From Hyphomonas sp. CY54-11-8 (GTDB lineage: Bacteria > Pseudomonadota > Alphaproteobacteria > Caulobacterales > Hyphomonadaceae), in assembly GCF_000682735.1 (NCBI RefSeq), contig NZ_AWFD01000033.1, positions 1 through 64,000 of the forward strand: a stretch of DNA of 64,000 bases, in the 5' to 3' direction. Made by a program: the position numbers and the translations under genes. A model generated the notes under the pieces. It did not search any database and was not told the DNA's origin. It saw nothing but the letters and a program-made list of their open reading frames with translations. Positions 1 to 64,000 of this stretch are shown piece by piece. How positions within the stretch are numbered: the first letter of the stretch is position 1; each line of letters begins with the position of its first letter.

Positions 1-1116
1 GTGGCGGAGGACGGGGCGCCGGTGATCCTGCCGTCAGGGGCCGAGCGGACGGGGCTGGCGGCGCTGCCGGTGCGGGCGCTGCGGCTGTCAGGACCCGTGC
101 TGACCCTGCTGCGCCGCTTTGGCCTGACGCGGATCGGGCAGCTCTATAGCATTGATCGCAAAGCACTTTCCCGGCGCTTCCAGTCCCGCGAAGCGGTGGA
201 GGCGGTGATGCTGCGGCTGGATCAGGCGCTGGGTGCGCGGGCCGAGCCGTTTGCCCCGCTGCGGGCGCCGCCGGACTATGCCGCCCGCCTGCCCTGCCCG
301 GAACCGCTGAGCGACAGCGCCGGGATCAGCGAGGGCCTGAGCCGCCTGACGGAGGAGCTGTGCGCGAAGCTGTCGGCCCATGGACTCGGCGCGCAAGGCT
401 TTGTTTTTTATGCACTTCGTTCCGATGGCGAGACGCGCAGCCTGACCGTCAACATGGCGCGGCCGGTGCGCAAACCGGCCCATGTGCTGCGCCTTTTCCG
501 GGAGCGGCTGGACCGGATTGACCCCGGTTTCGGCATCGACCTCCTGCTGCTGGAAGCCCTCAGAACCGCCCCCATGGAGGCCGGAAGCCAGCCATTATCC
601 GCTGATCTTGCCATGACTATAACGGACTTAGGCATGCTTTCCGCGCTCGCAGACCGGATCCAGGCACGACTAGGCGAGGCCCGTGTCATGATCATCCAGC
701 CGGAGGCCCGCCACCCACCGGACATGGCCGAGCGTCGCGTGCCCTTCACCGGCCAGCCGACCGAGGACACCCCGCCTCCGCCCGACACGCTGCCTGGCCT
801 GCGCCCCATCCGTATGCTGGACCGGCCCGAGCCGATCGATGCCGTAGCCGAAGTACCGGACGGGCCGCCGCTGCGCTTCGTCTGGCGCCGGGTGGTGCGC
901 CGCGTGGTGAAGGCCGACGGGCCCGAGCGGATCGCGCCGGAATGGTGGGCCCACCTGCCGACGCCCGGCAGCGGGGTCCAGGCCATGCCCCGCGCGCGGG
1001 ACTATTACCGCGTCGAGGACGAGCACGGGCATCGCTACTGGATCTTCCGCGAAGGCCTCTACGATGACAGGCGCGGCAGCCACCCGGACTGGTTCATGCA
1101 GGGGCTGCTGGCATGA
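1..1116 (+). CDS. imuB: ImuB, Y-family polymerase-like mutasome protein (5' truncated by window edge)
   Basis: Carboxy-terminal 371 codons of ImuB, the catalytically inactive Y-family polymerase relative that links ImuA, DnaE2 and the sliding clamp during mutagenic translesion synthesis. The amino-terminal palm domain lies outside the window, so the first GTG is probably an internal valine. What remains looks like the thumb/little-finger part plus a conserved aromatic tail (RDYYRVEDEHGHRYW, near residue 335) of the type that ends ImuB proteins. The stop overlaps the dnaE2 start by 4 bp (ATGA), implying translational coupling. In relatives the imuA-imuB-dnaE2 operon is LexA-controlled; that promoter and imuA would be upstream and are not visible here. 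Confidence 0.85.
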   Translation: MAEDGAPVILPSGAERTGLAALPVRALRLSGPVLTLLRRFGLTRIGQLYSIDRKALSRRFQSREAVEAVMLRLDQALGARAEPFAPLRAPPDYAARLPCPEPLSDSAGISEGLSRLTEELCAKLSAHGLGAQGFVFYALRSDGETRSLTVNMARPVRKPAHVLRLFRERLDRIDPGFGIDLLLLEALRTAPMEAGSQPLSADLAMTITDLGMLSALADRIQARLGEARVMIIQPEARHPPDMAERRVPFTGQPTEDTPPPPDTLPGLRPIRMLDRPEPIDAVAEVPDGPPLRFVWRRVVRRVVKADGPERIAPEWWAHLPTPGSGVQAMPRARDYYRVEDEHGHRYWIFREGLYDDRRGSHPDWFMQGLLA

Positions 1117-4100
1117 GCGGGTACGCAGAGCTCGCCGTGACGACGAACTTCTCCTTCCTGCGGGGAGCGAGCCATGGCGCCGAACTGGTGCAGCGGGCCG
1201 CCGAGCTGGGCCTGTCGGCCATCGGGGTCGCGGACCGCAACACGCTGGCCGGGGTCGTGCGGGCGCATACCGCCGCGAAGGAGGCCGGGCTGAAGCTGCT
1301 GGTCGGGGCACGGTTGGTGCCGCTGGAGGGACCGGAGATCCTGGCCTACCCGATGGACCGGACGGCCTATGGCCGCCTGTCGCGCCTCCTGTCAGACGGC
1401 AAGATGAAACCGGACGTACCGAAAGGCGAGTGCCATCTGACGCTGGAGACCATCCTTGCCGCCAGCGAGGGACAGGTGCTGATCGTCATGCCACCTGCTG
1501 TTCCGCCTGCGGAATTTTCCGATACGCTGCGCGAAATCGCCGCCGCCGCGCCGGGCCGCACTTACCTTGCCGCGCGCTACACCTATTCCGGCCGCAACCG
1601 CGAGCGTATCGCCCGGCTGGCGGAGTTCGCCGCCAGTGCCGGCGTGCCGCTGGTCGCCACAAATGACGTGCTCTACCACGCGCCGGACCGCCGCCCGCTG
1701 CAAGACGTGCTGACCTGTATCCGCGAACACTGCACCATCGACACCGCAGGCTACCGGCTGGAAGCGAACGCGGAACGGCATTTGAAGAGCCCCGCCGAAA
1801 TGGCCCGCCTGTTCCAGGGCTTCGAAGCCGCTATCGAACAGACGCAGGCGATCGCGGAACGCTGCAATTTCAGCCTGGACGAACTGGCCTATGAATATCC
1901 GGACGAACCCGTTCCCTCCGGCGCAACGCCGCAAAGCCATCTGACAAAGCTGACCTGGGAGGGCGCGGCAAGCCGCTATCCGGATGGCATTCCGGATCAG
2001 GTTTCCCGGCAGCTGGAAGAAGAGCTGGCCCTGATCGAGGAGCTTTCCTATGCGCCCTACTTCCTGACCGTGCACGACATCGTCGCTTGGGCACGCAGCA
2101 AGGGTATCCTGTGCCAGGGGCGCGGCTCTGCGGCGAACTCCGCCGTCTGCTACTGCCTCGGCATTACCAGCGTGGACCCGACGCTGACCAAGCTGCTGTT
2201 CGCACGCTTCCTGTCGCGGGAGCGGCGGGAGCCGCCGGATATCGATGTCGACTTCGAGCATGAGCGCCGCGAGGAAGTGATCCAGTATGTCTACGGACGG
2301 TATGGCCGCCACCGCGCCGCCCTGACGGCAACGGTGATTTCCTACCGCTCCCGCTCCGCTGTGCGCGAGGTCTGCAAGGTGCTCGGCCTCAGCGAGGATA
2401 TTTCCAGCGCGCTGGCCAATGGCGTCTGGGGTAGCTGGAACGATGCCATGCCGGACAAGCGCATCGTCGAGGCGGGGCTCAGCCCGCGCAGCCCGCTGAT
2501 CCGCCGCGCCATCCTCCTGACCCGGCAGCTGATCGGTTTCCCGCGCCACCTGTCCCAGCATGTCGGCGGTTTCGTGCTGACGCAGGGCCCCCTCACCGAG
2601 ACCGTGCCCATCGGCAATGCGGCCATGGATAAGCGAACCTTCATCGAATGGGACAAGGACGACATCAACGCGCTCGGCATCATGAAAGTGGATGTGCTCG
2701 CGCTGGGCATGTTGACCTGTATCCGCAAGGCCTTTGACATGCTGGAGAGCCACAAGGGCATCCACCATACGCTGGCCAGCATTCCACCCGACGATCAGCC
2801 GACCTATGACATGCTGTGCCGGGCCGACAGTATCGGCGTGTTCCAGGTGGAGAGCCGCGCGCAGATGGCGATGCTGCCGCGCCTGCGCCCGCGCGTCTTC
2901 TATGATCTCGTGATCGAGGTGGCCATCGTGCGGCCCGGCCCGATCCAGGGCAACATGGTGCACCCATATCTGCGCCGCCGGAACGGAACGGAACCCGTGC
3001 GCTTCCCGAGCCCCGCCCCGGAACACGGCCCGCCGGACGAACTGGAGCAGATCCTGGCGCGCACCAAGGGCGTGCCCCTGTTCCAGGAACAGGCCATGCA
3101 GATCGCCATCGATGCAGCAAAGTTCACGCCCGATGAAGCGAACGGCCTGCGCCGGGCGATGGCGACCTTCCGCCACCTCGGCACGATCCACAATTACGAG
3201 GAGATGCTGGTCTCGCGCCTGATCGATCGGGGCTATGACCCGGCCTTTGCCCGGTCCTGCTATGAGCAGATCAAGGGCTTTGGCGAATACGGCTTCCCGG
3301 AAAGCCACGCGGCCTCCTTCGCGCTGCTCGTCTATGTATCGTCCTGGTTGAAATGTCACCATCCGGACATTTTCTGCGCCGCCATCCTGAACAGCCAGCC
3401 CATGGGCTTCTACGCCCCGGCCCAGCTGGCGCGGGATGCGCAGGAGCATGGCGTCGAGATCCGCCCGGTGGATGTGAACCATTCCGACTGGGACAATACG
3501 CTGGAGCCGGTGGAGCATGCCTCCGGCCTGTTCGCCGTGCGCCTCGGCTTCCGGCAGGTGGACGGATTGCGGCAGGCCGACATGGAGCAGCTGATGCTGC
3601 ACCGGGGCGCAGGCTATGCCAGCCCGGACGCACTGACACGCCGGGCCCGGCTGACGCGCGCCGTGCTGGAACGGCTGGCGGCGGCGGATGCCTTCCGTTC
3701 CATGGGCCTGTCGCGGCGCGATGCCCTCTGGAAGATCCGCGGCGACGCGCCGGGCCATGCCCTGCCCCTGTTTGCGGCGGCCGACCTCGCCGAACAGGGC
3801 GCGGAGGCGGACGTGGAGCTGCCACAGGTTCCGCCATCGGAGCATGTGCTGCAGGATTACCAGACGCATCGCATGTCGCTGAAGGGCCATCCGATGCACT
3901 TCCTGCGGAATGCGCATACGCGGCGGGGCATTGTCTCCACCGCCGAGGCAACCGGGCGGCGGAACGGCCAGCGGGTGGAGACGTCCGGCCTCGTTCTGGT
4001 GCGCCAGCGGCCCGGATCTGCCAGCGGGGTCGTCTTCGTCACGCTGGAGGATGAAACCGGGATTGCGAACCTGGTCGTCTGGCCGCGCGTGCTGGAACGG

Positions 4101-4382
4101 TTCCGTCCGGTCGTGATGCGTGCGCGGTTTCTGCATGTGGTCGGCCGGGTCCAGTCTGCCGACAATGTCACCCATATCGTGGCCGAGCGGCTGATCGACT
4201 GTACGGAGGACCTGTCCCTGCTTTCGGAAGATGTGCTGCGTGATCCGCTGAACGGGGTGCTGGCGCGGCCGGACGAGGTCCGCCGGCCTGTGGCGCCGCG
4301 CAAGGGCCCCGCCAGGCGCCCCTCTGGCGGGCGCCATCCGCGCAATGTCCGCGTCATCCCGCCGAGCCGGGATTTCCATTAA
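1113..4382 (+). CDS. dnaE2: Error-prone DNA polymerase III alpha subunit DnaE2
   Basis: 1089-residue second DnaE, the polymerase of the damage-induced ImuA/ImuB/DnaE2 mutasome. An amino-terminal PHP domain (from YAELAVTTNFSFLRGASH) is followed by the C-family polymerase palm with the catalytic aspartates in PPDIDVDFEHERR and KVDVLALGM, then tandem helix-hairpin-helix and OB-fold regions (TSGLVLVRQRPGSASG and VFVTLEDETG) before a basic tail. The length matches DnaE2 (about 1050-1090) rather than replicative DnaE1 (about 1150-1180). The start is fixed by the ATGA overlap with imuB. It is the last gene of its operon; no strong terminator hairpin follows, and the next promoter begins within about 30 bp. 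Confidence 0.97.
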   Translation: MSGYAELAVTTNFSFLRGASHGAELVQRAAELGLSAIGVADRNTLAGVVRAHTAAKEAGLKLLVGARLVPLEGPEILAYPMDRTAYGRLSRLLSDGKMKPDVPKGECHLTLETILAASEGQVLIVMPPAVPPAEFSDTLREIAAAAPGRTYLAARYTYSGRNRERIARLAEFAASAGVPLVATNDVLYHAPDRRPLQDVLTCIREHCTIDTAGYRLEANAERHLKSPAEMARLFQGFEAAIEQTQAIAERCNFSLDELAYEYPDEPVPSGATPQSHLTKLTWEGAASRYPDGIPDQVSRQLEEELALIEELSYAPYFLTVHDIVAWARSKGILCQGRGSAANSAVCYCLGITSVDPTLTKLLFARFLSRERREPPDIDVDFEHERREEVIQYVYGRYGRHRAALTATVISYRSRSAVREVCKVLGLSEDISSALANGVWGSWNDAMPDKRIVEAGLSPRSPLIRRAILLTRQLIGFPRHLSQHVGGFVLTQGPLTETVPIGNAAMDKRTFIEWDKDDINALGIMKVDVLALGMLTCIRKAFDMLESHKGIHHTLASIPPDDQPTYDMLCRADSIGVFQVESRAQMAMLPRLRPRVFYDLVIEVAIVRPGPIQGNMVHPYLRRRNGTEPVRFPSPAPEHGPPDELEQILARTKGVPLFQEQAMQIAIDAAKFTPDEANGLRRAMATFRHLGTIHNYEEMLVSRLIDRGYDPAFARSCYEQIKGFGEYGFPESHAASFALLVYVSSWLKCHHPDIFCAAILNSQPMGFYAPAQLARDAQEHGVEIRPVDVNHSDWDNTLEPVEHASGLFAVRLGFRQVDGLRQADMEQLMLHRGAGYASPDALTRRARLTRAVLERLAAADAFRSMGLSRRDALWKIRGDAPGHALPLFAAADLAEQGAEADVELPQVPPSEHVLQDYQTHRMSLKGHPMHFLRNAHTRRGIVSTAEATGRRNGQRVETSGLVLVRQRPGSASGVVFVTLEDETGIANLVVWPRVLERFRPVVMRARFLHVVGRVQSADNVTHIVAERLIDCTEDLSLLSEDVLRDPLNGVLARPDEVRRPVAPRKGPARRPSGGRHPRNVRVIPPSRDFH

Positions 4383-4407
4383 GCGGGCGACCTGCGGCCC
4401 GAAATAT

Positions 4408-4428
4408 ATTGACAGTCCTTATGTCAAT
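4408..4428. promoter_or_regulatory. Candidate TetR operator, site 1 (perfect inverted repeat, N7 spacer)
   Basis: ATTGACA-GTCCTTA-TGTCAAT: perfect 7-bp arms around a 7-bp spacer, about 40 bp upstream of the DUF1330 start. The left arm also reads as a -35 hexamer (TTGACA). The same architecture, TGRCA-N7-TGTCA, recurs upstream of the glutathione-transferase gene and of the second sulfatase, so this is probably the operator of the TetR regulator encoded at 5068-5673. Confidence 0.6.
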
Positions 4429-4469
4429 TATTTAGGCTTCCCGAAACACATCAATCGGAGGCAATGCCC

Positions 4470-4931
4470 ATGGATGTCCGGAACGAAGTTTTCCCATCCG
4501 ACCCCGCCCGCATGACACAGATGCTGGAGAAAGGCCCTGACGGCCCGATATTCATGGTCAACCTACTGAAATTCAAGGAAAAAGCCGAGTATGACGATGG
4601 CCGCGAGACGGACCTTTCCGGACGCGATGCCTACATGATCTACGGCCGGGCGGTGGCCGATATCCTGCCGAAATTCGGCGGGCGGGCGGTCTTCGCCGCG
4701 GATGTCACCTTCCTCGCGCTCGGCGAAGTGGAGGAGCTCTGGGACGAAGTCGCCATCGCCATGTATCCCACCCGCGCGGACATGGTGCGCATGTCCCTGT
4801 CGGAGGAATGGCGCGAAGCCGCCGTCCACCGCTCCGCTGGCCTGAAGGGGCAACTGAACATCGAAACTGTCTTACCCGCAGCTCAGCAGGAGTCCCCATG
4901 GGCGAAAAACCTGATTCAGGAGCAAAAATGA
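4470..4931 (+). CDS. DUF1330 family protein
   Basis: Small cytoplasmic protein of about 153 residues with the DUF1330 signature GPDGPIFMVNLLKFK and an internal GRAVADILPKFGGRAVF segment, a ferredoxin-like (dimeric alpha-beta barrel) fold whose biochemical role is not established. The ATG at 4470 is preferred because GGAGG at 4457-4461 lies 8 nt before it; an in-frame ATG at 4464 would be only 2 nt away. It opens a probable operon with the TetR and formylglycine-generating enzyme genes and sits directly behind a perfect inverted repeat, so it probably belongs to the sulfatase regulon. DUF1330 proteins often accompany aromatic or fatty-acid catabolic genes; the substrate here is unknown. Confidence 0.8.
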   Translation: MDVRNEVFPSDPARMTQMLEKGPDGPIFMVNLLKFKEKAEYDDGRETDLSGRDAYMIYGRAVADILPKFGGRAVFAADVTFLALGEVEELWDEVAIAMYPTRADMVRMSLSEEWREAAVHRSAGLKGQLNIETVLPAAQQESPWAKNLIQEQK

Positions 4932-5067
4932 CGTTTCGCGCAGTTTCGTCAGCAGCGGGAAGCTTTCCTCAAGACCCAACCTGTCTATTCTGGACTTCTG
5001 ATTGTGGGGATAATTGACGGCATTCGGCTTGCTTTCAGCGTCCGATAGCATTGGCAGGGAAATAGAC

Positions 5068-5673
5068 ATGGCGACAGACCAGACCACGCAAGACGAAACC
5101 CACGTCTCGGATGGCCGCAGGCTCAGGTCTGAACGCAACCGGCAGAAAATCGTGACCGCCATGATGGAACTGGTTCGCGAGGGTGACTACGACCCGAGCG
5201 TAGCCAGCATTGCGGAACGGGCCGGCGTTGGCCTCCGGACCGTGTTCCGCCATTTCGACGATGTCGACACGCTCTACCGCGAGATGTCCGGACAGATGGA
5301 GGCCCGCATCCTGCCCGAGATCGCCAAGCCTCTGACAACGGAAGCGTGGCAGGATCGCGTCAAGGAGATGATGGGGCGCCGCATCCGCATCTTCGAAGAC
5401 ATCATGCCCGTCCGGATCTGCGCCCGCGTCCGGCGCTTCCGGTCAGAATTCCTGATGGCCAATCACAAGAGGTTTGTGGCGCACGAAACGGCTGCGCTGT
5501 CCCTCGCACTTCCCAAGGAAGTGCTGGAAAATGAACCGCTGAAAATCGCCTTTGATGTTGCGCTGAGCTTCGACACCTGGCGGCGCCTGCGTCAGGACCA
5601 GGAATTCTCACGGGCCAAGGCCACCGCGACTCTCGAAGCCATGCTGGATGCGCTCATCGCCGCTGCAGAATGA
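5068..5673 (+). CDS. TetR/AcrR family transcriptional regulator
   Basis: 201-residue TetR-family repressor. The amino-terminal helix-turn-helix is visible as RNRQKIVTAMMELVREGDY, then IAERAGVGLRTVFRHFDDVD. The remaining helices form a ligand-binding and dimer domain of undefined specificity. ATG 5068 is chosen because AGGGA lies just upstream; a TTG at 5014 in frame has no convincing ribosome site. The stop overlaps the next gene (formylglycine-generating enzyme) by 4 bp, so regulator and enzyme are co-translated. The three TGRCA-N7-TGTCA repeats at 4408, 9325 and 11187 have the size and symmetry of TetR operators and would place the sulfatase genes under its control; that link is inferred, not shown. 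Confidence 0.88.
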   Translation: MATDQTTQDETHVSDGRRLRSERNRQKIVTAMMELVREGDYDPSVASIAERAGVGLRTVFRHFDDVDTLYREMSGQMEARILPEIAKPLTTEAWQDRVKEMMGRRIRIFEDIMPVRICARVRRFRSEFLMANHKRFVAHETAALSLALPKEVLENEPLKIAFDVALSFDTWRRLRQDQEFSRAKATATLEAMLDALIAAAE

Positions 5674-6566
5674 AGCTGACGCACAGTCTCATACTTGCGG
5701 CTGTGATGGCCACTGCCTGCAGTGGACCATCTGATCAGAAGACGTCATCCGAGACATGTGGCCTCGCGCCTGGCGCACTGGGCACATTCATATCATTCGG
5801 ACCCGGATCTTTCGACAAGGGAAAGGATCCGGTCTATCCGGAAGAGTCCCCCCCCCTTACTTTGCACATAGATGCATTTGACCTGCTGTCTCATGAAGTA
5901 ACGAATGCCGAGTTCGCTCGCTTCGTTGAAGCAACCGGTTATGTAACCGACGCGGAACGTAGCGCAGCGGCTGGCGGAGTAGGTGCAGGTTCTGCTGTGT
6001 TCCAGTCTGCGGAAGGCTCCATCGGGAAATACCCATGGAAGCTCGTCTCCGGGGCAACCTGGAAGTCACCGGAAGGCCCGGGATCCAGTATAGCCGGGCG
6101 TGAACGCCACCCGGTCGTTCATGTATCTCTCGCAGATGCCCACGCCTATGCCGAGTGGGCCGATGGCAGGCTGCCGACAGAGGCCGAATGGGAATATGCA
6201 GCATCTCTCGGCCTGCCTGATCCGGCGCGCTCCAACTCCGGTGCATATACCGAAAGCGGTGGGCCAATCGCAAACACCTGGCAGGGCATCTTCCCCATCG
6301 CCAATACAGGTGCTGATGGCTTCAAGGGCACCTCGCCGGTCGGGTGTTTCGGTCCGGACAAAGCCGGCATGTTCGACATGATCGGAAACGTGTGGGAGTG
6401 GACAGACACGCCCTACGGCCCCGGAACGAACACGATCAAGGGCGGCTCCTATCTGTGCGCAGAGAATTTCTGCCGCCGGTACCGCCCAGCCGCACGCCAG
6501 CCGGAGGAGACCGATTTCTCGTCAAATCACATCGGCTTCCGTATCGCCCGGGATGTGCAGCCCTGA
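5670..6566 (+). CDS. Formylglycine-generating enzyme (SUMF1/FGE family), exported, probable lipoprotein
   Basis: Converts the active-site cysteine of sulfatases to Cα-formylglycine. The family fold runs from HIDAFDLLSHEVTNAEFARF through GRLPTEAEWEYAA, MIGNVWEWT and KGGSYLCAENFCRRYRPAAR to SSNHIGFRIAR. Both copper-binding catalytic cysteines are present (C263 and C268, Cx4C as in human FGE C336/C341), so this is a true FGE rather than a generic SUMF1-like domain. The product begins with a hydrophobic signal ending in ATAC, so it is probably secreted and perhaps lipidated, unlike the cytoplasmic actinobacterial FGE. Its two likely clients, both with C-x-P-S-R, are encoded just downstream on the opposite strand. 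Its stop is only 4 bp from the stop of the convergent sulfatase gene. Confidence 0.93.
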   Translation: MKLTHSLILAAVMATACSGPSDQKTSSETCGLAPGALGTFISFGPGSFDKGKDPVYPEESPPLTLHIDAFDLLSHEVTNAEFARFVEATGYVTDAERSAAAGGVGAGSAVFQSAEGSIGKYPWKLVSGATWKSPEGPGSSIAGRERHPVVHVSLADAHAYAEWADGRLPTEAEWEYAASLGLPDPARSNSGAYTESGGPIANTWQGIFPIANTGADGFKGTSPVGCFGPDKAGMFDMIGNVWEWTDTPYGPGTNTIKGGSYLCAENFCRRYRPAARQPEETDFSSNHIGFRIARDVQP

Positions 6567-6570
6567 TCGG

Positions 6571-8232
6571 TCAGTTTGGCCAGTAGATATATTCATCCCC
6601 AGCCTCGAACCGGTCTGCCGCAGTCTTGTCGACCATGATCGGGCTCTCCACGATGTAAGGATAGAGAGGCTCCCGCGCATTCGCCCAATGCGCATCGATC
6701 AGGGACTGAAGCTGTGCCACCTTGCCCGGCATGGAATCCGCGAGATTTACCTGCTCCGTAGGGTCATCCGCCAGATTGAACAGCCAGGACTTCTCCTGCC
6801 GCCCATTTACTTGCAGCTTCCAGTCGCCAGCGCGTACGACACGGTAGTATCCGCTGGACCAGAAGATCGCATCATCCTGCCGCTCAACGTGCCCGCTCCC
6901 TGTCGCTTCTGGCAGAAGGTTTTCGCCATCAATCTCCACACCCGCCGGCAAGACCGCCCCCGCGATTGCGGCCAGGGTTGGCATCAGATCCACATGCGCC
7001 ACGGGGGTCTCTATCGTGGTATCAGCGGCAATTTTTCCGGGCCAGGAAACAAACATCGGTACTCGGATTCCACCCTCGAACAGGGTGATCTTCCACCCTC
7101 TGTATGGGGCATTCACCTCCGGCAAGCCGATATACCCCGCGCCGCCATTGTCTGACGTAAAGACGATGACCGTATTGTCCGCGAGCCCCTCTTCCTCCAG
7201 CTTATCCATGATGCGGCCGACACTCCGGTCGAGCGCACGCACCATCGCCGCATAGACTCTCAAGCGCTCCGGCTGGATGTCTCCCACGGCATCATAGTCT
7301 TCCTGAGTGGCCTGCAGCGGTGTGTGCACACCCCAATGAGCCAGATAGAGGAAAAACGGGCGGTTACGGTTTGCCTCAATCACCTTGCTGGCCTCGTCGG
7401 TCCAGTAATCGGTCAGATATCCACCCGGTTCGAACCATTCACTGTTATTGAACGATGCCGCGTACTGCATGCGTGCCCAGAGGAATTGGTCAATGGGATC
7501 GAAGTCAAGCTTGGCGTTGACCACATCCGGATCATCGCCCGGAAGATAAAGGCCACTCGCCATCAGTAAGCTTTCATCAAATCCTTGCGCGGTTGGGCGC
7601 GACTCCTCACTGCGCCCCAGGTGCCATTTGCCGATATGGACCGTGTGATACCCAGCCTGTTTCAACAGCTCAGCAACAGTCACCTCTTCGCCCGGCAAGC
7701 CCTGCTCTTCAAACGGCACACCGCCCTCATCCGCCTGCTTGTTCCAGAGGATCGGAGGAAGACCGTTGTCCATGTCGTTTCCAATCCTGGAAACGATACC
7801 TCCCATGCCGGCCGGCGTTGGCGTAAACTCAAAACCTGTACGGGTCGGATAGCGCCCGGTCATCAGCATCGCACGAGAAGGCGCGCAGGTTCCTGTGCCA
7901 GCATAAGCTTGCTGGAATATCGCGCCTCGCGCAGCAAGTCGGTCGATGTTCGGGGTGGGAACAAGCCCGCCTGCCACGCCGCCGCCGAACGTCGAGATGT
8001 CGTTGATGCCCAGATCATCCGCCACGATGAAAACGATGTTCGGTGGGCCTTCCAATTTGTCGGCCTGCCGACCTTCTGGCCCCTGATCCCAGGCAATCTC
8101 CTGATTAGGCGCCACGTCCACTCGGCCGGTATGTGAAACCAGAAACAGGATCACGGTTTTTTTGTTGAACCAGGCAAGTCCGGCAATAGCGACCAGAAGC
8201 GTGGCAATTGCGATGAGAATTTTTTTCAGCAT
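6571..8232 (-). CDS. Membrane-anchored type I sulfatase
   Basis: 553-residue arylsulfatase-type enzyme that hydrolyses sulfate esters in the periplasm. It starts with an uncleaved-looking anchor (KKILIAIATLLVAIAGLAWF). It then has the metal-binding NIVFIVADDLGIND, the formylglycine motif CAPSRAMLMTGR (Cys at residue 116), HIGKWHLG, the calcium-binding VIVFTSDNGGAG, and a C-terminal sulfatase subdomain. It follows the glutathione-transferase-like gene by 12 bp and is surely in its operon. The cysteine-type motif needs formylglycine installation, which the exported FGE next door can provide. The natural substrate cannot be read from the sequence; absence of a polysaccharide-degrading neighbourhood makes a small aryl or alkyl sulfate as likely as a glycan. 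Confidence 0.93.
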   Translation of the reverse strand: MLKKILIAIATLLVAIAGLAWFNKKTVILFLVSHTGRVDVAPNQEIAWDQGPEGRQADKLEGPPNIVFIVADDLGINDISTFGGGVAGGLVPTPNIDRLAARGAIFQQAYAGTGTCAPSRAMLMTGRYPTRTGFEFTPTPAGMGGIVSRIGNDMDNGLPPILWNKQADEGGVPFEEQGLPGEEVTVAELLKQAGYHTVHIGKWHLGRSEESRPTAQGFDESLLMASGLYLPGDDPDVVNAKLDFDPIDQFLWARMQYAASFNNSEWFEPGGYLTDYWTDEASKVIEANRNRPFFLYLAHWGVHTPLQATQEDYDAVGDIQPERLRVYAAMVRALDRSVGRIMDKLEEEGLADNTVIVFTSDNGGAGYIGLPEVNAPYRGWKITLFEGGIRVPMFVSWPGKIAADTTIETPVAHVDLMPTLAAIAGAVLPAGVEIDGENLLPEATGSGHVERQDDAIFWSSGYYRVVRAGDWKLQVNGRQEKSWLFNLADDPTEQVNLADSMPGKVAQLQSLIDAHWANAREPLYPYIVESPIMVDKTAADRFEAGDEYIYWPN

Positions 8233-8244
8233 GTTTGCCTGCGC

Positions 8245-9282
8245 CTAACTGAGCAATTCTTCACAGCCCGTACCGGACAGAATCTGCTGGACTTCACCCC
8301 GAGCGGCTGCGGGAAGCGCAGTGGCTTCTTCACGTAGATGCTTCAGGCATTTGGCTTGATACGGGAATGTCGGCTGTTTCCAGACCTGACCATCTATTTC
8401 CGTTTCAAACTCGGACTTCCCGGCGATGACAGCCGCGGCATTGGCCTTGAGGAATGGGAGGTAGACCCGGCCTATTTCGCGAAGCAACGGTTTAAGCCGT
8501 TCTTCCGCCTTCTCACGGGTAAACCAGTCACCGTCTTCTGGCTCTATACCGGACAAGTCTTCCACCCGGTCCAGCCAGGCCCTGACCCGAGCTGAACGCG
8601 CGCTCGTCAAAGCTGCAGAGGTCGGCTCCACGATGGCGAGCTGCGTGAGCTGTCCATAAATTGCGAAATCTGCTGAAGAGGGCCGTGCGCCGAGCACGTA
8701 GCCCGCGCCTTGCAACAAGGCATCCAGAAGGTCGATGAAGCGGAGATAGCTGGATTCAATGGTCGACGCGGTGACGTCATTCGAGCCGACAACATAAAGC
8801 CGCTCAGTCTGCCGTTTACTGAACATGTCCGCCATTTTCTGCGCATCCGGCGCGGCAAGCGTCGGCAGGGACCAGTAGACGAGCAAAGGCGCAGCATTGT
8901 CGCGGTCTGCTTCGAAATACCAGCGATAGTGGAACATGGCCTTGGTCAGCCATTCATCCGCATAATCTTCGATCAACTCATTCAGGAAAGCGAGTGCCGG
9001 ATTTTCCGGAATGACACTCCGGCCGGCATAGTCCCGTTCCAACCGGCGGGTGATGGGTGTGGAATCGACAACGGCCTCAACATCACCGCTTCCATCAGGA
9101 AAATAGAAAGTCGGCAACAGCTTCACCTTCGGTTGCGGAAGGCCCGGCGGAGGATTCTGGTGCCCGCCCCAGAGAACCGCGTAGGGAATCCGGCGATACC
9201 GCAACAAAGCCAGCATCTTGCGTGTATACGGCGAACCGGGCGCGCCCATCAGCTTCAGGCGATCGTCAGGTATGACGTCCAT
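8245..9282 (-). CDS. Glutathione S-transferase-like protein
   Basis: 345-residue protein with an amino-terminal thioredoxin-like GST domain (LMGAPGSPYTRKMLALLRYR; the SPYTRK motif places the usual active-site serine) and an all-helical C-terminal half that includes GARPSSADFAIYGQL. It is longer than a typical GST (about 220 residues), with an extended region between the domains and an extra C-terminal stretch. No signal peptide, so cytoplasmic. The start has a strong GGGAGGAAAC site immediately upstream. First gene of a two-gene operon with the anchored sulfatase, behind inverted repeat site 2. A role in processing or detoxifying the molecule released by the sulfatases is plausible inference; nothing shows the reaction. 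Confidence 0.75.
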   Translation of the reverse strand: MDVIPDDRLKLMGAPGSPYTRKMLALLRYRRIPYAVLWGGHQNPPPGLPQPKVKLLPTFYFPDGSGDVEAVVDSTPITRRLERDYAGRSVIPENPALAFLNELIEDYADEWLTKAMFHYRWYFEADRDNAAPLLVYWSLPTLAAPDAQKMADMFSKRQTERLYVVGSNDVTASTIESSYLRFIDLLDALLQGAGYVLGARPSSADFAIYGQLTQLAIVEPTSAALTSARSARVRAWLDRVEDLSGIEPEDGDWFTREKAEERLKPLLREIGRVYLPFLKANAAAVIAGKSEFETEIDGQVWKQPTFPYQAKCLKHLREEATALPAAARGEVQQILSGTGCEELLS

Positions 9283-9324
9283 GTTTCCTCCCTGCCCGCG
9301 TGCCGGGTCTTTTCACTTATTTAT

Positions 9325-9341
9325 TGGCACTCTTCCTGTCA
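9325..9341. promoter_or_regulatory. Candidate TetR operator, site 2
   Basis: TGGCA-CTCTTCC-TGTCA, one mismatch from the perfect TGACA-N7-TGTCA repeats at 4408 and 11187, with identical spacing. It lies 43 bp upstream of the GST-like start, in the only possible promoter region of the GST-sulfatase operon. Confidence 0.5.
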
Positions 9342-9372
9342 TTTATTTCCGGGTCAATAGAAGATCGCCGGG

Positions 9373-11166
9373 TCAACGCCGGATGAGGCGCCGGACGAAG
9401 TAGACTAGGAAGCCGGCAATCGTGATGACGCCGATGAGCAGAACCAGCAGTTGTGGCCAGTAGGCCTTGAACTGACGCGCCATTGTATTGCGCGTGATCT
9501 CTCTCAAAGAGCTATAGCCTTCCGGCACTTCGAGAACGCCGACACGCTTGCTGTAAGCCTGATACTCATCCAGCATGTCCGCGAAGACATCCGGCTCGTC
9601 CTCGCTCAGATCCTTTGTCTCTCCCGGATCCTGTTCGATGTCGTACAGGCGCCACTGGCCGTCGCCATGTGGTTTCTGATTGCGGGTGATCTTCCAGCGG
9701 CCCTTCAGGATGGCGGAATTGCCAGATACTTCCATTCCGATCACATCGTCCGGCTGGTAAACCGTTGCTTGTGCACCGGACAGTATCGGCCCCAGGCTGC
9801 GCCCGGTCATCATGTTATCCGGTGCTTCAATCCTCGCGTATTTCAGCAAGGTTGGCGCGATATCCGTCACAACCGTCCGGGCATCGACGGCCTCTCCTTC
9901 CGGCACGCCGGGCCCCGCCATGACCAGCGGCACGCGAAGGCCGCCCTCCGATCCAAGAAATTTGAACATGTTATTGGGGGACGCCGCCGCGATCGCCCAT
10001 TCCGGACCGATAAAGCCCCAGCTTCCCTGCTCCCCGATGCCATCGATGCCGATGTGATAGCCATGCATCTTCATCCAGATCGACAAGCGGATGTCTTCAT
10101 CGCCGCGCGATGGTTCCGGTCCATTGTCGGACGTCACGACGAAGACTGTATTTTCATACTGACCGGTCTGCTCAAGGTGCTCCATGAGCCGGCCAATCTC
10201 GATGTCCATGGCCTCCATCATGGCGGCGTTCACCTGCATTCGGGCCGCATAGAGTGCCTGTTCGTCCGGGGAGAGATCGTTCCATGCGCGCATCTCTTCC
10301 GGCATATCGGCGAGCGGCGCACTCTCAGGAATCAAGCCGATGTCTTTCGCCTTCTGCCAACGCGCGATCCGCAGCGCATTCCACCCCTGGTCATAGATAC
10401 CATCATATCCTGCGGTCAGTTGCGGAGGCGCCTGGACTGGAATGTGGATTGCCTGGAATGCCACATAGGCAAAGAATGGCTGATCCTGATCGCCCTCATC
10501 GAGGTAATCGATCATGTGATCGACGATCATGGTGGACGAGTAGAACGAGTCCGGCAGCTCCGCAGGCGCTCCATCCTCATACCAGGGCGCCTTTTGATAA
10601 TACGGCATGTAAGGCTTAGGCGACCAGTTATCGGCACCGGATGCATCCAGTGCCAGAGACCGGTCAAATCCATGTGCGTTGGGCAGGTCACCCGCGCCGC
10701 TGCCGAGATGCCATTTACCGGACATCAGCGTCCGGTATCCGGCCGTCTTCAGCCTGTCTGCGAGAGTCAGGACGCCCGGTTCAAGATGCATCGTGTAGCC
10801 GGGCTGACCGACATGTTCCTTCGGCAGCACTTCGGGAATCGTTGCGATGCCGGTCATGTGATTGTCCATGCCGGTCAGGAGCATGGCCCGCGAGGGCGAA
10901 CAGAGCGGAGATGAATAATGCCGCCGGAACATGGCGCCGCGCGCGGCGAGCGCGTCGATGTTCGGTGTACGCGCCTCTCCGCCATAGATGCCGAAGTCCA
11001 TCAACGCCGCATCATCGACCAGGATGAGGACGATATTGGGCCGCGTATCTTCCGATTGGGCCTCGGCGGCCAGGCCTGTACCGAAGAAAGCGATGGCTGC
11101 GGTAATCCCCCCACCCAGCCATACGAAACTTTTCCGAACGATACCGCTCGCTTTCCAATCCGGCAT
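9373..11166 (-). CDS. Second membrane-anchored type I sulfatase
   Basis: 597-residue sulfatase with an amino-terminal signal or anchor (FVWLGGGITAAIAFFGTGLA) and a C-terminal membrane span (LLVLLIGVITIAGFLVYFVR) ending in a basic RRLIRR, so the catalytic domain should face the periplasm. Motifs: NIVLILVDDAALMDFG, CSPSRAMLLTGMDNH (formylglycine cysteine about residue 89), SGKWHLGSG and VFVVTSDNGPEPSR. ATG 11166 is preferred over an upstream GTG/ATG because the hydrophobic segment is then correctly placed. It is transcribed alone from a promoter overlapped by perfect inverted repeat site 3. Divergent enough from the first sulfatase that the two probably act on different sites or substrates. Confidence 0.92.
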   Translation of the reverse strand: MPDWKASGIVRKSFVWLGGGITAAIAFFGTGLAAEAQSEDTRPNIVLILVDDAALMDFGIYGGEARTPNIDALAARGAMFRRHYSSPLCSPSRAMLLTGMDNHMTGIATIPEVLPKEHVGQPGYTMHLEPGVLTLADRLKTAGYRTLMSGKWHLGSGAGDLPNAHGFDRSLALDASGADNWSPKPYMPYYQKAPWYEDGAPAELPDSFYSSTMIVDHMIDYLDEGDQDQPFFAYVAFQAIHIPVQAPPQLTAGYDGIYDQGWNALRIARWQKAKDIGLIPESAPLADMPEEMRAWNDLSPDEQALYAARMQVNAAMMEAMDIEIGRLMEHLEQTGQYENTVFVVTSDNGPEPSRGDEDIRLSIWMKMHGYHIGIDGIGEQGSWGFIGPEWAIAAASPNNMFKFLGSEGGLRVPLVMAGPGVPEGEAVDARTVVTDIAPTLLKYARIEAPDNMMTGRSLGPILSGAQATVYQPDDVIGMEVSGNSAILKGRWKITRNQKPHGDGQWRLYDIEQDPGETKDLSEDEPDVFADMLDEYQAYSKRVGVLEVPEGYSSLREITRNTMARQFKAYWPQLLVLLIGVITIAGFLVYFVRRLIRR

Positions 11167-11186
11167 GTCTACCCCTGACTCATATA

Positions 11187-11205
11187 ATGACACTCGAAAT
11201 GTCAT
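11187..11205. promoter_or_regulatory. Candidate TetR operator, site 3 (perfect inverted repeat)
   Basis: ATGACA-CTCGAAA-TGTCAT, 6-bp arms with a 7-bp spacer, 21 bp upstream of the second sulfatase start. It overlaps an AT-rich TCATTATATG stretch that could be the -10 region on the minus strand, which would suit repression. Confidence 0.6.
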
Positions 11206-11288
11206 CTGTTTGATCTTTTGTCAAAGTCGGGGCTGAACACCGCTGAGAAAATATCGGTGTAAATTCTGAAATTCAGGATACGCTGAGG

Positions 11289-12107
11289 TCAGACAGCCGG
11301 GTCGCTGGAGTGCGTCCACTTCGGCGGCTTCGCAGTTTCGCGTCCCAGGCTTGCGCCAGGTGCAAGGCGTTCTGGACCGTGCCGGTGGTAACGGGCGCCT
11401 TTCAAAAACAGCTTGAACGCTTCCCAATGGATTCCTGCGATGACGCCCAGCGTCATGAACGGAAATTTTGCCAATAATCCAAGCGTGGTTCTTGTCGTGA
11501 CTGGCTTTGCCTTCCCGGCGAGATGCGCGGACATCCGATCCATTCCGCCGTCACGATAGGATATCGAGAGCGCGACTTTGTCGGATGGTGGCCGGACAAT
11601 AAATTCGTAGCGGCCGCGCTGATCGAAGAAGGGAGAGACATAGAAGGCCTTGTCGCACTCATGCCGGCAAAGCCCGTCACTCAGGTCTGCCGCACAAAGA
11701 TAAAAATGCCGCTCACCGAAGGTGTTGCCGACTTCATAGAGCACATGATGTACCTCCCCTGCCTGATCGTAGAGAAAATAGACCGAGACCGGATTGAACA
11801 CATAGCCGAACATCCGCGGTAGAGTCAGGAGTTCAATTCTGGACACATCTTCCTGGACACCCTGGAGGGCGACGAATGTACGAACCCAGGTCCCCAAGTC
11901 CTCAGTATCGCCATCTCCATGATCCCGCGGGTCGAAACTTATCAGGCCGCGCTTGCCAATATTGAAGAAGCGCGCCAGACGTCCCGCTTCCTCCAGCCGG
12001 TCCAGATCAAGCAGGAGATAGGCAATCCGGTAGCGCAAAACATGCGAGATCTCACCGAACCGCCTGTGACTCACCTGCCCCGTATAGTATTGCGCCGGTT
12101 GTTTCAC
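11289..12107 (-). CDS. DUF1365 family protein
   Basis: 272-residue protein with the DUF1365 signatures YRIAYLLLDLDRL, LTLPRMFGYVFNPVSVYFLY and SPFFDQRGRYEF. In Rhodobacter and Shewanella/Vibrio relatives, genes of this family sit beside an FAD amine-oxidase-like gene and the RpoE/ChrR pair, belong to the singlet-oxygen response, and are linked to membrane fatty-acid modification; the precise reaction is not established. The start ATG overlaps the stop of the upstream FAD-oxidoreductase gene by 4 bp, so the two are one operon, probably driven by the minus-strand half of the divergent sigma promoter region at 13500-13557. Confidence 0.85.
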   Translation of the reverse strand: MKQPAQYYTGQVSHRRFGEISHVLRYRIAYLLLDLDRLEEAGRLARFFNIGKRGLISFDPRDHGDGDTEDLGTWVRTFVALQGVQEDVSRIELLTLPRMFGYVFNPVSVYFLYDQAGEVHHVLYEVGNTFGERHFYLCAADLSDGLCRHECDKAFYVSPFFDQRGRYEFIVRPPSDKVALSISYRDGGMDRMSAHLAGKAKPVTTRTTLGLLAKFPFMTLGVIAGIHWEAFKLFLKGARYHRHGPERLAPGASLGRETAKPPKWTHSSDPAV

Positions 12108-13474
12108 GCAGGCACCCTTCCGGCGTCCGCACGCGAAAGGCGCTCTTGCCGGTAATCGAAAGCCCAGGGCCGCTTCCAGTCGCTCAGCAGTTCAGCGACC
12201 GCCAGGCCGGACTGGATTCCATCCTCATGGAAACCGTACCCTTGCCACGCCCCGCAATACCATGTGCCGCGGCGGCCCTGGATGGACCAGATTTCCCGCT
12301 GCGCATCCATGGCAGGGCCATCGAAGACAGGATGGTTGTAAACGAACTCCCGCTCTACCTTCTCTGCGGCAGGCTCCTGTTCCGGATTTAGAGTGACAAA
12401 ATAATCCGTGTTGGTCTCGATCCGCTGCAAGCTGTTCATCCAGTAAGTCACCGACAGCTCAAGAGAGTCGCTTCGCTTGGCGCGATAATTCCAGGCCGCC
12501 CACGCCGCACGCCGCTCAGGCATCAGGCTCTTGTCGCGGTGAAGGATAACGCGGTTCGGCTGAGTTCTGAAACGAGACAGAATACCGGCCTCCGTTTCGT
12601 CGGCGTCTTCCAGCAGCGCGAAAGCGTCGGGTGCGTGGCAGGCAAAAACGATTTCATCGAAGTCTTCATGCGCCCCTGTCTCGAAATCGATACGGACGCT
12701 GCTCCCGGTCCGCTTTACAGAGCGAATGCCTGCGCTACAGCGAATGCGATCCGCAAACCCCTTTGTCAGCGGCTCCAGATAAGACGCACTGCCGCCATCG
12801 ACGGATTGCCACGGGAACTGCGGGCGGACGCTGACCAGGCCATGATTGACGAAGAAGCGAGCGAGACTTGCCGCCGGAAAATCCATGATCATCGAAACCG
12901 GACAGGACCAGATCGCCGCCGCCATGGGCAAAAGGTGATAGTCCACGAAAGCGCGGCCATAACGTTCCTCGGCCACATACTCCCCAATCGACCGGCCCCG
13001 TTCGCATTTTGCCAGTTCGTATGACGCCGCATGAAAGCGCAAAATATCCTTCAGCATCAAATAGAAGCGCGGGCTGGCCATGTTCCGGCGCCAGGCAAAC
13101 AGCCCTTCCATGCCATGGCTGGCATATTCCATACGCTCATCCGGAATGGAGACCGAAAAGTTCATTCGGGTGGGATTGGCGCGCACTCCCAGATGTTCAA
13201 ACAGTGCCGTGAGGTTCGGATAATTTGGTTCGTTGAAAACGATGAACCCGGTATCCACGGGAACTGGTCCCTCCCGTGCATCCACAATCACTGTCGCCGT
13301 ATGACCACCTATCCGGTCCGCCTTCTCAAACACTGTGATGTCACAGGTGTTCTGAAGGGCCCATGCAGCGGAAAGGCCTGAAATGCCTGTTCCAATGATA
13401 GCGACTTTGGGGCGGCGGCCTTCTGATGTGTCCGCAGTATGGCGGCTGGCAGGTGCGGCGACATCAAATGGCAT
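12104..13474 (-). CDS. FAD-dependent amine-oxidase-like oxidoreductase (COG2907 type)
   Basis: 456-residue flavoprotein with an amino-terminal Rossmann dinucleotide fold (KVAIIGTGISGLSAAWALQ, then ITVFEKADRIGGHT) and a C-terminal return to the flavin near GTWYCGAWQGYGFHEDGIQ. No signal peptide. The family is repeatedly found next to DUF1365 and sigma/ChrR genes, and several members of that set in Rhodobacter act on unsaturated or cyclopropane fatty acids. Here the usual cyclopropane-fatty-acid synthase is not in the cluster. It is divergent from the sigma gene with 102 bp between the starts, and both directions carry look-alike promoters. The exact substrate is unassigned. Confidence 0.88.
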   Translation of the reverse strand: MPFDVAAPASRHTADTSEGRRPKVAIIGTGISGLSAAWALQNTCDITVFEKADRIGGHTATVIVDAREGPVPVDTGFIVFNEPNYPNLTALFEHLGVRANPTRMNFSVSIPDERMEYASHGMEGLFAWRRNMASPRFYLMLKDILRFHAASYELAKCERGRSIGEYVAEERYGRAFVDYHLLPMAAAIWSCPVSMIMDFPAASLARFFVNHGLVSVRPQFPWQSVDGGSASYLEPLTKGFADRIRCSAGIRSVKRTGSSVRIDFETGAHEDFDEIVFACHAPDAFALLEDADETEAGILSRFRTQPNRVILHRDKSLMPERRAAWAAWNYRAKRSDSLELSVTYWMNSLQRIETNTDYFVTLNPEQEPAAEKVEREFVYNHPVFDGPAMDAQREIWSIQGRRGTWYCGAWQGYGFHEDGIQSGLAVAELLSDWKRPWAFDYRQERLSRADAGRVPA

Positions 13475-13499
13475 GGGCGTTCTCCGATTTACTCCAAGA

Positions 13500-13527
13500 G
13501 ATACGCAGCAGCGCGCCTGCCGGATTG
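13500..13527 (-). promoter_or_regulatory. Candidate ECF11-type promoter for the FAD oxidoreductase-DUF1365 operon
   Basis: On the minus strand CAATCC (13527-13522), exactly 16 bp, then CGTATC (13505-13500). This mirrors the plus-strand element TGATCC-N16-CGTAAA, although the -35 differs from TGATCC at two positions. About 26 bp separate it from the start codon. Confidence 0.45.
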
Positions 13528-13529
13528 AA

Positions 13530-13557
13530 TGATCCAGTCAGCCGGCATTTGCGTAAA
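13530..13557 (+). promoter_or_regulatory. Candidate autoregulatory ECF11 (RpoE/ChrR-type) promoter
   Basis: TGATCC at 13530-13535, 16 bp, then CGTAAA at 13552-13557, 19 bp before the sigma start codon. TGATCC is the known -35 element of RpoE/ChrR-family regulons; that the sigma factor reads its own promoter is inferred from position. Confidence 0.65.
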
Positions 13558-13576
13558 AGCAACAAAGGAGTCGATA

Positions 13577-14224
13577 ATGCGATTTGTGACGTCCGCTCAG
13601 TCAGGAGCCATTGATGGCATCAAGTCGAAAAGCCCGGCCAAAGTGAGCGCCCTTCCTGGCCGCTCCGCTGTGGATAGCGAGTTGATGTCACGCGTGGTCA
13701 CTTCTGCTGACCGCGAGGCATTCAACACGCTCGCCGTTCATTACGGCCCTCGCCTCAAGGCTTGGCTAATGCACCGCGGCGAAGGCGATTCAACCTCCGA
13801 AGATATCGTGCAGGATGTCCTGACGGCGGTCTGGCAGAAGGCGGCGAGCTACGACAGTACGAAGGCCAGTTTTTCAACATGGGTCTACCGGATGACACGC
13901 AATCGCTGGATCGACCACAAACGGAAGCACGACCGGCTGCAGCCGACTGCGCCTCAAGACATGATCGAGTTGGCTGACGCGCCTCAAGATTCGCCACACG
14001 CCGGGCTCGAAGAAGCCGAGGCCGCGCAAGCCGTGAGGGATGCACTTGCGACCCTGCCGCCAGAACAAAAGCAAATGCTTTACCTCGCCTTTTTTGAGGG
14101 CCTCTCCCACAGCGCCATCGCAGAACGCACCGGCATAGCCATCGGAACAGTGAAAAGCCGGATCCGGGCGCCCTTGAAGAAACTGAGAACGACACTTGAA
14201 GCCTATCGAAAGGATGAACCATGA
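13577..14224 (+). CDS. ECF RNA polymerase sigma factor, RpoE/ChrR (singlet-oxygen) type
   Basis: 215-residue sigma-70 of the extracytoplasmic-function class: region 2 (DIVQDVLTAVWQKAASYD, then FSTWVYRMTRNRWIDHKRK) and region 4 (LPPEQKQMLYLAFFEGLSH, then IAERTGIAIGTVKSRIR). ATG 13577 is chosen for the AAAGGAG 8 nt upstream; an ATG at 13529 lacks one. The stop overlaps the start of the ChrR-like gene by 4 bp, the usual sigma/anti-sigma arrangement. The divergent FAD-oxidoreductase and DUF1365 genes are typical targets of this sigma type. The preceding TGATCC-N16-CGTAAA element supports autoregulation. Confidence 0.93.
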   Translation: MRFVTSAQSGAIDGIKSKSPAKVSALPGRSAVDSELMSRVVTSADREAFNTLAVHYGPRLKAWLMHRGEGDSTSEDIVQDVLTAVWQKAASYDSTKASFSTWVYRMTRNRWIDHKRKHDRLQPTAPQDMIELADAPQDSPHAGLEEAEAAQAVRDALATLPPEQKQMLYLAFFEGLSHSAIAERTGIAIGTVKSRIRAPLKKLRTTLEAYRKDEP

Positions 14225-14907
14225 GCTCGGCACACTCCCTGCCGGTCACGGTTGATGACGACTGGCTGGCCATGCAGTCAGCGGGATCGCTCTCGCCGTT
14301 CAAGCAACTTCTGCTGACCTGTCAGGCAGACATCAATCCGTATGTTCGGGAAGCCTTTATAACCGATGACCATGTGGCGGGCGTGCTTTTGGAAAGCGCG
14401 AAGCCTGCAGCGATGTCAGATGATTTCCTTTCCCGCCTGAATGCTCGTCTAGATACAGAGGAAGCTGCCGAAACCGCTGTTCATGCAGCTTCGACCGGCA
14501 CCCACGAAGAAGACAGTCAGCCTGAATGGATGCCCTCACCGCTTGCTGATTACATCCGGCGATCCGGCCGCCGCCTCAAATGGCGAAGTGCGGGCCTGGG
14601 CGTTCAGCAGGCACGGCTTGGCCGGAACAATCGGGGCGAACGGCTTTATCTCTTGCGCGCACGGCCAGGCCTTCCAGTGCCGCGTCACTCCCACAGCGGA
14701 CAGGAATGGACGCTGGTTCTTGCGGGCGGATACAAGTCCGGTTCACAGCAATTTGGTCCCGGTGACCTTCACCAGGAAGACGAAGGTTGCATGCATGATC
14801 TGCGGATCGATGATGACGGCCCGTGCATTTCCCTCATTGTCGACGAAGGAAAGCTGAGGTTTGCGAATCCTCTGTTGCGTCTGTTTCAGCCCGTACTTGG
14901 AATCTGA
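14221..14907 (+). CDS. ChrR-like cupin anti-sigma factor with a degenerate zinc site
   Basis: 228-residue partner of the ECF sigma. The C-terminal half is the ChrR cupin (LPVPRHSHSGQEWTLVLAGG, then FGPGDLHQEDEGCMHDL) with the metal-ligand histidines and glutamate retained. The amino-terminal anti-sigma half normally carries H-x3-C-x2-C; here the matching stretch reads LLLTCQADINPYV, so the histidine and both cysteines of the zinc site seem to be lost. Sigma binding would then need a zinc-independent fold. Start ATG overlaps the sigma stop. Singlet oxygen releases sigma from ChrR in Rhodobacter; whether this variant responds to the same signal is open. Confidence 0.87.
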   Translation: MSSAHSLPVTVDDDWLAMQSAGSLSPFKQLLLTCQADINPYVREAFITDDHVAGVLLESAKPAAMSDDFLSRLNARLDTEEAAETAVHAASTGTHEEDSQPEWMPSPLADYIRRSGRRLKWRSAGLGVQQARLGRNNRGERLYLLRARPGLPVPRHSHSGQEWTLVLAGGYKSGSQQFGPGDLHQEDEGCMHDLRIDDDGPCISLIVDEGKLRFANPLLRLFQPVLGI

Positions 14908-14962
14908 CCCGACAGTACCACAGGCATTTTAGCCTGATCGTATTCCGTTCAAATTGAATCGA

Positions 14963-16114
14963 TCAAGTGATCTGGTTTGCGTTCCACACCCGCTGGAAAT
15001 TACCGCCAAGAAACGCAGCCAGTTCCATTTCGCTCATGCCTTTTCGGCTGAGCAGCGCCACCAGGTCCGGCAGGCGCCTGTAGTCGTCGAATACGGGCTT
15101 GTAGTTCGCATCCATGTCGGACCCGAGGCAGACATGTTCGATCCCGACCATGTCCACTAACTGGAAAATCCGGTCGGCGAAGCCGGCAAGATCCCCAATT
15201 TCGATCCCTGTCGGCCATGCCCCGATGATGCCCCCTGAATCAGCGGCCGCTTTTGCCAGTTCAAGCGAAATGAAGCGCGGATGATAGGAGTGGGCCGAAC
15301 TGATATGCGTATGCGTGAACATGACCGGCCGAGTACTGAGTTCCAAAGCCCGAAACGCCCCGGCTTCGGCCATGTGTGACAGGTCGATCACCATTCCCAG
15401 CTGGTTCATCTCCCGAACGATTGCATCGCCTTCAGAGGTCAGGCCATCATGAACCGGTTCATTGGTCATGGCGTCAGCAAGACCGTTCGTCCGGTAATGA
15501 ACCAGTGTGATGGATCTGACGCCGTCCTGGTAGGCCTCACGCACGCGCTGCGTTGAGCCCTCCAGAAAGTCTCCGCCCTCCACCGTCCAGATTGCACCAG
15601 GCCGGCCGGAGGCCCGCGCTGAATCCAGCGCACCGGGTGCCAGCATTTCCGAGACGAGCCCCTGCTCCACAAGCCTCTTGAGATTACCGATCTGGATCTT
15701 GTAGCTCTGCCAGGCCTCTCCTTCCTCGAAAGGTCGTCGGGCTTCGAGACCCTTCCCTTTCGCAAGGTTCAGAACATTGAAGTCCGACACTGCAGCAAAA
15801 CAAGCCGCCGCCAAGTGGCCTTCGCGCATATCGCCGATTGTCCGGCGTTCGAAGCCGGACTGAGCCTTGTAGACTTTCAGAAGCGGTGCGAGGCCCGAGG
15901 CTCCGCGGGCAAAAGTCCGTCCGGGGTGGGCATGACTGTCGATCGCCGGATACTTGTCCAACAGCGCGATCGCGTTTGCTCTCTCTTCCTCGGAAACCTC
16001 AAAACCAAGAGGCGCCGGCGCAGGCCGCTTGTTCAGCCAGTAAGCGCCGTACGCCACGCCTGCGCCAGCGACCAGTCCGCCGCCGATCAGGGCGCGCCGC
16101 GTCAGTTTTCCCAT
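14963..16114 (-). CDS. Tat-exported membrane dipeptidase (peptidase family M19)
   Basis: 383-residue renal-dipeptidase-type zinc enzyme that cleaves dipeptides, often D-amino-acid-containing or cyclised ones. A twin-arginine-like signal (LTRRALIGGGLVAGAGVAYG) directs export. Family features: YPAIDSHAHPG near the start of the barrel, GMVIDLSHMAEAG, and MFTHTHISSAHSYHPR with metal-site histidines. ATG 16114 is preferred because GGAGGGAAG precedes it; upstream in-frame codons add only arginine/proline-rich sequence. Last gene of a TetR-isochorismatase-dipeptidase operon with about 30-bp gaps, facing a TBDR-carboxypeptidase operon across a shared promoter region, which suggests a peptide-like substrate. 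Confidence 0.9.
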   Translation of the reverse strand: MGKLTRRALIGGGLVAGAGVAYGAYWLNKRPAPAPLGFEVSEEERANAIALLDKYPAIDSHAHPGRTFARGASGLAPLLKVYKAQSGFERRTIGDMREGHLAAACFAAVSDFNVLNLAKGKGLEARRPFEEGEAWQSYKIQIGNLKRLVEQGLVSEMLAPGALDSARASGRPGAIWTVEGGDFLEGSTQRVREAYQDGVRSITLVHYRTNGLADAMTNEPVHDGLTSEGDAIVREMNQLGMVIDLSHMAEAGAFRALELSTRPVMFTHTHISSAHSYHPRFISLELAKAAADSGGIIGAWPTGIEIGDLAGFADRIFQLVDMVGIEHVCLGSDMDANYKPVFDDYRRLPDLVALLSRKGMSEMELAAFLGGNFQRVWNANQIT

Positions 16115-16145
16115 ATGCTCTTCCCTCCTTCCGGGTAATGCGATC

Positions 16146-16862
16146 CTAGGACGCCGCGGACAGGGCCGCGAATTCCGCCATGGCTTCATCTGCGGTCAGC
16201 GCGAAGCCGTAGGACGCGAGCTTTCCAATGGTCGCGTCGTAGGATTCAAGGTGGTAGGTCGTCGTCGCATCGCGAACCACGCGGGTGATGTAGCCATAGT
16301 CGAGAGCCACACGGGTTGTGGTTTCCACGCACTCATCCGTCAGGAAGCCCACGACGATCAGGTGCTCAATCCCCATATTGCGTAGCGTTGTGTCGAGGCT
16401 TGTGCCTGTGAACGCACCACTGGCTGTCTTGGTGATGACGATTTCATCGGCATTCGGTTTGGTCGGCTCGAGGAACTGGGCCGCTGGGCTGTCGGGCGGG
16501 AAGCACCAGCCGAGGCGGCTATGTAGCTGGCTAGTGTCGCGTCCCTTGTCTGACAGGGCCTGGATTTTCACATGGATCGGCGGGATTCCAGTCGATCTGG
16601 CCGCGTTCAGGACACGTGCAGCCTGGACTACTGCGGCATTAAACCGGGCTTCATAATCACTTAGAGCTGCCCGGGCAGCATCTTCAGGCAGGCCTGCCGC
16701 AACAGCATTTTTAAGATGGTAAGATGGCTCCGCCAGATGCTGGATATCGATCAGAAGCAATGCAGTATTGTCCAGCGTGGCGGCCGGCGGCGCTTTCGCA
16801 TTCACGAAGGAAGTGGCAAGCACCTCATTGATCCCGATGGTCGGCTGGGTTGTTGTGGTCAT
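16146..16862 (-). CDS. Isochorismatase-family cysteine hydrolase (cytoplasmic)
   Basis: 238-residue alpha/beta hydrolase of the isochorismatase/nicotinamidase superfamily. The Asp-Lys-Cys triad is visible: Asp in ALLLIDIQH, Lys in IVITKTASGAF and the nucleophile in FLTDECVETTTRVAL. The family covers isochorismatases, nicotinamidases, carbamoylsarcosine and biuret hydrolases, so it probably cuts an amide. No signal peptide, in contrast to the exported homologue at 28529. The start at 16862 removes four unlikely residues. Middle gene of the TetR-isochorismatase-dipeptidase operon. Confidence 0.88.
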   Translation of the reverse strand: MTTTTQPTIGINEVLATSFVNAKAPPAATLDNTALLLIDIQHLAEPSYHLKNAVAAGLPEDAARAALSDYEARFNAAVVQAARVLNAARSTGIPPIHVKIQALSDKGRDTSQLHSRLGWCFPPDSPAAQFLEPTKPNADEIVITKTASGAFTGTSLDTTLRNMGIEHLIVVGFLTDECVETTTRVALDYGYITRVVRDATTTYHLESYDATIGKLASYGFALTADEAMAEFAALSAAS

Positions 16863-16891
16863 GCTGAATCTCACTCAGGGCTGATTGCGGA

Positions 16892-17584
16892 TTATTTGAA
16901 CGGATCGCCTACGGCTGTTTCAATGGCGTGAATTCCGTCTTCACTCAGCACGGCGCGCAGGCTGATCTTGAAGAGCCGGGCAACGACGTCTTCCTGCCCG
17001 ATCAGGGTCGGAGCGACATAGCGAAGCTGATCGGCGGTATAGAGGTTCGCAATGCCGAACGCAGCTGCCTGCAGGGCGGCAAGCACGAGATCCTTTTCGA
17101 CATCAATAAAGTAATTTGCGCCGAAACACTCGGTGACCAGATCATCCATCAACTGGATCGTTTTGTGCCGCTGCGCCTGATAGGTTTCCGAAGAGAGGAT
17201 CTCCTCAGTTTCCATGCTTTTCATCAACAGGAAATAACCGGGATGGGAGCGGGCGAAGTGAACATAGGCGTAACCGACGGCCAGCAGCCGCGAGAGCGTC
17301 ATGCTACCCGCCTGTTCGAGCGCATAAGTGCGATAGTTTTCCTGCAGCACGTACCCTGCGATCGCCGTTTCGACGAGCAGGTCCTGCTTGCTCTCAAAAT
17401 GCCGGTAGATTGCCGGAACGGATGTCCCAACCATCTCGCCAACTTCTTTTAACTGGAAGTCCAGCGAGTGGCTTTTCGCAATCAGCCCGGCAACGGCCTC
17501 GATGATCGCATTCCGCAGATCGCCATGGTGGTATCCCGCCTTTTTGCGGACGCGGCTGGTCGATGTTTTCAAGCCACCTGCCAT
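16892..17584 (-). CDS. TetR family transcriptional regulator
   Basis: 230-residue regulator: basic amino-terminal arm, then YHHGDLRNAIIEAVAGLIAK and the recognition helix region VGEMVGTSVPAIYRHFESKQ, followed by a ligand domain like the TetR_C WHG subgroup. ATG 17584 is used since an upstream TTG has no ribosome site; GGGGAA lies about 11 nt before it. It is divergent from the TBDR at 17740. The 156-bp interval contains a near-perfect palindrome (17635-17649) inside a TTGACA promoter spacer, a likely operator for both directions. First gene of its operon with an amidohydrolase-type isochorismatase and dipeptidase, so the ligand may be a peptide or amide. Confidence 0.9.
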   Translation of the reverse strand: MAGGLKTSTSRVRKKAGYHHGDLRNAIIEAVAGLIAKSHSLDFQLKEVGEMVGTSVPAIYRHFESKQDLLVETAIAGYVLQENYRTYALEQAGSMTLSRLLAVGYAYVHFARSHPGYFLLMKSMETEEILSSETYQAQRHKTIQLMDDLVTECFGANYFIDVEKDLVLAALQAAAFGIANLYTADQLRYVAPTLIGQEDVVARLFKISLRAVLSEDGIHAIETAVGDPFK

Positions 17585-17621
17585 TCGCTGCAATTCCCCG
17601 GACCGCCGTCACCATGACGCG

Positions 17622-17650
17622 TTGACACATTAATGTTAATTCAATTAACT
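17622..17650 (+). promoter_or_regulatory. Promoter with embedded TetR-type palindrome upstream of the TBDR
   Basis: TTGACA at 17622-17627, 17 bp, then TTAACT at 17645-17650. The spacer and -10 contain GTTAATT-C-AATTAAC (17635-17649), a perfect 7-bp inverted repeat with a one-base centre. Such placement would let the divergent TetR protein block polymerase. The -10 match is only moderate. Confidence 0.55.
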
Positions 17651-17739
17651 TCTTCGGGCAAGGCTTGGAAGTGCCTGCTTGCGCGCAGGTACCGGGGTTT
17701 ACCCCAAGCCCGACATCCGAATTTAAAGGGAAGAACAAG

Positions 17740-20142
17740 ATGAAGACGTCTAAACTGCTGATGGGCGCAAGTTGCCTGATTCTGGCAGCCGCTCCATGGG
17801 CCGCCGCCTCCGCCCAAACGCAAGCTGAGGGCGAAACGGCCGACACGGTTGAAACAACCAGCCCGGTGCAGGAAGACGACGTGAAGGTCTATGAAGGCAT
17901 CGTCGTTACGGCGACCCGCCGCGCCGAAAAACTTTCGGAAGTGCCGATCGCCATGTCCGTCTTCGGCGACGACAATATTGACCAAACCAGCGTCCGCGAA
18001 CTGTCGGAAATCTCCGGATACATTCCGAACGTTTCAATCTCGGGACACAACGACTTCCGGTCTGTCATCACGATCCGCGGCGTCGGCTCGGCCTCCCGCA
18101 ACATTGGCTTTGACAGCCGCGTCGGCGTTTATGTCGATGGCGTTTACATGGGTCAGTCCCCGGCCGTGAACCAGGAACTGCTTGATCTGGAACGTGTTGA
18201 AGTGCTGCGCGGCCCGCAAGGCATGCTGTTCGGCAAAAACACCGTGGCTGGCGCTGTCAGCCTGGTGACCAAAAAGCCGGAAGACCGCTTCTTCGGCAAG
18301 CTCAGCGCCAATGTCGGCAACTACAACCTGCGTGAATTCCAAGGCATGCTGAACGTGCCGATTTCCGAGAAGGTCGCCGCAAAAGTCTCGATCTCCAAGA
18401 CCGACCGCGACGGCTATATCGACAACATCACGACCGGCAACGAACTCGACACCAAGGACGTGCTGGCCTACCGCGCCCAGCTGCGCATCACGCCGAGCGA
18501 CCAGTTCGAAATCAATCTCGCTTATGATGGCCTGTCGGCTGACAACAAAATCCTGGTCGGCGAACCTCTGACGGACCCGTACGGCGTCATGATCACGCCG
18601 TTTGCCCCGGAACCGCGCAAGGTCGCTTTCGACTTCGACCCGACCGAAGAACGTGACGTTTCCGGCGCGATGATGGACCTGACCTATGAGTTCCAGAACG
18701 GCTTCACGGCGAAGTCGATCACCGGCTACCGTAACACGGATGCGTCCTACTCAAACGCCACCGACTATGCGCCTATCTCGATCGTCTATGTCGATTATGG
18801 TGATGAATTCAAACAGACGACCCAGGAGTTCCAGCTGATCTCCCCGTCTGACAGCGCCTTCACCTACATGGGCGGTCTCTACTACTACAAGCAAGATGCT
18901 GACACGGTCCGGGATGTGACCCTCGGCGATAATTTCCTCGAAGGTTTCATTCAGCCGGTCATTGCGCCCAGCGTGGCCCCTCTCCTGAATCTGGATCCGG
19001 CGACCCTGACACCGGCACAGCTGGCATTCATCTCCTCGCTGGTTGGCTTCGGCCCGCTCGGCTCGAAAGTCACCAACAGCGGGAGTGTCGAAACGGAAAG
19101 TTTCGCCGCTTACTTCAATGGGTCTTACGACTTCAATGACCGCTGGACCCTCGGTTTCGGCGTGCGCTACAGCACGGAAGACAAGAGCGTGAACTGGCTG
19201 CTTGATGGCCGGAATTCGGGCGTCTTTGGTATTGGTTCCACCAATGTGGCACCCGGTGACACCACGACCGCTCCGACACCGCTGATCAATGACCGCAGCG
19301 ACAGCTTCCTGTCGCCGGCAATCAGCCTCAGCTATGCCGTGACCGACCAGAGCAACCTCTACGCCAAATACTCATCCGGCTATAAAAGCGGCGGCTTCAA
19401 CCTCGACTACATCAACGAGGACGAACTGGCGGCAAACTCCGGTCTGGAATTCGGCAAGGAAACCGTGGATGCTTACGAAGTCGGCCTTAAGAATACCTTC
19501 ATGAATGGCCGCTTCACACTGAACCTCGCAGCCTTCTACTCCGAATACAGCGACTATCAGGTGAACCAGTTTGTTGACCTTGGCCAAGGCCGGACATCGA
19601 TCCGTATCACCAACGCAGCAAAAGTTATCACCCAGGGTCTGGAAGCAGAATTCAACCTTCAGGCCACGGATCACCTGTCCTTGCAAGGCTCCGCTGGTTA
19701 CCTGGATGCCACGTTCGACTCCTTCCCGGGCGGCGGCACTGCAGGTTCGGATGCTTCCGGAAACGATCTGATCAACGCGCCTGAATGGAGCGCCTCTCTT
19801 GGCGCGGTCTATACGCGGGATATCCCGTCGATTGACTCGACCCTTCTGACGCGCCTCGACATGACCTATTCGGATGGCTATTTCACCACCGCTGACAACA
19901 TCAAGACGCAAACGCTTGCTTCCACCCAGGTGGTGCCGTTCGGCTATATCGACTCGATGACTCAGCTGAACGGCCGCATCGGTCTCATGAGCAATGATGG
20001 CCGTTACGAAGCCTATCTGTGGGGCCGCAACCTCACCGACGAAGATGGTCTGGTGGATGACTTCCGCGATTTCTTCGGAACGCTGGTAAACCACCCGAAC
20101 ATCGGGCGGACCTACGGCGCTGAACTGGTTGTGAACTTCTAA
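17740..20142 (+). CDS. TonB-dependent outer-membrane receptor (TBDR A)
   Basis: 800-residue receptor. A cleavable signal (LLMGASCLILAAAPWAAASA) is followed by a plug domain (EGIVVTATRRAEKLSEVPIA, TIRGVGSASRNIGFDSRVGV, LLDLERVEVLRGPQGMLFGK) and a 22-strand type barrel ending in GAELVVNF with the terminal phenylalanine recognised by the Bam machinery. ATG 17740 is preferred (AAGGGAAG upstream); an ATG at 17665 would add a non-signal extension. No STN signalling domain. It shares an operon with a zinc carboxypeptidase-like gene and is divergent from a TetR-dipeptidase operon, so a peptide or modified amino acid is a reasonable but unproven ligand. Confidence 0.95.
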   Translation: MKTSKLLMGASCLILAAAPWAAASAQTQAEGETADTVETTSPVQEDDVKVYEGIVVTATRRAEKLSEVPIAMSVFGDDNIDQTSVRELSEISGYIPNVSISGHNDFRSVITIRGVGSASRNIGFDSRVGVYVDGVYMGQSPAVNQELLDLERVEVLRGPQGMLFGKNTVAGAVSLVTKKPEDRFFGKLSANVGNYNLREFQGMLNVPISEKVAAKVSISKTDRDGYIDNITTGNELDTKDVLAYRAQLRITPSDQFEINLAYDGLSADNKILVGEPLTDPYGVMITPFAPEPRKVAFDFDPTEERDVSGAMMDLTYEFQNGFTAKSITGYRNTDASYSNATDYAPISIVYVDYGDEFKQTTQEFQLISPSDSAFTYMGGLYYYKQDADTVRDVTLGDNFLEGFIQPVIAPSVAPLLNLDPATLTPAQLAFISSLVGFGPLGSKVTNSGSVETESFAAYFNGSYDFNDRWTLGFGVRYSTEDKSVNWLLDGRNSGVFGIGSTNVAPGDTTTAPTPLINDRSDSFLSPAISLSYAVTDQSNLYAKYSSGYKSGGFNLDYINEDELAANSGLEFGKETVDAYEVGLKNTFMNGRFTLNLAAFYSEYSDYQVNQFVDLGQGRTSIRITNAAKVITQGLEAEFNLQATDHLSLQGSAGYLDATFDSFPGGGTAGSDASGNDLINAPEWSASLGAVYTRDIPSIDSTLLTRLDMTYSDGYFTTADNIKTQTLASTQVVPFGYIDSMTQLNGRIGLMSNDGRYEAYLWGRNLTDEDGLVDDFRDFFGTLVNHPNIGRTYGAELVVNF

Positions 20143-20181
20143 TTCACCTGCTCTGACTCGATACCGGGAAGGATCCGCATC

Positions 20182-21303
20182 ATGCCCCCTGTTGATGTGG
20201 AACTTTCCCGGTATTTTTCTGCCAGCTACAAAGAAGGACGCCAGAAGTTCTTCGAGTTCTGCCAGCGCCACGGCCTGGAGATCCAGAGCCATGTGCATCC
20301 AACCCTGAAGGGGCCCTCGGCCGAAGACCTTTCCATTGATGCCGTGTGGTATGGATCGCGCGATGCCAAGCGCGTCCTCGTCTTCAGCTGCGGCACACAC
20401 GGACTGGAAGCTGCTGCTGGGGCAGCCACTATCCTTCGCTGGCTCGACAGGAGTGGCCCCGGGCAACTGCCAGAGGATATGGCCGCTCTGCTTATCCATG
20501 CCATCAATCCCTATGGGTGGGCCTGGGCGCACAGGATCAATGAAAACGGAATTGATCTGAACAGAAACTTTCCGGACCGGGGGAAGCCACTTCCGCCAAA
20601 TCCGGACTATGTGGACATTCACGAACTCCTGCTTGCGGCCACCATGGACGATGAAGGCCTCGACAGATTCGTGCAGGGCTTTCACGCACTGACGGAGAGC
20701 AAGGGCATGAATGCCGCTCTGACCGGTATTACATCTGGCCAGTTCAACCATCCGGACGGGCTCAGCTTTGGCGGTACAGCGCTTAGCTGGTCAGGCGAAA
20801 CCCTTTTTGCGATCGCCCGCGCCCATCTCGGCCAGGCAGAACGAATCCTGCACATCGACTGGCACACCGGCATCGGCGAATACGGACAAGCCCACTTCAT
20901 TCTGGATGAGCCGAAAACATCAGATACGTATAGCCTACTCTCAGCCTGGTGGCCGGACCACGCCATCCATTGTGACGACGTGGTCGACGGCGTTTCCATT
21001 TTCTACAACGGGCTGTTGCTGGAAGGCTTGCGAGCCGAGATCCAGAAGTTCAATCCTGCTAAATTGGTGAACCTGACGATCGAATGGGGTACCTATGAGG
21101 TCGAGAAAATGCTGCTGGCCCTGGTAATGGACAATTGGCTGATGCACCGATCAGGCAAGGCTGATCCGGCGCAGGTGGACGCTGTGCGGAACGAACTGGT
21201 CGAACGCTTTTATCCAAAGGCAGCGGATTGGCGCTTCAATGTCATCCGCATATCCGACGAGATCCATGATCAGGCGGTCGCCGGGCTGAAAAGCTGGGAC
21301 TGA
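20182..21303 (+). CDS. DUF2817 / M14-like zinc carboxypeptidase
   Basis: 373-residue protein of the M14 (carboxypeptidase A) clan, DUF2817 branch. The zinc HxxE motif is in SCGTHGLEAAAG, the substrate-binding Asn-Arg in GIDLNRNFPDRG, and the third zinc histidine in LHIDWHTGIGEYG. No signal peptide is apparent, so it would work in the cytoplasm on imported material. GGGAAGGA precedes the ATG. It lies 39 bp after TBDR A and ends before paired hairpins at 21317-21402. A role in trimming an imported peptide or peptide-like conjugate follows from the context; the specificity is not known. Confidence 0.85.
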   Translation: MPPVDVELSRYFSASYKEGRQKFFEFCQRHGLEIQSHVHPTLKGPSAEDLSIDAVWYGSRDAKRVLVFSCGTHGLEAAAGAATILRWLDRSGPGQLPEDMAALLIHAINPYGWAWAHRINENGIDLNRNFPDRGKPLPPNPDYVDIHELLLAATMDDEGLDRFVQGFHALTESKGMNAALTGITSGQFNHPDGLSFGGTALSWSGETLFAIARAHLGQAERILHIDWHTGIGEYGQAHFILDEPKTSDTYSLLSAWWPDHAIHCDDVVDGVSIFYNGLLLEGLRAEIQKFNPAKLVNLTIEWGTYEVEKMLLALVMDNWLMHRSGKADPAQVDAVRNELVERFYPKAADWRFNVIRISDEIHDQAVAGLKSWD

Positions 21304-21316
21304 TGCCCAAGAAAAA

Positions 21317-21344
21317 GGGCGAAGCGATCTGAACCGCCTCGCCC
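21317..21344. terminator. Hairpin terminator between convergent genes
   Basis: GGGCGA at 21317-21322 pairs with TCGCCC at 21339-21344 with further internal GC pairing. Read on the minus strand the stem is followed by TTTTTC, giving a Rho-independent terminator for the leftward aminotransferase transcript; it also lies 14 bp after the carboxypeptidase stop. Confidence 0.65.
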
Positions 21345-21380
21345 TAATCTGTTTGACAGATGTTTCAGATGAGCGATGGA

Positions 21381-21402
21381 GGCGCCCCGGAGCCGGGGCG
21401 CC
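21381..21402. terminator. GC-rich hairpin downstream of the aminotransferase gene
   Basis: GGCGCCCCGG-AG-CCGGGGCGCC, a ten-base inverted repeat with almost no loop, 10 bp past the aminotransferase stop on the minus strand. No T run on either side, so it may be a 3'-end stabilising hairpin rather than the terminator proper. Confidence 0.5.
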
Positions 21403-21411
21403 GTCCTCCAA

Positions 21412-22581
21412 TCATGCACCCACGATGGCCGGGAGCGCTTTGCAGAAACGTTCCACGTCTTCGATCTTGCCGGTCGAGACACGCGTCCAGTCGACATAAT
21501 CCATGTATTGTCCGCGGACTGATATTTTCTGCTCAGCGAACGCTTTCTGGACGTCGTTGGCTGCCTTGCCGGATTTGAAGAAGACGAAATTCGTCTGCGA
21601 CGGCAGGTATTCGAGGCCGAGCGTGTCTAGCGTGGTCGTGATCATTTCACGAGCTTCTTTGACCTTCGCCTTGGAATAAGCCAGGAATTCCTCGTCATTG
21701 TAGCAACCGATGGCCGCTGCGTACGACGTGCACGGCGACCAGGACATGGCCGTTGCCTGAATCTTCTGGGCAACTTCCGGCGAAGAGATCGTGTAGCCCA
21801 TGCGGATACCGGCCATGCCGTAGATCTTCGAGAAGGTCCGAGACACGATCACATTCGGATTGTCCTTGATCAGGCCGATGCAGGTGTTTCCTTCCGGATC
21901 GTCGGCCAGTTCCATATAGGCTTCATCGACCAGAACCATCGTCTTGGAAGCCATGCGAGTCACAGCGGCTTTCAGCGTCGCCGCGTCTGCCACGAGGCCA
22001 GTCGGGTTGTTTGGATTGCAGAGCTGGACGAGGCCGGTTTCGGTCGTGACCTTCGCCTCAATACCTTCGAGGTCGGTTGTCATGTCCGCTTTCAGCGGCA
22101 CACGGTCAATGGTCGCCATGCCGAGACGGGCGGCATAGAGGGCCGTCGTATCCCAGAACAGACGCGGCGCAACGATCGGGCCATTCGGACCATAGATCAT
22201 TGCTATCGCCGACAGCGCTTCGCCCGAGCCGGTGGTCAGCGCAATCTGCTCCGGCGCGACGCCGTTCTTTTCGGCAATCATCGTTGCCAGCTGTTTCACC
22301 GCATCCTGCGAAGCATAATAGGCGCCTTTCGAACCGGCATATTCGATCATTTTCAGCGCGGACGGTGACGGGCCGTAAGGGTTCTCGTTGCGCGAAAGAA
22401 GCGCCACGCCTTCCGGCGGACCGAGGAGGTAGGGGTTTTCAACAGCGACCTTCTCAGGCGGGAAGGCAGCCTCTGTGGTTTCCGCGATCGCGGATGCGCC
22501 CGACGCGCAGGCTGTTGCGCCTGCTACACCGAGGCCGGTCGCGCCAGCCAGAAGAAAACGTCTGGAAATATCGTAAGCCAT
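21412..22581 (-). CDS. Tat-exported PLP aminotransferase, histidinol-phosphate-aminotransferase-like
   Basis: 389-residue fold-type I aminotransferase close to the HisC/class I-II family. Visible: LSRNENPYGPS, TTGSGEALSAIA, LCNPNNPTGL, VDEAYMELADD, and the PLP lysine in SRTFSKIYGMAGIRMGY. The product starts with a twin-arginine signal (SRRFLLAGATGLGVAGATAC) that ends in a possible lipobox cysteine, so it seems to be folded with its cofactor and then exported. Periplasmic transamination is unusual because the amino donor and acceptor must also be there. It is not in a histidine operon. Neighbours are an amino-acid-oxidase-like Tat lipoprotein, a dipeptidase and TonB receptors. Confidence 0.9.
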   Translation of the reverse strand: MAYDISRRFLLAGATGLGVAGATACASGASAIAETTEAAFPPEKVAVENPYLLGPPEGVALLSRNENPYGPSPSALKMIEYAGSKGAYYASQDAVKQLATMIAEKNGVAPEQIALTTGSGEALSAIAMIYGPNGPIVAPRLFWDTTALYAARLGMATIDRVPLKADMTTDLEGIEAKVTTETGLVQLCNPNNPTGLVADAATLKAAVTRMASKTMVLVDEAYMELADDPEGNTCIGLIKDNPNVIVSRTFSKIYGMAGIRMGYTISSPEVAQKIQATAMSWSPCTSYAAAIGCYNDEEFLAYSKAKVKEAREMITTTLDTLGLEYLPSQTNFVFFKSGKAANDVQKAFAEQKISVRGQYMDYVDWTRVSTGKIEDVERFCKALPAIVGA

Positions 22582-22656
22582 ATTCTGAATTACCTGTAGC
22601 CTTTGGGTTGAAAAGAAACTGAATCCTTGAGGTCCGCTTGATTGCGAATGGCAGCA

Positions 22657-22989
22657 TCATCCTGTCCGCCTATTGTACAGGACTATGCCGGATGTTGCGA
22701 CCGAAGGGGTAGCAATTGCCGTTGTGGCGCTTGCGACGTTGAATTGGTGGGCAGCTTTGGTGCTCAAGAGGGCAGTCAGGAAAGAAATTGTCACGCCTGC
22801 CGCCGCGGCAATTGCATAGATCTCGAGCGAATACTCGAGAAGGAGATTCGCTGGCGCAATGTGCGAAAACACGAAGACTATGGCGCCGCACAAAGCAGCA
22901 GGAACCAAAACACTCCGAAAGGTTGATCCCTCGAAGACAAGAAGCGGTTCGCGGACGGCGGATGCGTGCCGCAATTTATTGCCAGACAT
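22657..22989 (-). CDS. Small hypothetical membrane protein
   Basis: About 110 residues, unrecognised. Two hydrophobic stretches (SVLVPAALCGAIVFVFSHI and AIAAAAGVTISFLTALL) suggest two membrane spans. ATG 22989 is preferred, with AGGAAA about 13 nt upstream; a TTG at 23022 is the alternative. It lies between TBDR B and the Tat aminotransferase on the same strand, 75 bp before the latter, so it may be co-transcribed with them. Coding status rests only on the open frame, the position and the membrane-like composition. Confidence 0.4.
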   Translation of the reverse strand: MSGNKLRHASAVREPLLVFEGSTFRSVLVPAALCGAIVFVFSHIAPANLLLEYSLEIYAIAAAAGVTISFLTALLSTKAAHQFNVASATTAIATPSVATSGIVLYNRRTG

Positions 22990-23119
22990 TCTGATCTGCG
23001 TTTCCTGATTGAGGCTTGTCAAAGCGCCTCTTCCCGAAGATGCAAGGAGGGGTAGCGATACCCCTCCCCGCGAAAATGTCGCCCGCCCCGATCACGAGGC
23101 GGGCGGATTTCATGCCGAC

Positions 23120-25747
23120 CTAGAAGTTGGCCTGCAGTTTGACGTAGTAATAGCCACCCTGCCAGTCGATGATGTCACCGGAGCGATAGATCCGGCCACA
23201 GCAGCTGTCGCCGAGTTCCGCTTCATCCGGATACTGGTCGAAGGCATTACGCGCACCGAGCGAGATCTTCACCGCTTCAGAAGCCTGGAAGGATCCCTCA
23301 AGGTCCACCTGAACCTTCGCGCCATAATCCTGATAGCGCAGCGGAGCGTTCGAACCGTCAGAGTTCGTCGACTCACCGTAGTAGTTAGCGCGTGCCAGGA
23401 AGCTGTACGGGCCGACGTCATGCGTCACAGAGAACACGCCGCGCCATTTCGGATCGTAGTTCACGAAGTCATACTGGTCTTCATCGTTAAACAGGCTACC
23501 AACATCGCTGTCGAACTCGGTCTTGTTGTAGTTCACAGATGCGGTGAACTTGGTCGAAGACCCGTTTGCCCAATCTTTGGAGTAGGTACCGACCACGTCG
23601 ACACCCTTTGTGCTCGTGTCGAATGCGTTGGTGAAGTAGAACACGCCACCGATCGATTCAGCACCGACAACCCCAGCACCGACAAGGGCGAGATAGTTGT
23701 CATACGCGGTTCCGGATGTCGGATCCGTTGACACATCCTGCGTCGAGATCGCGTTCACACGATCTTCCAGGTCGATCTGGTAGAAGTCGACCGTCAGCGA
23801 GAAGGCATCATAGGAAGACGTGAAGCCCAGCGTGTAGTTGGTGGACTTCTCTGGCTTAAGCGGTTCGGCACCCAGTGCGCCAGCGATCGGACCGCCTGCC
23901 GGGAACAGACCGGTTGCAACCGGGAAGCCATTCGGGAGGCGGGTCGACACGTTGGTTGTACCTTGCTGACCCGGTGTCGGAGCGCGGAAGCCCGTACCGA
24001 CTGACCCGCGCACCGCGAAAGCCGGCGTGAATTCGTAACGGCCAGCCAGTTTCCAGACCAGTTCGGAGTCGAAGTCCGAATAGTCTTCAAAGCGCAGAGC
24101 ACCTTGCAGGAACAGGGAGTCGGTTACGTCAGCACTCAGATCACCATAGATGGCGTAGGAGTCGCGGGTATATTCACCAGAGAACTCCGGTGAGTAGCCC
24201 GGGAAGCCGTTCGAACCCACACCGAGCGCCGTGTAGACGGGATCGGAGGAGTCAGCGCAATCCAGTGTGGAGCCGTTCGCGATGACGGCTGCACCTGCAG
24301 CGGTCGGCGCACCTGCGTCACAGAAACCGTACGGATCCGGAAGCGAGTAAGGCCCATCGATGTAGGACTCGTAGTTTCCACCAACGAGCTCGTAGGATTC
24401 GTCCAGGTAGCTGGCACCGAAAGCGAAAAGCAGCGGGCTGGCCAGACCAGTTTCAAATTCCTTCGAGAAGTCGGCCTGCAGTTGCATTTCTTCGTTGATC
24501 AGGTCACCCGGATGGAAGCTCGTCGGTGACATTTCTCCGAGCGACGGGTTGACCGTGTTCTTCAGCGTATACTTGATCTCGTTATGACCAAGACGGCCGC
24601 TGAAATCATAGGTGATACCGTTGTCCCACTCGCCACGCACACCACCGACACCGGAATAGTCGATGACGTTACCGAAGAAGCGCGGGGTAAAGCCGCCCGG
24701 GAATAGGTAGAGCGACGACCAGAGCGAACCATCCTCAAGGCGAATGTTTTCGATCGTGCCGTTACCTGGATAACGATAGAAGAAGCTGCCGTCAGCTTCT
24801 GAGTTCGAGTAGTTGCCGAACCCGTAAAGCTCGAATGTACCAAAGTCATAGCCAGCATTCACAAAGGTACGGAACGCTTTGGCGTTTGGCTGACCCCAAG
24901 GCTGAACCACGCCAGAACCGGAATAGTCAGCGCTGTCGAGGCCGGCGATGAAGGAGTCCAGATCGAACCCGGCGATGGAAGTATCACCTGGAGCAAAGTC
25001 CGGGCTGTTCACGTCCACACAGACCCAACTTTCACAATATTGTTCGCCGCGAACGGTCATATCCGCTTTTGAGTATTCGGCCGAAACGTTGACGAAGCCA
25101 TTGTCGCCAAGCGCAAGACCGAAGTTGCCAGCAAGGGTCGTGTTGAAGCCGTCGCCCTCATAGTACTGACCGAAGTCTGCGCTGATGGAACCACCTTCCG
25201 GCGAGTCCTTCAGGATGAAGTTGATAACGCCGGCAATGGCATCCGAACCGTACTGGGCTGCAGCGCCATCGCGCAGAACCTCAACACTCTTAAGAGCGAT
25301 AGCCGGGATGGTTGCGATATCCGGACCCTGCGTACCGGAACCGCCGATCTGCACCAAAGCGGCGCGGTGACGGCGCTTGGAGTTGACCAGAACAAGCGTC
25401 TTGTCGGTCGGCATGCCACGCAATGTGGCCGGGCGGATGAATGTGCCGCCATCCGAAATCGGCTGACGTGCCAGCGAGTAAGACGGAACCAGCGTCTTGA
25501 TGATATCGTTGGCGTCCGTGAACGGCACGTCGGATATTTCGTCCGAGCTAAGAACATCTACCGGAACCGGAGAATCCATGACGGACCGCGCTTTACCCCG
25601 CAAGCCGGTGATGATGACTTTTTCCTGGACGGAAGTTTCGTCTGCTGCCGGTTCATCGTCAGGCTCTGCATAAGCCACCCCCCCGGTGACCACCATTCCA
25701 ACGACCGCGGACGATACGGCACATTTCAAGAAAGAACTAAATCGCAC
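23120..25747 (-). CDS. TonB-dependent outer-membrane receptor (TBDR B), leader controlled by an ANTAR RNA
   Basis: 875-residue receptor: signal peptide (FLKCAVSSAVVGMVVTGGVAYA), plug (EKVIITGLRGKARSVMDSPV, RGMPTDKTLVLVNSKRRHRA, SVEVLRDGAAAQYGSDAIAG) and barrel ending in YYVKLQANF. The frame stays open upstream to 26074, but GTG 25747 is chosen: it has GGAAAGGGA at about 8 nt and puts the signal peptide at the amino terminus. The 365-bp leader holds two tandem hairpins with A-x-x-G hexaloops, the recognition pattern of ANTAR antiterminators, and the ANTAR gene is the next gene upstream on the same strand. No STN domain. The ligand is unknown; amino-acid-type enzymes flank it. Confidence 0.95.
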   Translation of the reverse strand: MRFSSFLKCAVSSAVVGMVVTGGVAYAEPDDEPAADETSVQEKVIITGLRGKARSVMDSPVPVDVLSSDEISDVPFTDANDIIKTLVPSYSLARQPISDGGTFIRPATLRGMPTDKTLVLVNSKRRHRAALVQIGGSGTQGPDIATIPAIALKSVEVLRDGAAAQYGSDAIAGVINFILKDSPEGGSISADFGQYYEGDGFNTTLAGNFGLALGDNGFVNVSAEYSKADMTVRGEQYCESWVCVDVNSPDFAPGDTSIAGFDLDSFIAGLDSADYSGSGVVQPWGQPNAKAFRTFVNAGYDFGTFELYGFGNYSNSEADGSFFYRYPGNGTIENIRLEDGSLWSSLYLFPGGFTPRFFGNVIDYSGVGGVRGEWDNGITYDFSGRLGHNEIKYTLKNTVNPSLGEMSPTSFHPGDLINEEMQLQADFSKEFETGLASPLLFAFGASYLDESYELVGGNYESYIDGPYSLPDPYGFCDAGAPTAAGAAVIANGSTLDCADSSDPVYTALGVGSNGFPGYSPEFSGEYTRDSYAIYGDLSADVTDSLFLQGALRFEDYSDFDSELVWKLAGRYEFTPAFAVRGSVGTGFRAPTPGQQGTTNVSTRLPNGFPVATGLFPAGGPIAGALGAEPLKPEKSTNYTLGFTSSYDAFSLTVDFYQIDLEDRVNAISTQDVSTDPTSGTAYDNYLALVGAGVVGAESIGGVFYFTNAFDTSTKGVDVVGTYSKDWANGSSTKFTASVNYNKTEFDSDVGSLFNDEDQYDFVNYDPKWRGVFSVTHDVGPYSFLARANYYGESTNSDGSNAPLRYQDYGAKVQVDLEGSFQASEAVKISLGARNAFDQYPDEAELGDSCCGRIYRSGDIIDWQGGYYYVKLQANF

Positions 25748-25768
25748 TTTGTATTCCCTTTCCGCAGC

Positions 25769-25795
25769 GGAACCAACACTCACAATTGAGGTTCC
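25769..25795 (-). promoter_or_regulatory. Ribosome-site-proximal hairpin with an alternative partner
   Basis: In the transcript GGAACC (25795-25790) pairs with GGTTCC (25774-25769). The TTCC of the second arm can instead pair in TTCCGCTGCGGAA, whose last bases touch the GGAAAGGGA ribosome site of TBDR B. The two folds exclude each other. Confidence 0.4.
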
Positions 25796-25878
25796 GTCTG
25801 CCCCCTGTTGTCGAGCACACACCAGCTTCCCCCATTGGGCAGAACGCCCAAGGCACTGATATCCTGAGGTGTTAAGTC

Positions 25879-25949
25879 GGCCCGCCGTTGAGCCACATAC
25901 GTCAGCAGACTGCTCAAAATGCCTCCGTTGGCATTCAGTTCCTGCTGAC
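25879..25949 (-). promoter_or_regulatory. ANTAR-type tandem hairpin RNA element
   Basis: Read 5' to 3' on the minus strand. Hairpin 1 is AATGCC-AACGGA-GGCATT (25935-25918), enclosed by a perfect 8-bp pair GTCAGCAG/CTGCTGAC (25949-25942 with 25908-25901). Hairpin 2 is GGCTC-AACGGC-GGGCC (25894-25879) with one U-G pair. Both hexaloops have A at position 1 and G at position 4 and are closed by C-G, matching the published ANTAR recognition rule. The 3' arm of hairpin 2 can alternatively pair with GCCC in the hairpin at 25851-25835, giving a possible switch. Located about 130 nt before the TBDR B start codon. Confidence 0.75.
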
Positions 25950-26112
25950 TTGCCTATCAAGCTGTCCTGCGCCCCCGCGAATGCCAATTCGAAACGTGTC
26001 GCCGGTGATGCTGAATCGTTAACCCGTCTCGCTTTTGTGCACCGCACACCAAACAACGCCCAAAGTCTCAGCACTCAGAATGCAGAAATCAGGCTCCAGA
26101 AGATCAGAGGTT

Positions 26113-26766
26113 TCATGGAAAAATCGCGAAGATTGCGAGAATGTTTTCTGCGATCTCCCGCAGTGGTTTTCCCTGAGTCATGGCCATGCGGCGCATGGAA
26201 TCATAGACTTCCTGCTCCGCGAGACCGCTCTTCGTCATCAACAGGCCCTTGGCACGCTCAATTGTCTTGCGGGCTGCGAGGTCTTCCTGCGTTTTCTGCA
26301 ACTGATCCTGCAGGGACAACGTCAACGCATGACGCTCCTCTGCCACATTCAGGATTGCAGGCACGCGTTCTGGCTCCAGTCCATCGACTATGAATGCACT
26401 GACGCCGAGCTTCAGCGCCCTGCTCATCTCTTCCCGGGATCCCTGATCGACGAACACGAGCACCGGCACAGAGCGGAACCTGCGCATCGTCAGAAGTTCT
26501 GTCAGCAATTCCAGATCTGCAGTTGGCGAGGCGATAAGAATTGCCCGCGCGCCCATCAGTCTCAACCGCCGGGTCTGCCAGTCCGCCTGCCCCGTGATTT
26601 CGGTGTGATGCGGTTGGTCACCCAGCCCATTTGAGATCTGCCTGGCCCGCGCTTCATCGCTGGCAAGCACCAGGATCTGCCCACCCCAACTCCCCATTTC
26701 AGACACGGAAATGGATTGCTGTTGCTCTTCCAGCAAGACTGTACTGCGGGGATTCTCGGCAGCCAT
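26113..26766 (-). CDS. ANTAR-domain RNA-binding antiterminator with a degenerate receiver
   Basis: About 217 residues, AmiR/NasT type. The amino-terminal half folds like a response-regulator receiver (GGQILVLASDEARARQISN), but where the phosphorylated aspartate should follow the third strand the sequence is ARAILIASPTADLELL, so phosphorylation at the usual site is unlikely. The C-terminal half is a clear ANTAR domain (ARKTIERAKGLLMTKSGLAE, then EVYDSMRRMAMTQGKPLREI), preceded by a coiled-coil-like linker. ANTAR proteins bind paired hexaloop hairpins in nascent mRNA and prevent termination; exactly such a pair lies 160-235 bp downstream. The start is uncertain: ATG 26766 is used, TTG 26796 and ATG 26697 are possible. 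Confidence 0.9.
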   Translation of the reverse strand: MAAENPRSTVLLEEQQQSISVSEMGSWGGQILVLASDEARARQISNGLGDQPHHTEITGQADWQTRRLRLMGARAILIASPTADLELLTELLTMRRFRSVPVLVFVDQGSREEMSRALKLGVSAFIVDGLEPERVPAILNVAEERHALTLSLQDQLQKTQEDLAARKTIERAKGLLMTKSGLAEQEVYDSMRRMAMTQGKPLREIAENILAIFAIFP

Positions 26767-27114
26767 TTCGGTCGGGGCTCTCTGCAAAACATTCAAATCA
26801 TTGATGTCACTTGATTTTTGAGAACAACCGCGCCGAGTCCAAACAGCCAGGATGAAGTTGGCATGTCAGATTGCCGCATCTGATTATTCCTGTTTCGCGA
26901 TTGACCAAATACTCGGCACGAAAGGCTGCATTTACCCCCCCCGTCTTTTTTGGAGCATTGTCCAGTTTCAGGGCAACCATGATTGCGTCAGGTCAAAATC
27001 GCTGAATCAGCGAGCATTCCACTGGGCGACGCTATGCTCTGAAGGTCACGCCTTGACCCTTTAAAGGCAGAGCTCAACAGTCGCCTACGGGAACGCTTAC
27101 GCATCGAGGAAATC
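26767..27114. other. Divergent intergenic region between the ANTAR and DAAO-like genes
   Basis: No gene seen. It contains TCAGAT-N6-ATCTGA (26866-26883), a 6-bp stem with a six-base loop in the ANTAR gene's own leader (loop GCGGCA on the minus strand, so G rather than A at position 1), the palindrome CGCTGAATCAGCG (27000-27012), and a GGTCA/TGACC hairpin (27044-27058) in the DAAO leader. No confident promoter hexamers. Confidence 0.4.
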
Positions 27115-28260
27115 ATGAAACGTAGAGACTTTCTGGCGACAGGGACAGGCCTCGGCATCGCTGCCCTCACGGGGTGTACAACGACCACTACGGGATTTGC
27201 TCCCGCACCAGTGACCGGCGATGCGTTGGTCCAGTCCATCGATGCACCGATGCGGCCCATAAAATCCTCCATGAGCCGCGTGACTCGCACAATTGTCGGT
27301 CTTCGCCCCTTCCGAAAACCCGGTCCCCGGCTGGAAGCAGTGAAGATCGGTTCCAAGGATGTCGTGCACAATTACGGCCACGGCGGAGGCGGTGTCTCCC
27401 TTTCCTGGGGCGTTGCAGAAATGGCAGCGGCACTCGTCAAAAAGACGCACAGCGACAAGGTCGCCGTTCTGGGATCCGGATCTGTTGGCTTGTCGACAGC
27501 CATTCTTCTCCAACGTGCCGGCATAGATGTAACGATCTACGCCAAGGATTTCCCGCCTTACACGACCTCGAACGTTGCGGGCGCCATGTGGCACCCTGTG
27601 ACCCTGTTTGAGAATGATCAGGTCTCCCAGGAAACCCTGGCCATGCTGGATCTCGCCTCCCGGATCGCCTTCAACCGGTTCATCCGCTTTGCCAATGATC
27701 CGAAATACGGCGTTTACTGGATCCGCCAGTATTCATTGAGCGACCGGCCCATGAGCACGATCCGCCCGTATGTGGGCGGCGACGCACTCTATCCTGGGCT
27801 CAAGCGCAACCAGCCCGGCGGTCCGTTCGGCTTCCCTTATTACGACGGGTACTACACGCTGATGATCGATCCGGACATTTACCTGCGTGCACTGGTAAAT
27901 GATTTCCTCGCGGCCGGCGGCAAGATGAAGGAAATGGCGTTCGAGACCGAGGGCGACCTCGAAAAGCTGCCAGAGTCCAGTATCGTGAACTGCATGGGAC
28001 TTGGTTCCGGAAAGGTGTTCGGAGACGAAAGCATCATTCCGGCGCGCGGCCAGCTTAGCTTCCTGTTGCCTCAGAACGACATCGATTATGGCTATGCCGG
28101 ATCAACAGATGACTATGGCCTGCTTTATTCGTTCCCCAGGAAGACAGGCATTCTCTTGGGCGGATCAGTCGATAAGGGCGATTGGAGCCTTGAGCCTCGA
28201 GCGGACGAAATCCGCCGCATGGTCGAAGGACACGCCTACCTGGCTTCCAAGCTGGCTTAG
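27115..28260 (+). CDS. Circularly permuted D-amino-acid-oxidase-like FAD enzyme, Tat lipoprotein
   Basis: 381 residues. KRRDFLATGTGLGIAALTGC is a twin-arginine signal ending in a lipobox (C21). Next, at residues 59-100, come the elements that normally end DAO-family proteins: TIVGLRPFRKPGPRLE (the Arg of GLRP matches the substrate-carboxylate arginine, R283 in human DAAO) and VVHNYGHGGGGVSLSWG, which contacts FAD. Only then comes the FAD-binding Rossmann start (KVAVLGSGSVGLSTAILLQ, residues 115-133) and the body, and the protein stops after TGILLGGSVDKGDWS, just where GLRP should follow. The order is therefore a circular permutation of DAAO. GAGGAAATC precedes the ATG. Family members oxidise D-amino acids or glycine-type amines and make H2O2; the substrate here is unknown. 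Confidence 0.88.
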   Translation: MKRRDFLATGTGLGIAALTGCTTTTTGFAPAPVTGDALVQSIDAPMRPIKSSMSRVTRTIVGLRPFRKPGPRLEAVKIGSKDVVHNYGHGGGGVSLSWGVAEMAAALVKKTHSDKVAVLGSGSVGLSTAILLQRAGIDVTIYAKDFPPYTTSNVAGAMWHPVTLFENDQVSQETLAMLDLASRIAFNRFIRFANDPKYGVYWIRQYSLSDRPMSTIRPYVGGDALYPGLKRNQPGGPFGFPYYDGYYTLMIDPDIYLRALVNDFLAAGGKMKEMAFETEGDLEKLPESSIVNCMGLGSGKVFGDESIIPARGQLSFLLPQNDIDYGYAGSTDDYGLLYSFPRKTGILLGGSVDKGDWSLEPRADEIRRMVEGHAYLASKLA

Positions 28261-28292
28261 CCACCAAGCAGCTTCATTTAGCTTACATCCAT

Positions 28293-28326
28293 GACCTGGT
28301 CTTCGTTCTGAAGGCCCGGTCTTTTT
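28293..28326 (+). terminator. Rho-independent terminator of the DAAO-like gene
   Basis: A stem with arms GACCTGGTCTTC and GAAGGCCCGGTC (28293-28321) and loop GTTCT is followed directly by TTTTT (28322-28326), 33 bp past the stop codon. Confidence 0.8.
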
Positions 28327-28368
28327 GCGCGCAGTGTCAGACAAACTTTCCCACCCGCTTTCCGTCTC

Positions 28369-28387
28369 TTTGACGCGACCGGTCAAA
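28369..28387. promoter_or_regulatory. Inverted repeat upstream of the exported isochorismatase
   Basis: TTTGAC-GCGACCG-GTCAAA, perfect 6-bp arms with a 7-bp spacer, about 140 bp before the start codon. It could be an operator; no regulator can be assigned. Confidence 0.35.
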
Positions 28388-28528
28388 ACTGTGTCGTCCG
28401 CCGTCAATACCGGCGCAGCTCCGAGGAGTAGTCAGGATTCAGCTCACTTCTGAAGGGCAAGGCAACTCCAAACCGATGCCTCTCCCCAAGGAAAAGCGGA
28501 ACCCAAAACGACTCTCATGGAGACCATC

Positions 28529-29338
28529 ATGTTTACCTCCCGCCTCCCACTGAAACTCGCCCTGGCATCGGCCGGACTGGCCGGCCTGCTGTTCGCCCAG
28601 CAAACCGCCAGCGCTGAAACCGCCCGCGCCGCAACCGCAAAAATGCCGCCGGTCAATGACGGCCTTCCCATGCCGGGCTTCACAATCGATCCGGCAACGA
28701 CTGCAATCGTCATCACCGATCCGCAAAATGACTTCCTGTCACCGGAAGGCGTGACCTGGGGCGTTGTTGGCCAGAGCATCACCGAGAACGGCACGGTCGA
28801 AAACCTCGAGGCGCTCTTCAAAGTTGCCGATGAGACCGGCATGCCCGTGTTCGTGTCGCCGCACTTCTATTTCGAACACGATCACAAATGGGAATTCGAA
28901 GGCACGCTTGAAACACTGATGCACAGCATCGGCATGTTCGACCGTCCGCACGCCCTGACCCTGGAAGGATTTGAAGGGTCCGGCGCCGATTGGCTCGATC
29001 GCTACAAACCCTACATCAACAACGGCAAGACGGTCGTCACCAGCCCGCACAAAGTCTACGGCCCGGAAACCAATGACCTCGTCCTTCAGCTTCGCAAGGC
29101 AGGCATTTCGAAAGTCATCCTCGGCGGCATGTCGTCGAACCTCTGCACGGAATCCCACATGCGCGAACTGATCGAGCAGGGCTTCGAAGTGATGGTGGTA
29201 ACCGATGCGACCGCAGGCGCGATCACTCCGCTTTACAACGGCTATGATGCGTCCCTGACCAACTTCCGGATGATCGCCAGCTCAGTCGACAACACGGCAA
29301 ACACCGTGAAAGCGATCAAGGCTGCTCACGGAAAGTAG
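28529..29338 (+). CDS. Exported isochorismatase-family hydrolase
   Basis: 269 residues with a Sec-type signal (LKLALASAGLAGLLFAQQTASA) and the isochorismatase fold: triad Asp in AIVITDPQNDFLSPEG, Lys in VVTSPHKVYGPE and nucleophilic Cys in GGMSSNLCTESHMREL. Some relatives are annotated as nicotinamidase-like. ATG 28529 is preferred because GGAG at 28519-28522 fits it, whereas the ATG at 28517 has no ribosome site. It is a single-gene unit between two clear terminators. With the cytoplasmic paralogue at 16146 it makes two members of this amide-hydrolase family in 12 kb; the periplasmic location suggests processing before import. Confidence 0.88.
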   Translation: MFTSRLPLKLALASAGLAGLLFAQQTASAETARAATAKMPPVNDGLPMPGFTIDPATTAIVITDPQNDFLSPEGVTWGVVGQSITENGTVENLEALFKVADETGMPVFVSPHFYFEHDHKWEFEGTLETLMHSIGMFDRPHALTLEGFEGSGADWLDRYKPYINNGKTVVTSPHKVYGPETNDLVLQLRKAGISKVILGGMSSNLCTESHMRELIEQGFEVMVVTDATAGAITPLYNGYDASLTNFRMIASSVDNTANTVKAIKAAHGK

Positions 29339-29380
29339 TCTCCTCCCGATCCACGTCTCACCCACGTGGATGCCCCGCAG

Positions 29381-29428
29381 CCCGGCTGGTGGCTCTCCCC
29401 CTCTCTCCCCCACCAGCCGGGCCCTTTT
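29381..29428 (+). terminator. Rho-independent terminator of the exported isochorismatase gene
   Basis: CCCGGCTGGTGG (29381-29392) pairs perfectly with CCACCAGCCGGG (29410-29421); a short T run (CCCTTTT) follows. Confidence 0.8.
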
Positions 29429-29599
29429 GGGCCGCAATAGAATGCGCACCCGCCCTACAGATTCTCAGGAAGCACGACATGTTGCAGCAAGAACTCCTTT
29501 TCTCGCCGGAGCCAGAAATCGTCCCAGCACATGTCTTCTGCCTACTGATCATCCAAGTCAGTCTGAAGTTCACTGTCCAAGAGACTTCTGACGTCCATC

Positions 29600-29630
29600 G
29601 CCTGCCGGACGCCTCCCCGGTCCGGCAGGC
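29600..29630 (+). promoter_or_regulatory. Leader hairpin upstream of the YHS gene
   Basis: GCCTGCCGGAC (29600-29610), nine-base loop, GTCCGGCAGGC (29620-29630): a perfect 11-bp stem ending 49 nt before the YHS start. No T run follows, so it may be a terminator of upstream transcription, an RNA-stabilising stem or a regulatory fold. Confidence 0.5.
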
Positions 29631-29679
29631 ACCTTCCCCACCGAGCCTGTGGCTCCAACCTCCCAAAAAGGAAATTGAA

Positions 29680-30165
29680 ATGTCCCGTACAATCACACTC
29701 TCCGCCATGGTGATGGCCGCAGCCATCGCTACTGCCATGCCAGCTGCTGCTGAAGACGAGTACAACGTGTCGACCGGCATCACGACGGCGGGCGTACCGC
29801 TGGGCCTTCATGGCGTCGATGCTGTCGCGCTGACGACGCTGAACGCCGTTGCCGAAGGTGACGCACAATACACTGTCGTTGAAGACGGCGTGGCCTACTA
29901 CTTCGCCTCCGAAGACTCCGCGAACAAGTTCAAAGCCAACCCGGCGATGTATGCACCTCAATATGGCGGCTTTTGCGCCTATGCGGTTGCTCTTGGCAAG
30001 AAGTTCGACGGTGACCCACAATATGCCGACATCGTGGATGGCAAGCTCTACCTGTTCGTGAATGCGGAGATCTTCGAAAAGTACAAGAAGGACTCCAAGC
30101 GTATTCTGGCCAAGGCCGAACGCACCTGGCCCCGCATCGAACACAAAGCCGTCGGCGACCTGTAA
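29680..30165 (+). CDS. Exported YHS-domain protein
   Basis: 161 residues: Sec signal (SAMVMAAAIATAMPAAA) then a YHS domain (GLHGVDAVALTTL, YYFASEDSANKFKANPAMYA, PQYGGFCAYAVALGKK). YHS domains are small cysteine-containing folds associated with metal binding. ATG 29680 is set by AAAAAGGAAA just upstream and by the signal peptide. Followed by a hairpin (30178-30202) and the DUF1348 gene. Exported YHS proteins are common in alphaproteobacteria, but their role is not established; copper or other metal handling is only a suggestion. Confidence 0.87.
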   Translation: MSRTITLSAMVMAAAIATAMPAAAEDEYNVSTGITTAGVPLGLHGVDAVALTTLNAVAEGDAQYTVVEDGVAYYFASEDSANKFKANPAMYAPQYGGFCAYAVALGKKFDGDPQYADIVDGKLYLFVNAEIFEKYKKDSKRILAKAERTWPRIEHKAVGDL

Positions 30166-30177
30166 GCTCGTACGCGG

Positions 30178-30202
30178 GCGGCTGGTAACTGCTTCCAGCC
30201 GC
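30178..30202 (+). terminator. Hairpin after the YHS gene
   Basis: GCGGCTGG (30178-30185), nine-base loop, CCAGCCGC (30195-30202), followed by a weakly T-rich stretch. Terminator or attenuator 12 bp past the YHS stop. Confidence 0.5.
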
Positions 30203-30239
30203 TCATGCTTTCCTCCTGGAACACAAAGAGACAACAAAC

Positions 30240-30701
30240 ATGAGACCGCCCCTCCCGCCATTCACCGCTGAAACCGCAACGGAAAAAGTCCGCCTTGCAG
30301 AAGACGGCTGGAACAGCCGCAACCCAGAAAAAGTCTCTCTCGCCTACACGGAAGACAGCGCCTGGCGGAACCGTAGCCAGTTCATCACGGGGCGTGCCGA
30401 AATCGTCCGCTTCCTGACGGAGAAGTGGCAAAAGGAACAGGAATACCGCCTAATCAAGGAACTGTTCGCCTTTTCCGGCAATCGCATTGCCGTCCGCTAT
30501 GCTTACGAATTCCATGACGCGAGCGGCCAATGGCATCGTGCCTATGGCAATGAGAACTGGGAGTTTGACGCAGAGGGCCTGATGCAGAAGCGCTATGCCA
30601 GCATCAATGATCTGAAGATCAGCGAAGCACAGCGTCTCTTTCACTGGTCGCAGGGCCGGCGCCCAGACGATCATCCAGATCTCAGCGAACTGGGCCTCTG
30701 A
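30240..30701 (+). CDS. DUF1348 (NTF2-like) protein
   Basis: 153 residues of the DUF1348 family, an NTF2/SnoaL-like cone fold: [53 protein letters not shown] and [13 protein letters not shown] are all typical. Cytoplasmic, no signal. Function of the family is unknown; members often sit near oxidative-stress or isochorismatase genes. It converges on ahpF with only 6 bp between stop codons. Confidence 0.85.
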
Positions 30702-30707
30702 CCGGGA

Positions 30708-32294
30708 TCAGGCGTCCTCCAGAACCGGCGCCACCTCTGCCGGTGCCAACCGGATCAGGTAATCGAATGCGGAGAGGGCCGCCTTGGCCCCTTCGCCCAT
30801 CGATATCACGATCTGCTTGTAGGGCGTCGTCGTCGCATCACCGGCCGCGAAGACGCCCGGAAGTGACGTCTGAGCCCGCATGTCCGTCACGATCTCTCCA
30901 CGCTCGCTCAGTTCGATGCTGCCGCGCAGCCATTCCGTATTCGGCACAAGGCCGATCTGCACGAAGATACCTTCCAGCGCAACTTCGTGCAGTTCTTCGG
31001 TGTTTCGGTTCTTGTAGGCCAGACCTTTCACCTTGGCCCCATCGCCGAGGACCTCAGTCGTCATGGCCGACGTAATGATGGTGACATTCGGCAGGCTGCG
31101 CAGCTTGTTCTGAAGCACCGCATCAGCGCGCAGCTGCGTATCAAACTCGATCAGCGTCACATGGGCAACGAGCCCCGCAAGATCGATGGCGGCCTCCACG
31201 CCGGAATTACCGCCGCCGATGACCGAGACACGCTTGCCTTTGAAAAGTGGACCATCGCAGTGCGGACAGTAGGCAACTCCCTTGTTGCGGTACTCTTCCT
31301 CACCCGGCACGCCCATCTGGCGCCAACGCGCACCGGGGGCGAGGATCAGGCTGCGGGTCTTCAGGCTCGCGCCATTCTCCAGCACGACTTCATGCAGACC
31401 GCCTTCATCTTTCGCCGGAACAAGCTTCGAGGCCGTCTGGAGGTTCATCACATCGATGTCGTATTCCTTGATGTGCGCCTCCATCGCCGTGGCCAGCTTC
31501 GGCCCTTCCGTATACGGCACCGAGATCAGGTTCTCGATGCCCATCGTGTCCAGCACCTGCCCGCCAAGCCGTTCTGCGGCGATACCCGTGCGGATGCCCT
31601 TGCGGGCCGCGTAGATCGCGCCAGCTGCGCCGGCTGGACCGCCGCCGACAACCAGCACGTCAAACGGCTCTTTCTGCGAAATCTTTGCGGCCGTCTTTTC
31701 CTGCGCGCCAGTGTCCAGCTTCGCGAGGATCTGTTCGACCTCCATACGGCCGGACCCGAAGACTTCGCCGTTCAGGTACACAGTCGGCACAGCCATCACC
31801 TGACGTGCATCGACCTCTTCCTTGAATAGCGCGCCGTCAATCGCAGTATGACGGATGTTCGGATTGAGAACCGCCATCATGTTCAGCGCCTGAACCACGT
31901 CCGGGCAGTTCTGGCAGGACAGAGAGAAATAGGTTTCGAACTCAAACGGGCCATCGAGCGATTTGACCTGCTCGATGACCTCCGGCGCCACCTTGGGCGG
32001 ATGTCCGCCGACCTGCAGCAGCGCGAGAACGAGCGATGTAAATTCATGGCCGAGCGGCAGGCCGGCAAAGCGCAGGCTAATGTCCGCCTCAGGCGTGGTG
32101 ATAGCGAAGGACGGTGCGCGCGCATCGTCGCCGCGCTTCCAGCTGACCTTGTCGGAGAGCCCTGAGATTTCCTGCAGGAGTTCTTCCAGGTCTCGGCTGC
32201 CTTTGGTGTCATCCAAGGCTGCCACGAGTTCTACCGGGCGCCGGATGTTTTCCATATAGGCTTTGAGCTGGGTCTTCAGATTGGCATCCAACAT
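30708..32294 (-). CDS. ahpF: Alkyl hydroperoxide reductase subunit F
   Basis: 528-residue NADH-dependent flavoprotein disulfide reductase that recycles AhpC. A doubled thioredoxin-like amino-terminal domain carries the redox pair in [15 protein letters not shown], then a FAD-binding fold ([20 protein letters not shown]), the NAD-linked catalytic disulfide [12 protein letters not shown], and the NADH fold [21 protein letters not shown] precedes the ATG. It follows ahpC by about 118 bp; a 12-bp-stem hairpin in that gap may reduce its expression relative to ahpC. Peroxide made by the neighbouring amino-acid/amine oxidases gives it an obvious local job, though AhpF is a general housekeeping defence. 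Confidence 0.97.
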
Positions 32295-32363
32295 GCGTCA
32301 TCTCCTGCGAAGAGCGAGGCCGCACTGACTGGCAGCGCGATGTTCTGCGGGGAAAGGGAAAGC

Positions 32364-32392
32364 CGGCCGGCTGTGACACGCACAGCCAGCCG
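32364..32392 (-). terminator. Intergenic hairpin between ahpC and ahpF (attenuator-like)
   Basis: On the minus strand CGGCTGGCTGTG pairs with CACAGCCGGCCG around a CGTGT loop (12 bp, one wobble), followed by a pyrimidine-rich GCTTTCCCTTTCC. Partial termination or mRNA processing here would give more AhpC than AhpF. Confidence 0.6.
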
Positions 32393-32412
32393 AAAAATGG
32401 AAAGCGGTCAGC

Positions 32413-32976
32413 TTAGATCTTGCCGACGAGTTCCAGCGACGGGGCGAGGGTTTCCGAACCTTCTTCCCATTTCGCCGGGCAGACCTGACCCGGGTTCGCG
32501 CGGACGTACTGGGCCGCTTTGACCTTGCGGACGAGTTCAGCCGCATTGCGGCCCACGCCTTCGCAGGTCACTTCGATCACCTGGATCACACCGTCCGGGT
32601 CGACCACGAACGTTCCGCGGTCAGCCAGGCCCATGTCTTCGCGCATATTGTCGAAGTTGCGGGTGATGGCGCCAGTCGGGTCGCCCAGCATGTAGTATTC
32701 GATCTTGCCGATGGCCGGCGAGGTCTCGTGCCAGGCCTTGTGGCTGAAGTGGGTATCAGTCGAGACTGCGAAGACTTCCACGCCCATGCTCTGCAGAGTT
32801 GCATACTCGGACTGCAGGTCTTCCAGTTCGGTCGGGCAGACGAAGGTGAAGTCTGCCGGGTAGAAGAAGAAGATTGCCCATTTGCCCTTCACGTCGGCTT
32901 CGCTGACCGACACGAATTTGCCTTGCTTGAACGCTTCGGCCTTGAAGGGCTTAATTTCAGTATTGATGAGGGACAT
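32413..32976 (-). CDS. ahpC: Alkyl hydroperoxide reductase subunit C (peroxiredoxin)
   Basis: 187-residue typical two-cysteine peroxiredoxin. The peroxidatic cysteine is in [14 protein letters not shown] and the resolving cysteine in [13 protein letters not shown]. Length and the [16 protein letters not shown] start match enterobacterial AhpC. GGAG sits 8 nt before the ATG; the longer in-frame extension to 33093 is non-homologous. First gene of ahpC-ahpF. A TATAATCATTCTA element at 33131-33143 resembles a PerR/Fur-type box, about 155 bp upstream of the start. Confidence 0.97.
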
Positions 32977-33480
32977 TGTGGCTCCGTCTTGTTGTTGCTT
33001 GCCGGGACAGACCCAATACCCGTCCCATATGGCTTGCCAATAAATTGTGGTGGGACATATCGCGCGCTTGTTTTTAATTGTTGCGCGCCGCATCCCGCGA
33101 CTGACGTTTCCTTCGCCCTGAACCTGTTTCTATAATCATTCTAAATTTGGAAACAAGGGCAGACCCGCCAGCGTCTGCAGCCATTCCACAAGTCGCTGCA
33201 TTTTCTGGACTTATTCGGCCGAACTGCCCCACTCATACGCGCTGTGTCAGCTGGTTCTCGCCTCCCAGCCGAGCCGAACACGCCTCCGGTCTGGCGGAGA
33301 ATCGGACTGCCGCTTCGGGGCAGCATTCCCTCCCTCGTGATTATGCCACACGGGGGCTCCGCCCCACCGGTCAATGCTGATTGAAATTTGGTCCGTTCCA
33401 AACAATGAGCCGATTCGCCCCAGTTTTTCCTTTACCTGCGCCCCCGGTCACCTACGACGAAAGGAAAAATGGAGGGTATT
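32977..33480. other. Divergent intergenic region between ahpC and the amine oxidase operon
   Basis: 504 bp with no supported gene. Features seen: the PerR/Fur-like element at 33131-33143, a CTGCC/GGCAG hairpin near 33307-33324, a GGGGC-TCC-GCCCC hairpin at 33353-33365 and a purine-rich ribosome site (AAAGGAAAAATGGAGGG) before the amine oxidase. No unambiguous promoter. Confidence 0.4.
33131..33143. promoter_or_regulatory. Possible PerR/Fur-family box upstream of ahpC
   Basis: TATAATCATTCTA differs at one base from the symmetrical PerR-type core TATAATNATTATA. Many alphaproteobacteria use OxyR for ahpC instead, and I see no clear OxyR pattern. Confidence 0.3.
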
Positions 33481-35055
33481 ATGGAGGGAGCGACCCGTCG
33501 GTCTGCATTGGCGCTCATCGGGGCAACGGCTGGCAGTGCTGCGCTGTATGCCGCGATGAAGTCCATTCGACACGTCCAGCCGTCATCATATAAAGGCCCC
33601 ATCAGGCTCGATGGAGATCCGAAAGGCGCGAAAGTCCTCATTCTCGGCGCCGGTCTCGCGGGCATGGTCGCAGCATTGGAACTTCGATCCGCAGGCTATG
33701 ACGTCGAGGTATTGGAGTATCGCGAGAAAGCCGGCGGCCGTTGCTGGACGCTGCGCGGCGGTGACACCTACACCGAGCTCGGCGGCGCGAGCCAGAAGGT
33801 TTCCTTCAAAGGCGATAACTATATCAATCCGGGGCCCTGGCGGATTCCTTATGACCATCACGGCGTGCTGGACTACTGCCAGCGTCTAGGCGTCCAGCTG
33901 GAACCTTTCATCCAGCAAAACCACAACGCCTATATCCACAATAGCAAAGCGTTTGGCGGCAAGCCGCAACGTTTCAAACACATCGCCACGGACTATCGTG
34001 GCCAGACTTCGGAATTGCTTGCCAAGGCGGTCGACCAGAATCGTCTGGATGACATGCTGACGTCGGAAGACCGGGAAGCGCTGATTGAATCGCTCCGGGC
34101 GACCGGGGCACTGGACGACACCAATTCGTATAAGGCCGGGGACCTGACCAGCCGGTATCGCGGTTTTGGCAAACCGCCGGGCGCCGGCTTCAATGGCGCG
34201 CCATCCGCTTCGGATCCGATCAGCCTGTCCGAAATCCTTCAATCCGGCATGTGGGGCCGGCTGGCCGACGCAGACCTGCTGGATCACCAGATGCCGATGT
34301 TCCAACCGGTTGGCGGCATGGACATGATCGCGCAGGCATTTGCACGGGAAGTGGGTGACCTGATCCGCTTCAATTCCAAAGTCGTTTCGCTGCAACAGGA
34401 CGATGATGGCGTGAAAGTCGCCTACGAAGACACTCGCACAGGCGACACACTGACAGCTCAAGCGGACTGGTGTGTTTGTACCGTACCATTCTCGATCCTT
34501 GGCCAGATGGATCACAATCTGTCACCGGAACTCACAGCGGCGGTGAACAATGTCTTCTATCGCGGATCCGCCAAATGGGGCCTCGAATTCAAACGCCGGT
34601 TCTGGGAGCAGGATGAACATATCTATGGCGGGATCAGCTATACCGATCTTCCCATTGAAATGATCTCTTACCCCTCAACAGGCCTCTTCACCAAGGGCCC
34701 GGCCGTCTTGCTGGGCGGCTACACATGGGATGACGCGCAGGCATACGAGTTCAACGCCATGCAACCGGAAGACAGGATCAAATGGGCACTTGAATTCGGG
34801 TCGAAACTCCATCCGCAATATCTTGAAGAATTCAAGACCGGCGTCAGCGTCGTCTGGCACAAGGTGCCATGGGTGCTCGGCTGCTTCGGTATCTGGCGGG
34901 ACAAGGAAGCTCACTACGCAAATGCGGTGAAGATCGACAACCGTGTTGTCTGCGCCGGCGAGCACGTGTCTTATCTCGGTGCCTGGCTGGAAGGCGCAAT
35001 TGAATCTTCACTCGACGCGATTGGCCGTCTGCATGACAAGGTGATCAACGGATGA
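33481..35055 (+). CDS. Exported FAD-dependent amine/L-amino-acid oxidase
   Basis: 524-residue flavin monoamine-oxidase-family enzyme. An RR-containing hydrophobic leader (TRRSALALIGATAGSAALYA) suggests Tat export or anchoring. The FAD fold is KVLILGAGLAGMVAALELRS, followed by VLEYREKAGGRCWTLRGG; the C-terminal flavin motif is NRVVCAGEHVSYLGAWLEGA. GGAGG at 33471 fits ATG 33481; ATG 33469 (with AAAGGA) is nearly as good and adds four residues. The stop overlaps the cytochrome c gene by 4 bp, and a RidA lipoprotein follows. This suggests oxidation of an amine or amino acid to an imine, with electrons passing to cytochrome c rather than only to oxygen. Confidence 0.9.
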   Translation: MEGATRRSALALIGATAGSAALYAAMKSIRHVQPSSYKGPIRLDGDPKGAKVLILGAGLAGMVAALELRSAGYDVEVLEYREKAGGRCWTLRGGDTYTELGGASQKVSFKGDNYINPGPWRIPYDHHGVLDYCQRLGVQLEPFIQQNHNAYIHNSKAFGGKPQRFKHIATDYRGQTSELLAKAVDQNRLDDMLTSEDREALIESLRATGALDDTNSYKAGDLTSRYRGFGKPPGAGFNGAPSASDPISLSEILQSGMWGRLADADLLDHQMPMFQPVGGMDMIAQAFAREVGDLIRFNSKVVSLQQDDDGVKVAYEDTRTGDTLTAQADWCVCTVPFSILGQMDHNLSPELTAAVNNVFYRGSAKWGLEFKRRFWEQDEHIYGGISYTDLPIEMISYPSTGLFTKGPAVLLGGYTWDDAQAYEFNAMQPEDRIKWALEFGSKLHPQYLEEFKTGVSVVWHKVPWVLGCFGIWRDKEAHYANAVKIDNRVVCAGEHVSYLGAWLEGAIESSLDAIGRLHDKVING

Positions 35056-35504
35056 GACATCAAGCCCGATTCCCCCGCACCGCGCTGACCGTTCTCGCTT
35101 TCTCGGCCGTTGCCCTCAACATGCAGGCCGATCAAGGCATCCCTGAAATTACAAGCTTCGAACCGACGCCACTTGAGAAGAAAATATTCGACGGCCCGGG
35201 CGTCACTGTGACCAGCGGCGAAGAGATTTACTCCACGCTCTGTGCGGGCTGCCATATGCCAAAAGGTGAAGGCGCAGTTGGCGGTGGCATGTACCCCGCC
35301 CTCGCGGGGAATGATAAGCTTGAGTATCCGGATTATGCTGTCTTTATCGTCCTGAACGGGTACAAAGCGATGCCATCATTCGCCCACACGCTTTCCGACG
35401 AGCAGGTTGCCGCGGTCGTCAATTACCTGCAGTCCGGACTGGGTAAAAATTCTTATGAACCGACCGCTACTGTCGAACAGGTCGAGCTAAGCCGGCCTCA
35501 ATAA
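35052..35504 (+). CDS. Periplasmic c-type cytochrome
   Basis: 150-residue mono-haem cytochrome c: amino-terminal signal (TALTVLAFSAVALNMQA), haem site STLCAGCHMPKGEG, and a methionine ligand candidate in LNGYKAMPSFAHTLSDEQVA. Start ATG overlaps the amine oxidase stop (ATGA), showing coupling. It is the probable electron acceptor of that flavoenzyme, delivering electrons to the respiratory chain. A RidA lipoprotein gene follows 21 bp on. Confidence 0.92.
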   Translation: MRHQARFPRTALTVLAFSAVALNMQADQGIPEITSFEPTPLEKKIFDGPGVTVTSGEEIYSTLCAGCHMPKGEGAVGGGMYPALAGNDKLEYPDYAVFIVLNGYKAMPSFAHTLSDEQVAAVVNYLQSGLGKNSYEPTATVEQVELSRPQ

Positions 35505-35525
35505 TCTGAATACGGAGTGAAACCT

Positions 35526-36020
35526 ATGCGCTTTACCATCCCTCTTCTTTCGATTGCCGCCGTCGCGCTTGCTGCCTGCGGCGCCGCCGACAGTGAAGTC
35601 ATCCGTCACAAGATTCCAGGATCCGACTTCCCGATCCTTCAAGCGGTTGAAGTGCCCGCCGATGCGACACTGGTCTACCTGAGCGGCGCCGGCCCGGCGG
35701 TCACCGACGAAACTGCTGAACCGCGAACCCCGGCGGCCTATGGGGATATTACAACCCAGACCGAAACCACTCTGGCGACGATCGAATCCCGCCTTGAGGG
35801 TCTCGGATTGACGATGAGTGATGTCATCAAAATGCAGGTCTATATTGTTGCCGCTCCGGGCGAAGACTCGCTGGACTTTGGCGGCTTCATGGAAGGTTAC
35901 GTGAAGTTCTTCGGGACAGAAGAGCAACCGAACCTGCCGACCCGCTCGGTGTTCGAGGTCGCCGGTCTCGCCAACCCGGGTTGGCTGATCGAAATCGAAG
36001 TTGTTGCTGTTCGCGACTAG
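35526..36020 (+). CDS. RidA-family lipoprotein (imine/enamine deaminase type)
   Basis: 164 residues: lipoprotein signal (FTIPLLSIAAVALAACGA, lipobox cysteine) followed by a YjgF/YER057c/RidA domain (TTQTETTLATIESRLEGLGL, DVIKMQVYIVAAPG, LPTRSVFEVAGLANPGWLIE). Classical RidA is cytosolic and hydrolyses reactive imines or enamines released by PLP enzymes and amino-acid oxidases. Here it is exported and encoded right behind an exported amine oxidase and its cytochrome, a strong functional match. The usual catalytic arginine falls in LPTRSVFEV. ATG 35526 is chosen since GGAG precedes it; GTG 35517 is an alternative. Confidence 0.9.
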   Translation: MRFTIPLLSIAAVALAACGAADSEVIRHKIPGSDFPILQAVEVPADATLVYLSGAGPAVTDETAEPRTPAAYGDITTQTETTLATIESRLEGLGLTMSDVIKMQVYIVAAPGEDSLDFGGFMEGYVKFFGTEEQPNLPTRSVFEVAGLANPGWLIEIEVVAVRD

Positions 36021-36143
36021 TTTCTACGTTCCGGCGTTTCTCAGCGCCGGAACGCTCTTTCCGGGCTTTGCTTGCCCCTACGCAAATCATTTCCTTCACC
36101 GGTAAGGCATGTATGATCCCCAAAAATACCATTGGGGAGAGAC

Positions 36144-37847
36144 ATGCACTACGCAGAACTTCTGAAGGCGCGCGAGGAACTGACCGGTCCGGGCGGTGAT
36201 TTCGAAATCACCGAGGCTGAGGTTCTTGGCCACACGCTCCGTGTTTACAAGAATGCCCCACCGAGCATTCGCGAAGTCTGGCTCGCCACCAGGGATTTCG
36301 CCGACCGGACCTATCTTGTCTATGAAGGTGAGCGCCTCACCTATGCCGAAGCGCACAAGCAGACGGATGCCATAGCAGCGTGGTTGTTCGATCATGGCGT
36401 CCAGCCGGGCGACCGGGTCGCCGTGGCCATGCGCAACTATCCGGAGTGGCTTCTCATTTACTGGGCCTGTGTGTCGGTCGGGATCACCGTGGTTGGCATG
36501 AACGCCTGGTGGACCGCCGAGGAAATGGCCTACGCCTTGAAAGACTCCGAACCGAAAGTCCTGTTCCTCGATGCTGAACGGCTCGAACGGATCAGGGGCC
36601 GCGATGACCTGACAGGCTCAATGAAAGTCGTCGGAGTCCGGATCCCCGACCTGCCGGCTAACGTAATACCGTGGAGCGACGTCATTTCCCACGGCGGCGA
36701 GATGCCGGATGTTACTGTCGACCCCGACTCTGATGCGTGTATCTTCTATACGTCTGGCACGACCGGCTTCCCCAAGGGGGCCCAACTCACCCAACGCGGG
36801 TGCGTCGCCAATCTCATGAACATGATGTATGCCGGGGCTTCCACGGCACTTGCGATTCAGCGCGCAACCGGCATCGAACCTCCGGAAGATCCGCCGCCAC
36901 CCGTGTCCCTCCTGACGACGCCTCTTTTCCACGTCACCGCCAACAATTGCGGCGCGTACGCCACCACAGCGGCCGGTGGCACGATCATCCTGATGTACCG
37001 CTGGGATGCCGGCGAAGCGCTGAAAATCATCGAGCGCGAGAAAGTTACCAGCCTAGGCGGCGTGCCGGTCATGGGTCGGGAACTGATCAATCACCCAGAC
37101 TTTGCCAAGACCGATACATCCAGCCTTGTCCAGCTTTCGGGCGGTGGGGCACAGGTGCCGCCTGATCTGGTCCACAAGATCGAATCCAGCATCGCGACCG
37201 CCCGCCCGGCCACCGGGTATGGCATGACCGAAACATGCGGAATCATTACTTCCGTTTCGGCGGATTTCTTCGTCGACAAGCCGGACAGCGCCGGACCGTC
37301 CATGCCGAACTTCGAGGTCAAATGCGTGGACGAGCTCGGTGAAACCGTCGCCCCCGGCGAGCTGGGCGAGCTCTGGGTCAAAGGCTCCTCGGTCATCAAG
37401 GGCTATATCAACCGTCCCGAAGCAACCGCGGAATCGATCACCGATGGATGGCTCCACACCGGCGATATCGCCCGGATCGACAAGGACGGGTTCATCTATA
37501 TCGTCGACCGCAAAAAGGACATGGTCCTTCGCGGCGGCGAAAACGTCTACTGCGCCGAAGTGGAATCTGTTGCTTATACTCATCCGGCAGTGGCCGAGTG
37601 CAGTGTGTTTGGCGTCCCTGACGATCGGCTGGGAGAAGAAGTAGGTATCGCCATCGTCCTGAAGCCAGGCGAAAAACTGACCGCTGACGAATTCCGGGCC
37701 CACTGTGCAACCGCCATGGCAAAGCACAAAGTGCCCCGCTATGTCTGGTTCATCGCGGATGCCCTGCCCCGGAATGCCAGTGGCAAGTTCGTGAAACGTG
37801 ACCTGCGTGACCGTCTGAGCGCCGAACTCCAGAACGCCGGGCAATAA
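36144..37847 (+). CDS. AMP-dependent acyl-CoA synthetase/ligase
   Basis: 567-residue ANL-superfamily enzyme that activates a carboxylic acid as acyl-AMP and transfers it to CoA. Motifs: P-loop IFYTSGTTGFPKGAQLT, GYGMTETCGIITS, GDIARIDKDGFIYIVDRKKD, LRGGENVYCAEVE and the C-terminal catalytic lysine in NASGKFVKRDLR. Cytoplasmic. Start set by GGGGAGAG before ATG 36144. It stands 123 bp behind the RidA gene, perhaps the same operon; it could take the carboxylic acid formed from deaminated amino acid into CoA metabolism, but its chain-length or aromatic specificity cannot be told from the sequence. Confidence 0.93.
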   Translation: MHYAELLKAREELTGPGGDFEITEAEVLGHTLRVYKNAPPSIREVWLATRDFADRTYLVYEGERLTYAEAHKQTDAIAAWLFDHGVQPGDRVAVAMRNYPEWLLIYWACVSVGITVVGMNAWWTAEEMAYALKDSEPKVLFLDAERLERIRGRDDLTGSMKVVGVRIPDLPANVIPWSDVISHGGEMPDVTVDPDSDACIFYTSGTTGFPKGAQLTQRGCVANLMNMMYAGASTALAIQRATGIEPPEDPPPPVSLLTTPLFHVTANNCGAYATTAAGGTIILMYRWDAGEALKIIEREKVTSLGGVPVMGRELINHPDFAKTDTSSLVQLSGGGAQVPPDLVHKIESSIATARPATGYGMTETCGIITSVSADFFVDKPDSAGPSMPNFEVKCVDELGETVAPGELGELWVKGSSVIKGYINRPEATAESITDGWLHTGDIARIDKDGFIYIVDRKKDMVLRGGENVYCAEVESVAYTHPAVAECSVFGVPDDRLGEEVGIAIVLKPGEKLTADEFRAHCATAMAKHKVPRYVWFIADALPRNASGKFVKRDLRDRLSAELQNAGQ

Positions 37848-37866
37848 ACCTGCACCATTGATCGTG

Positions 37867-37889
37867 GGGCGGCCTGAGCCCGGCCGCCC
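37867..37889. terminator. Bidirectional hairpin between the acyl-CoA synthetase and phnE-like genes
   Basis: GGGCGGCC (37867-37874), loop TGAGCCC, GGCCGCCC (37882-37889); the right arm touches the stop codon of the convergent permease gene. No long T run. Confidence 0.6.
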
Positions 37890-38908
37890 TAGATCAGCTT
37901 GTGTCGAATTTTCGCCGCCAGCGCATCCAATGTCAGCACCGACAGGAAAATTATCAGCAAGATCGTCGCGACATGGTCGTATTGGAACATGTCGTACCGA
38001 CCTTTCAGCTCCTGCCCGATCCCGCCAGCCCCAACGAGGCCGATTACCGTACCCATACGGATATTGCGATCGAGGATATAGAAGCTCAGCGCGGTATAAC
38101 TTGGCAACACTTGTGGCAGCACGGCCAAGCGCAATACAGCAAAGTCGCCCGCCCCGGTCGCGCGTACGGCATCCTGCGGAACCTTGTCGGCCGCCTCGAT
38201 CTCCTCAGCGAAGAACTTGGCCAGGAACCCCACGCTATGTAACGCCAGAGCAAGAATACCTGCGATGGCGCCAAATCCGAACGCCAACACCAGAAAGAGC
38301 GCGCTGATCAGCTCCGGGACAGCACGCAGGAACGAAATGAAGCTGCGCGCGATTGCATACAGTGCCGAGTGGGGGGTGAAATTGCGCGCGGCAATCCAGG
38401 ACAATGGCAGGCTCATCAATACGGCAAACAGGCTGGCCCATATGGCCATCTCCACCGTTTCCAACATCTTGCCGAGCGTAAAGGTCAGATATCCGGCAGG
38501 CTCGACGAGAAATGTTTTTTCCACAGTCGTCGTTGTCATCTGCATGGTCTCAGGGTCCAGCGCAGATTCTTCCACTCGCTCAGTTTCGAGACGTGAAAAC
38601 AGAGGAAGGCGCGCCGGATCGAAATCGTCGATCAGGGATACCGGTGTTCGCTCCGCGATGGCGATCGGGTACATCTGTTGAGTGACGCTGCCGATGCCCC
38701 GCCCGATCTGGGACGATTCCTTCAATCCTACACTTGCCTGAAGAAATTCACCCAATTGGCTGGAAAGCCGGTGCAGTTCGATCCGATGAGCAGAAACGGA
38801 CAGTAGCACGAACGCAACCACAACCGTCAGAACAGTCTTCCAGCCAAAAGCCGGGCGCACGCGCCAATGCGCAGCGTCCACACGTCCGGTCACCGCGCTC
38901 TCTGACAT
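37889..38908 (-). CDS. PhnE-like ABC transporter permease
   Basis: 339-residue inner-membrane permease of the phosphonate/phosphite type. It has an amino-terminal span, a sizeable periplasmic insert (roughly residues 45-130), then a core of membrane segments containing the cytoplasmic coupling loop EEIEAADKVPQDAVRATGAG followed by LAVLPQVLPSYTAL. The ending IRMGTVIGLVGAGGIGQELK is characteristic of PhnE. The start codon lies within a few bases of the end of phnC. Third gene of the phnD-phnC-phnE-like operon. No C-P lyase genes are in view, so the imported compound may be an organophosphate rather than a phosphonate. Confidence 0.9.
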   Translation of the reverse strand: MSESAVTGRVDAAHWRVRPAFGWKTVLTVVVAFVLLSVSAHRIELHRLSSQLGEFLQASVGLKESSQIGRGIGSVTQQMYPIAIAERTPVSLIDDFDPARLPLFSRLETERVEESALDPETMQMTTTTVEKTFLVEPAGYLTFTLGKMLETVEMAIWASLFAVLMSLPLSWIAARNFTPHSALYAIARSFISFLRAVPELISALFLVLAFGFGAIAGILALALHSVGFLAKFFAEEIEAADKVPQDAVRATGAGDFAVLRLAVLPQVLPSYTALSFYILDRNIRMGTVIGLVGAGGIGQELKGRYDMFQYDHVATILLIIFLSVLTLDALAAKIRHKLI

Positions 38909-38909
38909 A

Positions 38910-39713
38910 TCAGGCTACCGCCATTGAAAGAGAAAAGCCTTCACGTTCCGCGCCAAAGATGCGGGCAAGCATGTCCTGGCTGAGCTGGCTTGGTGGACCG
39001 TCAAATACGATCCGCCCCTCACGTAACCCGATGATGCGGTCAGCATAGGTGCGAGAGAGGTTAATCTGGTGTAACGAACAGAGAACTGCTGCGCCCTGCT
39101 CCTCTGCGCACCGGCGGAGCAGCCCCATGACATCCTGCGCCGTTTGCGGATCGAGACTGGCAACCGGCTCGTCTGCCAGGATCAGTTTTGGAAAATTGAT
39201 CAGAGCACGGGCTATGCCGACACGCTGCTTCTGGCCACCGGAAAGACCGCTCACCGGCCGGTTCACATGCCCCTCTTCCAGACCGACGTGCGCAAGCAAA
39301 CCGCAGGCTCTATCCTGAACAGACTTTGAATAGGCTTGGAACAACACTCGCCACATTGGCAAATCAGGCACCGTGCCGGCCATGACGTTCTGCGCCGCCG
39401 TCAGGCGTGCTGAAAGGCCAAAATCCTGATGCACCATGCCGACATTGCGGCGTAGGTTGCGCATCGTTCTCGGCGAGAGTTTCACCCCGCCGACATCAAT
39501 GAATCCCGCGTCCAGTGGGGTTAGACCGATAACCGAGCGCAGCAGTGTGGTTTTACCGGATCCAGACGCACCGAGCAGAACACAGAAGCTCCCCGGCTCA
39601 ATCCGCAGAGACACACTGTCAAGGACAGTTGGACCGTCCGCAAAGGTCTTGCACGCGGCATCAACCGTCAGAACTGCCTGGGGGCCTATTGAACAGGATC
39701 GCGTATTGTTCAT
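38910..39713 (-). CDS. PhnC-like ABC transporter ATP-binding protein
   Basis: About 267-residue ATPase: Walker A LLGASGSGKTTLLRSV, Q-loop MVHQDFGLSARLTA, signature VSGLSGGQKQRVGIARAL, Walker B KLILADEPVASLDP and H-loop CSLHQINLS. Closest in pattern to PhnC. ATG 39713 is used; a TTG at 39722 overlapping the end of the binding-protein gene is possible. It powers the PhnE-like permease with the PhnD-like binding protein encoded just upstream. Confidence 0.92.
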   Translation of the reverse strand: MNNTRSCSIGPQAVLTVDAACKTFADGPTVLDSVSLRIEPGSFCVLLGASGSGKTTLLRSVIGLTPLDAGFIDVGGVKLSPRTMRNLRRNVGMVHQDFGLSARLTAAQNVMAGTVPDLPMWRVLFQAYSKSVQDRACGLLAHVGLEEGHVNRPVSGLSGGQKQRVGIARALINFPKLILADEPVASLDPQTAQDVMGLLRRCAEEQGAAVLCSLHQINLSRTYADRIIGLREGRIVFDGPPSQLSQDMLARIFGAEREGFSLSMAVA

Positions 39714-39722
39714 TCGGTTCAA

Positions 39723-40643
39723 TCAGGAGCCGGACTTGAGCAAAATGGCGGCTTGATAGTCGGTGTCGATAAAGCCGATCGTACTTGCCATTGCTTCGAA
39801 CAGTTCATCGGAAACATCTGTGTTGTAACGATCCACCTGTTTGCCACCATAGCCCCGGATGGACTCTGGCCGGATACCAGGCATCTCATGAACACTCCCA
39901 AGAGAAGACCTGAGAGAAGCCTTCACAGACGGCGACAATCCCGGATGCATCGCAATGGGGGGATTCGGAATTGGGTCCGACTTAATCAGCAGGCGGAATC
40001 CTGACGCGCTAAGGCCACCCTGATTTACCGCCCGCTCAAACGATATGAATGATGCGCCAGCAGCATCGACCAGGCCATTCTGCAGCGCCAGCAGGCTGTT
40101 AGCGTGGCTCCCCGTAATACGAACAGCATCAAGATCCCGAAGCGGATCAACACCGGCTTTCGATAACATCGCCAGCGGGTAGGAAAAGCTGCTTGCCGAG
40201 TGCTGTGATCCAAGCGCTATGGACTTTCCGATCAGATCATCTGGAGTGTCGATCCCGGAATCCCGGGACACAAAGACACCCGCATAATAGGTCGAACTGC
40301 CGTCTCGTTCTTCAATGGCTAAAAGGTCTGCGCAGCCGCGCTTGTGCGCTTCCACATAAGACACAGGCCCGAGCCAGGCAATTTCCGCCTGGCCAGCGCA
40401 CATGCCTTCGATAACCGCAGAATAGCTTTGCCCGGTCTGGACATCGAAATGGATTCCGCTGGTGCGGGTTATTGCATTGAACAATGGGAGAAAATCGGCC
40501 CGCGTTCCATCTTCTGTCCCGCCATCCGCCGGAATTAACAGCACACGGAGCGGACTGCCCGCCGCGCCGGTACGCTCAGCACTGGCCGGGAATCCGCCTA
40601 GGCAAAAACCCATCAGGACGATCAGGAGCATTCCCAGACGCAT
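39723..40643 (-). CDS. PhnD-like periplasmic substrate-binding protein
   Basis: 306 residues: signal (MLLIVLMGFCLGGFPASA) and the phosphate/phosphite/phosphonate-binding fold (YSAVIEGMCAGQAEIAWLGP, then SSTYYAGVFVSRDSGIDTPD, DLIGKSIALGSQHSASSF, LQNGLVDAAGASFISFERAV). First gene of the transporter operon, divergent from the RpiR regulator, 163 bp apart. The inverted repeat TTGAACTAAATTCAA lies in that interval. The ligand is presumably a phosphorylated small molecule: the RpiR regulator and a HAD phosphatase next door both point to that. Confidence 0.9.
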   Translation of the reverse strand: MRLGMLLIVLMGFCLGGFPASAERTGAAGSPLRVLLIPADGGTEDGTRADFLPLFNAITRTSGIHFDVQTGQSYSAVIEGMCAGQAEIAWLGPVSYVEAHKRGCADLLAIEERDGSSTYYAGVFVSRDSGIDTPDDLIGKSIALGSQHSASSFSYPLAMLSKAGVDPLRDLDAVRITGSHANSLLALQNGLVDAAGASFISFERAVNQGGLSASGFRLLIKSDPIPNPPIAMHPGLSPSVKASLRSSLGSVHEMPGIRPESIRGYGGKQVDRYNTDVSDELFEAMASTIGFIDTDYQAAILLKSGS

Positions 40644-40760
40644 GTCAGACCCCTCTCAATCCAGGCAGCGCCCCCTTGTGCGCCGCAACAATACTCAGGA
40701 TCTTCGATAACAGCCGCTTGTGACATTGGTGTAACGGAGTCAGTGCATTCTTGACCTTTC

Positions 40761-40775
40761 TTGAACTAAATTCAA
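40761..40775. promoter_or_regulatory. Candidate RpiR operator, site 1
   Basis: TTGAA-CTAAA-TTCAA followed by TTA, between a TTGACC (-35-like, 40751) and an AATTAAT -10-like stretch of the regulator gene and in the shared promoter region with the phnD-like gene. A matching copy with the same spacing lies at 42512. Confidence 0.5.
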
Positions 40776-40806
40776 TTAATGTGATACGAACCTTAGGAAG
40801 CGATCA

Positions 40807-41709
40807 ATGTCCGAGAGCAAACCCAAACGCAAAGCCGCAACCAAAAAGCGCGGCGACGTTCCAATCGTCGACAATGTGATGACGCGGATCCGGGTGCGTC
40901 ACGCTTCTCTCGGTCCAAGCACTCGCTCCATAGCTGATTTTATCCTGGAGAACCCCCGCCAGGTAGTCGGCATGTCCGTCACCGAACTTGCTGAAGCAAC
41001 GGGTGCCAGCGACGGAAGCGTCATCAACCTTTGCCGCCAGCTGGATTTGTCCGGTTTTCAACAGCTCAAACTCAGCCTAGCCCAGGAAGTCGTTCAGCCC
41101 GTCCAGTTCATCCACGAAGACCTACGTCCCTCGGACACAACACCGACCGTATGCCGGAAAACCTTCCACGCCGGTATTCAGGCCTTGCGTGACACGCTCT
41201 CGATTCTGGATGCCGATGCTGTCGACGAAGCTGTCCGCATTATCCGCGCGGCCGATCGTGTAGAAATATATGGCATTGGTTCCTCCGCCCCCATTGCAGA
41301 GGACGCGCAGTATCGCATGCTGCGGATCGGCATTGATGCCAAAGTCGTCGTGGACAGCCACATACAGGCGATCAGCGCCTCACGTACGGGACCGAAAGTG
41401 GCCGTGCTGACCATATCTCACTCAGGCGCGACGCACGAAACACTTGCCGCGACACGCCTCGCCAAAGAGGCTGGCGCCAAGACAATCATCGTCACGAACT
41501 TCTCCAGTTCGCCCCTGCAAGCCTATGCAGACGTGAAACTTTTCACCATGGCTCGCGAGACCAAGTTCCGGACCGAGGCCATGACCAGCCGCATCGCGCA
41601 GCTTTGCGTGCTTGACGCGCTGATCGCGGCGCTCGCCCTCGCCGATTATGACCGCGCGACCGACACACTCCGGAAAACATTCGATGTTTTGTCCTTGAAG
41701 CGCTTCTAG
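40807..41709 (+). CDS. MurR/RpiR family transcriptional regulator
   Basis: 300 residues: an amino-terminal HTH_6 domain (STRSIADFILENPRQVVGM, then VTELAEATGASDGSVINLCR) and a C-terminal SIS phosphosugar-isomerase-like effector domain (ADRVEIYGIGSSAPIAEDAQ, VAVLTISHSGATHETLAATR, AKTIIVTNFSSSPLQAYADV). Family members sense phosphorylated sugars or related metabolites. It sits between the phnDCE-like operon and the HAD phosphatase/TBDR pair, each with a TTGAA-N5-TCAA element upstream, which suggests it controls all of them. Its stop shares the CTAG tetranucleotide with the stop of the convergent HAD gene. Confidence 0.92.
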   Translation: MSESKPKRKAATKKRGDVPIVDNVMTRIRVRHASLGPSTRSIADFILENPRQVVGMSVTELAEATGASDGSVINLCRQLDLSGFQQLKLSLAQEVVQPVQFIHEDLRPSDTTPTVCRKTFHAGIQALRDTLSILDADAVDEAVRIIRAADRVEIYGIGSSAPIAEDAQYRMLRIGIDAKVVVDSHIQAISASRTGPKVAVLTISHSGATHETLAATRLAKEAGAKTIIVTNFSSSPLQAYADVKLFTMARETKFRTEAMTSRIAQLCVLDALIAALALADYDRATDTLRKTFDVLSLKRF

Positions 41710-42482
41710 AAACTGACTTCCCGAGCTAGGGCCTCCAGCACACCCGGTTCATCCGCACGAACCATCAGGGAATGCATGCCTAATCCCTGCGCCCCCGCCA
41801 GATCGGTGGCAGGATTATCCCCCAGCATGACAACCATCTCAGGTGAGAGATCGAGCGCACGGCAGGCTTTCAGATACAGCCCGGGCTTCGGCTTTCCTAC
41901 GACCTCCATATCCACAGCATCGAGATTTACGCACGATCCGAGTGCTGACAGGAGCGCCCCTGTCTCTGGCTTGATCCGCCCTTCGGCGCCGGGATGCGTG
42001 AGATCCGGATTTGCAACAATCAGGCGCGCACCCTTCCGAAGCGCATTCGCAGCGCGCTCCAGTCGGCTATAGCTAAACCGCGTATCCCGTAGCAGGACAA
42101 CCACATCCGCTTCATCCCGGTTCAGCCGAATGCCAGTATTGCGAGCGACAGCCCGCATACGCGGATGCGCCAGAACCATGACATCGACCAACCCCGCCTT
42201 GGACGCGCGATCAATTGCCTCGACACCCGCCAGCACGATTTGTTCACGCTGCATGGTAATGCCGGAACTGGAAAGTATCTCCAGGAAGTCATCCACGGTA
42301 TTGGTGGAATTATTCGATACGATGGCTGCCCGGGTCTGGTGCGCCCGCAGAAAAGCGGCGGCTGACTCGGTCAATTGATTGTCGATGGCACAGCAACCAT
42401 CCCAGTCGATAAGGAAGCCTCTGGCCGATTGCGCAACGTGCGCGATCTCGGCCGATGAGGCGGGCAAAAAGCCATGCGCCAT
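41706..42482 (-). CDS. HAD-superfamily phosphatase (HAD-IIA, NagD/glycerol-phosphatase-like)
   Basis: 258 residues: nucleophile motif GFLIDWDGCCAID, motif II in AAIVSNNSTNTVDDF, C2-type cap, Lys in EVVGKPKPGLYLKACR and acidic motif VVMLGDNPATDLAGAQ. HAD-IIA enzymes dephosphorylate small phosphometabolites (phosphoglycolate, glycerol phosphate, UMP, pyridoxal phosphate). ATG 42482 follows GGAGTGAATTGC; an upstream in-frame codon gives a longer but unsupported start. In context it would release phosphate from the imported compound. It converges with the RpiR gene over a 4-bp overlap of stop codons and is divergent from TBDR C. Confidence 0.88.
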   Translation of the reverse strand: MAHGFLPASSAEIAHVAQSARGFLIDWDGCCAIDNQLTESAAAFLRAHQTRAAIVSNNSTNTVDDFLEILSSSGITMQREQIVLAGVEAIDRASKAGLVDVMVLAHPRMRAVARNTGIRLNRDEADVVVLLRDTRFSYSRLERAANALRKGARLIVANPDLTHPGAEGRIKPETGALLSALGSCVNLDAVDMEVVGKPKPGLYLKACRALDLSPEMVVMLGDNPATDLAGAQGLGMHSLMVRADEPGVLEALAREVSF

Positions 42483-42511
42483 GCAATTCACTCCAGAACT
42501 CAATCCGATAT

Positions 42512-42526
42512 TTGAATTTTTCTCAA
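42512..42526. promoter_or_regulatory. Candidate RpiR operator, site 2
   Basis: TTGAA-TTTTT-CTCAA followed by TTA, one mismatch from the inverted repeat at 40761 with the same spacing and same flank, in the 213-bp region between the divergent HAD and TBDR C genes. Confidence 0.4.
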
Positions 42527-42695
42527 TTACAAACCAAGTCTAATGTAAATACTATTCATATCAATTTTATTCAAAGTTCACAGAAGTGTTGCGATGGCTG
42601 TCTAGATCGGCGGCGTGGCGAGTGCGGTCAACCGACCGCCCGCGCCCGGCTCGTCGATGTCCGGCGGGTGATGGGGTTATTTGGAGACACCAGCC

Positions 42696-45365
42696 ATGAA
42701 ACAGAAACTGAAAAGCAGCGTAAAATTCTGCTTGAGCGCACTGATGGCGTCGAGCGTCATTCAGGTTGCGATTGCAGAACCGGAGCCGGATGGGGGTGAT
42801 ACACGCCGACTCGAAACAATTCGCGTCGAAGGCCAGGCCGTCGACGCTCTGACATCTGACATTGCTGTCGACTTTGCCGAGTTTGGCACCCAGGTCCAGC
42901 TGATCAGCTCTGAAGAAATTGAAACCGGCGGCTTCACCAATTTTGGCGAACTCGCGTCCGGCCTGATCCGCGGCGCCAACATCGGCTACTCGCCGGATGA
43001 AGGTGAGTTTACCATCCGTATCGATGGCGGCACCGACCGGGACACGCTGCTCCTGGTGGATGGCGTCCCCTATTTCGACCGGTCTTCCCCGCTGGAAGAC
43101 CTCTGGCCCGCGACGGCCATTGATCCTCGCATGATCGATAGCGTGGAAGTCTACCGCGGCGGTAACAGCCTTTACTTCGGCTCCAATGGCGGCCTCGGCG
43201 TCGTCAGCGTTCGCACCAAGGAGCCTGATGGCACCACCAAAGGTCAGTTCGGCGTGTATGCAGGCGCCTTCAAGACGCGCGAAATCTACGGAAACATGTC
43301 CCTGCCGCTCGATAAGGACGGCAAGCACTCCATCCTCGTGTTCGGCCGCTCCTATGAAACGGATGCCCACGAGCTGTTCAGCAAGGAAGCTTATGGCGAC
43401 AACGTCCTGGCCCTTGGCGGACGTCATGAATTCCCGTACAGCTACAATAGTCTGGGTCTGAAGTATCTCTGGCAGATCGGACCGGACACAGAGTTCCGCG
43501 CCGGCGCGACTTACTCGACCATCGACTTCCGCGATTCCTTCCCGCAAAGCACGGTATTCCAGCCGAACTTTACGGAATTCCCGATCTATAACGCGGCCTT
43601 CAAGCACCGCTTTAACGACAAGCTCAAGATCAATCTGGAAGCGCACTACCAGGATCCGCAGCTGAAGAACAACGAGATCGACGCCCGCATCTGTCAGATC
43701 CCGCGTCTTGGCGACCTGCCATCCGACATCCAGGCAATTGCAGCAGATCAGGGCATCACGGGCTTCTCGACTGCCGCAGCTTTTGAAGCCTTTGCTGCAT
43801 CAGTACCGGGCCTGCCAGCCGGCTGTGTGACCAACCCCTACGGCAGCGCCGGCAGTGCGGGTGATGACAACTGGAACGGTGGCAGCAGCTACTACATCAA
43901 CCAGGATCCTGACAGCCCGTTCTACGGCCAGCCCTACGGTACGATCGAGAACCCGTTCCCGATTGGCGCCCCTATCGGCTATGTCGTCCAGTCCACTGCG
44001 TCCTTCGGTGACGGCGGTCTGACCAAGGGTTTTGGCACCACTGACCAACGTGAATCCGGTTATGTCGACTATGGATTCAACGCCCGGGCCACCTACACGC
44101 TGAATGACTATGTTGAAATCGTCGCCGGTGTTCAGAACACCAGCTACAAGGACAATTCGGACGACTCCTTCGGGGTACGCGATGTGAAGCTGACCAGCAC
44201 AGGTGTCTATGGCGACCTGCGCCTGTCCCTCCCCGTTCTTGAAGGCTTCAGCGGTTCGTTCGCGGCCCGTCAGGACTTCAATGACAATTTCGATGACCAG
44301 TCCGTCTGGAAAGTCGGCCTGCGCCAGAACTTCGGCTACGGCCTCTATGCTCGCGGCTCGGGCGGCACATCCTACAGCCTTCCGAAGATTGACGAGATTG
44401 GTGCGTTCGGTGCCGGTGCAAACATCAACCCCGGCCTGCAGCCGCAGGAAGTCGACGCGTTCAACGTGGGTGCCGGTATCGACGGTGACATCTTTGGCGG
44501 CACGTACAACGTCGAAGTCGGCTACTTCGAAACAGACATCAAGAACCTGTTCTCCAGCCGTGCTGTCGGCGCTGTCTGCCTCGAATATGCCAACGATCTG
44601 ACAAATCCGCTGTTCGATAACCTGACCAACGACACGGCCGCTATCGAACAAAACCGTCGGAACATCATCGCGCCGGATGACTTCTGCTCTACCGCAGCCA
44701 ACGGTCTTTCCGATCCGGGTGAAACGGTCGCCGTCAATGCTCTAGCCAATCAGGACATCAAGGGCTTCACCATCGACGTCGCGTTCGACTTCGATAAGTG
44801 GCAGGCAGACTTCAGTTACACCGACATGGAATCGCTGGAGCCAAACCCGGTCTACGGCACTCTGGCTCGTCTGGATGGCACATCGACCAATCTTGACTTT
44901 GTGATCCCGGGTGCTGCGGGCAATTCAGAGCTCCGTCAGTCTTCGGAACGTCCTGAATGGACCCTGTCGGGCCTTGTCACCTACACGCCGAACGAAAACT
45001 GGGTGTTCTCACTGAACCCGCGTTGGCAGGGTCCTGAATGGGCTTATGCTGGGACCAGCCTGGCCCGCCTTGTCGACACCGATGGAAATCGTGTTGTCGA
45101 GGACATGAACTTCGGTGACTACTTCGTCCTGAACGGTTCGGTTCAATACTTCATGGGTGATGAAAAGCAGCACCGCTTCCTGATCCGAGGCGTGAACCTG
45201 CTTGGCGAAGATTATTTCGAGCGCGCATCCGGTGGGTCCACCTATACCCGTGACCGGGCAGTTGTCCGGGGCGAGATCGGTCCGAACGACAGCGCTTACT
45301 ACAGGCAGTATGGCTGGAACGGTAAACCGCGGTCTTTCTGGATCCAGTACGAGTACTCGTTCTAA
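42696..45365 (+). CDS. TonB-dependent outer-membrane receptor (TBDR C)
   Basis: 889 residues: signal (FCLSALMASSVIQVAIAEP), plug (VQLISSEEIETGGFTNFGEL, TDRDTLLLVDGVPYFDRSSP, DSVEVYRGGNSLYFGSNGGL) and barrel ending in FWIQYEYSF. ATG 42696 has GGAGACACCAGCC before it; a TTG at 42681 is less likely. No STN domain. Divergent from the HAD phosphatase and within the RpiR-linked island, so it may be the outer-membrane entry for the same phosphorylated compound carried by the PhnDCE-like transporter. A strong terminator follows at 45376. Confidence 0.94.
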   Translation: MKQKLKSSVKFCLSALMASSVIQVAIAEPEPDGGDTRRLETIRVEGQAVDALTSDIAVDFAEFGTQVQLISSEEIETGGFTNFGELASGLIRGANIGYSPDEGEFTIRIDGGTDRDTLLLVDGVPYFDRSSPLEDLWPATAIDPRMIDSVEVYRGGNSLYFGSNGGLGVVSVRTKEPDGTTKGQFGVYAGAFKTREIYGNMSLPLDKDGKHSILVFGRSYETDAHELFSKEAYGDNVLALGGRHEFPYSYNSLGLKYLWQIGPDTEFRAGATYSTIDFRDSFPQSTVFQPNFTEFPIYNAAFKHRFNDKLKINLEAHYQDPQLKNNEIDARICQIPRLGDLPSDIQAIAADQGITGFSTAAAFEAFAASVPGLPAGCVTNPYGSAGSAGDDNWNGGSSYYINQDPDSPFYGQPYGTIENPFPIGAPIGYVVQSTASFGDGGLTKGFGTTDQRESGYVDYGFNARATYTLNDYVEIVAGVQNTSYKDNSDDSFGVRDVKLTSTGVYGDLRLSLPVLEGFSGSFAARQDFNDNFDDQSVWKVGLRQNFGYGLYARGSGGTSYSLPKIDEIGAFGAGANINPGLQPQEVDAFNVGAGIDGDIFGGTYNVEVGYFETDIKNLFSSRAVGAVCLEYANDLTNPLFDNLTNDTAAIEQNRRNIIAPDDFCSTAANGLSDPGETVAVNALANQDIKGFTIDVAFDFDKWQADFSYTDMESLEPNPVYGTLARLDGTSTNLDFVIPGAAGNSELRQSSERPEWTLSGLVTYTPNENWVFSLNPRWQGPEWAYAGTSLARLVDTDGNRVVEDMNFGDYFVLNGSVQYFMGDEKQHRFLIRGVNLLGEDYFERASGGSTYTRDRAVVRGEIGPNDSAYYRQYGWNGKPRSFWIQYEYSF

Positions 45366-45375
45366 CCACACTCAG

Positions 45376-45418
45376 GACCCGGCCAGTCTTTCCCCGCTGG
45401 CCGGGTCTCCCTTGTTTT
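45376..45418 (+). terminator. Rho-independent terminator of TBDR C
   Basis: GACCCGGCCAG (45376-45386), ten-base loop, CTGGCCGGGTC (45397-45407), then TCCCTTGTTTT. It also lies between two convergent receptor genes. Confidence 0.85.
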
Positions 45419-45433
45419 GGGACGGGAACATTT

Positions 45434-48292
45434 CTACCAGTGAAAGGCACCCCGGACAAACCAGTTTCCCCCGGTGAATCCAAATGGCGCGAACGTGTTG
45501 TACATGTTCGACCCATTGATCTCGCTCGGCTCATTGATCTGCTCAGGATATGTGTTGAGTAAATTGTTCGCCCCGGCATAAACGGTGAAGTTTTCCGAAA
45601 GGGCGTAGCCGATTTCGAGGTCTGCGATCCATTCCGGGTCCACATCATAATCCTCATCCGGATTTGTTGCATTACGGACCATATAACGGCCGAAGCGTGT
45701 TGTCCGGAAATTCGTCTTGAACGGACCATACTCCCAGCCAACGCCAAGACTGATCTTGGAATCGGGAATAGTGTCCGTCAGGGCTGCCCGCTTGCTCCGG
45801 TCAAATATATCAATACCCCCCAGCGCCTCCAGCTCAGGCGGATTCTCGACGATTCCGCGTATATCTGTTTCGTTCCTGTTGAACCCGCCGATAAATCTGA
45901 AGCTGCCATACTCCGTATGCGCTCGGTAAGTCGCAACAATATCGAGTCCGCGCGTACGCGTGTCGATGGCATTTGTATAGTACTGTCCACTAATCCCTGG
46001 CGAGAGCTCATTTGCGACGAGCAGCGCCTGGATCTGATCGCCAATGGTTGTGATGCCGTCCGCTGAAAGGCGCGTGTCCAATGGAGAGAACGTGGAAGTT
46101 ACAACGATCCGGTCATCCAGATCGATCTGGTAAGCATCCACCGTCACCGAAAGGTTCGAGTGTGGGGTCAACGCGAATCCAAAGCTTGTATTCCTCGACG
46201 CCTCCGGTTTCAGCGGAGACGCCCCAAGGGCACGGGCTGCAACCGAATTGACCGGCAGATTCTTGAGCAACAAAAGCTCGGCTTCTCCATCGCCATCCAG
46301 ATCCCGGAACTGGCTGGTGGTCGAAGCATACGCTTGCTGGGCCAGAGACGGCGCGCGGAACCCGGTATTGAAAGACCCTCGGAGCGCGAGCCAATCAGTC
46401 ACAGCATACCGGCCGCCGGCCTTGTAAATAATCTCATCGCCGGCAGCGTCATCAAAATCTTCGTATCGCAAAGCCGCATTCAGGAACAAGTTTTCCGATG
46501 GGCTCCAGCCCAGTTCGCCATATGCGCTGAGGTTTGTTCGACGGATTGCGCCTGAATCATCCGGACGGAAGCCGGGCGTCGCCTGGGCCCCCGGCGGAAG
46601 AAGCTCGCCGGCAAAGGGCTGCCCCTCCGGTCGGACATAATCTCCAGCGATCCAGCTAGCTTCTTCCCCTTCTTCGATTTCATATCTTTCGAGCCGGTGC
46701 TGAAGGCCGAAGGAGACCTGTATTGTCCCCGCCCTGTACAGCTCCTGCAGCTTCGTCACATCCAGCGCATTGACCCATTCAGAAGAGATGAGGTGACCAA
46801 TATTAAACTGGGTTGGACTGGAAGGCCCGAGACTGGCATTGAGCCCATTGGTATTCTCCCATTCGGTAATGTCGGTGCCAAAGCCCGACGATATATCCCA
46901 AGCCCAGCCGTTTGCAGATTCCCCCCGGAAACCGGCAACCAGTTCAAAGTCATCTTCCTCGATCACCAGGCGCGGACGAAACCCATCCGGATAAACTTCC
47001 GGCAGCGAAACAATTCTGTTTGGTGCACGGAATGACCAGTTTAACTCGGACTTTCGAAACCCGTATGTCCCGAAAGAATAGAATTCCATATCTGCGAAAT
47101 CATAGCTGAAGTTCCCGCCGAAAATATGCGAGATCTGCGGAAATGCCCCATAGTTCTGCGTGATCATACGATCGATTGTCGCTTCCCGCGGATCGCGCGC
47201 GCCACCTTCCAGCAGCGGGTAAAGATTGACACGGTCCGAGATCGGCACAGCCCTGTTGGATTCTTCCCGGCTCATGAAATTGTAGAACAGGTTAAGGCTG
47301 CCGGATTGTCCAATGGATATGCCGTTTCCAGCGGACACGGTGAAGAACTCACCATCATTACGGTCAAAGTTCTGCCCTGCGCTGATCGAGAGATCCCCGT
47401 CGTCGGGGTCATCCTTGAGGATGATATTGATGACACCAGCAATCGCGTCAGAGCCATATTGAGCCGCAGCCCCGTCTCTCAGAACTTCGACGCGGGAGAT
47501 CGCTGACGACGGGAGCATATTGAAGTCGGCACCGGCCGCGCCATTGTAGAGCGAAGACACCGAGTTGATCAGAGCGGTCTTGTGCCGACGCTTGCCATTC
47601 ACAAGAACCAGCGTGTGATCGGGGTTCAATCCTCGCATACCGCCACTCGCGATTATGCTTGCTGTACCACCGCCACCACGGGTCGGCAGGTTGAAGGACG
47701 GGATCAGGTAGCGGAATGATCCATAAATGCCGGTTGAACTGCCTTGCTGCATATCCTGATAGGTCAAAACATCGATGGGAGTTGGGCTGTCGGTTACTGA
47801 TCGAGGCGCACCTCTGACCCCGGTTACAACAACCGTATCCTGAGTACTTGGTCCTTCTTCGATCTCAGTTTCCGGAACCATAGGGATATTCAAAGGAGAG
47901 GGTTTTGGCTCGCCGACTGGAACAGGAGGGGGCGGCGGTGGAAGTTCCACAGCTTCCGGGGTGCCCCGTTGCAAGGTCAACGCACCATTATCAAGTTTTT
48001 CGACCTCCAGACCGGTGCCCTTGAGGAGCATTGTCAAGGCCGCTTCATGGTTCAGTCGGCCTTTGACCCTGTGAGATGTTTTGCCTTCCAGGATCCCGGA
48101 AGGCACCACAATTACTATCTTGGATTGTTCCGAGTACGCCATAAGGGCGTGCGCAAGTGGTTGCGCATCGATCTCGTAATAAGATGGTTTTGCGCCTGCA
48201 GGATCAGCAAATACTGGCGCCCCCTGAAGGATAAACAGGAACACCACGCCAGCCAGACCAGCTCTGCTGAGCGGACTTCTGACCTCTGGCAT
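45434..48292 (-). CDS. FecA-type TonB receptor with STN signalling domain (TBDR D)
   Basis: 952 residues. Signal (LAGVVFLFILQGAPVFA), then an STN domain of about 75 residues (EIDAQPLAHALMAYSEQSKI, TMLLKGTGLEVEKLDNGALT) that contacts FecR in the periplasm, a proline-rich linker, plug (DTVVVTGVRGAPRSVTDSPT, RGLNPDHTLVLVNGKRRHKT, SRVEVLRDGAAAQYGSDAIA) and barrel ending in WFVRGAFHW. The sigma and FecR genes lie directly upstream on the same strand, so this is the sensor-transporter of a cell-surface signalling system. Plug sequence resembles TBDR B more than TBDR C. Ligand unknown; these systems are not limited to iron. Confidence 0.95.
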   Translation of the reverse strand: MPEVRSPLSRAGLAGVVFLFILQGAPVFADPAGAKPSYYEIDAQPLAHALMAYSEQSKIVIVVPSGILEGKTSHRVKGRLNHEAALTMLLKGTGLEVEKLDNGALTLQRGTPEAVELPPPPPPVPVGEPKPSPLNIPMVPETEIEEGPSTQDTVVVTGVRGAPRSVTDSPTPIDVLTYQDMQQGSSTGIYGSFRYLIPSFNLPTRGGGGTASIIASGGMRGLNPDHTLVLVNGKRRHKTALINSVSSLYNGAAGADFNMLPSSAISRVEVLRDGAAAQYGSDAIAGVINIILKDDPDDGDLSISAGQNFDRNDGEFFTVSAGNGISIGQSGSLNLFYNFMSREESNRAVPISDRVNLYPLLEGGARDPREATIDRMITQNYGAFPQISHIFGGNFSYDFADMEFYSFGTYGFRKSELNWSFRAPNRIVSLPEVYPDGFRPRLVIEEDDFELVAGFRGESANGWAWDISSGFGTDITEWENTNGLNASLGPSSPTQFNIGHLISSEWVNALDVTKLQELYRAGTIQVSFGLQHRLERYEIEEGEEASWIAGDYVRPEGQPFAGELLPPGAQATPGFRPDDSGAIRRTNLSAYGELGWSPSENLFLNAALRYEDFDDAAGDEIIYKAGGRYAVTDWLALRGSFNTGFRAPSLAQQAYASTTSQFRDLDGDGEAELLLLKNLPVNSVAARALGASPLKPEASRNTSFGFALTPHSNLSVTVDAYQIDLDDRIVVTSTFSPLDTRLSADGITTIGDQIQALLVANELSPGISGQYYTNAIDTRTRGLDIVATYRAHTEYGSFRFIGGFNRNETDIRGIVENPPELEALGGIDIFDRSKRAALTDTIPDSKISLGVGWEYGPFKTNFRTTRFGRYMVRNATNPDEDYDVDPEWIADLEIGYALSENFTVYAGANNLLNTYPEQINEPSEINGSNMYNTFAPFGFTGGNWFVRGAFHW

Positions 48293-48540
48293 TCTCTACT
48301 CACCCCTCAAACTTCGAAAAGGCTCCGAATTGCCCGGCCTGAACGTTAACAATGACTCTGTGATGAGAGCGTCTGTGCTGCCGTGATGACAACGCCTAGT
48401 GAACGATCGTGCCTTGGAAAATATGTCCGCCAGGCCGGGCAAACGCACCAGTGCAAAGCCGGCGTAATGGCAATCGATTGCTCCACGCGCGGAAAATGCG
48501 CGCCCATGTCCATATTTTTGTCAGAGTGTTCCGGGCGATC

Positions 48541-49611
48541 TCAGCTGGCCGGAAGAAAGACTACTTTGGAGGGATCGGCGCGGTCTATCGACAGGGGATA
48601 CGAAGCTTCCAGCGCAAAAAGAAACTGGTCGACATTATCCGATCCAAAGGCAGCGGTGACACGAACCTCGCCCAACGCGGAATCCGAGAAAACGAAATTG
48701 CGATCATCATAGCGGTGCAGGTCTGCAACAATGTCATCGAGACTGACATCGTCATATGCCAGCCAGCCCGATCGCCAGCTCGCGGCCTTTTCAGGGTCAA
48801 TCGTTTCAATCTGGCGTTGGTCCTGGCCGATCATCGCGGTCACCTTGTCGCCGGCCGTCAGCACGTCTTTCACGAGGGTGCCGTGACGTTTTTCGGTGGC
48901 TTCGGGGTTCCGGGCCTTGATGACCTCCACCACACCTTCAACCACCGACACCATCACCGAACTGGACGACTGGCGGACATCGAATTGCGTTCCGACGACG
49001 CGCACCAGCCGATCACCGGCCTGAACATAAAATGGATGGCTCTTGTCGGGGGCGACGTCGAAGAAAGCTTCACCTTCCTCAAGCGCGACGGTTCGCAGAC
49101 CATCTTCGAACTTGTATTCGATCCGGGACCTGGCGCCCAATGTGACGACAGTGCCATCCGGCAGGGTCACGGCACGGATCTCGGCGACCTGGGTCTCAAT
49201 CGCGGGCAAAGCCGCTGCCTGCAGATTTTCGACGGTACTCGGCCGCTCATGGAGCGACACACCGACTGTGGCCGCCAGGACCAACGCCGCGGCCATGACG
49301 CCGCCTGCCACAGCGCGGATGGGTGAAAAGGAGCGCTTTGGCGCTGCGTGCGTCTGCAAAGCGGTTTCGACCCGTCCGCCCAGAGCCCTTTCTGGCACAC
49401 CGCAAGGCAGCCCAAGGTCCATCATGATCTGCTCATAGTCATGGAATGCTTGGGCATGATCAGCGTTCGCAGCCAGCCAGGTTTCGAACTCTGCGAGCTT
49501 GTCTGCCGTGGCATAACCGGAATTCAAGTATACGACCCAGGACCGCGCCTGCGCCTCCACACGTTCGGTGTAGCGTTTGTTTTTATTGGAATCTGGCCGC
49601 ACCAAACTCAA
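48541..49611 (-). CDS. FecR-family anti-sigma/sigma regulator
   Basis: About 356 residues: cytoplasmic DUF4880-like amino-terminal part (ARSWVVYLNSGYATADKLAE, then FETWLAANADHAQAF), one membrane span (AVAGGVMAAALVLAATVGVS), then a periplasmic FecR domain (IRAVTLPDGTVVTLGARSRI, ALEEGEAFFDVAPDKSHPFY) and a C-terminal STN-interacting region. The start is uncertain: TTG 49611 is 5 nt after GGGAGG, with TTG/GTG codons at 49605 and 49602 as alternatives. Encoded just after the sigma gene and before the STN receptor. It should hold and release the ECF sigma in response to receptor occupancy. Confidence 0.92.
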   Translation of the reverse strand: MSLVRPDSNKNKRYTERVEAQARSWVVYLNSGYATADKLAEFETWLAANADHAQAFHDYEQIMMDLGLPCGVPERALGGRVETALQTHAAPKRSFSPIRAVAGGVMAAALVLAATVGVSLHERPSTVENLQAAALPAIETQVAEIRAVTLPDGTVVTLGARSRIEYKFEDGLRTVALEEGEAFFDVAPDKSHPFYVQAGDRLVRVVGTQFDVRQSSSSVMVSVVEGVVEVIKARNPEATEKRHGTLVKDVLTAGDKVTAMIGQDQRQIETIDPEKAASWRSGWLAYDDVSLDDIVADLHRYDDRNFVFSDSALGEVRVTAAFGSDNVDQFLFALEASYPLSIDRADPSKVVFLPAS

Positions 49612-49628
49612 ACTTTCCTCCCGAACTG

Positions 49629-50216
49629 CTAGCGCTTCAGCGCTTGCGACAGACTGGCGAGTGCCTTGTCCATTTGCCTGTAGACATCGCCATAAGACCA
49701 TCCCGTTTCATCGGCAATCTGCTGATAAGTATAGTTATACCGCCGCCGAAGAGTCAGGATGACCTGTTGCTTGTGAGGCAATGTTTGAAACACTGCATTG
49801 ATGACTTCAAAACGCTCTTTCTCAAGTAGGACGCGCTCAGGAGACAAATCATCCAGCTGAGGGCCAGAATTTTCAGCCAGCACCGCCTTTGCGTAGTCGA
49901 GGTGACGCCCTGAGCGGCGTTTCTGGTCTAAAATGATGTTGCGAGCCGTTACGAGCAGGAAAGCCCGCGGATTTCTGACGCTTTGCGGTTCTTCCAAAGC
50001 GGCAAAGCGAATGAAAGCCGCCTGTACTGCATCTTCCGGTTCCGGAGGCCCCGCCCCGAACATGCGTCTCAGATGACCACAAAGGTCCTGCCAGTAAACG
50101 CGGTAGAGCTGCTCGAAGTTTGCCGCGTCATTTAATGCCACACGGTCGCCAGCGCTCAGCGCATCCTGATTGGATGAAAGGGATTTCGTATTGGACTTGC
50201 TCAACACCCTGCTCAC
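49629..50216 (-). CDS. FecI-type ECF sigma factor
   Basis: 195 residues. Region 2: NFEQLYRVYWQDLCGHLRRM, then PEDAVQAAFIRFAALEEP and NPRAFLLVTARNIILDQKRR. Region 4: LPHKQQVILTLRRRYNYTYQ, then IADETGWSYGDVYRQMDKAL. It pairs with the FecR gene downstream, and its likely target is the receptor gene at 48292. The GTG start at 50216 has no strong ribosome site, so the true start may be slightly internal. A different ECF class from the ChrR-linked sigma at 13577. Confidence 0.92.
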   Translation of the reverse strand: MSRVLSKSNTKSLSSNQDALSAGDRVALNDAANFEQLYRVYWQDLCGHLRRMFGAGPPEPEDAVQAAFIRFAALEEPQSVRNPRAFLLVTARNIILDQKRRSGRHLDYAKAVLAENSGPQLDDLSPERVLLEKERFEVINAVFQTLPHKQQVILTLRRRYNYTYQQIADETGWSYGDVYRQMDKALASLSQALKR

Positions 50217-50397
50217 AGCTCAACACCCGACCGGACATAGCCATCCCGAAGAGGCGGAAAGAAACAAGCGAGATGAGGACCGGCGTTGGCAAATGTCTGC
50301 ACTTGCGCAGATCTGAAGCAATCGTGCGGATCGAATGCCAATTTTCGTTTCCTTGCCCGGCTGATATCGGAGCCGACGGGCGCGCCAACAGGACACA

Positions 50398-50439
50398 AAT
50401 ACGGTCCACCCTCGCACTCCTGCGAAGATGGACCGTATT
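50398..50439 (-). terminator. Hairpin downstream of the propeller-amidohydrolase gene
   Basis: TGGACCGTATT (50429-50439) and AATACGGTCCA (50398-50408) form a perfect 11-bp stem with a 20-base loop, 31 bp past the stop codon. On the minus strand it is followed by TGTGTCC, so no real T run. Confidence 0.6.
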
Positions 50440-50470
50440 CGAAAATCACGACATTGGGTCTGACCGGAAC

Positions 50471-53419
50471 CTATTCCGGTTTGGTGTAGACGATCTCTCC
50501 GTTTTTCATCACTTCACTGACGCTCAAAGTGTTGGCAATATCTGCTAACGGGTCGGCATCCAGGATGGTGATATCGGCAAGATAGCCCGGCGCAATCTGA
50601 CCCAGTTGATCGCCGACACCGATTGCCTCAGCGGCCTGACTTGTCGCCAGCTTCAATACGGTTGCATTGGGCACACCAGCTTCGGAATAAACTGCAAGCT
50701 CATCATGAAGTGAAGCACCATAAGGCACGAACGGGGAGTCCGTGCCGGCAACTATTTTGCCGCCATTCTCGATGATTTCTACCAATGCATCCTGACCGGC
50801 CTGAACGAATTCCGAACCTGCCCGCTTTCCCATCGCGAGCGTGGGAGTGACATACATTCCCGATTGCGAAATCAGGGCAATCACATCCTGATAGGAATGT
50901 CCGTTCAGAGAGCTCTTCAGGGAATATCCACGACGACTGGTGGCTCCGAAATGTTCCATCTGGTCAACGCCATTCGCGACAGCAGGATACAATTCATGCC
51001 CGGTAACCGGGATTCCGGATTCATGGGAAAGTTCGATCACCTCTTTCTGAATCGTATAATCCTGCCGCACATAGCTCTTGTAGAGGTCCAGCTTGAGTTC
51101 GGTAGAGAGGCGGACGGAATTGGCGGCCTCTTCCACCGTGCCGACTGTTTCGGAAACGCCGTATGATACTCTCGCCCCCTCGTTCAGCGGTCCGGCTGTG
51201 AACACCCGTGGCGCAGACCGGCGGCCGGCATCTGCCGCTTCCCGGCGTTCGACCGCGTGATAGGGGTCATCGCCTGTCTCACGCACGGTTGTGATGCCAT
51301 ACTTGAACCAGATATCGCCAAGCGCCTTTCCTTGTGTGATCGACTGGTGTGTATGGCTCTCGATCAGGCCTGGAATGACATACTTGTCTGAAGCGTCGAC
51401 CAGCGTCCCGACGAGTTCGGCTGTTCCCGCTGGCTCGATGGAACTGATGACACCATCCTCAACAATGATATCCACATTTTCGAGATATTCACCTGCAGCC
51501 ACGTCGAACATATGGCCAGCGCGGATCGTGTAGTCTTCGTCCGGCATATCACGGTGCCATTCAGGCTTGATGTCGAGCGTGCTTGTTTCGCCGGTAGTTC
51601 GATCGAACAACATGATGTCCGCGCCGTCGATGTAGATCAGTTTGGTTCCATCAGTTGACCAATTCGGATTTTCCCCGGCTTCGGCGACCAGAGAAATTTC
51701 CCCGAGGCTGCCATCTGCAGTCAGAGGCGCCATATAAAGAGCCCCCTGATAACGATACACGATCATGCCGTCAGACGACCAGGCGGGGCGGTTCCATTGG
51801 CGCCGTCCGAGAGAGGCATCCATGCCTTGTGGTGCCACCCATTTGGTCTCACCTTCACCTGAAGCAGGCATCAGGAGAAGGGCATTGTAGCCTTCACGGA
51901 ACCTGTTGGTTTGCGGAAGACGACTAACCACGAGCACAGTATTCCCATCACTCGACCACGCGGGTGGGCTAGGCCCAAAAATCGGTTCGGAAATCACTGT
52001 CTCGCTGCCGGTAGAGACATCAACGATATTAACTGTCGCGCCGAGGAAGATTGTGATGAGCGCATCTGACAAGTATGCAATACTCGACCCATCCGGCGAC
52101 CAGATCGGAGAGTTGGCAGGGCGACTTGCATCAGTTAGCTGAGTAAAGGAACCTGACGCAACTTCCAGCAACCAGACATCAGACTTGCCACCCCGGTCGC
52201 TGACGAACGCAATGCTTGAACCGTCGGGTGACCAGCTGGGAGACATGTCAATAAAATCATCATCGGTAAGCTGCTTTGTCTCGCCGCTCTCCAGGTCCGC
52301 CATCCAGAGGTCCCCAACCGCCGTGAAGACAGCGCTTTTGCCATCAGGAGACAGGGTGGGGTCAATCACACCAAGTGCCGGCTTCGCTTTCCTAGATGTG
52401 AGATCATAAACCCGGCGCTTATAGGGTGTTCGGTTCAACTCAACTGTGGCTGAAAAATCGATGTTCGTTGGCGCTTCAGCATCGGGCGCGATGACATTCA
52501 CCTTGCCGTCAGCTGTGTACAGTACCGAACCGTCTGAAAGCACGGACGGCCGGAACGGGAACACATCCCCTCCTTCCACCAACAATTTTGCGTCGGAACC
52601 ATCCGTGAAGGCCTGGGTAACCAGCCCCTCTCGTCCCAGAAGACCCGCAATAAAGAGAGACTCGCCGTCTGGCGCCCAGACAGGCGCACCAAGTGTATTC
52701 GCCGTATAGGCTATGCTGAACTTCTCTTCCGTATCAATATCCCGGACAACCAGTGCATCCATCTGACCATCGATAACGAATGCGAGTTTCGAACCATCCG
52801 GAGACAGGACTGGGTACACTGCGTTACCAAAGCCTGAGAAGTAAGGTGTCAACGGCGTCTCGTAGCCGGTTTCATCTGCGACAGTCAGCTGCTTCGGCTC
52901 GGCGTCTTCTTCGAGCGTAAGGGACCAGACCTGATAACCCCCTTCAGTATCGGCAGAATAAAGAAGGCTACTGCCATCGGGCGTGAATGATGGGTAACGT
53001 GCATCAGAAGGGCCAAAGGTTCGTTGGGTTAGATCCGATCCGTCAGGCTTCATTGTCCAGATCGTGAAGCCATTCTCCGCATAGGTGTAGAATGCGATCA
53101 GAGAGCCGTCCGGTGACCAGGCCGGCTCATGCGAATCCAGTTCTGCTGGTGTCAGCGCTGTCGCTTCACCACCTTCCGCAGGCAAGGACCACAGAACGCC
53201 CTGCAGCGCCAGGATCAGCATGCTGCCGTCGGGCGACATCGCCGCTGACATATTGGTTCCCTCTGTCATCTCAACGTCGATAAGCACGGGACCGGAGGCG
53301 GAAGCCTCCACCTTGCTTTCGGTCTCAGCTGTTTCACCCGGGCTACTGCAGCCAACCAGAACTGCCGACGCGAACACAAGAACTGCCCCGGCTGATTTCA
53401 ATCGCATTTTATAACTCAC
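50471..53419 (-). CDS. Lipoprotein amidohydrolase with an amino-terminal TolB-like beta-propeller
   Basis: 982 residues. A lipoprotein signal (SAGAVLVFASAVLVGCSS) is followed by about 600 residues of WD40/PD40-type repeats, each with a core like SWSPDGSSIAFVSDRGG. Then comes a metal-dependent amidohydrolase domain (YVIPGLIESHTHQSITQG with HxH; GHELYPAVANGVDQMEHFG; VAGTDSPFVPYGASLHDEL). GTG 53419 is preferred because GGGAGAG is 6 nt upstream; ATG 53407 is the alternative. Such fusions are found beside TonB receptors and peptidases in alphaproteobacteria and are thought to cut cyclic amides or peptide-like bonds. Lies next to gamma-glutamyltransferase on the same strand. Confidence 0.92.
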   Translation of the reverse strand: MSYKMRLKSAGAVLVFASAVLVGCSSPGETAETESKVEASASGPVLIDVEMTEGTNMSAAMSPDGSMLILALQGVLWSLPAEGGEATALTPAELDSHEPAWSPDGSLIAFYTYAENGFTIWTMKPDGSDLTQRTFGPSDARYPSFTPDGSSLLYSADTEGGYQVWSLTLEEDAEPKQLTVADETGYETPLTPYFSGFGNAVYPVLSPDGSKLAFVIDGQMDALVVRDIDTEEKFSIAYTANTLGAPVWAPDGESLFIAGLLGREGLVTQAFTDGSDAKLLVEGGDVFPFRPSVLSDGSVLYTADGKVNVIAPDAEAPTNIDFSATVELNRTPYKRRVYDLTSRKAKPALGVIDPTLSPDGKSAVFTAVGDLWMADLESGETKQLTDDDFIDMSPSWSPDGSSIAFVSDRGGKSDVWLLEVASGSFTQLTDASRPANSPIWSPDGSSIAYLSDALITIFLGATVNIVDVSTGSETVISEPIFGPSPPAWSSDGNTVLVVSRLPQTNRFREGYNALLLMPASGEGETKWVAPQGMDASLGRRQWNRPAWSSDGMIVYRYQGALYMAPLTADGSLGEISLVAEAGENPNWSTDGTKLIYIDGADIMLFDRTTGETSTLDIKPEWHRDMPDEDYTIRAGHMFDVAAGEYLENVDIIVEDGVISSIEPAGTAELVGTLVDASDKYVIPGLIESHTHQSITQGKALGDIWFKYGITTVRETGDDPYHAVERREAADAGRRSAPRVFTAGPLNEGARVSYGVSETVGTVEEAANSVRLSTELKLDLYKSYVRQDYTIQKEVIELSHESGIPVTGHELYPAVANGVDQMEHFGATSRRGYSLKSSLNGHSYQDVIALISQSGMYVTPTLAMGKRAGSEFVQAGQDALVEIIENGGKIVAGTDSPFVPYGASLHDELAVYSEAGVPNATVLKLATSQAAEAIGVGDQLGQIAPGYLADITILDADPLADIANTLSVSEVMKNGEIVYTKPE

Positions 53420-53493
53420 GTTGATCTCTCCCAATTTAGAACCTTAAAACCTTAAGTCCGCTATTACCTAACGAGTACGGACATTAACTAGCC

Positions 53494-55425
53494 TTACCAG
53501 CCTGCCGCCATCGCCATCCGTCGAGGATCGGCCCCCGCCATGACAGCGCCGTTTTCATATGCTCGCACCCCCTGGATGCTTCCGATCGCGTAAGGTCCTA
53601 CATAATCTGCCATGTGTCCCAATGCCTTTAGACCAGAGAGGCATTGCGACGAGAATCTCGATTCCAGCTGCAAGAAGCATTTGGCGCCCGGCAGGTAGAA
53701 GTTCGGGTCAGCCTTCACCGCAAAGCGCGGTGCCTCAATCGCCTCCTGAATTCCCATGCCATGATCGATCAGGCTCATCAGAACCTGAAATTCACTTTGT
53801 CCGATCGTTTCTCCGCCCGGCGTTCCGAATGCAGCCCAAAGCTTGGAATTATTCATGACCACGACCGGGGAGTTGTTGAGGATCGGGATCTGTCCCGGCG
53901 CGACAAAATTCACGTTGTCTTCGTAGGGCGACGTCGACCCCAGGCGCATCCCATTGTTCAAAAGGAAGCCTGTACTGCCCGCGATCACACCGGCGCCGAA
54001 ACCGCCGCCAAGCGTTGTGGTCACAACGATCGTGTTCCCTTCTTCATCAACAACGGTCAGACTTGTCGTATCGCTATATCGGGCGTCGTCGTCAGGCGTG
54101 CGCGTTGCCGACACCGGCGGAGCAGGTGCAGATGGGTCGTAACGCCGGAAATCCGTAACCTCAGGGAACGGCAAAGCCAGCGAAGGGTTTATCATGGCGC
54201 CGCGATCCGCAGCGTATGCTTTTGATACCATCGCCGCGACCGGCACGTCGGCAAATTTCGGATCCGCCGCATAGGCATAGATGTCGGCCTTGGCATGCTT
54301 GATGGCTTCGGCTTGCAGATGCAGCAGCTGCGTACTTCCCGGCTTGAGTGAGGACACGTCAAAGCGCTCTACAAGATTGGCTTGCATACAAACTTCGAGT
54401 CCGCCGCGGGAGGTCAGGGGTGTCGAATAGACTTCGTATCCTCGATAGGTCGTTTTTACCGGGTCTGCCCACTCAGCGTTGTAGGCAGCCAGGTCGGCTT
54501 TTCTCACCCAGCCACCGACTTCGCGGAAAAACCGATCAAGCTCAGCCGCAATTGGGCCGTTGTAGAAATACTCTCTTGCCGCAAGCAGTGCGGTATCGCG
54601 ATCACCACCGCCAGCCAGAACCTTTTGTTCTTCTGCGACCAGCGACTCGAACGTTCTGGCGAGGTTTTCATTGGTCAGAATCTGGCGCGGCTTTGGTGTC
54701 TTCCCACCCGGCAGAAATACTTCCGCCGTGGTCGGGTGCATCTGCAAGCGCCCCTGCATGTACTCTATGATCCGGGCAATGGAGGGATCTATCGGATGGC
54801 CGTTTCTGGCCAAATCAATTGCTGGCGCAATTACATCCCCCAGAGACAGGCGCCCATGCTTGCGAAGCAGTTCGATCCAGCCGTCAAATGCACCGGGGGT
54901 CGTGGCGGCCTTTACCCCCCAGTCAAATGCTTTGGGATCGCTCTTCGGATCTAGTGCGAAAGGTGCCGCGCCGCCGAATTTCAAGGCTCTGACCTGACCG
55001 CTCGGCTTGTCATAGACTGTCGCAAATCCGTTCCCGGCAATACTGGAAGCCCACGGCTCGACCACATTGAGAACAGCCATTGTCGCGACCGCAGCATCGC
55101 CGGCTGCGCCACCTTGCATGAACATCCTCAGACCAGCCGACGCAGCGAGCGGATGACCTGCCGTGACGACGCCGCGCGGACCCGGGGTCTCGACGCGATG
55201 CGCCGCAACGTTCAGGTCACCGCTTTCGGGTGCGTCCGGCGGCCGAACTGGTTCCAGGGACGCAACACCTGAATTTGCCGCGTCTACCGGAGACACACAT
55301 GCAACAGCAACGCCACTTGCGGCAATTGCGCCCGCAGTCAGAAATTTCCTACGGTCCAGACCATGAGCATCCGTATGCTCAAGCTTGTTTCGATCAGCGT
55401 TACTTTGCTCTGTGAGCTTTTTCAT
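53494..55425 (-). CDS. ggt: Gamma-glutamyltransferase, Tat-exported probable lipoprotein
   Basis: 643 residues. The amino-terminal leader contains DRRKFLTAGAIAASGVAVAC, a twin-arginine signal ending at a possible lipobox cysteine. The large-subunit part starts at GVVTAGHPLAASAGLRMFMQ; autocleavage would occur before the Thr of SDTTSLTVVDEEGNTI near residue 453, giving a small subunit with TTTLGGGFGAGVIAGSTG and AAFGTPGGETIGQSEFQVL. In most GGTs the first motif reads TTH; here it is TTS. The enzyme hydrolyses or transfers gamma-glutamyl groups of glutathione and related peptides. It may be co-transcribed with the propeller amidohydrolase 74 bp downstream. Confidence 0.93.
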   Translation of the reverse strand: MKKLTEQSNADRNKLEHTDAHGLDRRKFLTAGAIAASGVAVACVSPVDAANSGVASLEPVRPPDAPESGDLNVAAHRVETPGPRGVVTAGHPLAASAGLRMFMQGGAAGDAAVATMAVLNVVEPWASSIAGNGFATVYDKPSGQVRALKFGGAAPFALDPKSDPKAFDWGVKAATTPGAFDGWIELLRKHGRLSLGDVIAPAIDLARNGHPIDPSIARIIEYMQGRLQMHPTTAEVFLPGGKTPKPRQILTNENLARTFESLVAEEQKVLAGGGDRDTALLAAREYFYNGPIAAELDRFFREVGGWVRKADLAAYNAEWADPVKTTYRGYEVYSTPLTSRGGLEVCMQANLVERFDVSSLKPGSTQLLHLQAEAIKHAKADIYAYAADPKFADVPVAAMVSKAYAADRGAMINPSLALPFPEVTDFRRYDPSAPAPPVSATRTPDDDARYSDTTSLTVVDEEGNTIVVTTTLGGGFGAGVIAGSTGFLLNNGMRLGSTSPYEDNVNFVAPGQIPILNNSPVVVMNNSKLWAAFGTPGGETIGQSEFQVLMSLIDHGMGIQEAIEAPRFAVKADPNFYLPGAKCFLQLESRFSSQCLSGLKALGHMADYVGPYAIGSIQGVRAYENGAVMAGADPRRMAMAAGW

Positions 55426-55528
55426 GAATCCCTGAGCTCCCCTTCAACACCCCATCGCCAATCGCGATGGATGGCTGATGATCAAAGCATGCAGATGAAA
55501 CCAGGGTTCAGCGGTTGACAAGCAACCA

Positions 55529-55555
55529 CCACCCCGGGACGAAAGTCCGGGGTGG
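55529..55555 (-). terminator. Terminator hairpin of TBDR E
   Basis: CCACCCCGGGAC and GTCCGGGGTGG flank GAAA (plus-strand view), an 11-bp stem with one bulged base and a four-base loop, 44 bp past the TBDR E stop. No T run follows on the minus strand. Confidence 0.6.
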
Positions 55556-55598
55556 CACGATTGCACCGCCCCGGACTCCATTCGGAGACCAATCCTTC

Positions 55599-58500
55599 TT
55601 AGAAGGATTTTTTCACATTCACATACCAGTAGCGCGGCAGCGGCTGATACAGGGACGAGAGATAACCGTAGGTATCAGCCAGCGGCGGATCTTCGTTGAA
55701 CGCATTCCGCACACCAACACGAATGGCTGTGCCGTCTGTCCAGGTGTCGTTCTCGACTGTATATTGGCCGTAGAAATTCCAGGTCATATGGTCTTCGATC
55801 GGCCATGGACCATAGGTCGAGCTGCTGACGCTCGTCTGGAAAACTTCGCTGGTGTATTGCGAGAACGCACCGAACTTCCAGTTCGCGATGTCATATGCCA
55901 TCGACATGGAATATTTCCACTCCGGACGCCCGTTCTCCTGGATCAGGCTACCACCGCCGGTGACAGTGACATACGGATTAACCGTTCCGTCAGCCAGTCC
56001 TTCCAGAAGAGCCGCAGCTTCAGCCGTCGGGCTCTGATAGTAGGTGTCCAGATAGGTGGCATTGAGATTGACCGAAAGCTCACCCGGACCAACCGGGACA
56101 TCCCAATACGCACCATAGTCGATTCCTTCGACCTTGAGCGGCGAAAGGTTGGTGAACCGGGCAATGACGTTGACCACATCGCCAACTGGCGTGAGTCCTG
56201 TGCCGGCAAAGTCCGCGATCTGCTGAGGTGTTGGGTCCGCACGGATTACGTTCGGGTTAGAGCTGCCCTGCAAACGAAGCAGATAGTCATACGACAGGGC
56301 GACAGAGTCATTCAGAAGGCCAATCGGGTTCTTCTGCTCAATGCTCCAGACATCTGCCGTGAGCGTGAGCGAACCGAACTTTTCAGGAATGAACTGAGGT
56401 TCGAACACCACGCCGTAGGACGAGCTTTCCGATTCTTCTGGTTCCAGTTCGGAGTTACCCGAGCGCAGGCTGGCAACCGTCACACCCAGCGTCGCACACT
56501 GGCTGAAGTCGGTGATCCGGCCTTGGCTGAGGGCTGCCTCACACTGGATGTAGTCCGGATAGCCATTGACGCGTTCCAGAAGCGGCGTGTTGACCACTTC
56601 AAGGTTCGGCGCCTTGAAACCCTCCGACCAGGATCCACGGAAGCGAAGACCGTCAATGACATCCCACGACATTGCGACCTTCGGCTTCGAGACTGACCCG
56701 ACATCTGAGTAGTCCTCATAACGAGCCGCAGCCTGTAGATCGAGCGCCTGAACGAACGGGATGTTCATCTCAGGTGAGACCAGTGGCACAGCCAGTTCGA
56801 AATAGGCTGAAGAAACATTCCGGTTGCCTTTGACGTCCGGCGATGGGCTGTGTCCCATCAGGCTGGAGTCTGAAACGAGGTTCCCCGTGATCTGGTCATA
56901 GTAAGGCAGCGAGCCATCCTGGTGCGGATCGCGGTCGTCGTGATAGGTCTCACGACGGAACTCGATACCGCCAGCAACACCGATATCACCTGCCCAGATC
57001 GAGAACAGATCCGGCTTGGAAACTTTGAAGTCTGCCAAAGCAAGCGTGGTCTTGTTTTCACGAACCTGAGTGATGCGGAAACTGTCGATCGTTTCCTGCG
57101 AGTTGCAATCCGGAGCGCCGACATCCGGCACCGCCGGATCACCACCACAGAACGGGTTGTATGCGGTGGCGTCTGTACGGTTGATAGCCTCCTGGAACAG
57201 TCGCGAGTCATACCCGTCAGCAGAATCCTTCACGGTGGCTTCGGTATAGAGGATTGCAGAGTCCCAGTCCCATCCGAATGCATCACCTTTTGCACCAGCG
57301 AGGAGCCTGATCTGCTCGTTATCGACGACAACGTCACGTGTACCTGCATCCACGGCGCTGTAGGAGTTGATCACAAGATCCACGCCTTCTGCCGGAACGT
57401 TCGTGCTGAGCCCATCGATACGGTTTGCCGACCCAACAGGCCCCAGCGGGTTCCAGTATGCATCCGAAGCGATGTAGATCGGACCAGATCCCAGGGAACC
57501 ACTGGAAGCAATAACCGCCTCTGACGTCGCATTGTAATAACCAACCTCGCCATACACTCGCAGGCTGTCGGAAACATCGTAGTTCGCGAAGCTGAACATG
57601 TTGAAGCGATCTACCGCCGGCAGCATGGTCAGCGTATCGAAAGTCTCCAGGTCGTCATGCCGCATATCTCTGTATGCAGATGTAAAAATGCTGCCTGCGC
57701 CATAACAAATGTCGCCACCGACATCGTACAGACACCCTGCACCAAAGTCCGTGGGCTGAACGTGGAAGGTGCCTGCCGCGTCAGTGAAAGCTGTGCCGTC
57801 TGCACTGATCTCACCAATAGACGTATCGACCGGCGTGAACTGCCCCCAGGGGCTCGTCCAGGTCGAACGGTTATCCCATGCGACGCCCGCCCAATTGGTG
57901 CCGTCGGTCAATGGGCGCATATCGGCGAGGTTGGTGTACTCCTGGTCAGAGCGCAGCAGGGAATCCCGCGTTGTGCCGCCGAGATAGACAGAGATGTTGC
58001 CTTTGCCGTTCGCGAAATCCGTGCCGTAGAGAATATCCCCGGTGAATTCAGTCAGGTTCGTCCCTTCGGCCAGTCCATATTGAAGATTGACATCCAGACC
58101 TTCGAAGTCGGACCGGAGGACGTTGTTCACAACGCCCGCAACAGCGTCGGATCCATAAAGAGCGGCGGCGCCGTCTTTCAGAACCTCAACGCGCGCCAGC
58201 CCCTGAACCGGAACTGCATTGACGTTGTAACCAAAGACCGGAGTTTGGTTGTCGGTCTGCGATGTCGGGTGGACCACCGAGCGGCGGCCATTGATCAGAA
58301 GCAGCGTATTGCCCTGGGCCAGACCACGCAGGCTGACCGTCGACACGTCACCCCGGGCAGCGTTTGAGTTGCCACCTCCGAGATAAGTGCCGTTGAAGGT
58401 AATATCACCGGCTGAGGGAACGGTCCGGAAGAGCTCTTCTGCGGAAACCGCGCCAGTCGCCTCGATTTCGTCAGGCGATACAACCGAAACCGGAAGGGCG

Positions 58501-58727
58501 CCGGAAACCTTGGCACCAGCAATCTGGGAGCCAACAACCAGAACCTTTTCCATCTGGGCAGTGTCGTCTTCCGCCTCCTCTTGGGCCAACGCCCCTTGCG
58601 ACAGCACACCAAGCAAAAGCGCGCTTGTAGATACTGTCATTGCACAATGCCGCATGAATCGTCCCGACTTCACGACGCGCGCGACGCCGTTCCCGTTCAT
58701 CGACCCCCTCAATCCACTGGATTTCAT
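55599..58727 (-). CDS. TonB-dependent outer-membrane receptor (TBDR E)
   Basis: 1042 residues, the largest receptor here. Signal region RHCAMTVSTSALLLGVLSQG preceded by a basic stretch. Plug: EKVLVVGSQIAGAKVSGALP, VSLRGLAQGNTLLLINGRRS and VEVLKDGAAALYGSDAVAGV. Barrel ends in PRYWYVNVKKSF. ATG 58727 has AGGAG 9 nt upstream; further in-frame sequence to 58829 is not signal-like. No STN domain. Flanked by gamma-glutamyltransferase and an amidohydrolase on the same strand, so a peptide or amide ligand is plausible. Confidence 0.95.
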   Translation of the reverse strand: MKSSGLRGSMNGNGVARVVKSGRFMRHCAMTVSTSALLLGVLSQGALAQEEAEDDTAQMEKVLVVGSQIAGAKVSGALPVSVVSPDEIEATGAVSAEELFRTVPSAGDITFNGTYLGGGNSNAARGDVSTVSLRGLAQGNTLLLINGRRSVVHPTSQTDNQTPVFGYNVNAVPVQGLARVEVLKDGAAALYGSDAVAGVVNNVLRSDFEGLDVNLQYGLAEGTNLTEFTGDILYGTDFANGKGNISVYLGGTTRDSLLRSDQEYTNLADMRPLTDGTNWAGVAWDNRSTWTSPWGQFTPVDTSIGEISADGTAFTDAAGTFHVQPTDFGAGCLYDVGGDICYGAGSIFTSAYRDMRHDDLETFDTLTMLPAVDRFNMFSFANYDVSDSLRVYGEVGYYNATSEAVIASSGSLGSGPIYIASDAYWNPLGPVGSANRIDGLSTNVPAEGVDLVINSYSAVDAGTRDVVVDNEQIRLLAGAKGDAFGWDWDSAILYTEATVKDSADGYDSRLFQEAINRTDATAYNPFCGGDPAVPDVGAPDCNSQETIDSFRITQVRENKTTLALADFKVSKPDLFSIWAGDIGVAGGIEFRRETYHDDRDPHQDGSLPYYDQITGNLVSDSSLMGHSPSPDVKGNRNVSSAYFELAVPLVSPEMNIPFVQALDLQAAARYEDYSDVGSVSKPKVAMSWDVIDGLRFRGSWSEGFKAPNLEVVNTPLLERVNGYPDYIQCEAALSQGRITDFSQCATLGVTVASLRSGNSELEPEESESSSYGVVFEPQFIPEKFGSLTLTADVWSIEQKNPIGLLNDSVALSYDYLLRLQGSSNPNVIRADPTPQQIADFAGTGLTPVGDVVNVIARFTNLSPLKVEGIDYGAYWDVPVGPGELSVNLNATYLDTYYQSPTAEAAALLEGLADGTVNPYVTVTGGGSLIQENGRPEWKYSMSMAYDIANWKFGAFSQYTSEVFQTSVSSSTYGPWPIEDHMTWNFYGQYTVENDTWTDGTAIRVGVRNAFNEDPPLADTYGYLSSLYQPLPRYWYVNVKKSF

Positions 58728-59156
58728 TTTTGCTGACTCCTGAGCTTCTTTTTTCCCGCAAGTCTCCGCCTTGCCGACAGACCCCCTGCCGGACATTCGC
58801 GCAGCTCTTGCACCCGCTGGCACGACCAAGCGCGGCCAGACCTAGTTAAATCTGTATTCGGATTTTTTGTGCGGCCGCCGTTGACCACATTCCTTGCTCT
58901 TCATTGAGCAATAAGCAGGCTATCGGCGCACGCCTCATCGCACACGAAAAAATGTCAATATTTTTCCTTTTTGTGTCAGCTGCACACAAATGTTGCACCT
59001 GCGCAGATAAAATCATCACGCAGTACACAAAGAAATTGGGAAGAAGAAAACCATGGAAATCGCCCCCGGCACCCGACGGGCGATTTCACTTTTTTATTCG
59101 TACACGAATTTTGTTGTTTCGAGCACCCAGACTCGATTATGCAAACGCACTAATGC
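58728..59156. other. Intergenic region upstream of TBDR E
   Basis: 429 bp with no convincing gene. It contains the imperfect inverted repeat TTGTGT-CAGCTGC-ACACAA at 58971-58989, which could be an operator for TBDR E, and a strong terminator-type hairpin at 59056-59095 with its T run on the plus strand. A and T content is higher than in the neighbours around 58940-59050. Confidence 0.5.
59056..59095. terminator. Strong Rho-independent terminator, best on the plus strand
   Basis: GAAATCGCCC (59056-59065), 12-base loop, GGGCGATTTC (59078-59087), then ACTTTTTT. On the minus strand it follows the amidohydrolase stop by 70 bp and is trailed by a weaker pyrimidine tract, so it can end that gene too. 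The plus-strand T run has no annotated gene upstream. Confidence 0.8.
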
Positions 59157-60914
59157 TCAGTAAAACCTGACATTATCAAGCTCATACCATACTGCCTCGC
59201 CGCCCGGCCTCTTGATCAGGAACCGCACATCAACGATGCCATCACCTGACCACTTAACACCTTCCGCGGGAGCGCTAAGATCTTTAAACGGAATACCGAC
59301 AGTTTCCCAATCTTGACCCACTTCGAATTGCCGCTCCCAGCGGCCCTCTGTGGTCGACACAGTCAAGGTGTAGGGTTTCTCATCTCCGCGCATATCGAAG
59401 ACAATGCCCTGATAAGACGCCCCATCCACAGGCTGAACCGACCCAACATTCATTGGAATGACAATACCCGCCCGGGCCTCTTCGCGTAGCGCGAGATCTG
59501 CAGACAGGTGCAGCACACCTCCGCGCTCACCATCGTCGCGAATCTCAAAAACCTGCCAGCTGCGCTCCATCCCTCCATCAGGATCACCAACAACAAGAGT
59601 GTCACGCGAGGAGCGCCCATCTTCCCGGTCGAAATCATCGATGAGTGCGCTCGAAATACTGGACGATTCCATCACAGTCGAGGAAACCGGCACCGGCGCC
59701 CCCTCTCCAAACACCTTGTCTCCGCCAACGAAGGTGTATTTCGTCTTGTGCAAATCGGAAATATCTTCCCAAGGCTTACCGGCGATCAGAACCACATCGG
59801 CATCTTTGCCAACTTCGATGGAGCCGCGCTGGTCATACACCCCAACAGCGCGTGCACTGTTGGAAGTACCCGCCATCAAGGCAGCCTTCGCCGGGAGGCC
59901 CGCGCGCACCATCAATTCCATTTCGGAAAGTGTGGAGTACCCATGTGGCGTACGCGGCATTCCGGCATCGGTACCCAGCGCGATAAGGACGCCACCTTCA
60001 TACAGCGCCTTCATGTTGTCCAAACCCACCTGGAACCGTGCCTGACGCGACTTGAATGTCGGATGCTCGCGCTCAAACTCCGTCGTCTCCGGTTTGTCAG
60101 GATTATAGACAGCAAGCGTCCCCGCGTAAGCCGTACCGCCAGCCTTGAGCGTGTCGATGGTTTCCTGGTCCACATGTTTGTCGAGTACGGAGTGCGCAAT
60201 GATATCCACGCCGGACCGGCCGGCAATCTCAGCCCGGTCCTTGGTCACGGTATGGGTCAGAATCTTCAAGCCATGAGCATGAGCCTCTTCAACCAATGCT
60301 GTCAGGGTCGGCTCATTCATGCTCGTATTGTCGACACCGGAGCCATAACGCCAGCCATCCGTGAAAACTTTGATGACGTCAGGCTTGTAGGGCAGCAGCT
60401 CCTTGACCGCTTCGGTGGCCGCATAGGGTGTGTTGACCCACTTGGTCGTACTCTTGTCAGACCAGTCAGCGCCATGCCCGTTGGTTGTACTCATACGCGC
60501 CGCGAAATTCACACGCGGACCCGGCAGCGACTCCAGCCACTCGCGGCGAGGCGCGAAGGCTTCCGGTGGCTGGGCAAAATCATAAACGGATGTGACACCG
60601 GTCTTGGCATATTCCTGCGAAATCTGAGGCGTGGTCGCCGGCTGGCCAATCGGTGTGTAGTGAACATGCAGGTCAAAGAAGCCAGGCAAAAGTGACAGGC
60701 CGTCGCCATCAATCGCGGGTACGCCCGCGGGGGCAGGCCCGGCCGCCTTGTCGACCGACGAGATAAGACCGTCTTCAAACACCACAGTCGCTTTGTAGGG
60801 ATCAGCACCCGTGCCATCGAAGACTGTGACGCCCGTGATCGCCAGATCCTGAGCAAACGCGGATCCAGCCACGCACACCGCCAAAAGGCACGAATTCAAT
60901 AACCTGCCGACCAT
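59157..60914 (-). CDS. Exported amidohydrolase with a C-terminal CIA30-like domain
   Basis: 585 residues. Sec signal (LLNSCLLAVCVAGSAFA), then an imidazolonepropionase/prolidase-like amidohydrolase: DLAITGVTVFDGTGADPYKA, LSLLPGFFDLHVHYTPIG (HxH), ILTHTVTKDRAEIAGRSG, VDIIAHSVLDKHVD and IALGTDAGMPRTPHGYSTL. After about residue 415 a beta-sandwich follows (LIDDFDREDGRSSRDTLVVG, YQGIVFDMRGDEKPYTLTVS, VDVRFLIKRPGGEAVWYELD) resembling the CIA30/galactose-binding type. ATG 60914 has AGAGGA upstream. It precedes TBDR E on the same strand and is divergent from a TetR gene. Confidence 0.9.
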   Translation of the reverse strand: MVGRLLNSCLLAVCVAGSAFAQDLAITGVTVFDGTGADPYKATVVFEDGLISSVDKAAGPAPAGVPAIDGDGLSLLPGFFDLHVHYTPIGQPATTPQISQEYAKTGVTSVYDFAQPPEAFAPRREWLESLPGPRVNFAARMSTTNGHGADWSDKSTTKWVNTPYAATEAVKELLPYKPDVIKVFTDGWRYGSGVDNTSMNEPTLTALVEEAHAHGLKILTHTVTKDRAEIAGRSGVDIIAHSVLDKHVDQETIDTLKAGGTAYAGTLAVYNPDKPETTEFEREHPTFKSRQARFQVGLDNMKALYEGGVLIALGTDAGMPRTPHGYSTLSEMELMVRAGLPAKAALMAGTSNSARAVGVYDQRGSIEVGKDADVVLIAGKPWEDISDLHKTKYTFVGGDKVFGEGAPVPVSSTVMESSSISSALIDDFDREDGRSSRDTLVVGDPDGGMERSWQVFEIRDDGERGGVLHLSADLALREEARAGIVIPMNVGSVQPVDGASYQGIVFDMRGDEKPYTLTVSTTEGRWERQFEVGQDWETVGIPFKDLSAPAEGVKWSGDGIVDVRFLIKRPGGEAVWYELDNVRFY

Positions 60915-61290
60915 ACTCGTCCTCTGCACTTTGCACGCACGTATATGAACCAGACGCTTTGAACTGACTTTCTATCCAGATCGAACAGAATTTTTTGCTC
61001 AGATTTTTTGGGGGTCATTCACGCCTCTCCGGCGGGCAAACAAACCCATTTAAAGCCTTCAATTCAGAATGTTTTATTTACGTTGCCAAAGTGGCGGTGC
61101 ACGCCTCCAGCGTCCTCTACGAAACATCAGAAAACCGAAAAAGTGCTTTGATTGCATAGCTATAGACCCGATCCGCGTTCGCTGTTGGATAGACTTGGCG
61201 TGCCGATTGCGCTTAACTGTAATGTAAGTATAACAATCACCCCTCAAGCTAAACATGAACGGGGTCAACCGAAGGCTGAGGGGAGCAAGC
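60915..61290. other. Divergent intergenic region between the amidohydrolase and TetR genes
   Basis: 376 bp without a gene. AT-rich patches at 60985-61010 and 61060-61085, a short palindrome ATAGCTAT at 61156-61163, and a likely TetR promoter at 61207-61234. Confidence 0.4.
61207..61234 (+). promoter_or_regulatory. Candidate promoter of the TetR gene
   Basis: TTGCGC at 61207-61212, 16 bp, TATAAC at 61229-61234, about 57 nt before the start codon. Confidence 0.45.
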
Positions 61291-61992
61291 ATGCCCGGAC
61301 CGGGGCAGAATTCAGATTTGACCAAACGCCCTCAGCCCGACAATACGCCTCAGGCTTCGGATGGTGTCGAGCTGGAGACAAAAGTCTCTCCATCCCAGGA
61401 CCGCGCACGCAACACATTCGAAACGATCCTGTCCGTGACCGGGGACCTGCTTTCCGAGGTCGGTTTCGAACGGTTGTCGACCAATATGGTTTGCAAGCGC
61501 GCCGGCCTCACCCCGCCAGCACTCTACCGATACTTCCCCAACAAGTACGCCATCCTTCACGAACTCGGCCGACGCCTGATGGAGGCGCAGGACCAGGCCG
61601 TTTTCGAATGGCTTCGCGAGGGGGGGATCGATACGCAGTCATTCGAGGCTTCAGCAGAAAGCATCCTGCGAATCCAGAAACGAGTAAACGAAATCACGAA
61701 GACATTTCCCGGAGGCGCCTGGGTCGTCCGCGTTATGCGGGTCATTCCCGTGCTCAAGGAAGTCCGGCTGGATTCCCGTGACCTTGTTAGCGAAGAGATC
61801 CTGGAAGCACTCCGCAAGAACTTGCCCGACATCCCCGAAGATCGACTTGCCATGGCAACCAAGCTGACAATCGAATTGATGTTTTCGGCGACCGAGATGG
61901 CCTTGGAGGTCCCGGAGCGGGAAGAAGAAATCACGCGGGAAGTCTGCTTCCTCGTCGCAAGCTATCACGCGCGTCTGCGAAACGGCTCCTGA
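61291..61992 (+). CDS. TetR family transcriptional regulator
   Basis: 233 residues. After a polar amino-terminal arm the DNA-binding domain reads RARNTFETILSVTGDLLSEV, then GFERLSTNMVCKRAGLTPPA and LYRYFPNKYAILHELGRRLM. The C-terminal ligand domain is undefined. ATG 61291 is preferred since GGGGAGCAAGC precedes it; an ATG at 61255 adds 12 residues without a ribosome site. Divergent from the exported amidohydrolase and convergent with putP (22 bp between stops). A role in controlling the amidohydrolase/TBDR E genes is inferred from position only. Confidence 0.9.
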   Translation: MPGPGQNSDLTKRPQPDNTPQASDGVELETKVSPSQDRARNTFETILSVTGDLLSEVGFERLSTNMVCKRAGLTPPALYRYFPNKYAILHELGRRLMEAQDQAVFEWLREGGIDTQSFEASAESILRIQKRVNEITKTFPGGAWVVRVMRVIPVLKEVRLDSRDLVSEEILEALRKNLPDIPEDRLAMATKLTIELMFSATEMALEVPEREEEITREVCFLVASYHARLRNGS

Positions 61993-62013
61993 ACCTTTTC
62001 TTTGGGGTGCAGC

Positions 62014-63516
62014 CTAGCTGTTGTCTTCCTGCATCAACTTCTCCATCTCGCCGAAGCGGTGCGCAACGTGAGGCAACACATCCCGGCCCACGATGCTGAC
62101 CACAATGGCAGCTGTACCACCCAGCACGAAGCCCGGCACGATCTCATAGATAATGTCGGAGAGCGACTTCCCGTCGATCTCAATCGGCGCATAGAGCCAG
62201 AACAACACCGTGACAGCCCCGACAATCATGCCTGCCAACGCACCGTTCCGGGTAAGACCACGCCAATAGAGGCTGAGAAGGATAATCGGCCCGAATGCAG
62301 CGCCGAAACCGGCCCAAGCATTGCCGACCAGCGAGAGGATGTTGCTGGATCGATCAAATGCCAACCCGATCGCGACCAGCGAAACGACAAGCACAGATAT
62401 CCGGCCAACCGCAACCAGCTCCCCTTGACTCGCTTCCTTGCGAAGGAACGTCTTGTAGAAGTCTTCCGTTAGCGAGCTGGAAGACACAAGCAACTGAGAC
62501 GAAATCGTACTCATGATCGCCGCGAGAATGGCTGCTAGCAGGAAACCGGCCACAAGCGGGTGGAACAGAATTTGGGAAAGAATGATGAAAATCGTCTCAG
62601 GATCATCCACAGGAGTGCCGTGAGCATAAGTGTAGGCATAGCCGGCGATCCCCGTGAGCACGGCACCAATCACCGTCACGATCATCCAGCTCATGCCAAT
62701 ATAGCGGGCCGTGGCAATATCTTTGAGGGAACGGATAGCCATAAACCGGACGATGATGTGCGGCTGGCCGAAATAGCCAAGCCCCCAGGCAAGCAATGAG
62801 ATGACCCCCATCACAGTCATGCCCTTCGGCCACATGCCGAAATAGCCAGGCTCAACGGAAGCAGCAGCCGAGGCCCAGTCACCTTCGTTCTTCAGGACGA
62901 TAAAGGAAACGACTGGCACGAGGATCAACGCCACAAACATGATGCAGCCCTGAACAAAGTCGGTCAGGCTGACGGCAAGAAATCCGCCGAACAACGTGTA
63001 GGCAACAACCACACCGGCTGTCAGGAACAAGCCCAGCTGGTAATCGAGACCGAACGAGGCCTCAAACAATTTGCCACCAGCAACGACGCCCGCAGACGTA
63101 TACAGTGTAAAGAAGATAACGATCACGACCGAAGAAAGAACACGCAGCGCACGTGACTTGTCGTGGAATCTCTTTTCGAAGAAGTCCGGAATGGTGATCG
63201 CGTCGTCTGCCAGCTCTGTGTAGACGCGCAGACGAGGCGCAACAAAGAGGTAGTTGAGATACGCGCCAATAACGAGACCCACAGCGATCCAGGCAGCGCT
63301 GAACCCGGACACGAAAACCGCGCCCGGAAGGCCCATGAGCATCCATCCGCTCATGTCGGATGCGCCAGCAGACAGCGCACCGACGGCTGGGTGAAGCTTA
63401 CGCCCGCCCAACATGTATTCGGAAACATCACTGGTGGATTTTCGGTATGCATAAAGGCCGATGGCCAGCATCAGAACAAAGTATACCGCAAGAGAGATCA
63501 GAGCTTCGTAATTCAT
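62014..63516 (-). CDS. putP: Sodium/proline symporter
   Basis: 500-residue sodium:solute symporter of the SSS family with about 13 membrane spans. Typical PutP stretches: YMLGGRKLHPAVGALSAGAS, DMSGWMLMGLPGAVFVSGF, GWASGGLG-type loop replaced by MTVMGVISLLAWGLGYFGQP, HIIVRFMAIRSLKDI and STISSQLLVSSSSLTEDFYK. These match bacterial PutP closely in order and length (E. coli 502 residues). Inner membrane; imports L-proline with sodium. Encoded near proC, but with no putA in the window. Confidence 0.94.
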   Translation of the reverse strand: MNYEALISLAVYFVLMLAIGLYAYRKSTSDVSEYMLGGRKLHPAVGALSAGASDMSGWMLMGLPGAVFVSGFSAAWIAVGLVIGAYLNYLFVAPRLRVYTELADDAITIPDFFEKRFHDKSRALRVLSSVVIVIFFTLYTSAGVVAGGKLFEASFGLDYQLGLFLTAGVVVAYTLFGGFLAVSLTDFVQGCIMFVALILVPVVSFIVLKNEGDWASAAASVEPGYFGMWPKGMTVMGVISLLAWGLGYFGQPHIIVRFMAIRSLKDIATARYIGMSWMIVTVIGAVLTGIAGYAYTYAHGTPVDDPETIFIILSQILFHPLVAGFLLAAILAAIMSTISSQLLVSSSSLTEDFYKTFLRKEASQGELVAVGRISVLVVSLVAIGLAFDRSSNILSLVGNAWAGFGAAFGPIILLSLYWRGLTRNGALAGMIVGAVTVLFWLYAPIEIDGKSLSDIIYEIVPGFVLGGTAAIVVSIVGRDVLPHVAHRFGEMEKLMQEDNS

Positions 63517-63713
63517 AGGCTCACTTTTTCAGGTGTTCGTATTTCGAAAAGGGCCAACTGAAGCGGCCCATCGAGAGATTTTGCTGCCTTGGCGATTTCC
63601 GCATTGCGCCTAGAAAACGCACTCCATTGGTACGCGCGTCATGAAAGTCTGACGTCGCTTGCATGTCCTGCGTGATATCATCATGCCCTGCCCCTGCATC
63701 GCTATGAAATGCG

Positions 63714-64000
63714 TTACCTCAACTCGACTGCGCGCTTGTACGCTGCCTGTGTTGCCCCAATCAACAACCGGGAAAGGTCTCCGGTTCCATTCAGGGCGTT
63801 CAAGCCCGCCTCGGTGGTGCCCGCTTTACTGGTCACGGCGTTGCGCATGTCGGCCAGGTCATCGGTCGAGCCGACAGCCATCTCGATCGTTCCGGCAATG
63901 GTGTCGAGCACCAGTTTGCGGGCCTGCTCTTCTTCGAAGCCAAGCTCCTTGGCCGCTTCCATGTAGGCTCGCGCGATCTCGAAGACATAACCCGGTCCAC
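63714..64000 (-). CDS. proC: Pyrroline-5-carboxylate reductase (5' part cut by window edge)
   Basis: C-terminal part of ProC, which makes L-proline from pyrroline-5-carboxylate with NAD(P)H. The dimerisation domain is clear: GYVFEIARAYMEAAKELGF, LDTIAGTIEMAVGS, then NAVTSKAGTTEAGLNALNGT (the conserved TSPGGTT-like signature, here TSKAGTT) and a short tail ending in KRAVELR. The Rossmann half lies beyond position 64000. About 200 bp without features separate it from putP on the same strand. Confidence 0.9.
   Translation of the reverse strand, partial: GPGYVFEIARAYMEAAKELGFEEEQARKLVLDTIAGTIEMAVGSTDDLADMRNAVTSKAGTTEAGLNALNGTGDLSRLLIGATQAAYKRAVELR

Follow-up and report, generated by a model that had tools for sequence, protein, structure and literature searches.

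The window, by which we mean the whole 64-kb stretch of Hyphomonas DNA that was analysed, carries on its minus strand a gene for a TonB-dependent receptor (TBDR1) and, immediately upstream of it in the same orientation, a gene for an ANTAR protein (Table 1). The ANTAR systems known best act on nitrogen enzymes of the cytoplasm and on transporters of the inner membrane. The TBDR1 leader contains two hairpins, P1 and P2, whose hexanucleotide loops both have A at position 1 and G at position 4 (A1/G4). An earlier note on this DNA had described them as an ANTAR-type double hairpin, and when the sequence was re-read the coordinates, the strand and the 23-nt spacing were as it gave them; domain matches agree with its placing of the ANTAR gene upstream and a TonB receptor downstream. 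A second such element, which that note had missed, lies 33 kb from the TBDR1 site in the leader of another receptor, TBDR2. In most lineages an aminotransferase gene follows the ANTAR-TBDR pair.

Table 1. Features of the window discussed in the text
Feature	Position	Strand	Remarks
Aminotransferase, signal-like N terminus	21412..22581	-	PF00155; follows the ANTAR-TBDR pair in most lineages (synteny)
TBDR1, TonB-dependent receptor	23120..25747	-	PF00593 and PF07715; GTG start
Hairpin directly before Shine-Dalgarno GGAAAGGG	25764..25801	-	One pair changed on both sides; 99% of cells paired
P3, TTGGGC/GCCCAA stem	25835..25851	-	One pair changed on both sides; 100% of cells paired
P2, GGCTC-AACGGC-GGGCC, A1/G4 hexaloop	25879..25894	-	All cells paired; one-sided changes only within the TBDR1 ortholog set
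P0 3' arm, CTGCTGAC	25901..25908	-	RNAalifold consensus
P1, AATGCC-AACGGA-GGCATT, A1/G4 hexaloop	25918..25935	-	Three pairs changed on both sides
P0 5' arm, GTCAGCAG	25942..25949	-	Outer helix enclosing P1; RNAalifold consensus
ANTAR gene	26113..26766	-	Pseudo-receiver, coiled coil, C-terminal ANTAR domain; PF03861, 62.6 bits
Gamma-glutamyltranspeptidase	53494..55443	-	PF01019, 383 bits; downstream of TBDR2
TBDR2, second target receptor (predicted)	55599..58727	-	PF07715, 65.1 bits
Second ANTAR element, TTGCTC-AATGAA-GAGCAA, 5-nt linker, GTGGTC-AACGGC-GGCCGC	58871..58911	-	TBDR2 leader; covariation in 7 sequences
DNA motif GTGCAACATTTGTGTGC	58982..58998	-	Upstream of the second element

The TBDR1 leader and its conservation

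Applied to the orthologous leaders, RNAalifold recovered P1 and P2 unprompted, together with an outer helix, P0, that has 95.8% of its cells paired. If P0 forms, the 23-nt linker between P1 and P2 in the window is reduced to 6 nt; in most relatives the linker is 5-9 nt long. In the published work, the linkers of the E. faecalis eut RNAs measure 5-12 nt and the search model treats the linker as variable (Ramesh 2012, PMC3369931), EutV is inactive in vivo with a 14-nt linker (PMC3369931), and its activity in vitro is lost when 20 nt are added (PMC8934654). Given this intolerance of EutV for long linkers, P0 is a plausible means of holding P1 and P2 close, and it may in this way shorten the TBDR1 linker; since its changes are one-sided only, this is still a proposal.

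The TBDR1 leader and its ANTAR gene occur in 10 of the 42 genomes of the genus, and no TBDR1 ortholog (E below 1e-190) was found beyond the genus in a class sample of 385 genomes. The named relatives of the ANTAR gene come for the most part from Hyphomonas. All nine of the aligned orthologous leaders keep both hairpins. Compensatory changes in the P1 stem include GC to AU, UA to CG and AU to GC, and the P1 loops AACGGA, AAAGGC, AATGGC, AATGAC, AACGAC and AATGCT all have A1 and G4. Both loops are of the A1/G4 form in eight of the nine aligned orthologs. The rule is broken in G031, where the P1 loop is AACAGC, and at loci L047 and L060, where the loops of P1 and P2, respectively, start with G. 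Loss of the hexaloops or of stem compensation from orthologous leaders, which the earlier note had named as grounds for abandoning its reading, was looked for, and both are retained.

The order of ANTAR gene and receptor gene is kept at 37 loci in six genera. A diverged ANTAR gene stands directly before the same receptor in ten further members of the genus and in five more genera of the family, usually with an aminotransferase next. Tandem A1/G4 hexaloop hairpins were found in 24 of the 35 leaders other than that of the window, from six genera. For the 15 remaining combinations of letters at these two loop positions, the count was none or one of the 35 in each case. One distant leader has GTTC-AATGAC-GAAC with GGCGC-AACGGC-GCGCC, and another has three hairpins, AAGTCC-AAAGAG-GGACTT, GAAGGCAC-AAAGGC-GTGTCTTC and GGCCC-AAAGGC-GGGCC. 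Eleven of the 35 fall short of the strict tandem criterion, some of them showing one recognisable hairpin only. An alignment of 19 elements, most of whose members had been picked for pairing, contains 44 cells changed on both sides, as against 14 in shuffles; the homologous sets (nine TBDR1 and seven TBDR2 sequences) are the fairer test, and they are concordant. The double hairpin before a TonB-dependent receptor, beside its own ANTAR gene, is thus borne out as ANTAR-type by A1/G4 loops and compensatory stem changes in orthologous and distant leaders alike.

The chance of finding a tandem A1/G4 pair (stems of at least 4) in one shuffled leader is about 0.03, some 3%, and a separate shared DNA motif, described below, does exist upstream; both facts favour chance inverted repeats or DNA operators for a transcription factor. 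We consider either origin highly improbable, because stem letters change while pairing and loop letters persist, the enrichment is confined to A1/G4 loops, and ANTAR-less genomes are without the element. The single TBDR1 leader taken alone is only suggestive; conservation secures it. Tandem pairs with stems of at least 5 and loops of the form AA.G.. occur in the 64-kb window twice on the minus strand, both times in a TBDR leader, and not at all on the plus strand, with a shuffle mean of 0.05 per strand.

The reading frame of the window is open from 26074, and the receptor gene might be taken to start near that point, with the hairpins inside the coding region. However, all of the orthologs but G027 have in-frame stops nearer to the GTG codon than has the window (at 13 codons in G004), and the GTG has a Shine-Dalgarno sequence, GGAAAGGG, and a signal-peptide-like start. 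The stops refute the coding extension, and the region upstream of the GTG is therefore leader; we give a start near 26074 practically no chance.

The 110 nt from P2 to the TBDR1 start (25860-25748, minus strand; GGGGGAAGCTGGTGTGTGCTCGACAACAGGGGGCAG) are near-invariant in the orthologs, exceeding in this P1 and its surroundings, and have no Rfam match. Rfam gave no relevant match at the gathering threshold on the window or with permissive settings on the leader.

The TBDR2 element and the extent of the regulon

The TBDR2 element is more canonical than that of TBDR1. In the window and six window-type orthologs (seven sequences) it is kept with compensatory changes and with A1/G4 throughout; in G027, for example, the stems are TTACCC/GGGTAA and GGGATC/GATCCT. 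Two further orthologs, from G005 and G028, which have a diverged ANTAR, show a clear first hairpin and a second that is weak at best. TBDR2 orthologs of at least 81% identity occur in nine genomes only, all with a TBDR-linked ANTAR, and 16 leaders of TBDR2 paralogs (39-47%) contain no tandem hairpin pair. Judging from gene order, the gamma-glutamyltranspeptidase is possibly part of the TBDR2 operon.

The extent of the regulon was scanned using receptor upstream regions and a covariance model. The element is present in 2 of the 45 TBDR upstream regions of the window genome, those of TBDR1 and TBDR2, and at the same two receptors in G004 (30 of 59 receptors scanned); none of 30 receptor upstream regions from the ANTAR-less genome G019 has it. 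Across 30 genomes, the covariance model gave matches below E 0.02 only at TBDR1 or TBDR2 leaders of ANTAR-bearing genomes, most of them training sequences (as is the TBDR2 match, 40.5 bits), the sites at L047 and L060 not being so. The best match in 15 ANTAR-less genomes had an E value of 0.18. A model made from the other elements scores the window TBDR1 site at 16.1 bits, through P2 alone, and window-type TBDR1 leaders are missed genome-wide because of their long linker. With only the TBDR1 and TBDR2 regions among the 45 of the window genome carrying the element, the system looks like a two-receptor regulon.

TBDR2 leaders, and several TBDR1 leaders from other lineages, have a DNA motif, GTGCANCATTNNTGTGC, upstream of P1; besides the window, it was noted in leaders L045, L047, L058, L060, L061 and L194-L200. 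Of the 105 receptor upstream regions scanned, only those of TBDR2 and its G004 ortholog contain it exactly, and the window TBDR1 has only the motif core, GTGCACAAAA. The motif (GTGCAACATTTGTGTGC/GTGCANCATTNNTGTGC) may be a shared promoter or operator.

Genes for amine oxidases, a secreted-type aminotransferase, a D-amino-acid-oxidase-like flavoprotein and isochorismatases lie near TBDR1, and genes for gamma-glutamyltranspeptidase, amidohydrolases and a sodium-solute symporter lie near TBDR2. Within 50471-60929 on the minus strand, the gamma-glutamyltranspeptidase, a beta-propeller amidohydrolase and a second amidohydrolase surround TBDR2 in what is a possible peptide or gamma-glutamyl scavenging cluster. 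The gene surroundings suggest organic nitrogen, which fits the nitrogen theme of ANTAR regulons (PMC3369931).

The ANTAR protein

The protein has its ANTAR domain at the C terminus, after a coiled coil, as in the AmiR/NasT type. An AlphaFold model made with an input of four sequences (pLDDT 78.6) has EutV-RNA and AmiR as its nearest structures. Six residues, R142, K149, E160, Y164, R168 and M172 in EutV numbering, are invariant in all 37 TBDR-linked ANTARs; in EutV these touch G4 or the loop (PMC8934654). The loop residues 173, 175 and 177, which make RNA backbone contacts, vary among the 37. The receiver-like domain is without the phosphoacceptor Asp, the position being occupied by IAS or LAS in the window and its orthologs in an alignment judged by eye.

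On sequence grounds, the ANTAR protein of the window is not a NasT. A single branch with support of 99/96 splits the 37 TBDR-linked ANTARs from 18 NasT proteins, placing it in a separate clade, and no NasS gene lies beside it; neither mark of a NasS-NasT system, an adjacent NasS and a position in the NasT clade, was found. The window genome does hold a NasT with an adjoining NasS (G000 C33:191369-193239, L044), its second ANTAR, about 191 kb along the contig, and it could be supposed that this protein reads the hairpins and that the neighbouring ANTAR has another role. This is very unlikely, given that nine out of ten window-type genomes carry the element while having no ANTAR gene other than the neighbour. 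NasS is absent from the genus outside G000, G015 and G025, all of which have NasT too, so that in 17 of the 20 pair-bearing members of the genus the sensor cannot be NasS. Gene content thus nearly refutes a role for NasT, and since most of the genomes are without NasT or NasS, the neighbouring ANTAR is the sole candidate binder.

Mode of action and relation to known ANTAR systems

Both the TBDR1 and the TBDR2 element of the window show the features that define the dual-hairpin motif of Ramesh 2012, namely two hairpins whose stems have 3 bp or more and whose loops are hexanucleotides, A1 and G4 in both loops, and compensatory change in the stems. On this basis the RNA belongs to the ANTAR target family, with binding predicted. 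An intrinsic terminator overlapping P2 was not found, nor was any other intrinsic terminator with a U-tract in the leaders; by Ramesh 2012 (PMC3369931) such an overlapping terminator is optional and accompanies about 30% of the targets predicted in ANTAR-bearing genomes. The TBDR1 leader element is strongly supported as a genuine ANTAR target RNA, and the Hyphomonas family very probably has a dedicated ANTAR protein/RNA system for TonB-dependent receptors. This reading is based on sequence comparison, which shows the element to be conserved and covarying, the two genes to be kept as a pair, the set to comprise two receptors, and the putative RNA-contact residues to be retained.

Physical binding, activation and readout we infer by analogy with EutV, NasR and AmiR. 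The ANTAR protein would bind the tandem A1/G4 hairpins in the TBDR1 mRNA leader and, in the lineage of the window, those in the TBDR2 leader next to the gamma-glutamyltranspeptidase as well, an activated dimer reading P1 and then P2 on the nascent RNA. Binding would most likely raise receptor expression on a nitrogen-related signal. The favoured readout is relief of premature termination at a non-canonical or Rho-type site, which would lie downstream of P2 and ahead of the start codon; control of ribosome access ranks a close second. The earlier note was right to assign the leader to the ANTAR targets; its antitermination, no intrinsic terminator having been found, is something that we, too, can only infer.

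That note had also proposed a switch in which P2 competes with the TTGGGC/GCCCAA stem (P3). The stem is real and conserved, but the competition was rejected because both helices coexist in the consensus fold. In the MFE structure of one fragment P2 pairs with the hairpin close to the Shine-Dalgarno sequence, but this pairing was gone when the leader was folded with other ends, P2 then forming with a probability of 0.92.

Binding of the ANTAR protein to its target could instead govern translation of the receptor or stability of its mRNA, and we regard this as quite possible, although short of probable. The leaders are without a U-tract terminator and the conserved hairpin abuts the Shine-Dalgarno sequence; moreover, actinobacterial ANTAR RNAs are proposed to work at the level of translation (PMC8164766), and such action is allowed for terminator-less targets (Ramesh 2012, PMC3369931). 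On the other hand, P1 and P2 are not at the TBDR1 start codon, which follows about 130 nt downstream, and the well-studied proteobacterial NasR and AmiR use antitermination. A broader suggestion, which we make tentatively, is that an ANTAR protein with no known sensor partner and no phosphorylation site might answer an organic nitrogen compound and, by means of an added helix or a third hexaloop, control outer-membrane receptors through leaders that lack an intrinsic terminator; such a readout would be undescribed for ANTAR systems.

The EutV system of the Enterococcus eut operon (PMC3369931, PMC8934654) also has two short A1/G4 hexaloop hairpins before the target gene, and its ANTAR protein shares both the receiver-like domain and the residues that contact G4. 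Unlike it, the Hyphomonas system has outer-membrane receptors as predicted targets, no phosphoacceptor Asp and no intrinsic terminator overlapping P2, and its elements include the 23-nt linker with helix P0 in the window TBDR1 leader and three hairpins in some relatives. The receiver-like domains of NasS-NasT in alphaproteobacteria (PMC3795266) and of AmiC-AmiR are likewise not classical phosphorylated receivers, but here there is no adjacent NasS, the clade is separate, and the predicted target is a receptor rather than nitrate or amide enzymes. The actinobacterial ANTAR RNAs (PMC8164766) resemble those of Hyphomonas in belonging to nutrient-transport mRNAs, for which translation control was proposed; the transporters there are ABC, MFS and aquaporin proteins, and an outer-membrane receptor with a dedicated ANTAR is not described in the available part of that paper.

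The earlier note knew of no description of an ANTAR-TBDR pair, and in the open-access literature that was searched no report of one was found. What appears to be new is the outer-membrane receptor target class, together with the lack of a known sensor partner and of an intrinsic terminator, and the helix-bridged or three-hairpin elements. The system suggests that nutrient uptake is controlled at the RNA level in a way not described before: a bacterial family would devote an ANTAR protein to the gate of its outer membrane, the TonB-dependent receptors. As a testable two-receptor regulon whose binding site is kept and whose classic terminator is absent, it bears on how ANTARs act without intrinsic terminators and on how pseudo-receiver ANTARs sense without NasS- or AmiC-like partners.

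Three A1/G4 hexaloop hairpins rather than two are present in the leaders L064, L066, L222, L220, L221, L223 and L116.

Follow-up and report, generated by a model that had tools for sequence, protein, structure and literature searches.

The gene described here lies in a stretch of 64,000 nucleotides from Hyphomonas sp. CY54-11-8 (the window) and encodes a natural circular permutant of the D-amino-acid oxidase/D-aspartate oxidase (DAAO/DASPO) family (Table 1). The genome assembly holds a single copy of it as one open frame, and the original prediction of an intact gene with a ribosome site and its own terminator was upheld by the single reading frame, the GAGGAA motif and the downstream hairpin. 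A consensus scan of the region returned four terminator-like sites, where 2.1 would be expected by chance, and the gene seems to stand alone, with a terminator of its own. Among close Hyphomonas relatives, the order of a TonB receptor, an ANTAR regulator, the permuted gene, an isochorismatase and a YHS protein is mostly kept; the isochorismatase-fold hydrolase of the window (28517-29338, + strand), which adjoins the YHS-domain protein and belongs to this kept set, has an apparent signal peptide. The neighbours change in other Hyphomonadaceae, including five loci (L030, L031, L032, L033 and L102) at which the permuted gene is found, for no apparent reason, near purL-/purQ-like or trpA-/trpB-like genes (named by eye); genes of unrelated kinds also occur beside it. 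The context being constant only among close Hyphomonas relatives, the gene neighbourhood gave no clue to the substrate. Elsewhere in the window, the genes at 33469-36020 (+ strand) code for a flavin amine oxidase whose start is twin-arginine-like, a cytochrome c and a RidA-family lipoprotein-like protein, and resemble a set for an amine or amino-acid dehydrogenase of the envelope paired with an imine deaminase. A class I/II aminotransferase (21412-22581, - strand) combines a twin-arginine signal with a lipobox (SRRFLLAGATGLGVAGATAC), an unusual location for a PLP enzyme.

Table 1. Permuted gene of Hyphomonas sp. CY54-11-8, its flanking signals and the parts of its product (positions in the window).
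Feature	Position	Strand	Basis and remarks
Permuted DAAO-family gene	27115..28260	+	381 aa ORF; stop at 28258-28260
RBS-like GAGGAA	27106..27111	+	3 nt upstream of ATG; read from sequence
Tat signal peptide MKRRDFL... and lipobox LTGC	27115..27177	+	Motif; Cys21 (27175-27177) is the predicted lipidation site
Mature N-terminal linker, residues 22-55	27178..27279	+	Modelled with low confidence up to residue 30 and with high confidence from 41 on
Moved canonical C-terminal module, residues 56-111	27280..27447	+	Aligns to human DASPO 281-336; contains GLRPFR, YGHGGGG, then helix; R64 at 27304-27306
Canonical N-terminal and central part, residues 112-381	27448..28257	+	Structural match to human DASPO, residue mapping; contains FAD fingerprint GSGSVG, substrate domain, Y334 and Y338 (28126-28128)
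Terminator-like hairpin and T tract	28298..28325	+	Consensus scan; hairpin 28298-28316, then CGGTCTTTTT

Bacterial DAAOs share three conserved elements, a GxGxxG fingerprint stated to be N-terminal, GxRPxR and YGHGGxG (PMC9844085). The window protein, which starts with MKRRDFLATGTGLGIAALTGC, holds all three in a changed order: GLRPFR occupies residues 62-67, HNYGHGGGGVSLSWG residues 85-99 and GSGSVG residues 120-125. That the motifs of the canonical C terminus stand ahead of GSGSVG had been noticed before; this order stood, and the range of 62-98 given for them proved one residue short, as the second motif ends at 99. The end of the chain likewise lies, as predicted, just ahead of where GLRP would come.

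Profile and pairwise searches gave the same picture. The main stretch matched by the Pfam DAO model (PF01266; 112.8 bits, gathering cut-off 27.9) spans residues 115-371 and reaches profile positions 1-291 of 353 only. When the window protein was compared with solved structures by phmmer, residues 114-370 aligned to human DASPO 13-264 and residues 58-110 to DASPO 281-336, and the human, pig and fungal DAAO chains likewise aligned in two swapped blocks. A canonical profile was derived from 14 DAAO/DASPO proteins, namely pig DAAO, human DASPO and 12 proteins encoded at bacterial loci, each of which matches it once (14/14). The window protein in its native order gives two swapped matches to this profile (131.7 and 57.9 bits), the later part of the chain corresponding to profile positions 3-255 and the earlier part to 259-315; rotated near residue 111, it gives a single full-length match (positions 3-315, 209.7 bits). 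When rotation points were scanned in steps of five residues, the score reached its maximum of 193.5 bits, as one match, at residues 111-116, against 131.5 bits for the native order; the difference is much larger than chance would give, and this maximum marks the join of the ancestral ends. After rotation, the protein is 31% identical to human DASPO (350 columns) and 26% to pig DAAO (361 columns), and about 24-33% identical to the canonical proteins. A second, normally placed copy of the motifs at the C terminus is absent, as there are exactly two profile matches and they are swapped. These results confirm the central claim of the original prediction, that the window protein is a naturally circularly permuted member of the DAAO/DASPO family; because the order of fingerprint and module is reversed, we class it in a circularly permuted sister family and not as a standard DAAO.

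The same permuted order was found in 64 homologues, which come from Alpha- and Gammaproteobacteria, from Planctomycetota and from a single actinomycete record, and the possibility that homologues would all show the standard order is thereby ruled out. Two swapped matches to the canonical profile were obtained for all 64 and one full-length match after rotation for 60 of them; the canonical profile detected no second C-terminal module in any of the 64, and no duplication intermediate carrying the module at both ends was present among the proteins collected. A swapped order could also result from an assembly or annotation artefact or from a rearrangement local to the strain. Nothing was found in favour of this explanation, which is ruled out by the same-order homologues and to which we assign practically no probability: the order is the same and contiguous in independent assemblies from many genera and three phyla, the gene in the window is an intact single frame, and the permuted proteins form one strongly supported clade. 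Two candidates for an enzyme split into separate module and body proteins were rejected. One, on a plasmid of Mesorhizobium onobrychidis (L093 3735-4798), is annotated as two FAD oxidoreductases and proved to be a single permuted gene disrupted by a frameshift of one base; the other, at L054, is a gene broken by a TAA codon, with the Rossmann start falling inside the gap.

For surveying genomes, we used a junction profile of 115 positions, which tells the two architectures apart because canonical proteins match it one half at a time only. A contiguous junction was detected in 15 of 385 alphaproteobacterial genomes (plus one interrupted gene; one canonical DAAO was found in this draw), in 20 of 398 Pseudomonadota drawn by phylum, in 4 of 246 Planctomycetota (canonical genes in 4 genomes) and in 1 of 229 Gammaproteobacteria, the latter being the genome that served as search centre; since the draws include genomes from which searches were started, these counts are not unbiased frequencies. 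Within Hyphomonas, 21 of 37 genomes match. Further permuted proteins came from plasmid records of rhizobia, Kozakia, Niveispirillum and the actinomycete Nonomuraea; in the plasmid records examined, these proteins go by the name 'FAD-dependent oxidoreductase' and no other.

When 41 permuted proteins were placed in one tree with 14 canonical ones, a single branch split the two groups (support 98/99), and the split is retained when the moved module is omitted and the body alone is used (100/99). Rooting on three other DAO-superfamily proteins, whose branches are long, places the permuted clade (99/99) nested among the canonical DAAO/DASPO proteins. The simplest reading of these trees is that one ancient permutation event founded the family. 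Circular permutations usually arise when two copies fuse in tandem and the outer parts are then lost. In the window protein, the ancestral C-terminal module, consisting of the strands with the substrate-binding Arg-Pro pair, the flavin loop YGHGGxG and the final helix, would have been linked by a connection a few residues long to what had been the first Rossmann strand; the new chain ends would have been opened in the loop ahead of the GLRP strand. A copy in the gammaproteobacterium Parahaliea maris (L029 6001-7149), 76% identical to the window protein, falls inside the Hyphomonadaceae group and was probably acquired by horizontal transfer.

An AlphaFold2 model of the window protein (13 sequences) has a pLDDT of 81 and a pTM of 0.81, with the signal region disordered. 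VIA-align superposed the body (model residues 112-380) on human DASPO (chain residues 2-264) with a Z score of 23.1 and an rmsd of 2.3 over 255 residues, and the top Foldseek matches were DAAO and DASPO exclusively; both programs keep chain order, and the superposition therefore covers the body only, with the N-terminal module outside it. For the module, strands at 56-67, 72-78 and 81-87 and a helix at 97-109 were predicted, a strand-strand-strand-helix pattern that fits what would be expected from the moved motifs. Modelled by itself, the N-terminal module is of low confidence (pLDDT 62, pTM 0.27).

Mapping onto pig DAAO equates R64 with R283, Y338 with Y228, Y334 with Y224 and H85-G93 with the flavin loop 307-315. 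The R283 equivalent is invariant in the 64 permuted and 14 canonical proteins, as are the glycines of the GxGxxG fingerprint (78/78 aligned), and the Y228 equivalent is present in 14/14 canonical proteins and in 43/43 permuted proteins outside one divergent subclade. In the latter (n=21), the substrate arginine is kept and the Y228 equivalent is replaced, mostly by S, L, N or G; these proteins probably act on a different substrate. The Y228-less large subclade comprises L023-L025, L035, L040-L050 and L091 and carries the motifs VCLRPFR, GHGGSGW and ARATGxWSPDSR. The Y224 equivalent is variable across the permuted family. Taken together, the motifs and mapped residues support a carboxylate-bearing amino- or imino-acid substrate without fixing which, and the name 'D-amino-acid oxidase' for the window protein would follow from its conserved active-site residues, an identity to canonical proteins of about 24-33% being too low to fix the exact substrate.

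We regard it as rather unlikely that the protein has retained the fold and flavin site and acts on something other than a D-amino acid, namely another amine, an imino acid or a hydroxy acid. The low identity is in line with such a change, as is the replacement of the Y228 equivalent in one large subclade, and the fingerprint and the Arg-Pro pair are also found in glycine oxidases (PMC9844085). The top NCBIfam match among those listed for the window protein is the glycine oxidase model ThiO (TIGR02352), although at 45.1 bits it is far under the equivalog cut-off of 250.8. The signal-less permuted genes of rhizobia, moreover, lie in a biosynthetic-looking operon with genes for a BBE-type oxidase and a TPP enzyme. 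The subclade to which the window protein itself belongs, however, retains the R283 and Y228 equivalents together with the FAD-loop motif, and both its sequence and its structure come nearest to DAAO/DASPO. As regards D-aspartate, the phmmer alignment places SVDKGDW of the window protein where human DASPO has TRQKGDW. The arginine near the DASPO active site that is missing here is one we take to be R237, and its absence is a mild argument against D-aspartate as the substrate.

Ahead of the moved module, the window protein shows a twin-arginine motif (KRRDFL), a hydrophobic stretch and the lipobox LTGC with Cys21. The NCBIfam Tat-signal model TIGR01409 scored 12.5 for the window protein and 17.1 for the close homologue L029 (cut-off 16.7). 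The predicted export as a Tat lipoprotein is supported by the motif and by the same pattern, a twin-arginine signal with lipobox, in 45 of the 64 permuted proteins (assigned by script), and we infer that the window protein is exported by the Tat pathway and lipidated at Cys21. Another eight carry a twin-arginine signal without lipobox (seven by script, the eighth, KRRQLLMGG of Kozakia, by eye), so that 53 of 64 have a twin-arginine signal overall (52 by script and one by eye). The remainder, sorted by eye, consists of L052 with a Sec-like start, three proteins truncated or too short for a signal to be judged (L020, L036 and L049) and seven without a signal (L016, L037, L069, L073, L089, L090 and L092). 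Export thus appears to be common in the permuted family and not universal.

None of the 14 canonical DAAO/DASPO proteins sampled has a signal before the Rossmann strand. Set against the 53 of 64 permuted proteins with a Tat signal, this would suit an explanation in which the permutation was favoured by export, the canonical N terminus being a buried Rossmann strand and the permuted one being free for signal and lipid. We nevertheless think this improbable. Permuted proteins without any signal exist, including the group L073, L089, L090 and L092, and export is therefore not required by the permutation; the permutation being a single event, no correlation or comparative test of a causal link to export is possible; and Rossmann-first FAD proteins with a twin-arginine-like start exist, such as the flavin amine oxidase at 33469-35055 in the window. 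The original suggestion that the permuted order serves folding before export was, on account of the signal-less members, not borne out as stated, and an aid of the permutation to such folding is hypothetical.

The preferred interpretation is that the window protein is a permuted flavoprotein of the DAAO/DASPO branch, and we consider it likely that it is loaded with FAD, exported by the Tat pathway, anchored by lipid and active in oxidising a D-amino acid. FAD would be bound in the cytoplasm, the folded protein would then be exported by the Tat pathway and anchored as a lipoprotein in the envelope, and R64 and Y338 would hold the substrate, which may be a D-amino acid or a related amino or imino compound, for oxidation to the imino acid.

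The permuted protein may be an envelope-bound dehydrogenase and not an oxidase, passing electrons from D-amino acids to a c-type cytochrome or quinone with little formation of hydrogen peroxide; to this we give somewhat less than an even chance. A periplasmic location, as suggested by the Tat signals, would bring respiratory carriers within reach, and in Kozakia baliensis a cytochrome c gene directly follows the permuted gene. The Kozakia protein, however, is a member of the divergent subclade without the Y228 equivalent, and no cytochrome adjoins the gene in the window, the nearest one found lying 7 kb away and paired with another flavoprotein. The Kozakia baliensis cluster also contains a canonical DAO, S12 (beta-lactamase-type) and S9/S15 hydrolases and a TonB receptor, and resembles a cluster for peptide degradation. 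On rhizobial plasmids (L089 3482-7708 and L090 3363-7690), genes for a BBE-type FAD oxidase, a signal-less permuted DAO and a TPP enzyme, with the permuted gene in the middle, form an operon that may be a biosynthetic cluster. The Kozakia and rhizobial contexts hint that substrates and acceptors differ within the permuted family.

Compared with known enzymes, the window protein shares with DAAO (EC 1.4.3.3; pig and human structures 1an9 and 2du8, and bacterial enzymes) the GxGxxG, GxRPxR and YGHGGxG motifs, the R283 and Y228 equivalents and the fold of the body (structural Z about 22), and differs in having the canonical C-terminal module first, with a Tat signal and lipobox ahead of it. Human DASPO (6rkf) is its top match among solved structures in both sequence and structure and differs from it in the unpermuted order and in the TRQKGDW segment. 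With the glycine oxidase ThiO and with the D-amino-acid dehydrogenase DadA it has the DAO superfamily and the flavin fingerprint in common, whereas structural Z scores of the model are 16-17 for glycine oxidases as against 22-23 for DAAO/DASPO, and the DadA model scored 20.8 (NCBIfam cut-off 383). Among the matches listed for the window protein, no NCBIfam model reached its cut-off, and the weak NCBIfam matches of 19 aligned permuted members were mainly to the ThiO, MnmC and DadA models. A natural circular permutation was reportedly proposed by Murzin in 1998 for a flavin-binding domain (cited in PMC2395249). Our literature search, which covered mainly open-access papers and included work on circular permutation, found no description of a permuted DAAO or DAO-superfamily protein, and the permuted family has apparently been undescribed so far. 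It is a real, ancient and novel variant within the known DAAO/DASPO enzyme family.

DAAO is among the most-studied flavoenzymes, and here a natural family shows its parts in the opposite order. Searches bound to chain order cut the permuted proteins into two matches. With a single traceable event and descendants in three phyla, the family offers a clean test of how chain order bears on flavoprotein folding, cofactor loading and export, and its members are ready-made scaffolds for biosensors and fusion enzymes. It is a long shot that the permutation, by freeing the N terminus, founded a group of periplasmic, envelope-anchored D-amino-acid dehydrogenases that feed the respiratory chain, for example with D-amino acids from the cell wall or from foreign peptides. 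The number of bacterial DAAO genes on record is just over ten (PMC9844085), and to these few the permuted family adds enzymes that probably act on D-amino acids in the bacterial envelope.
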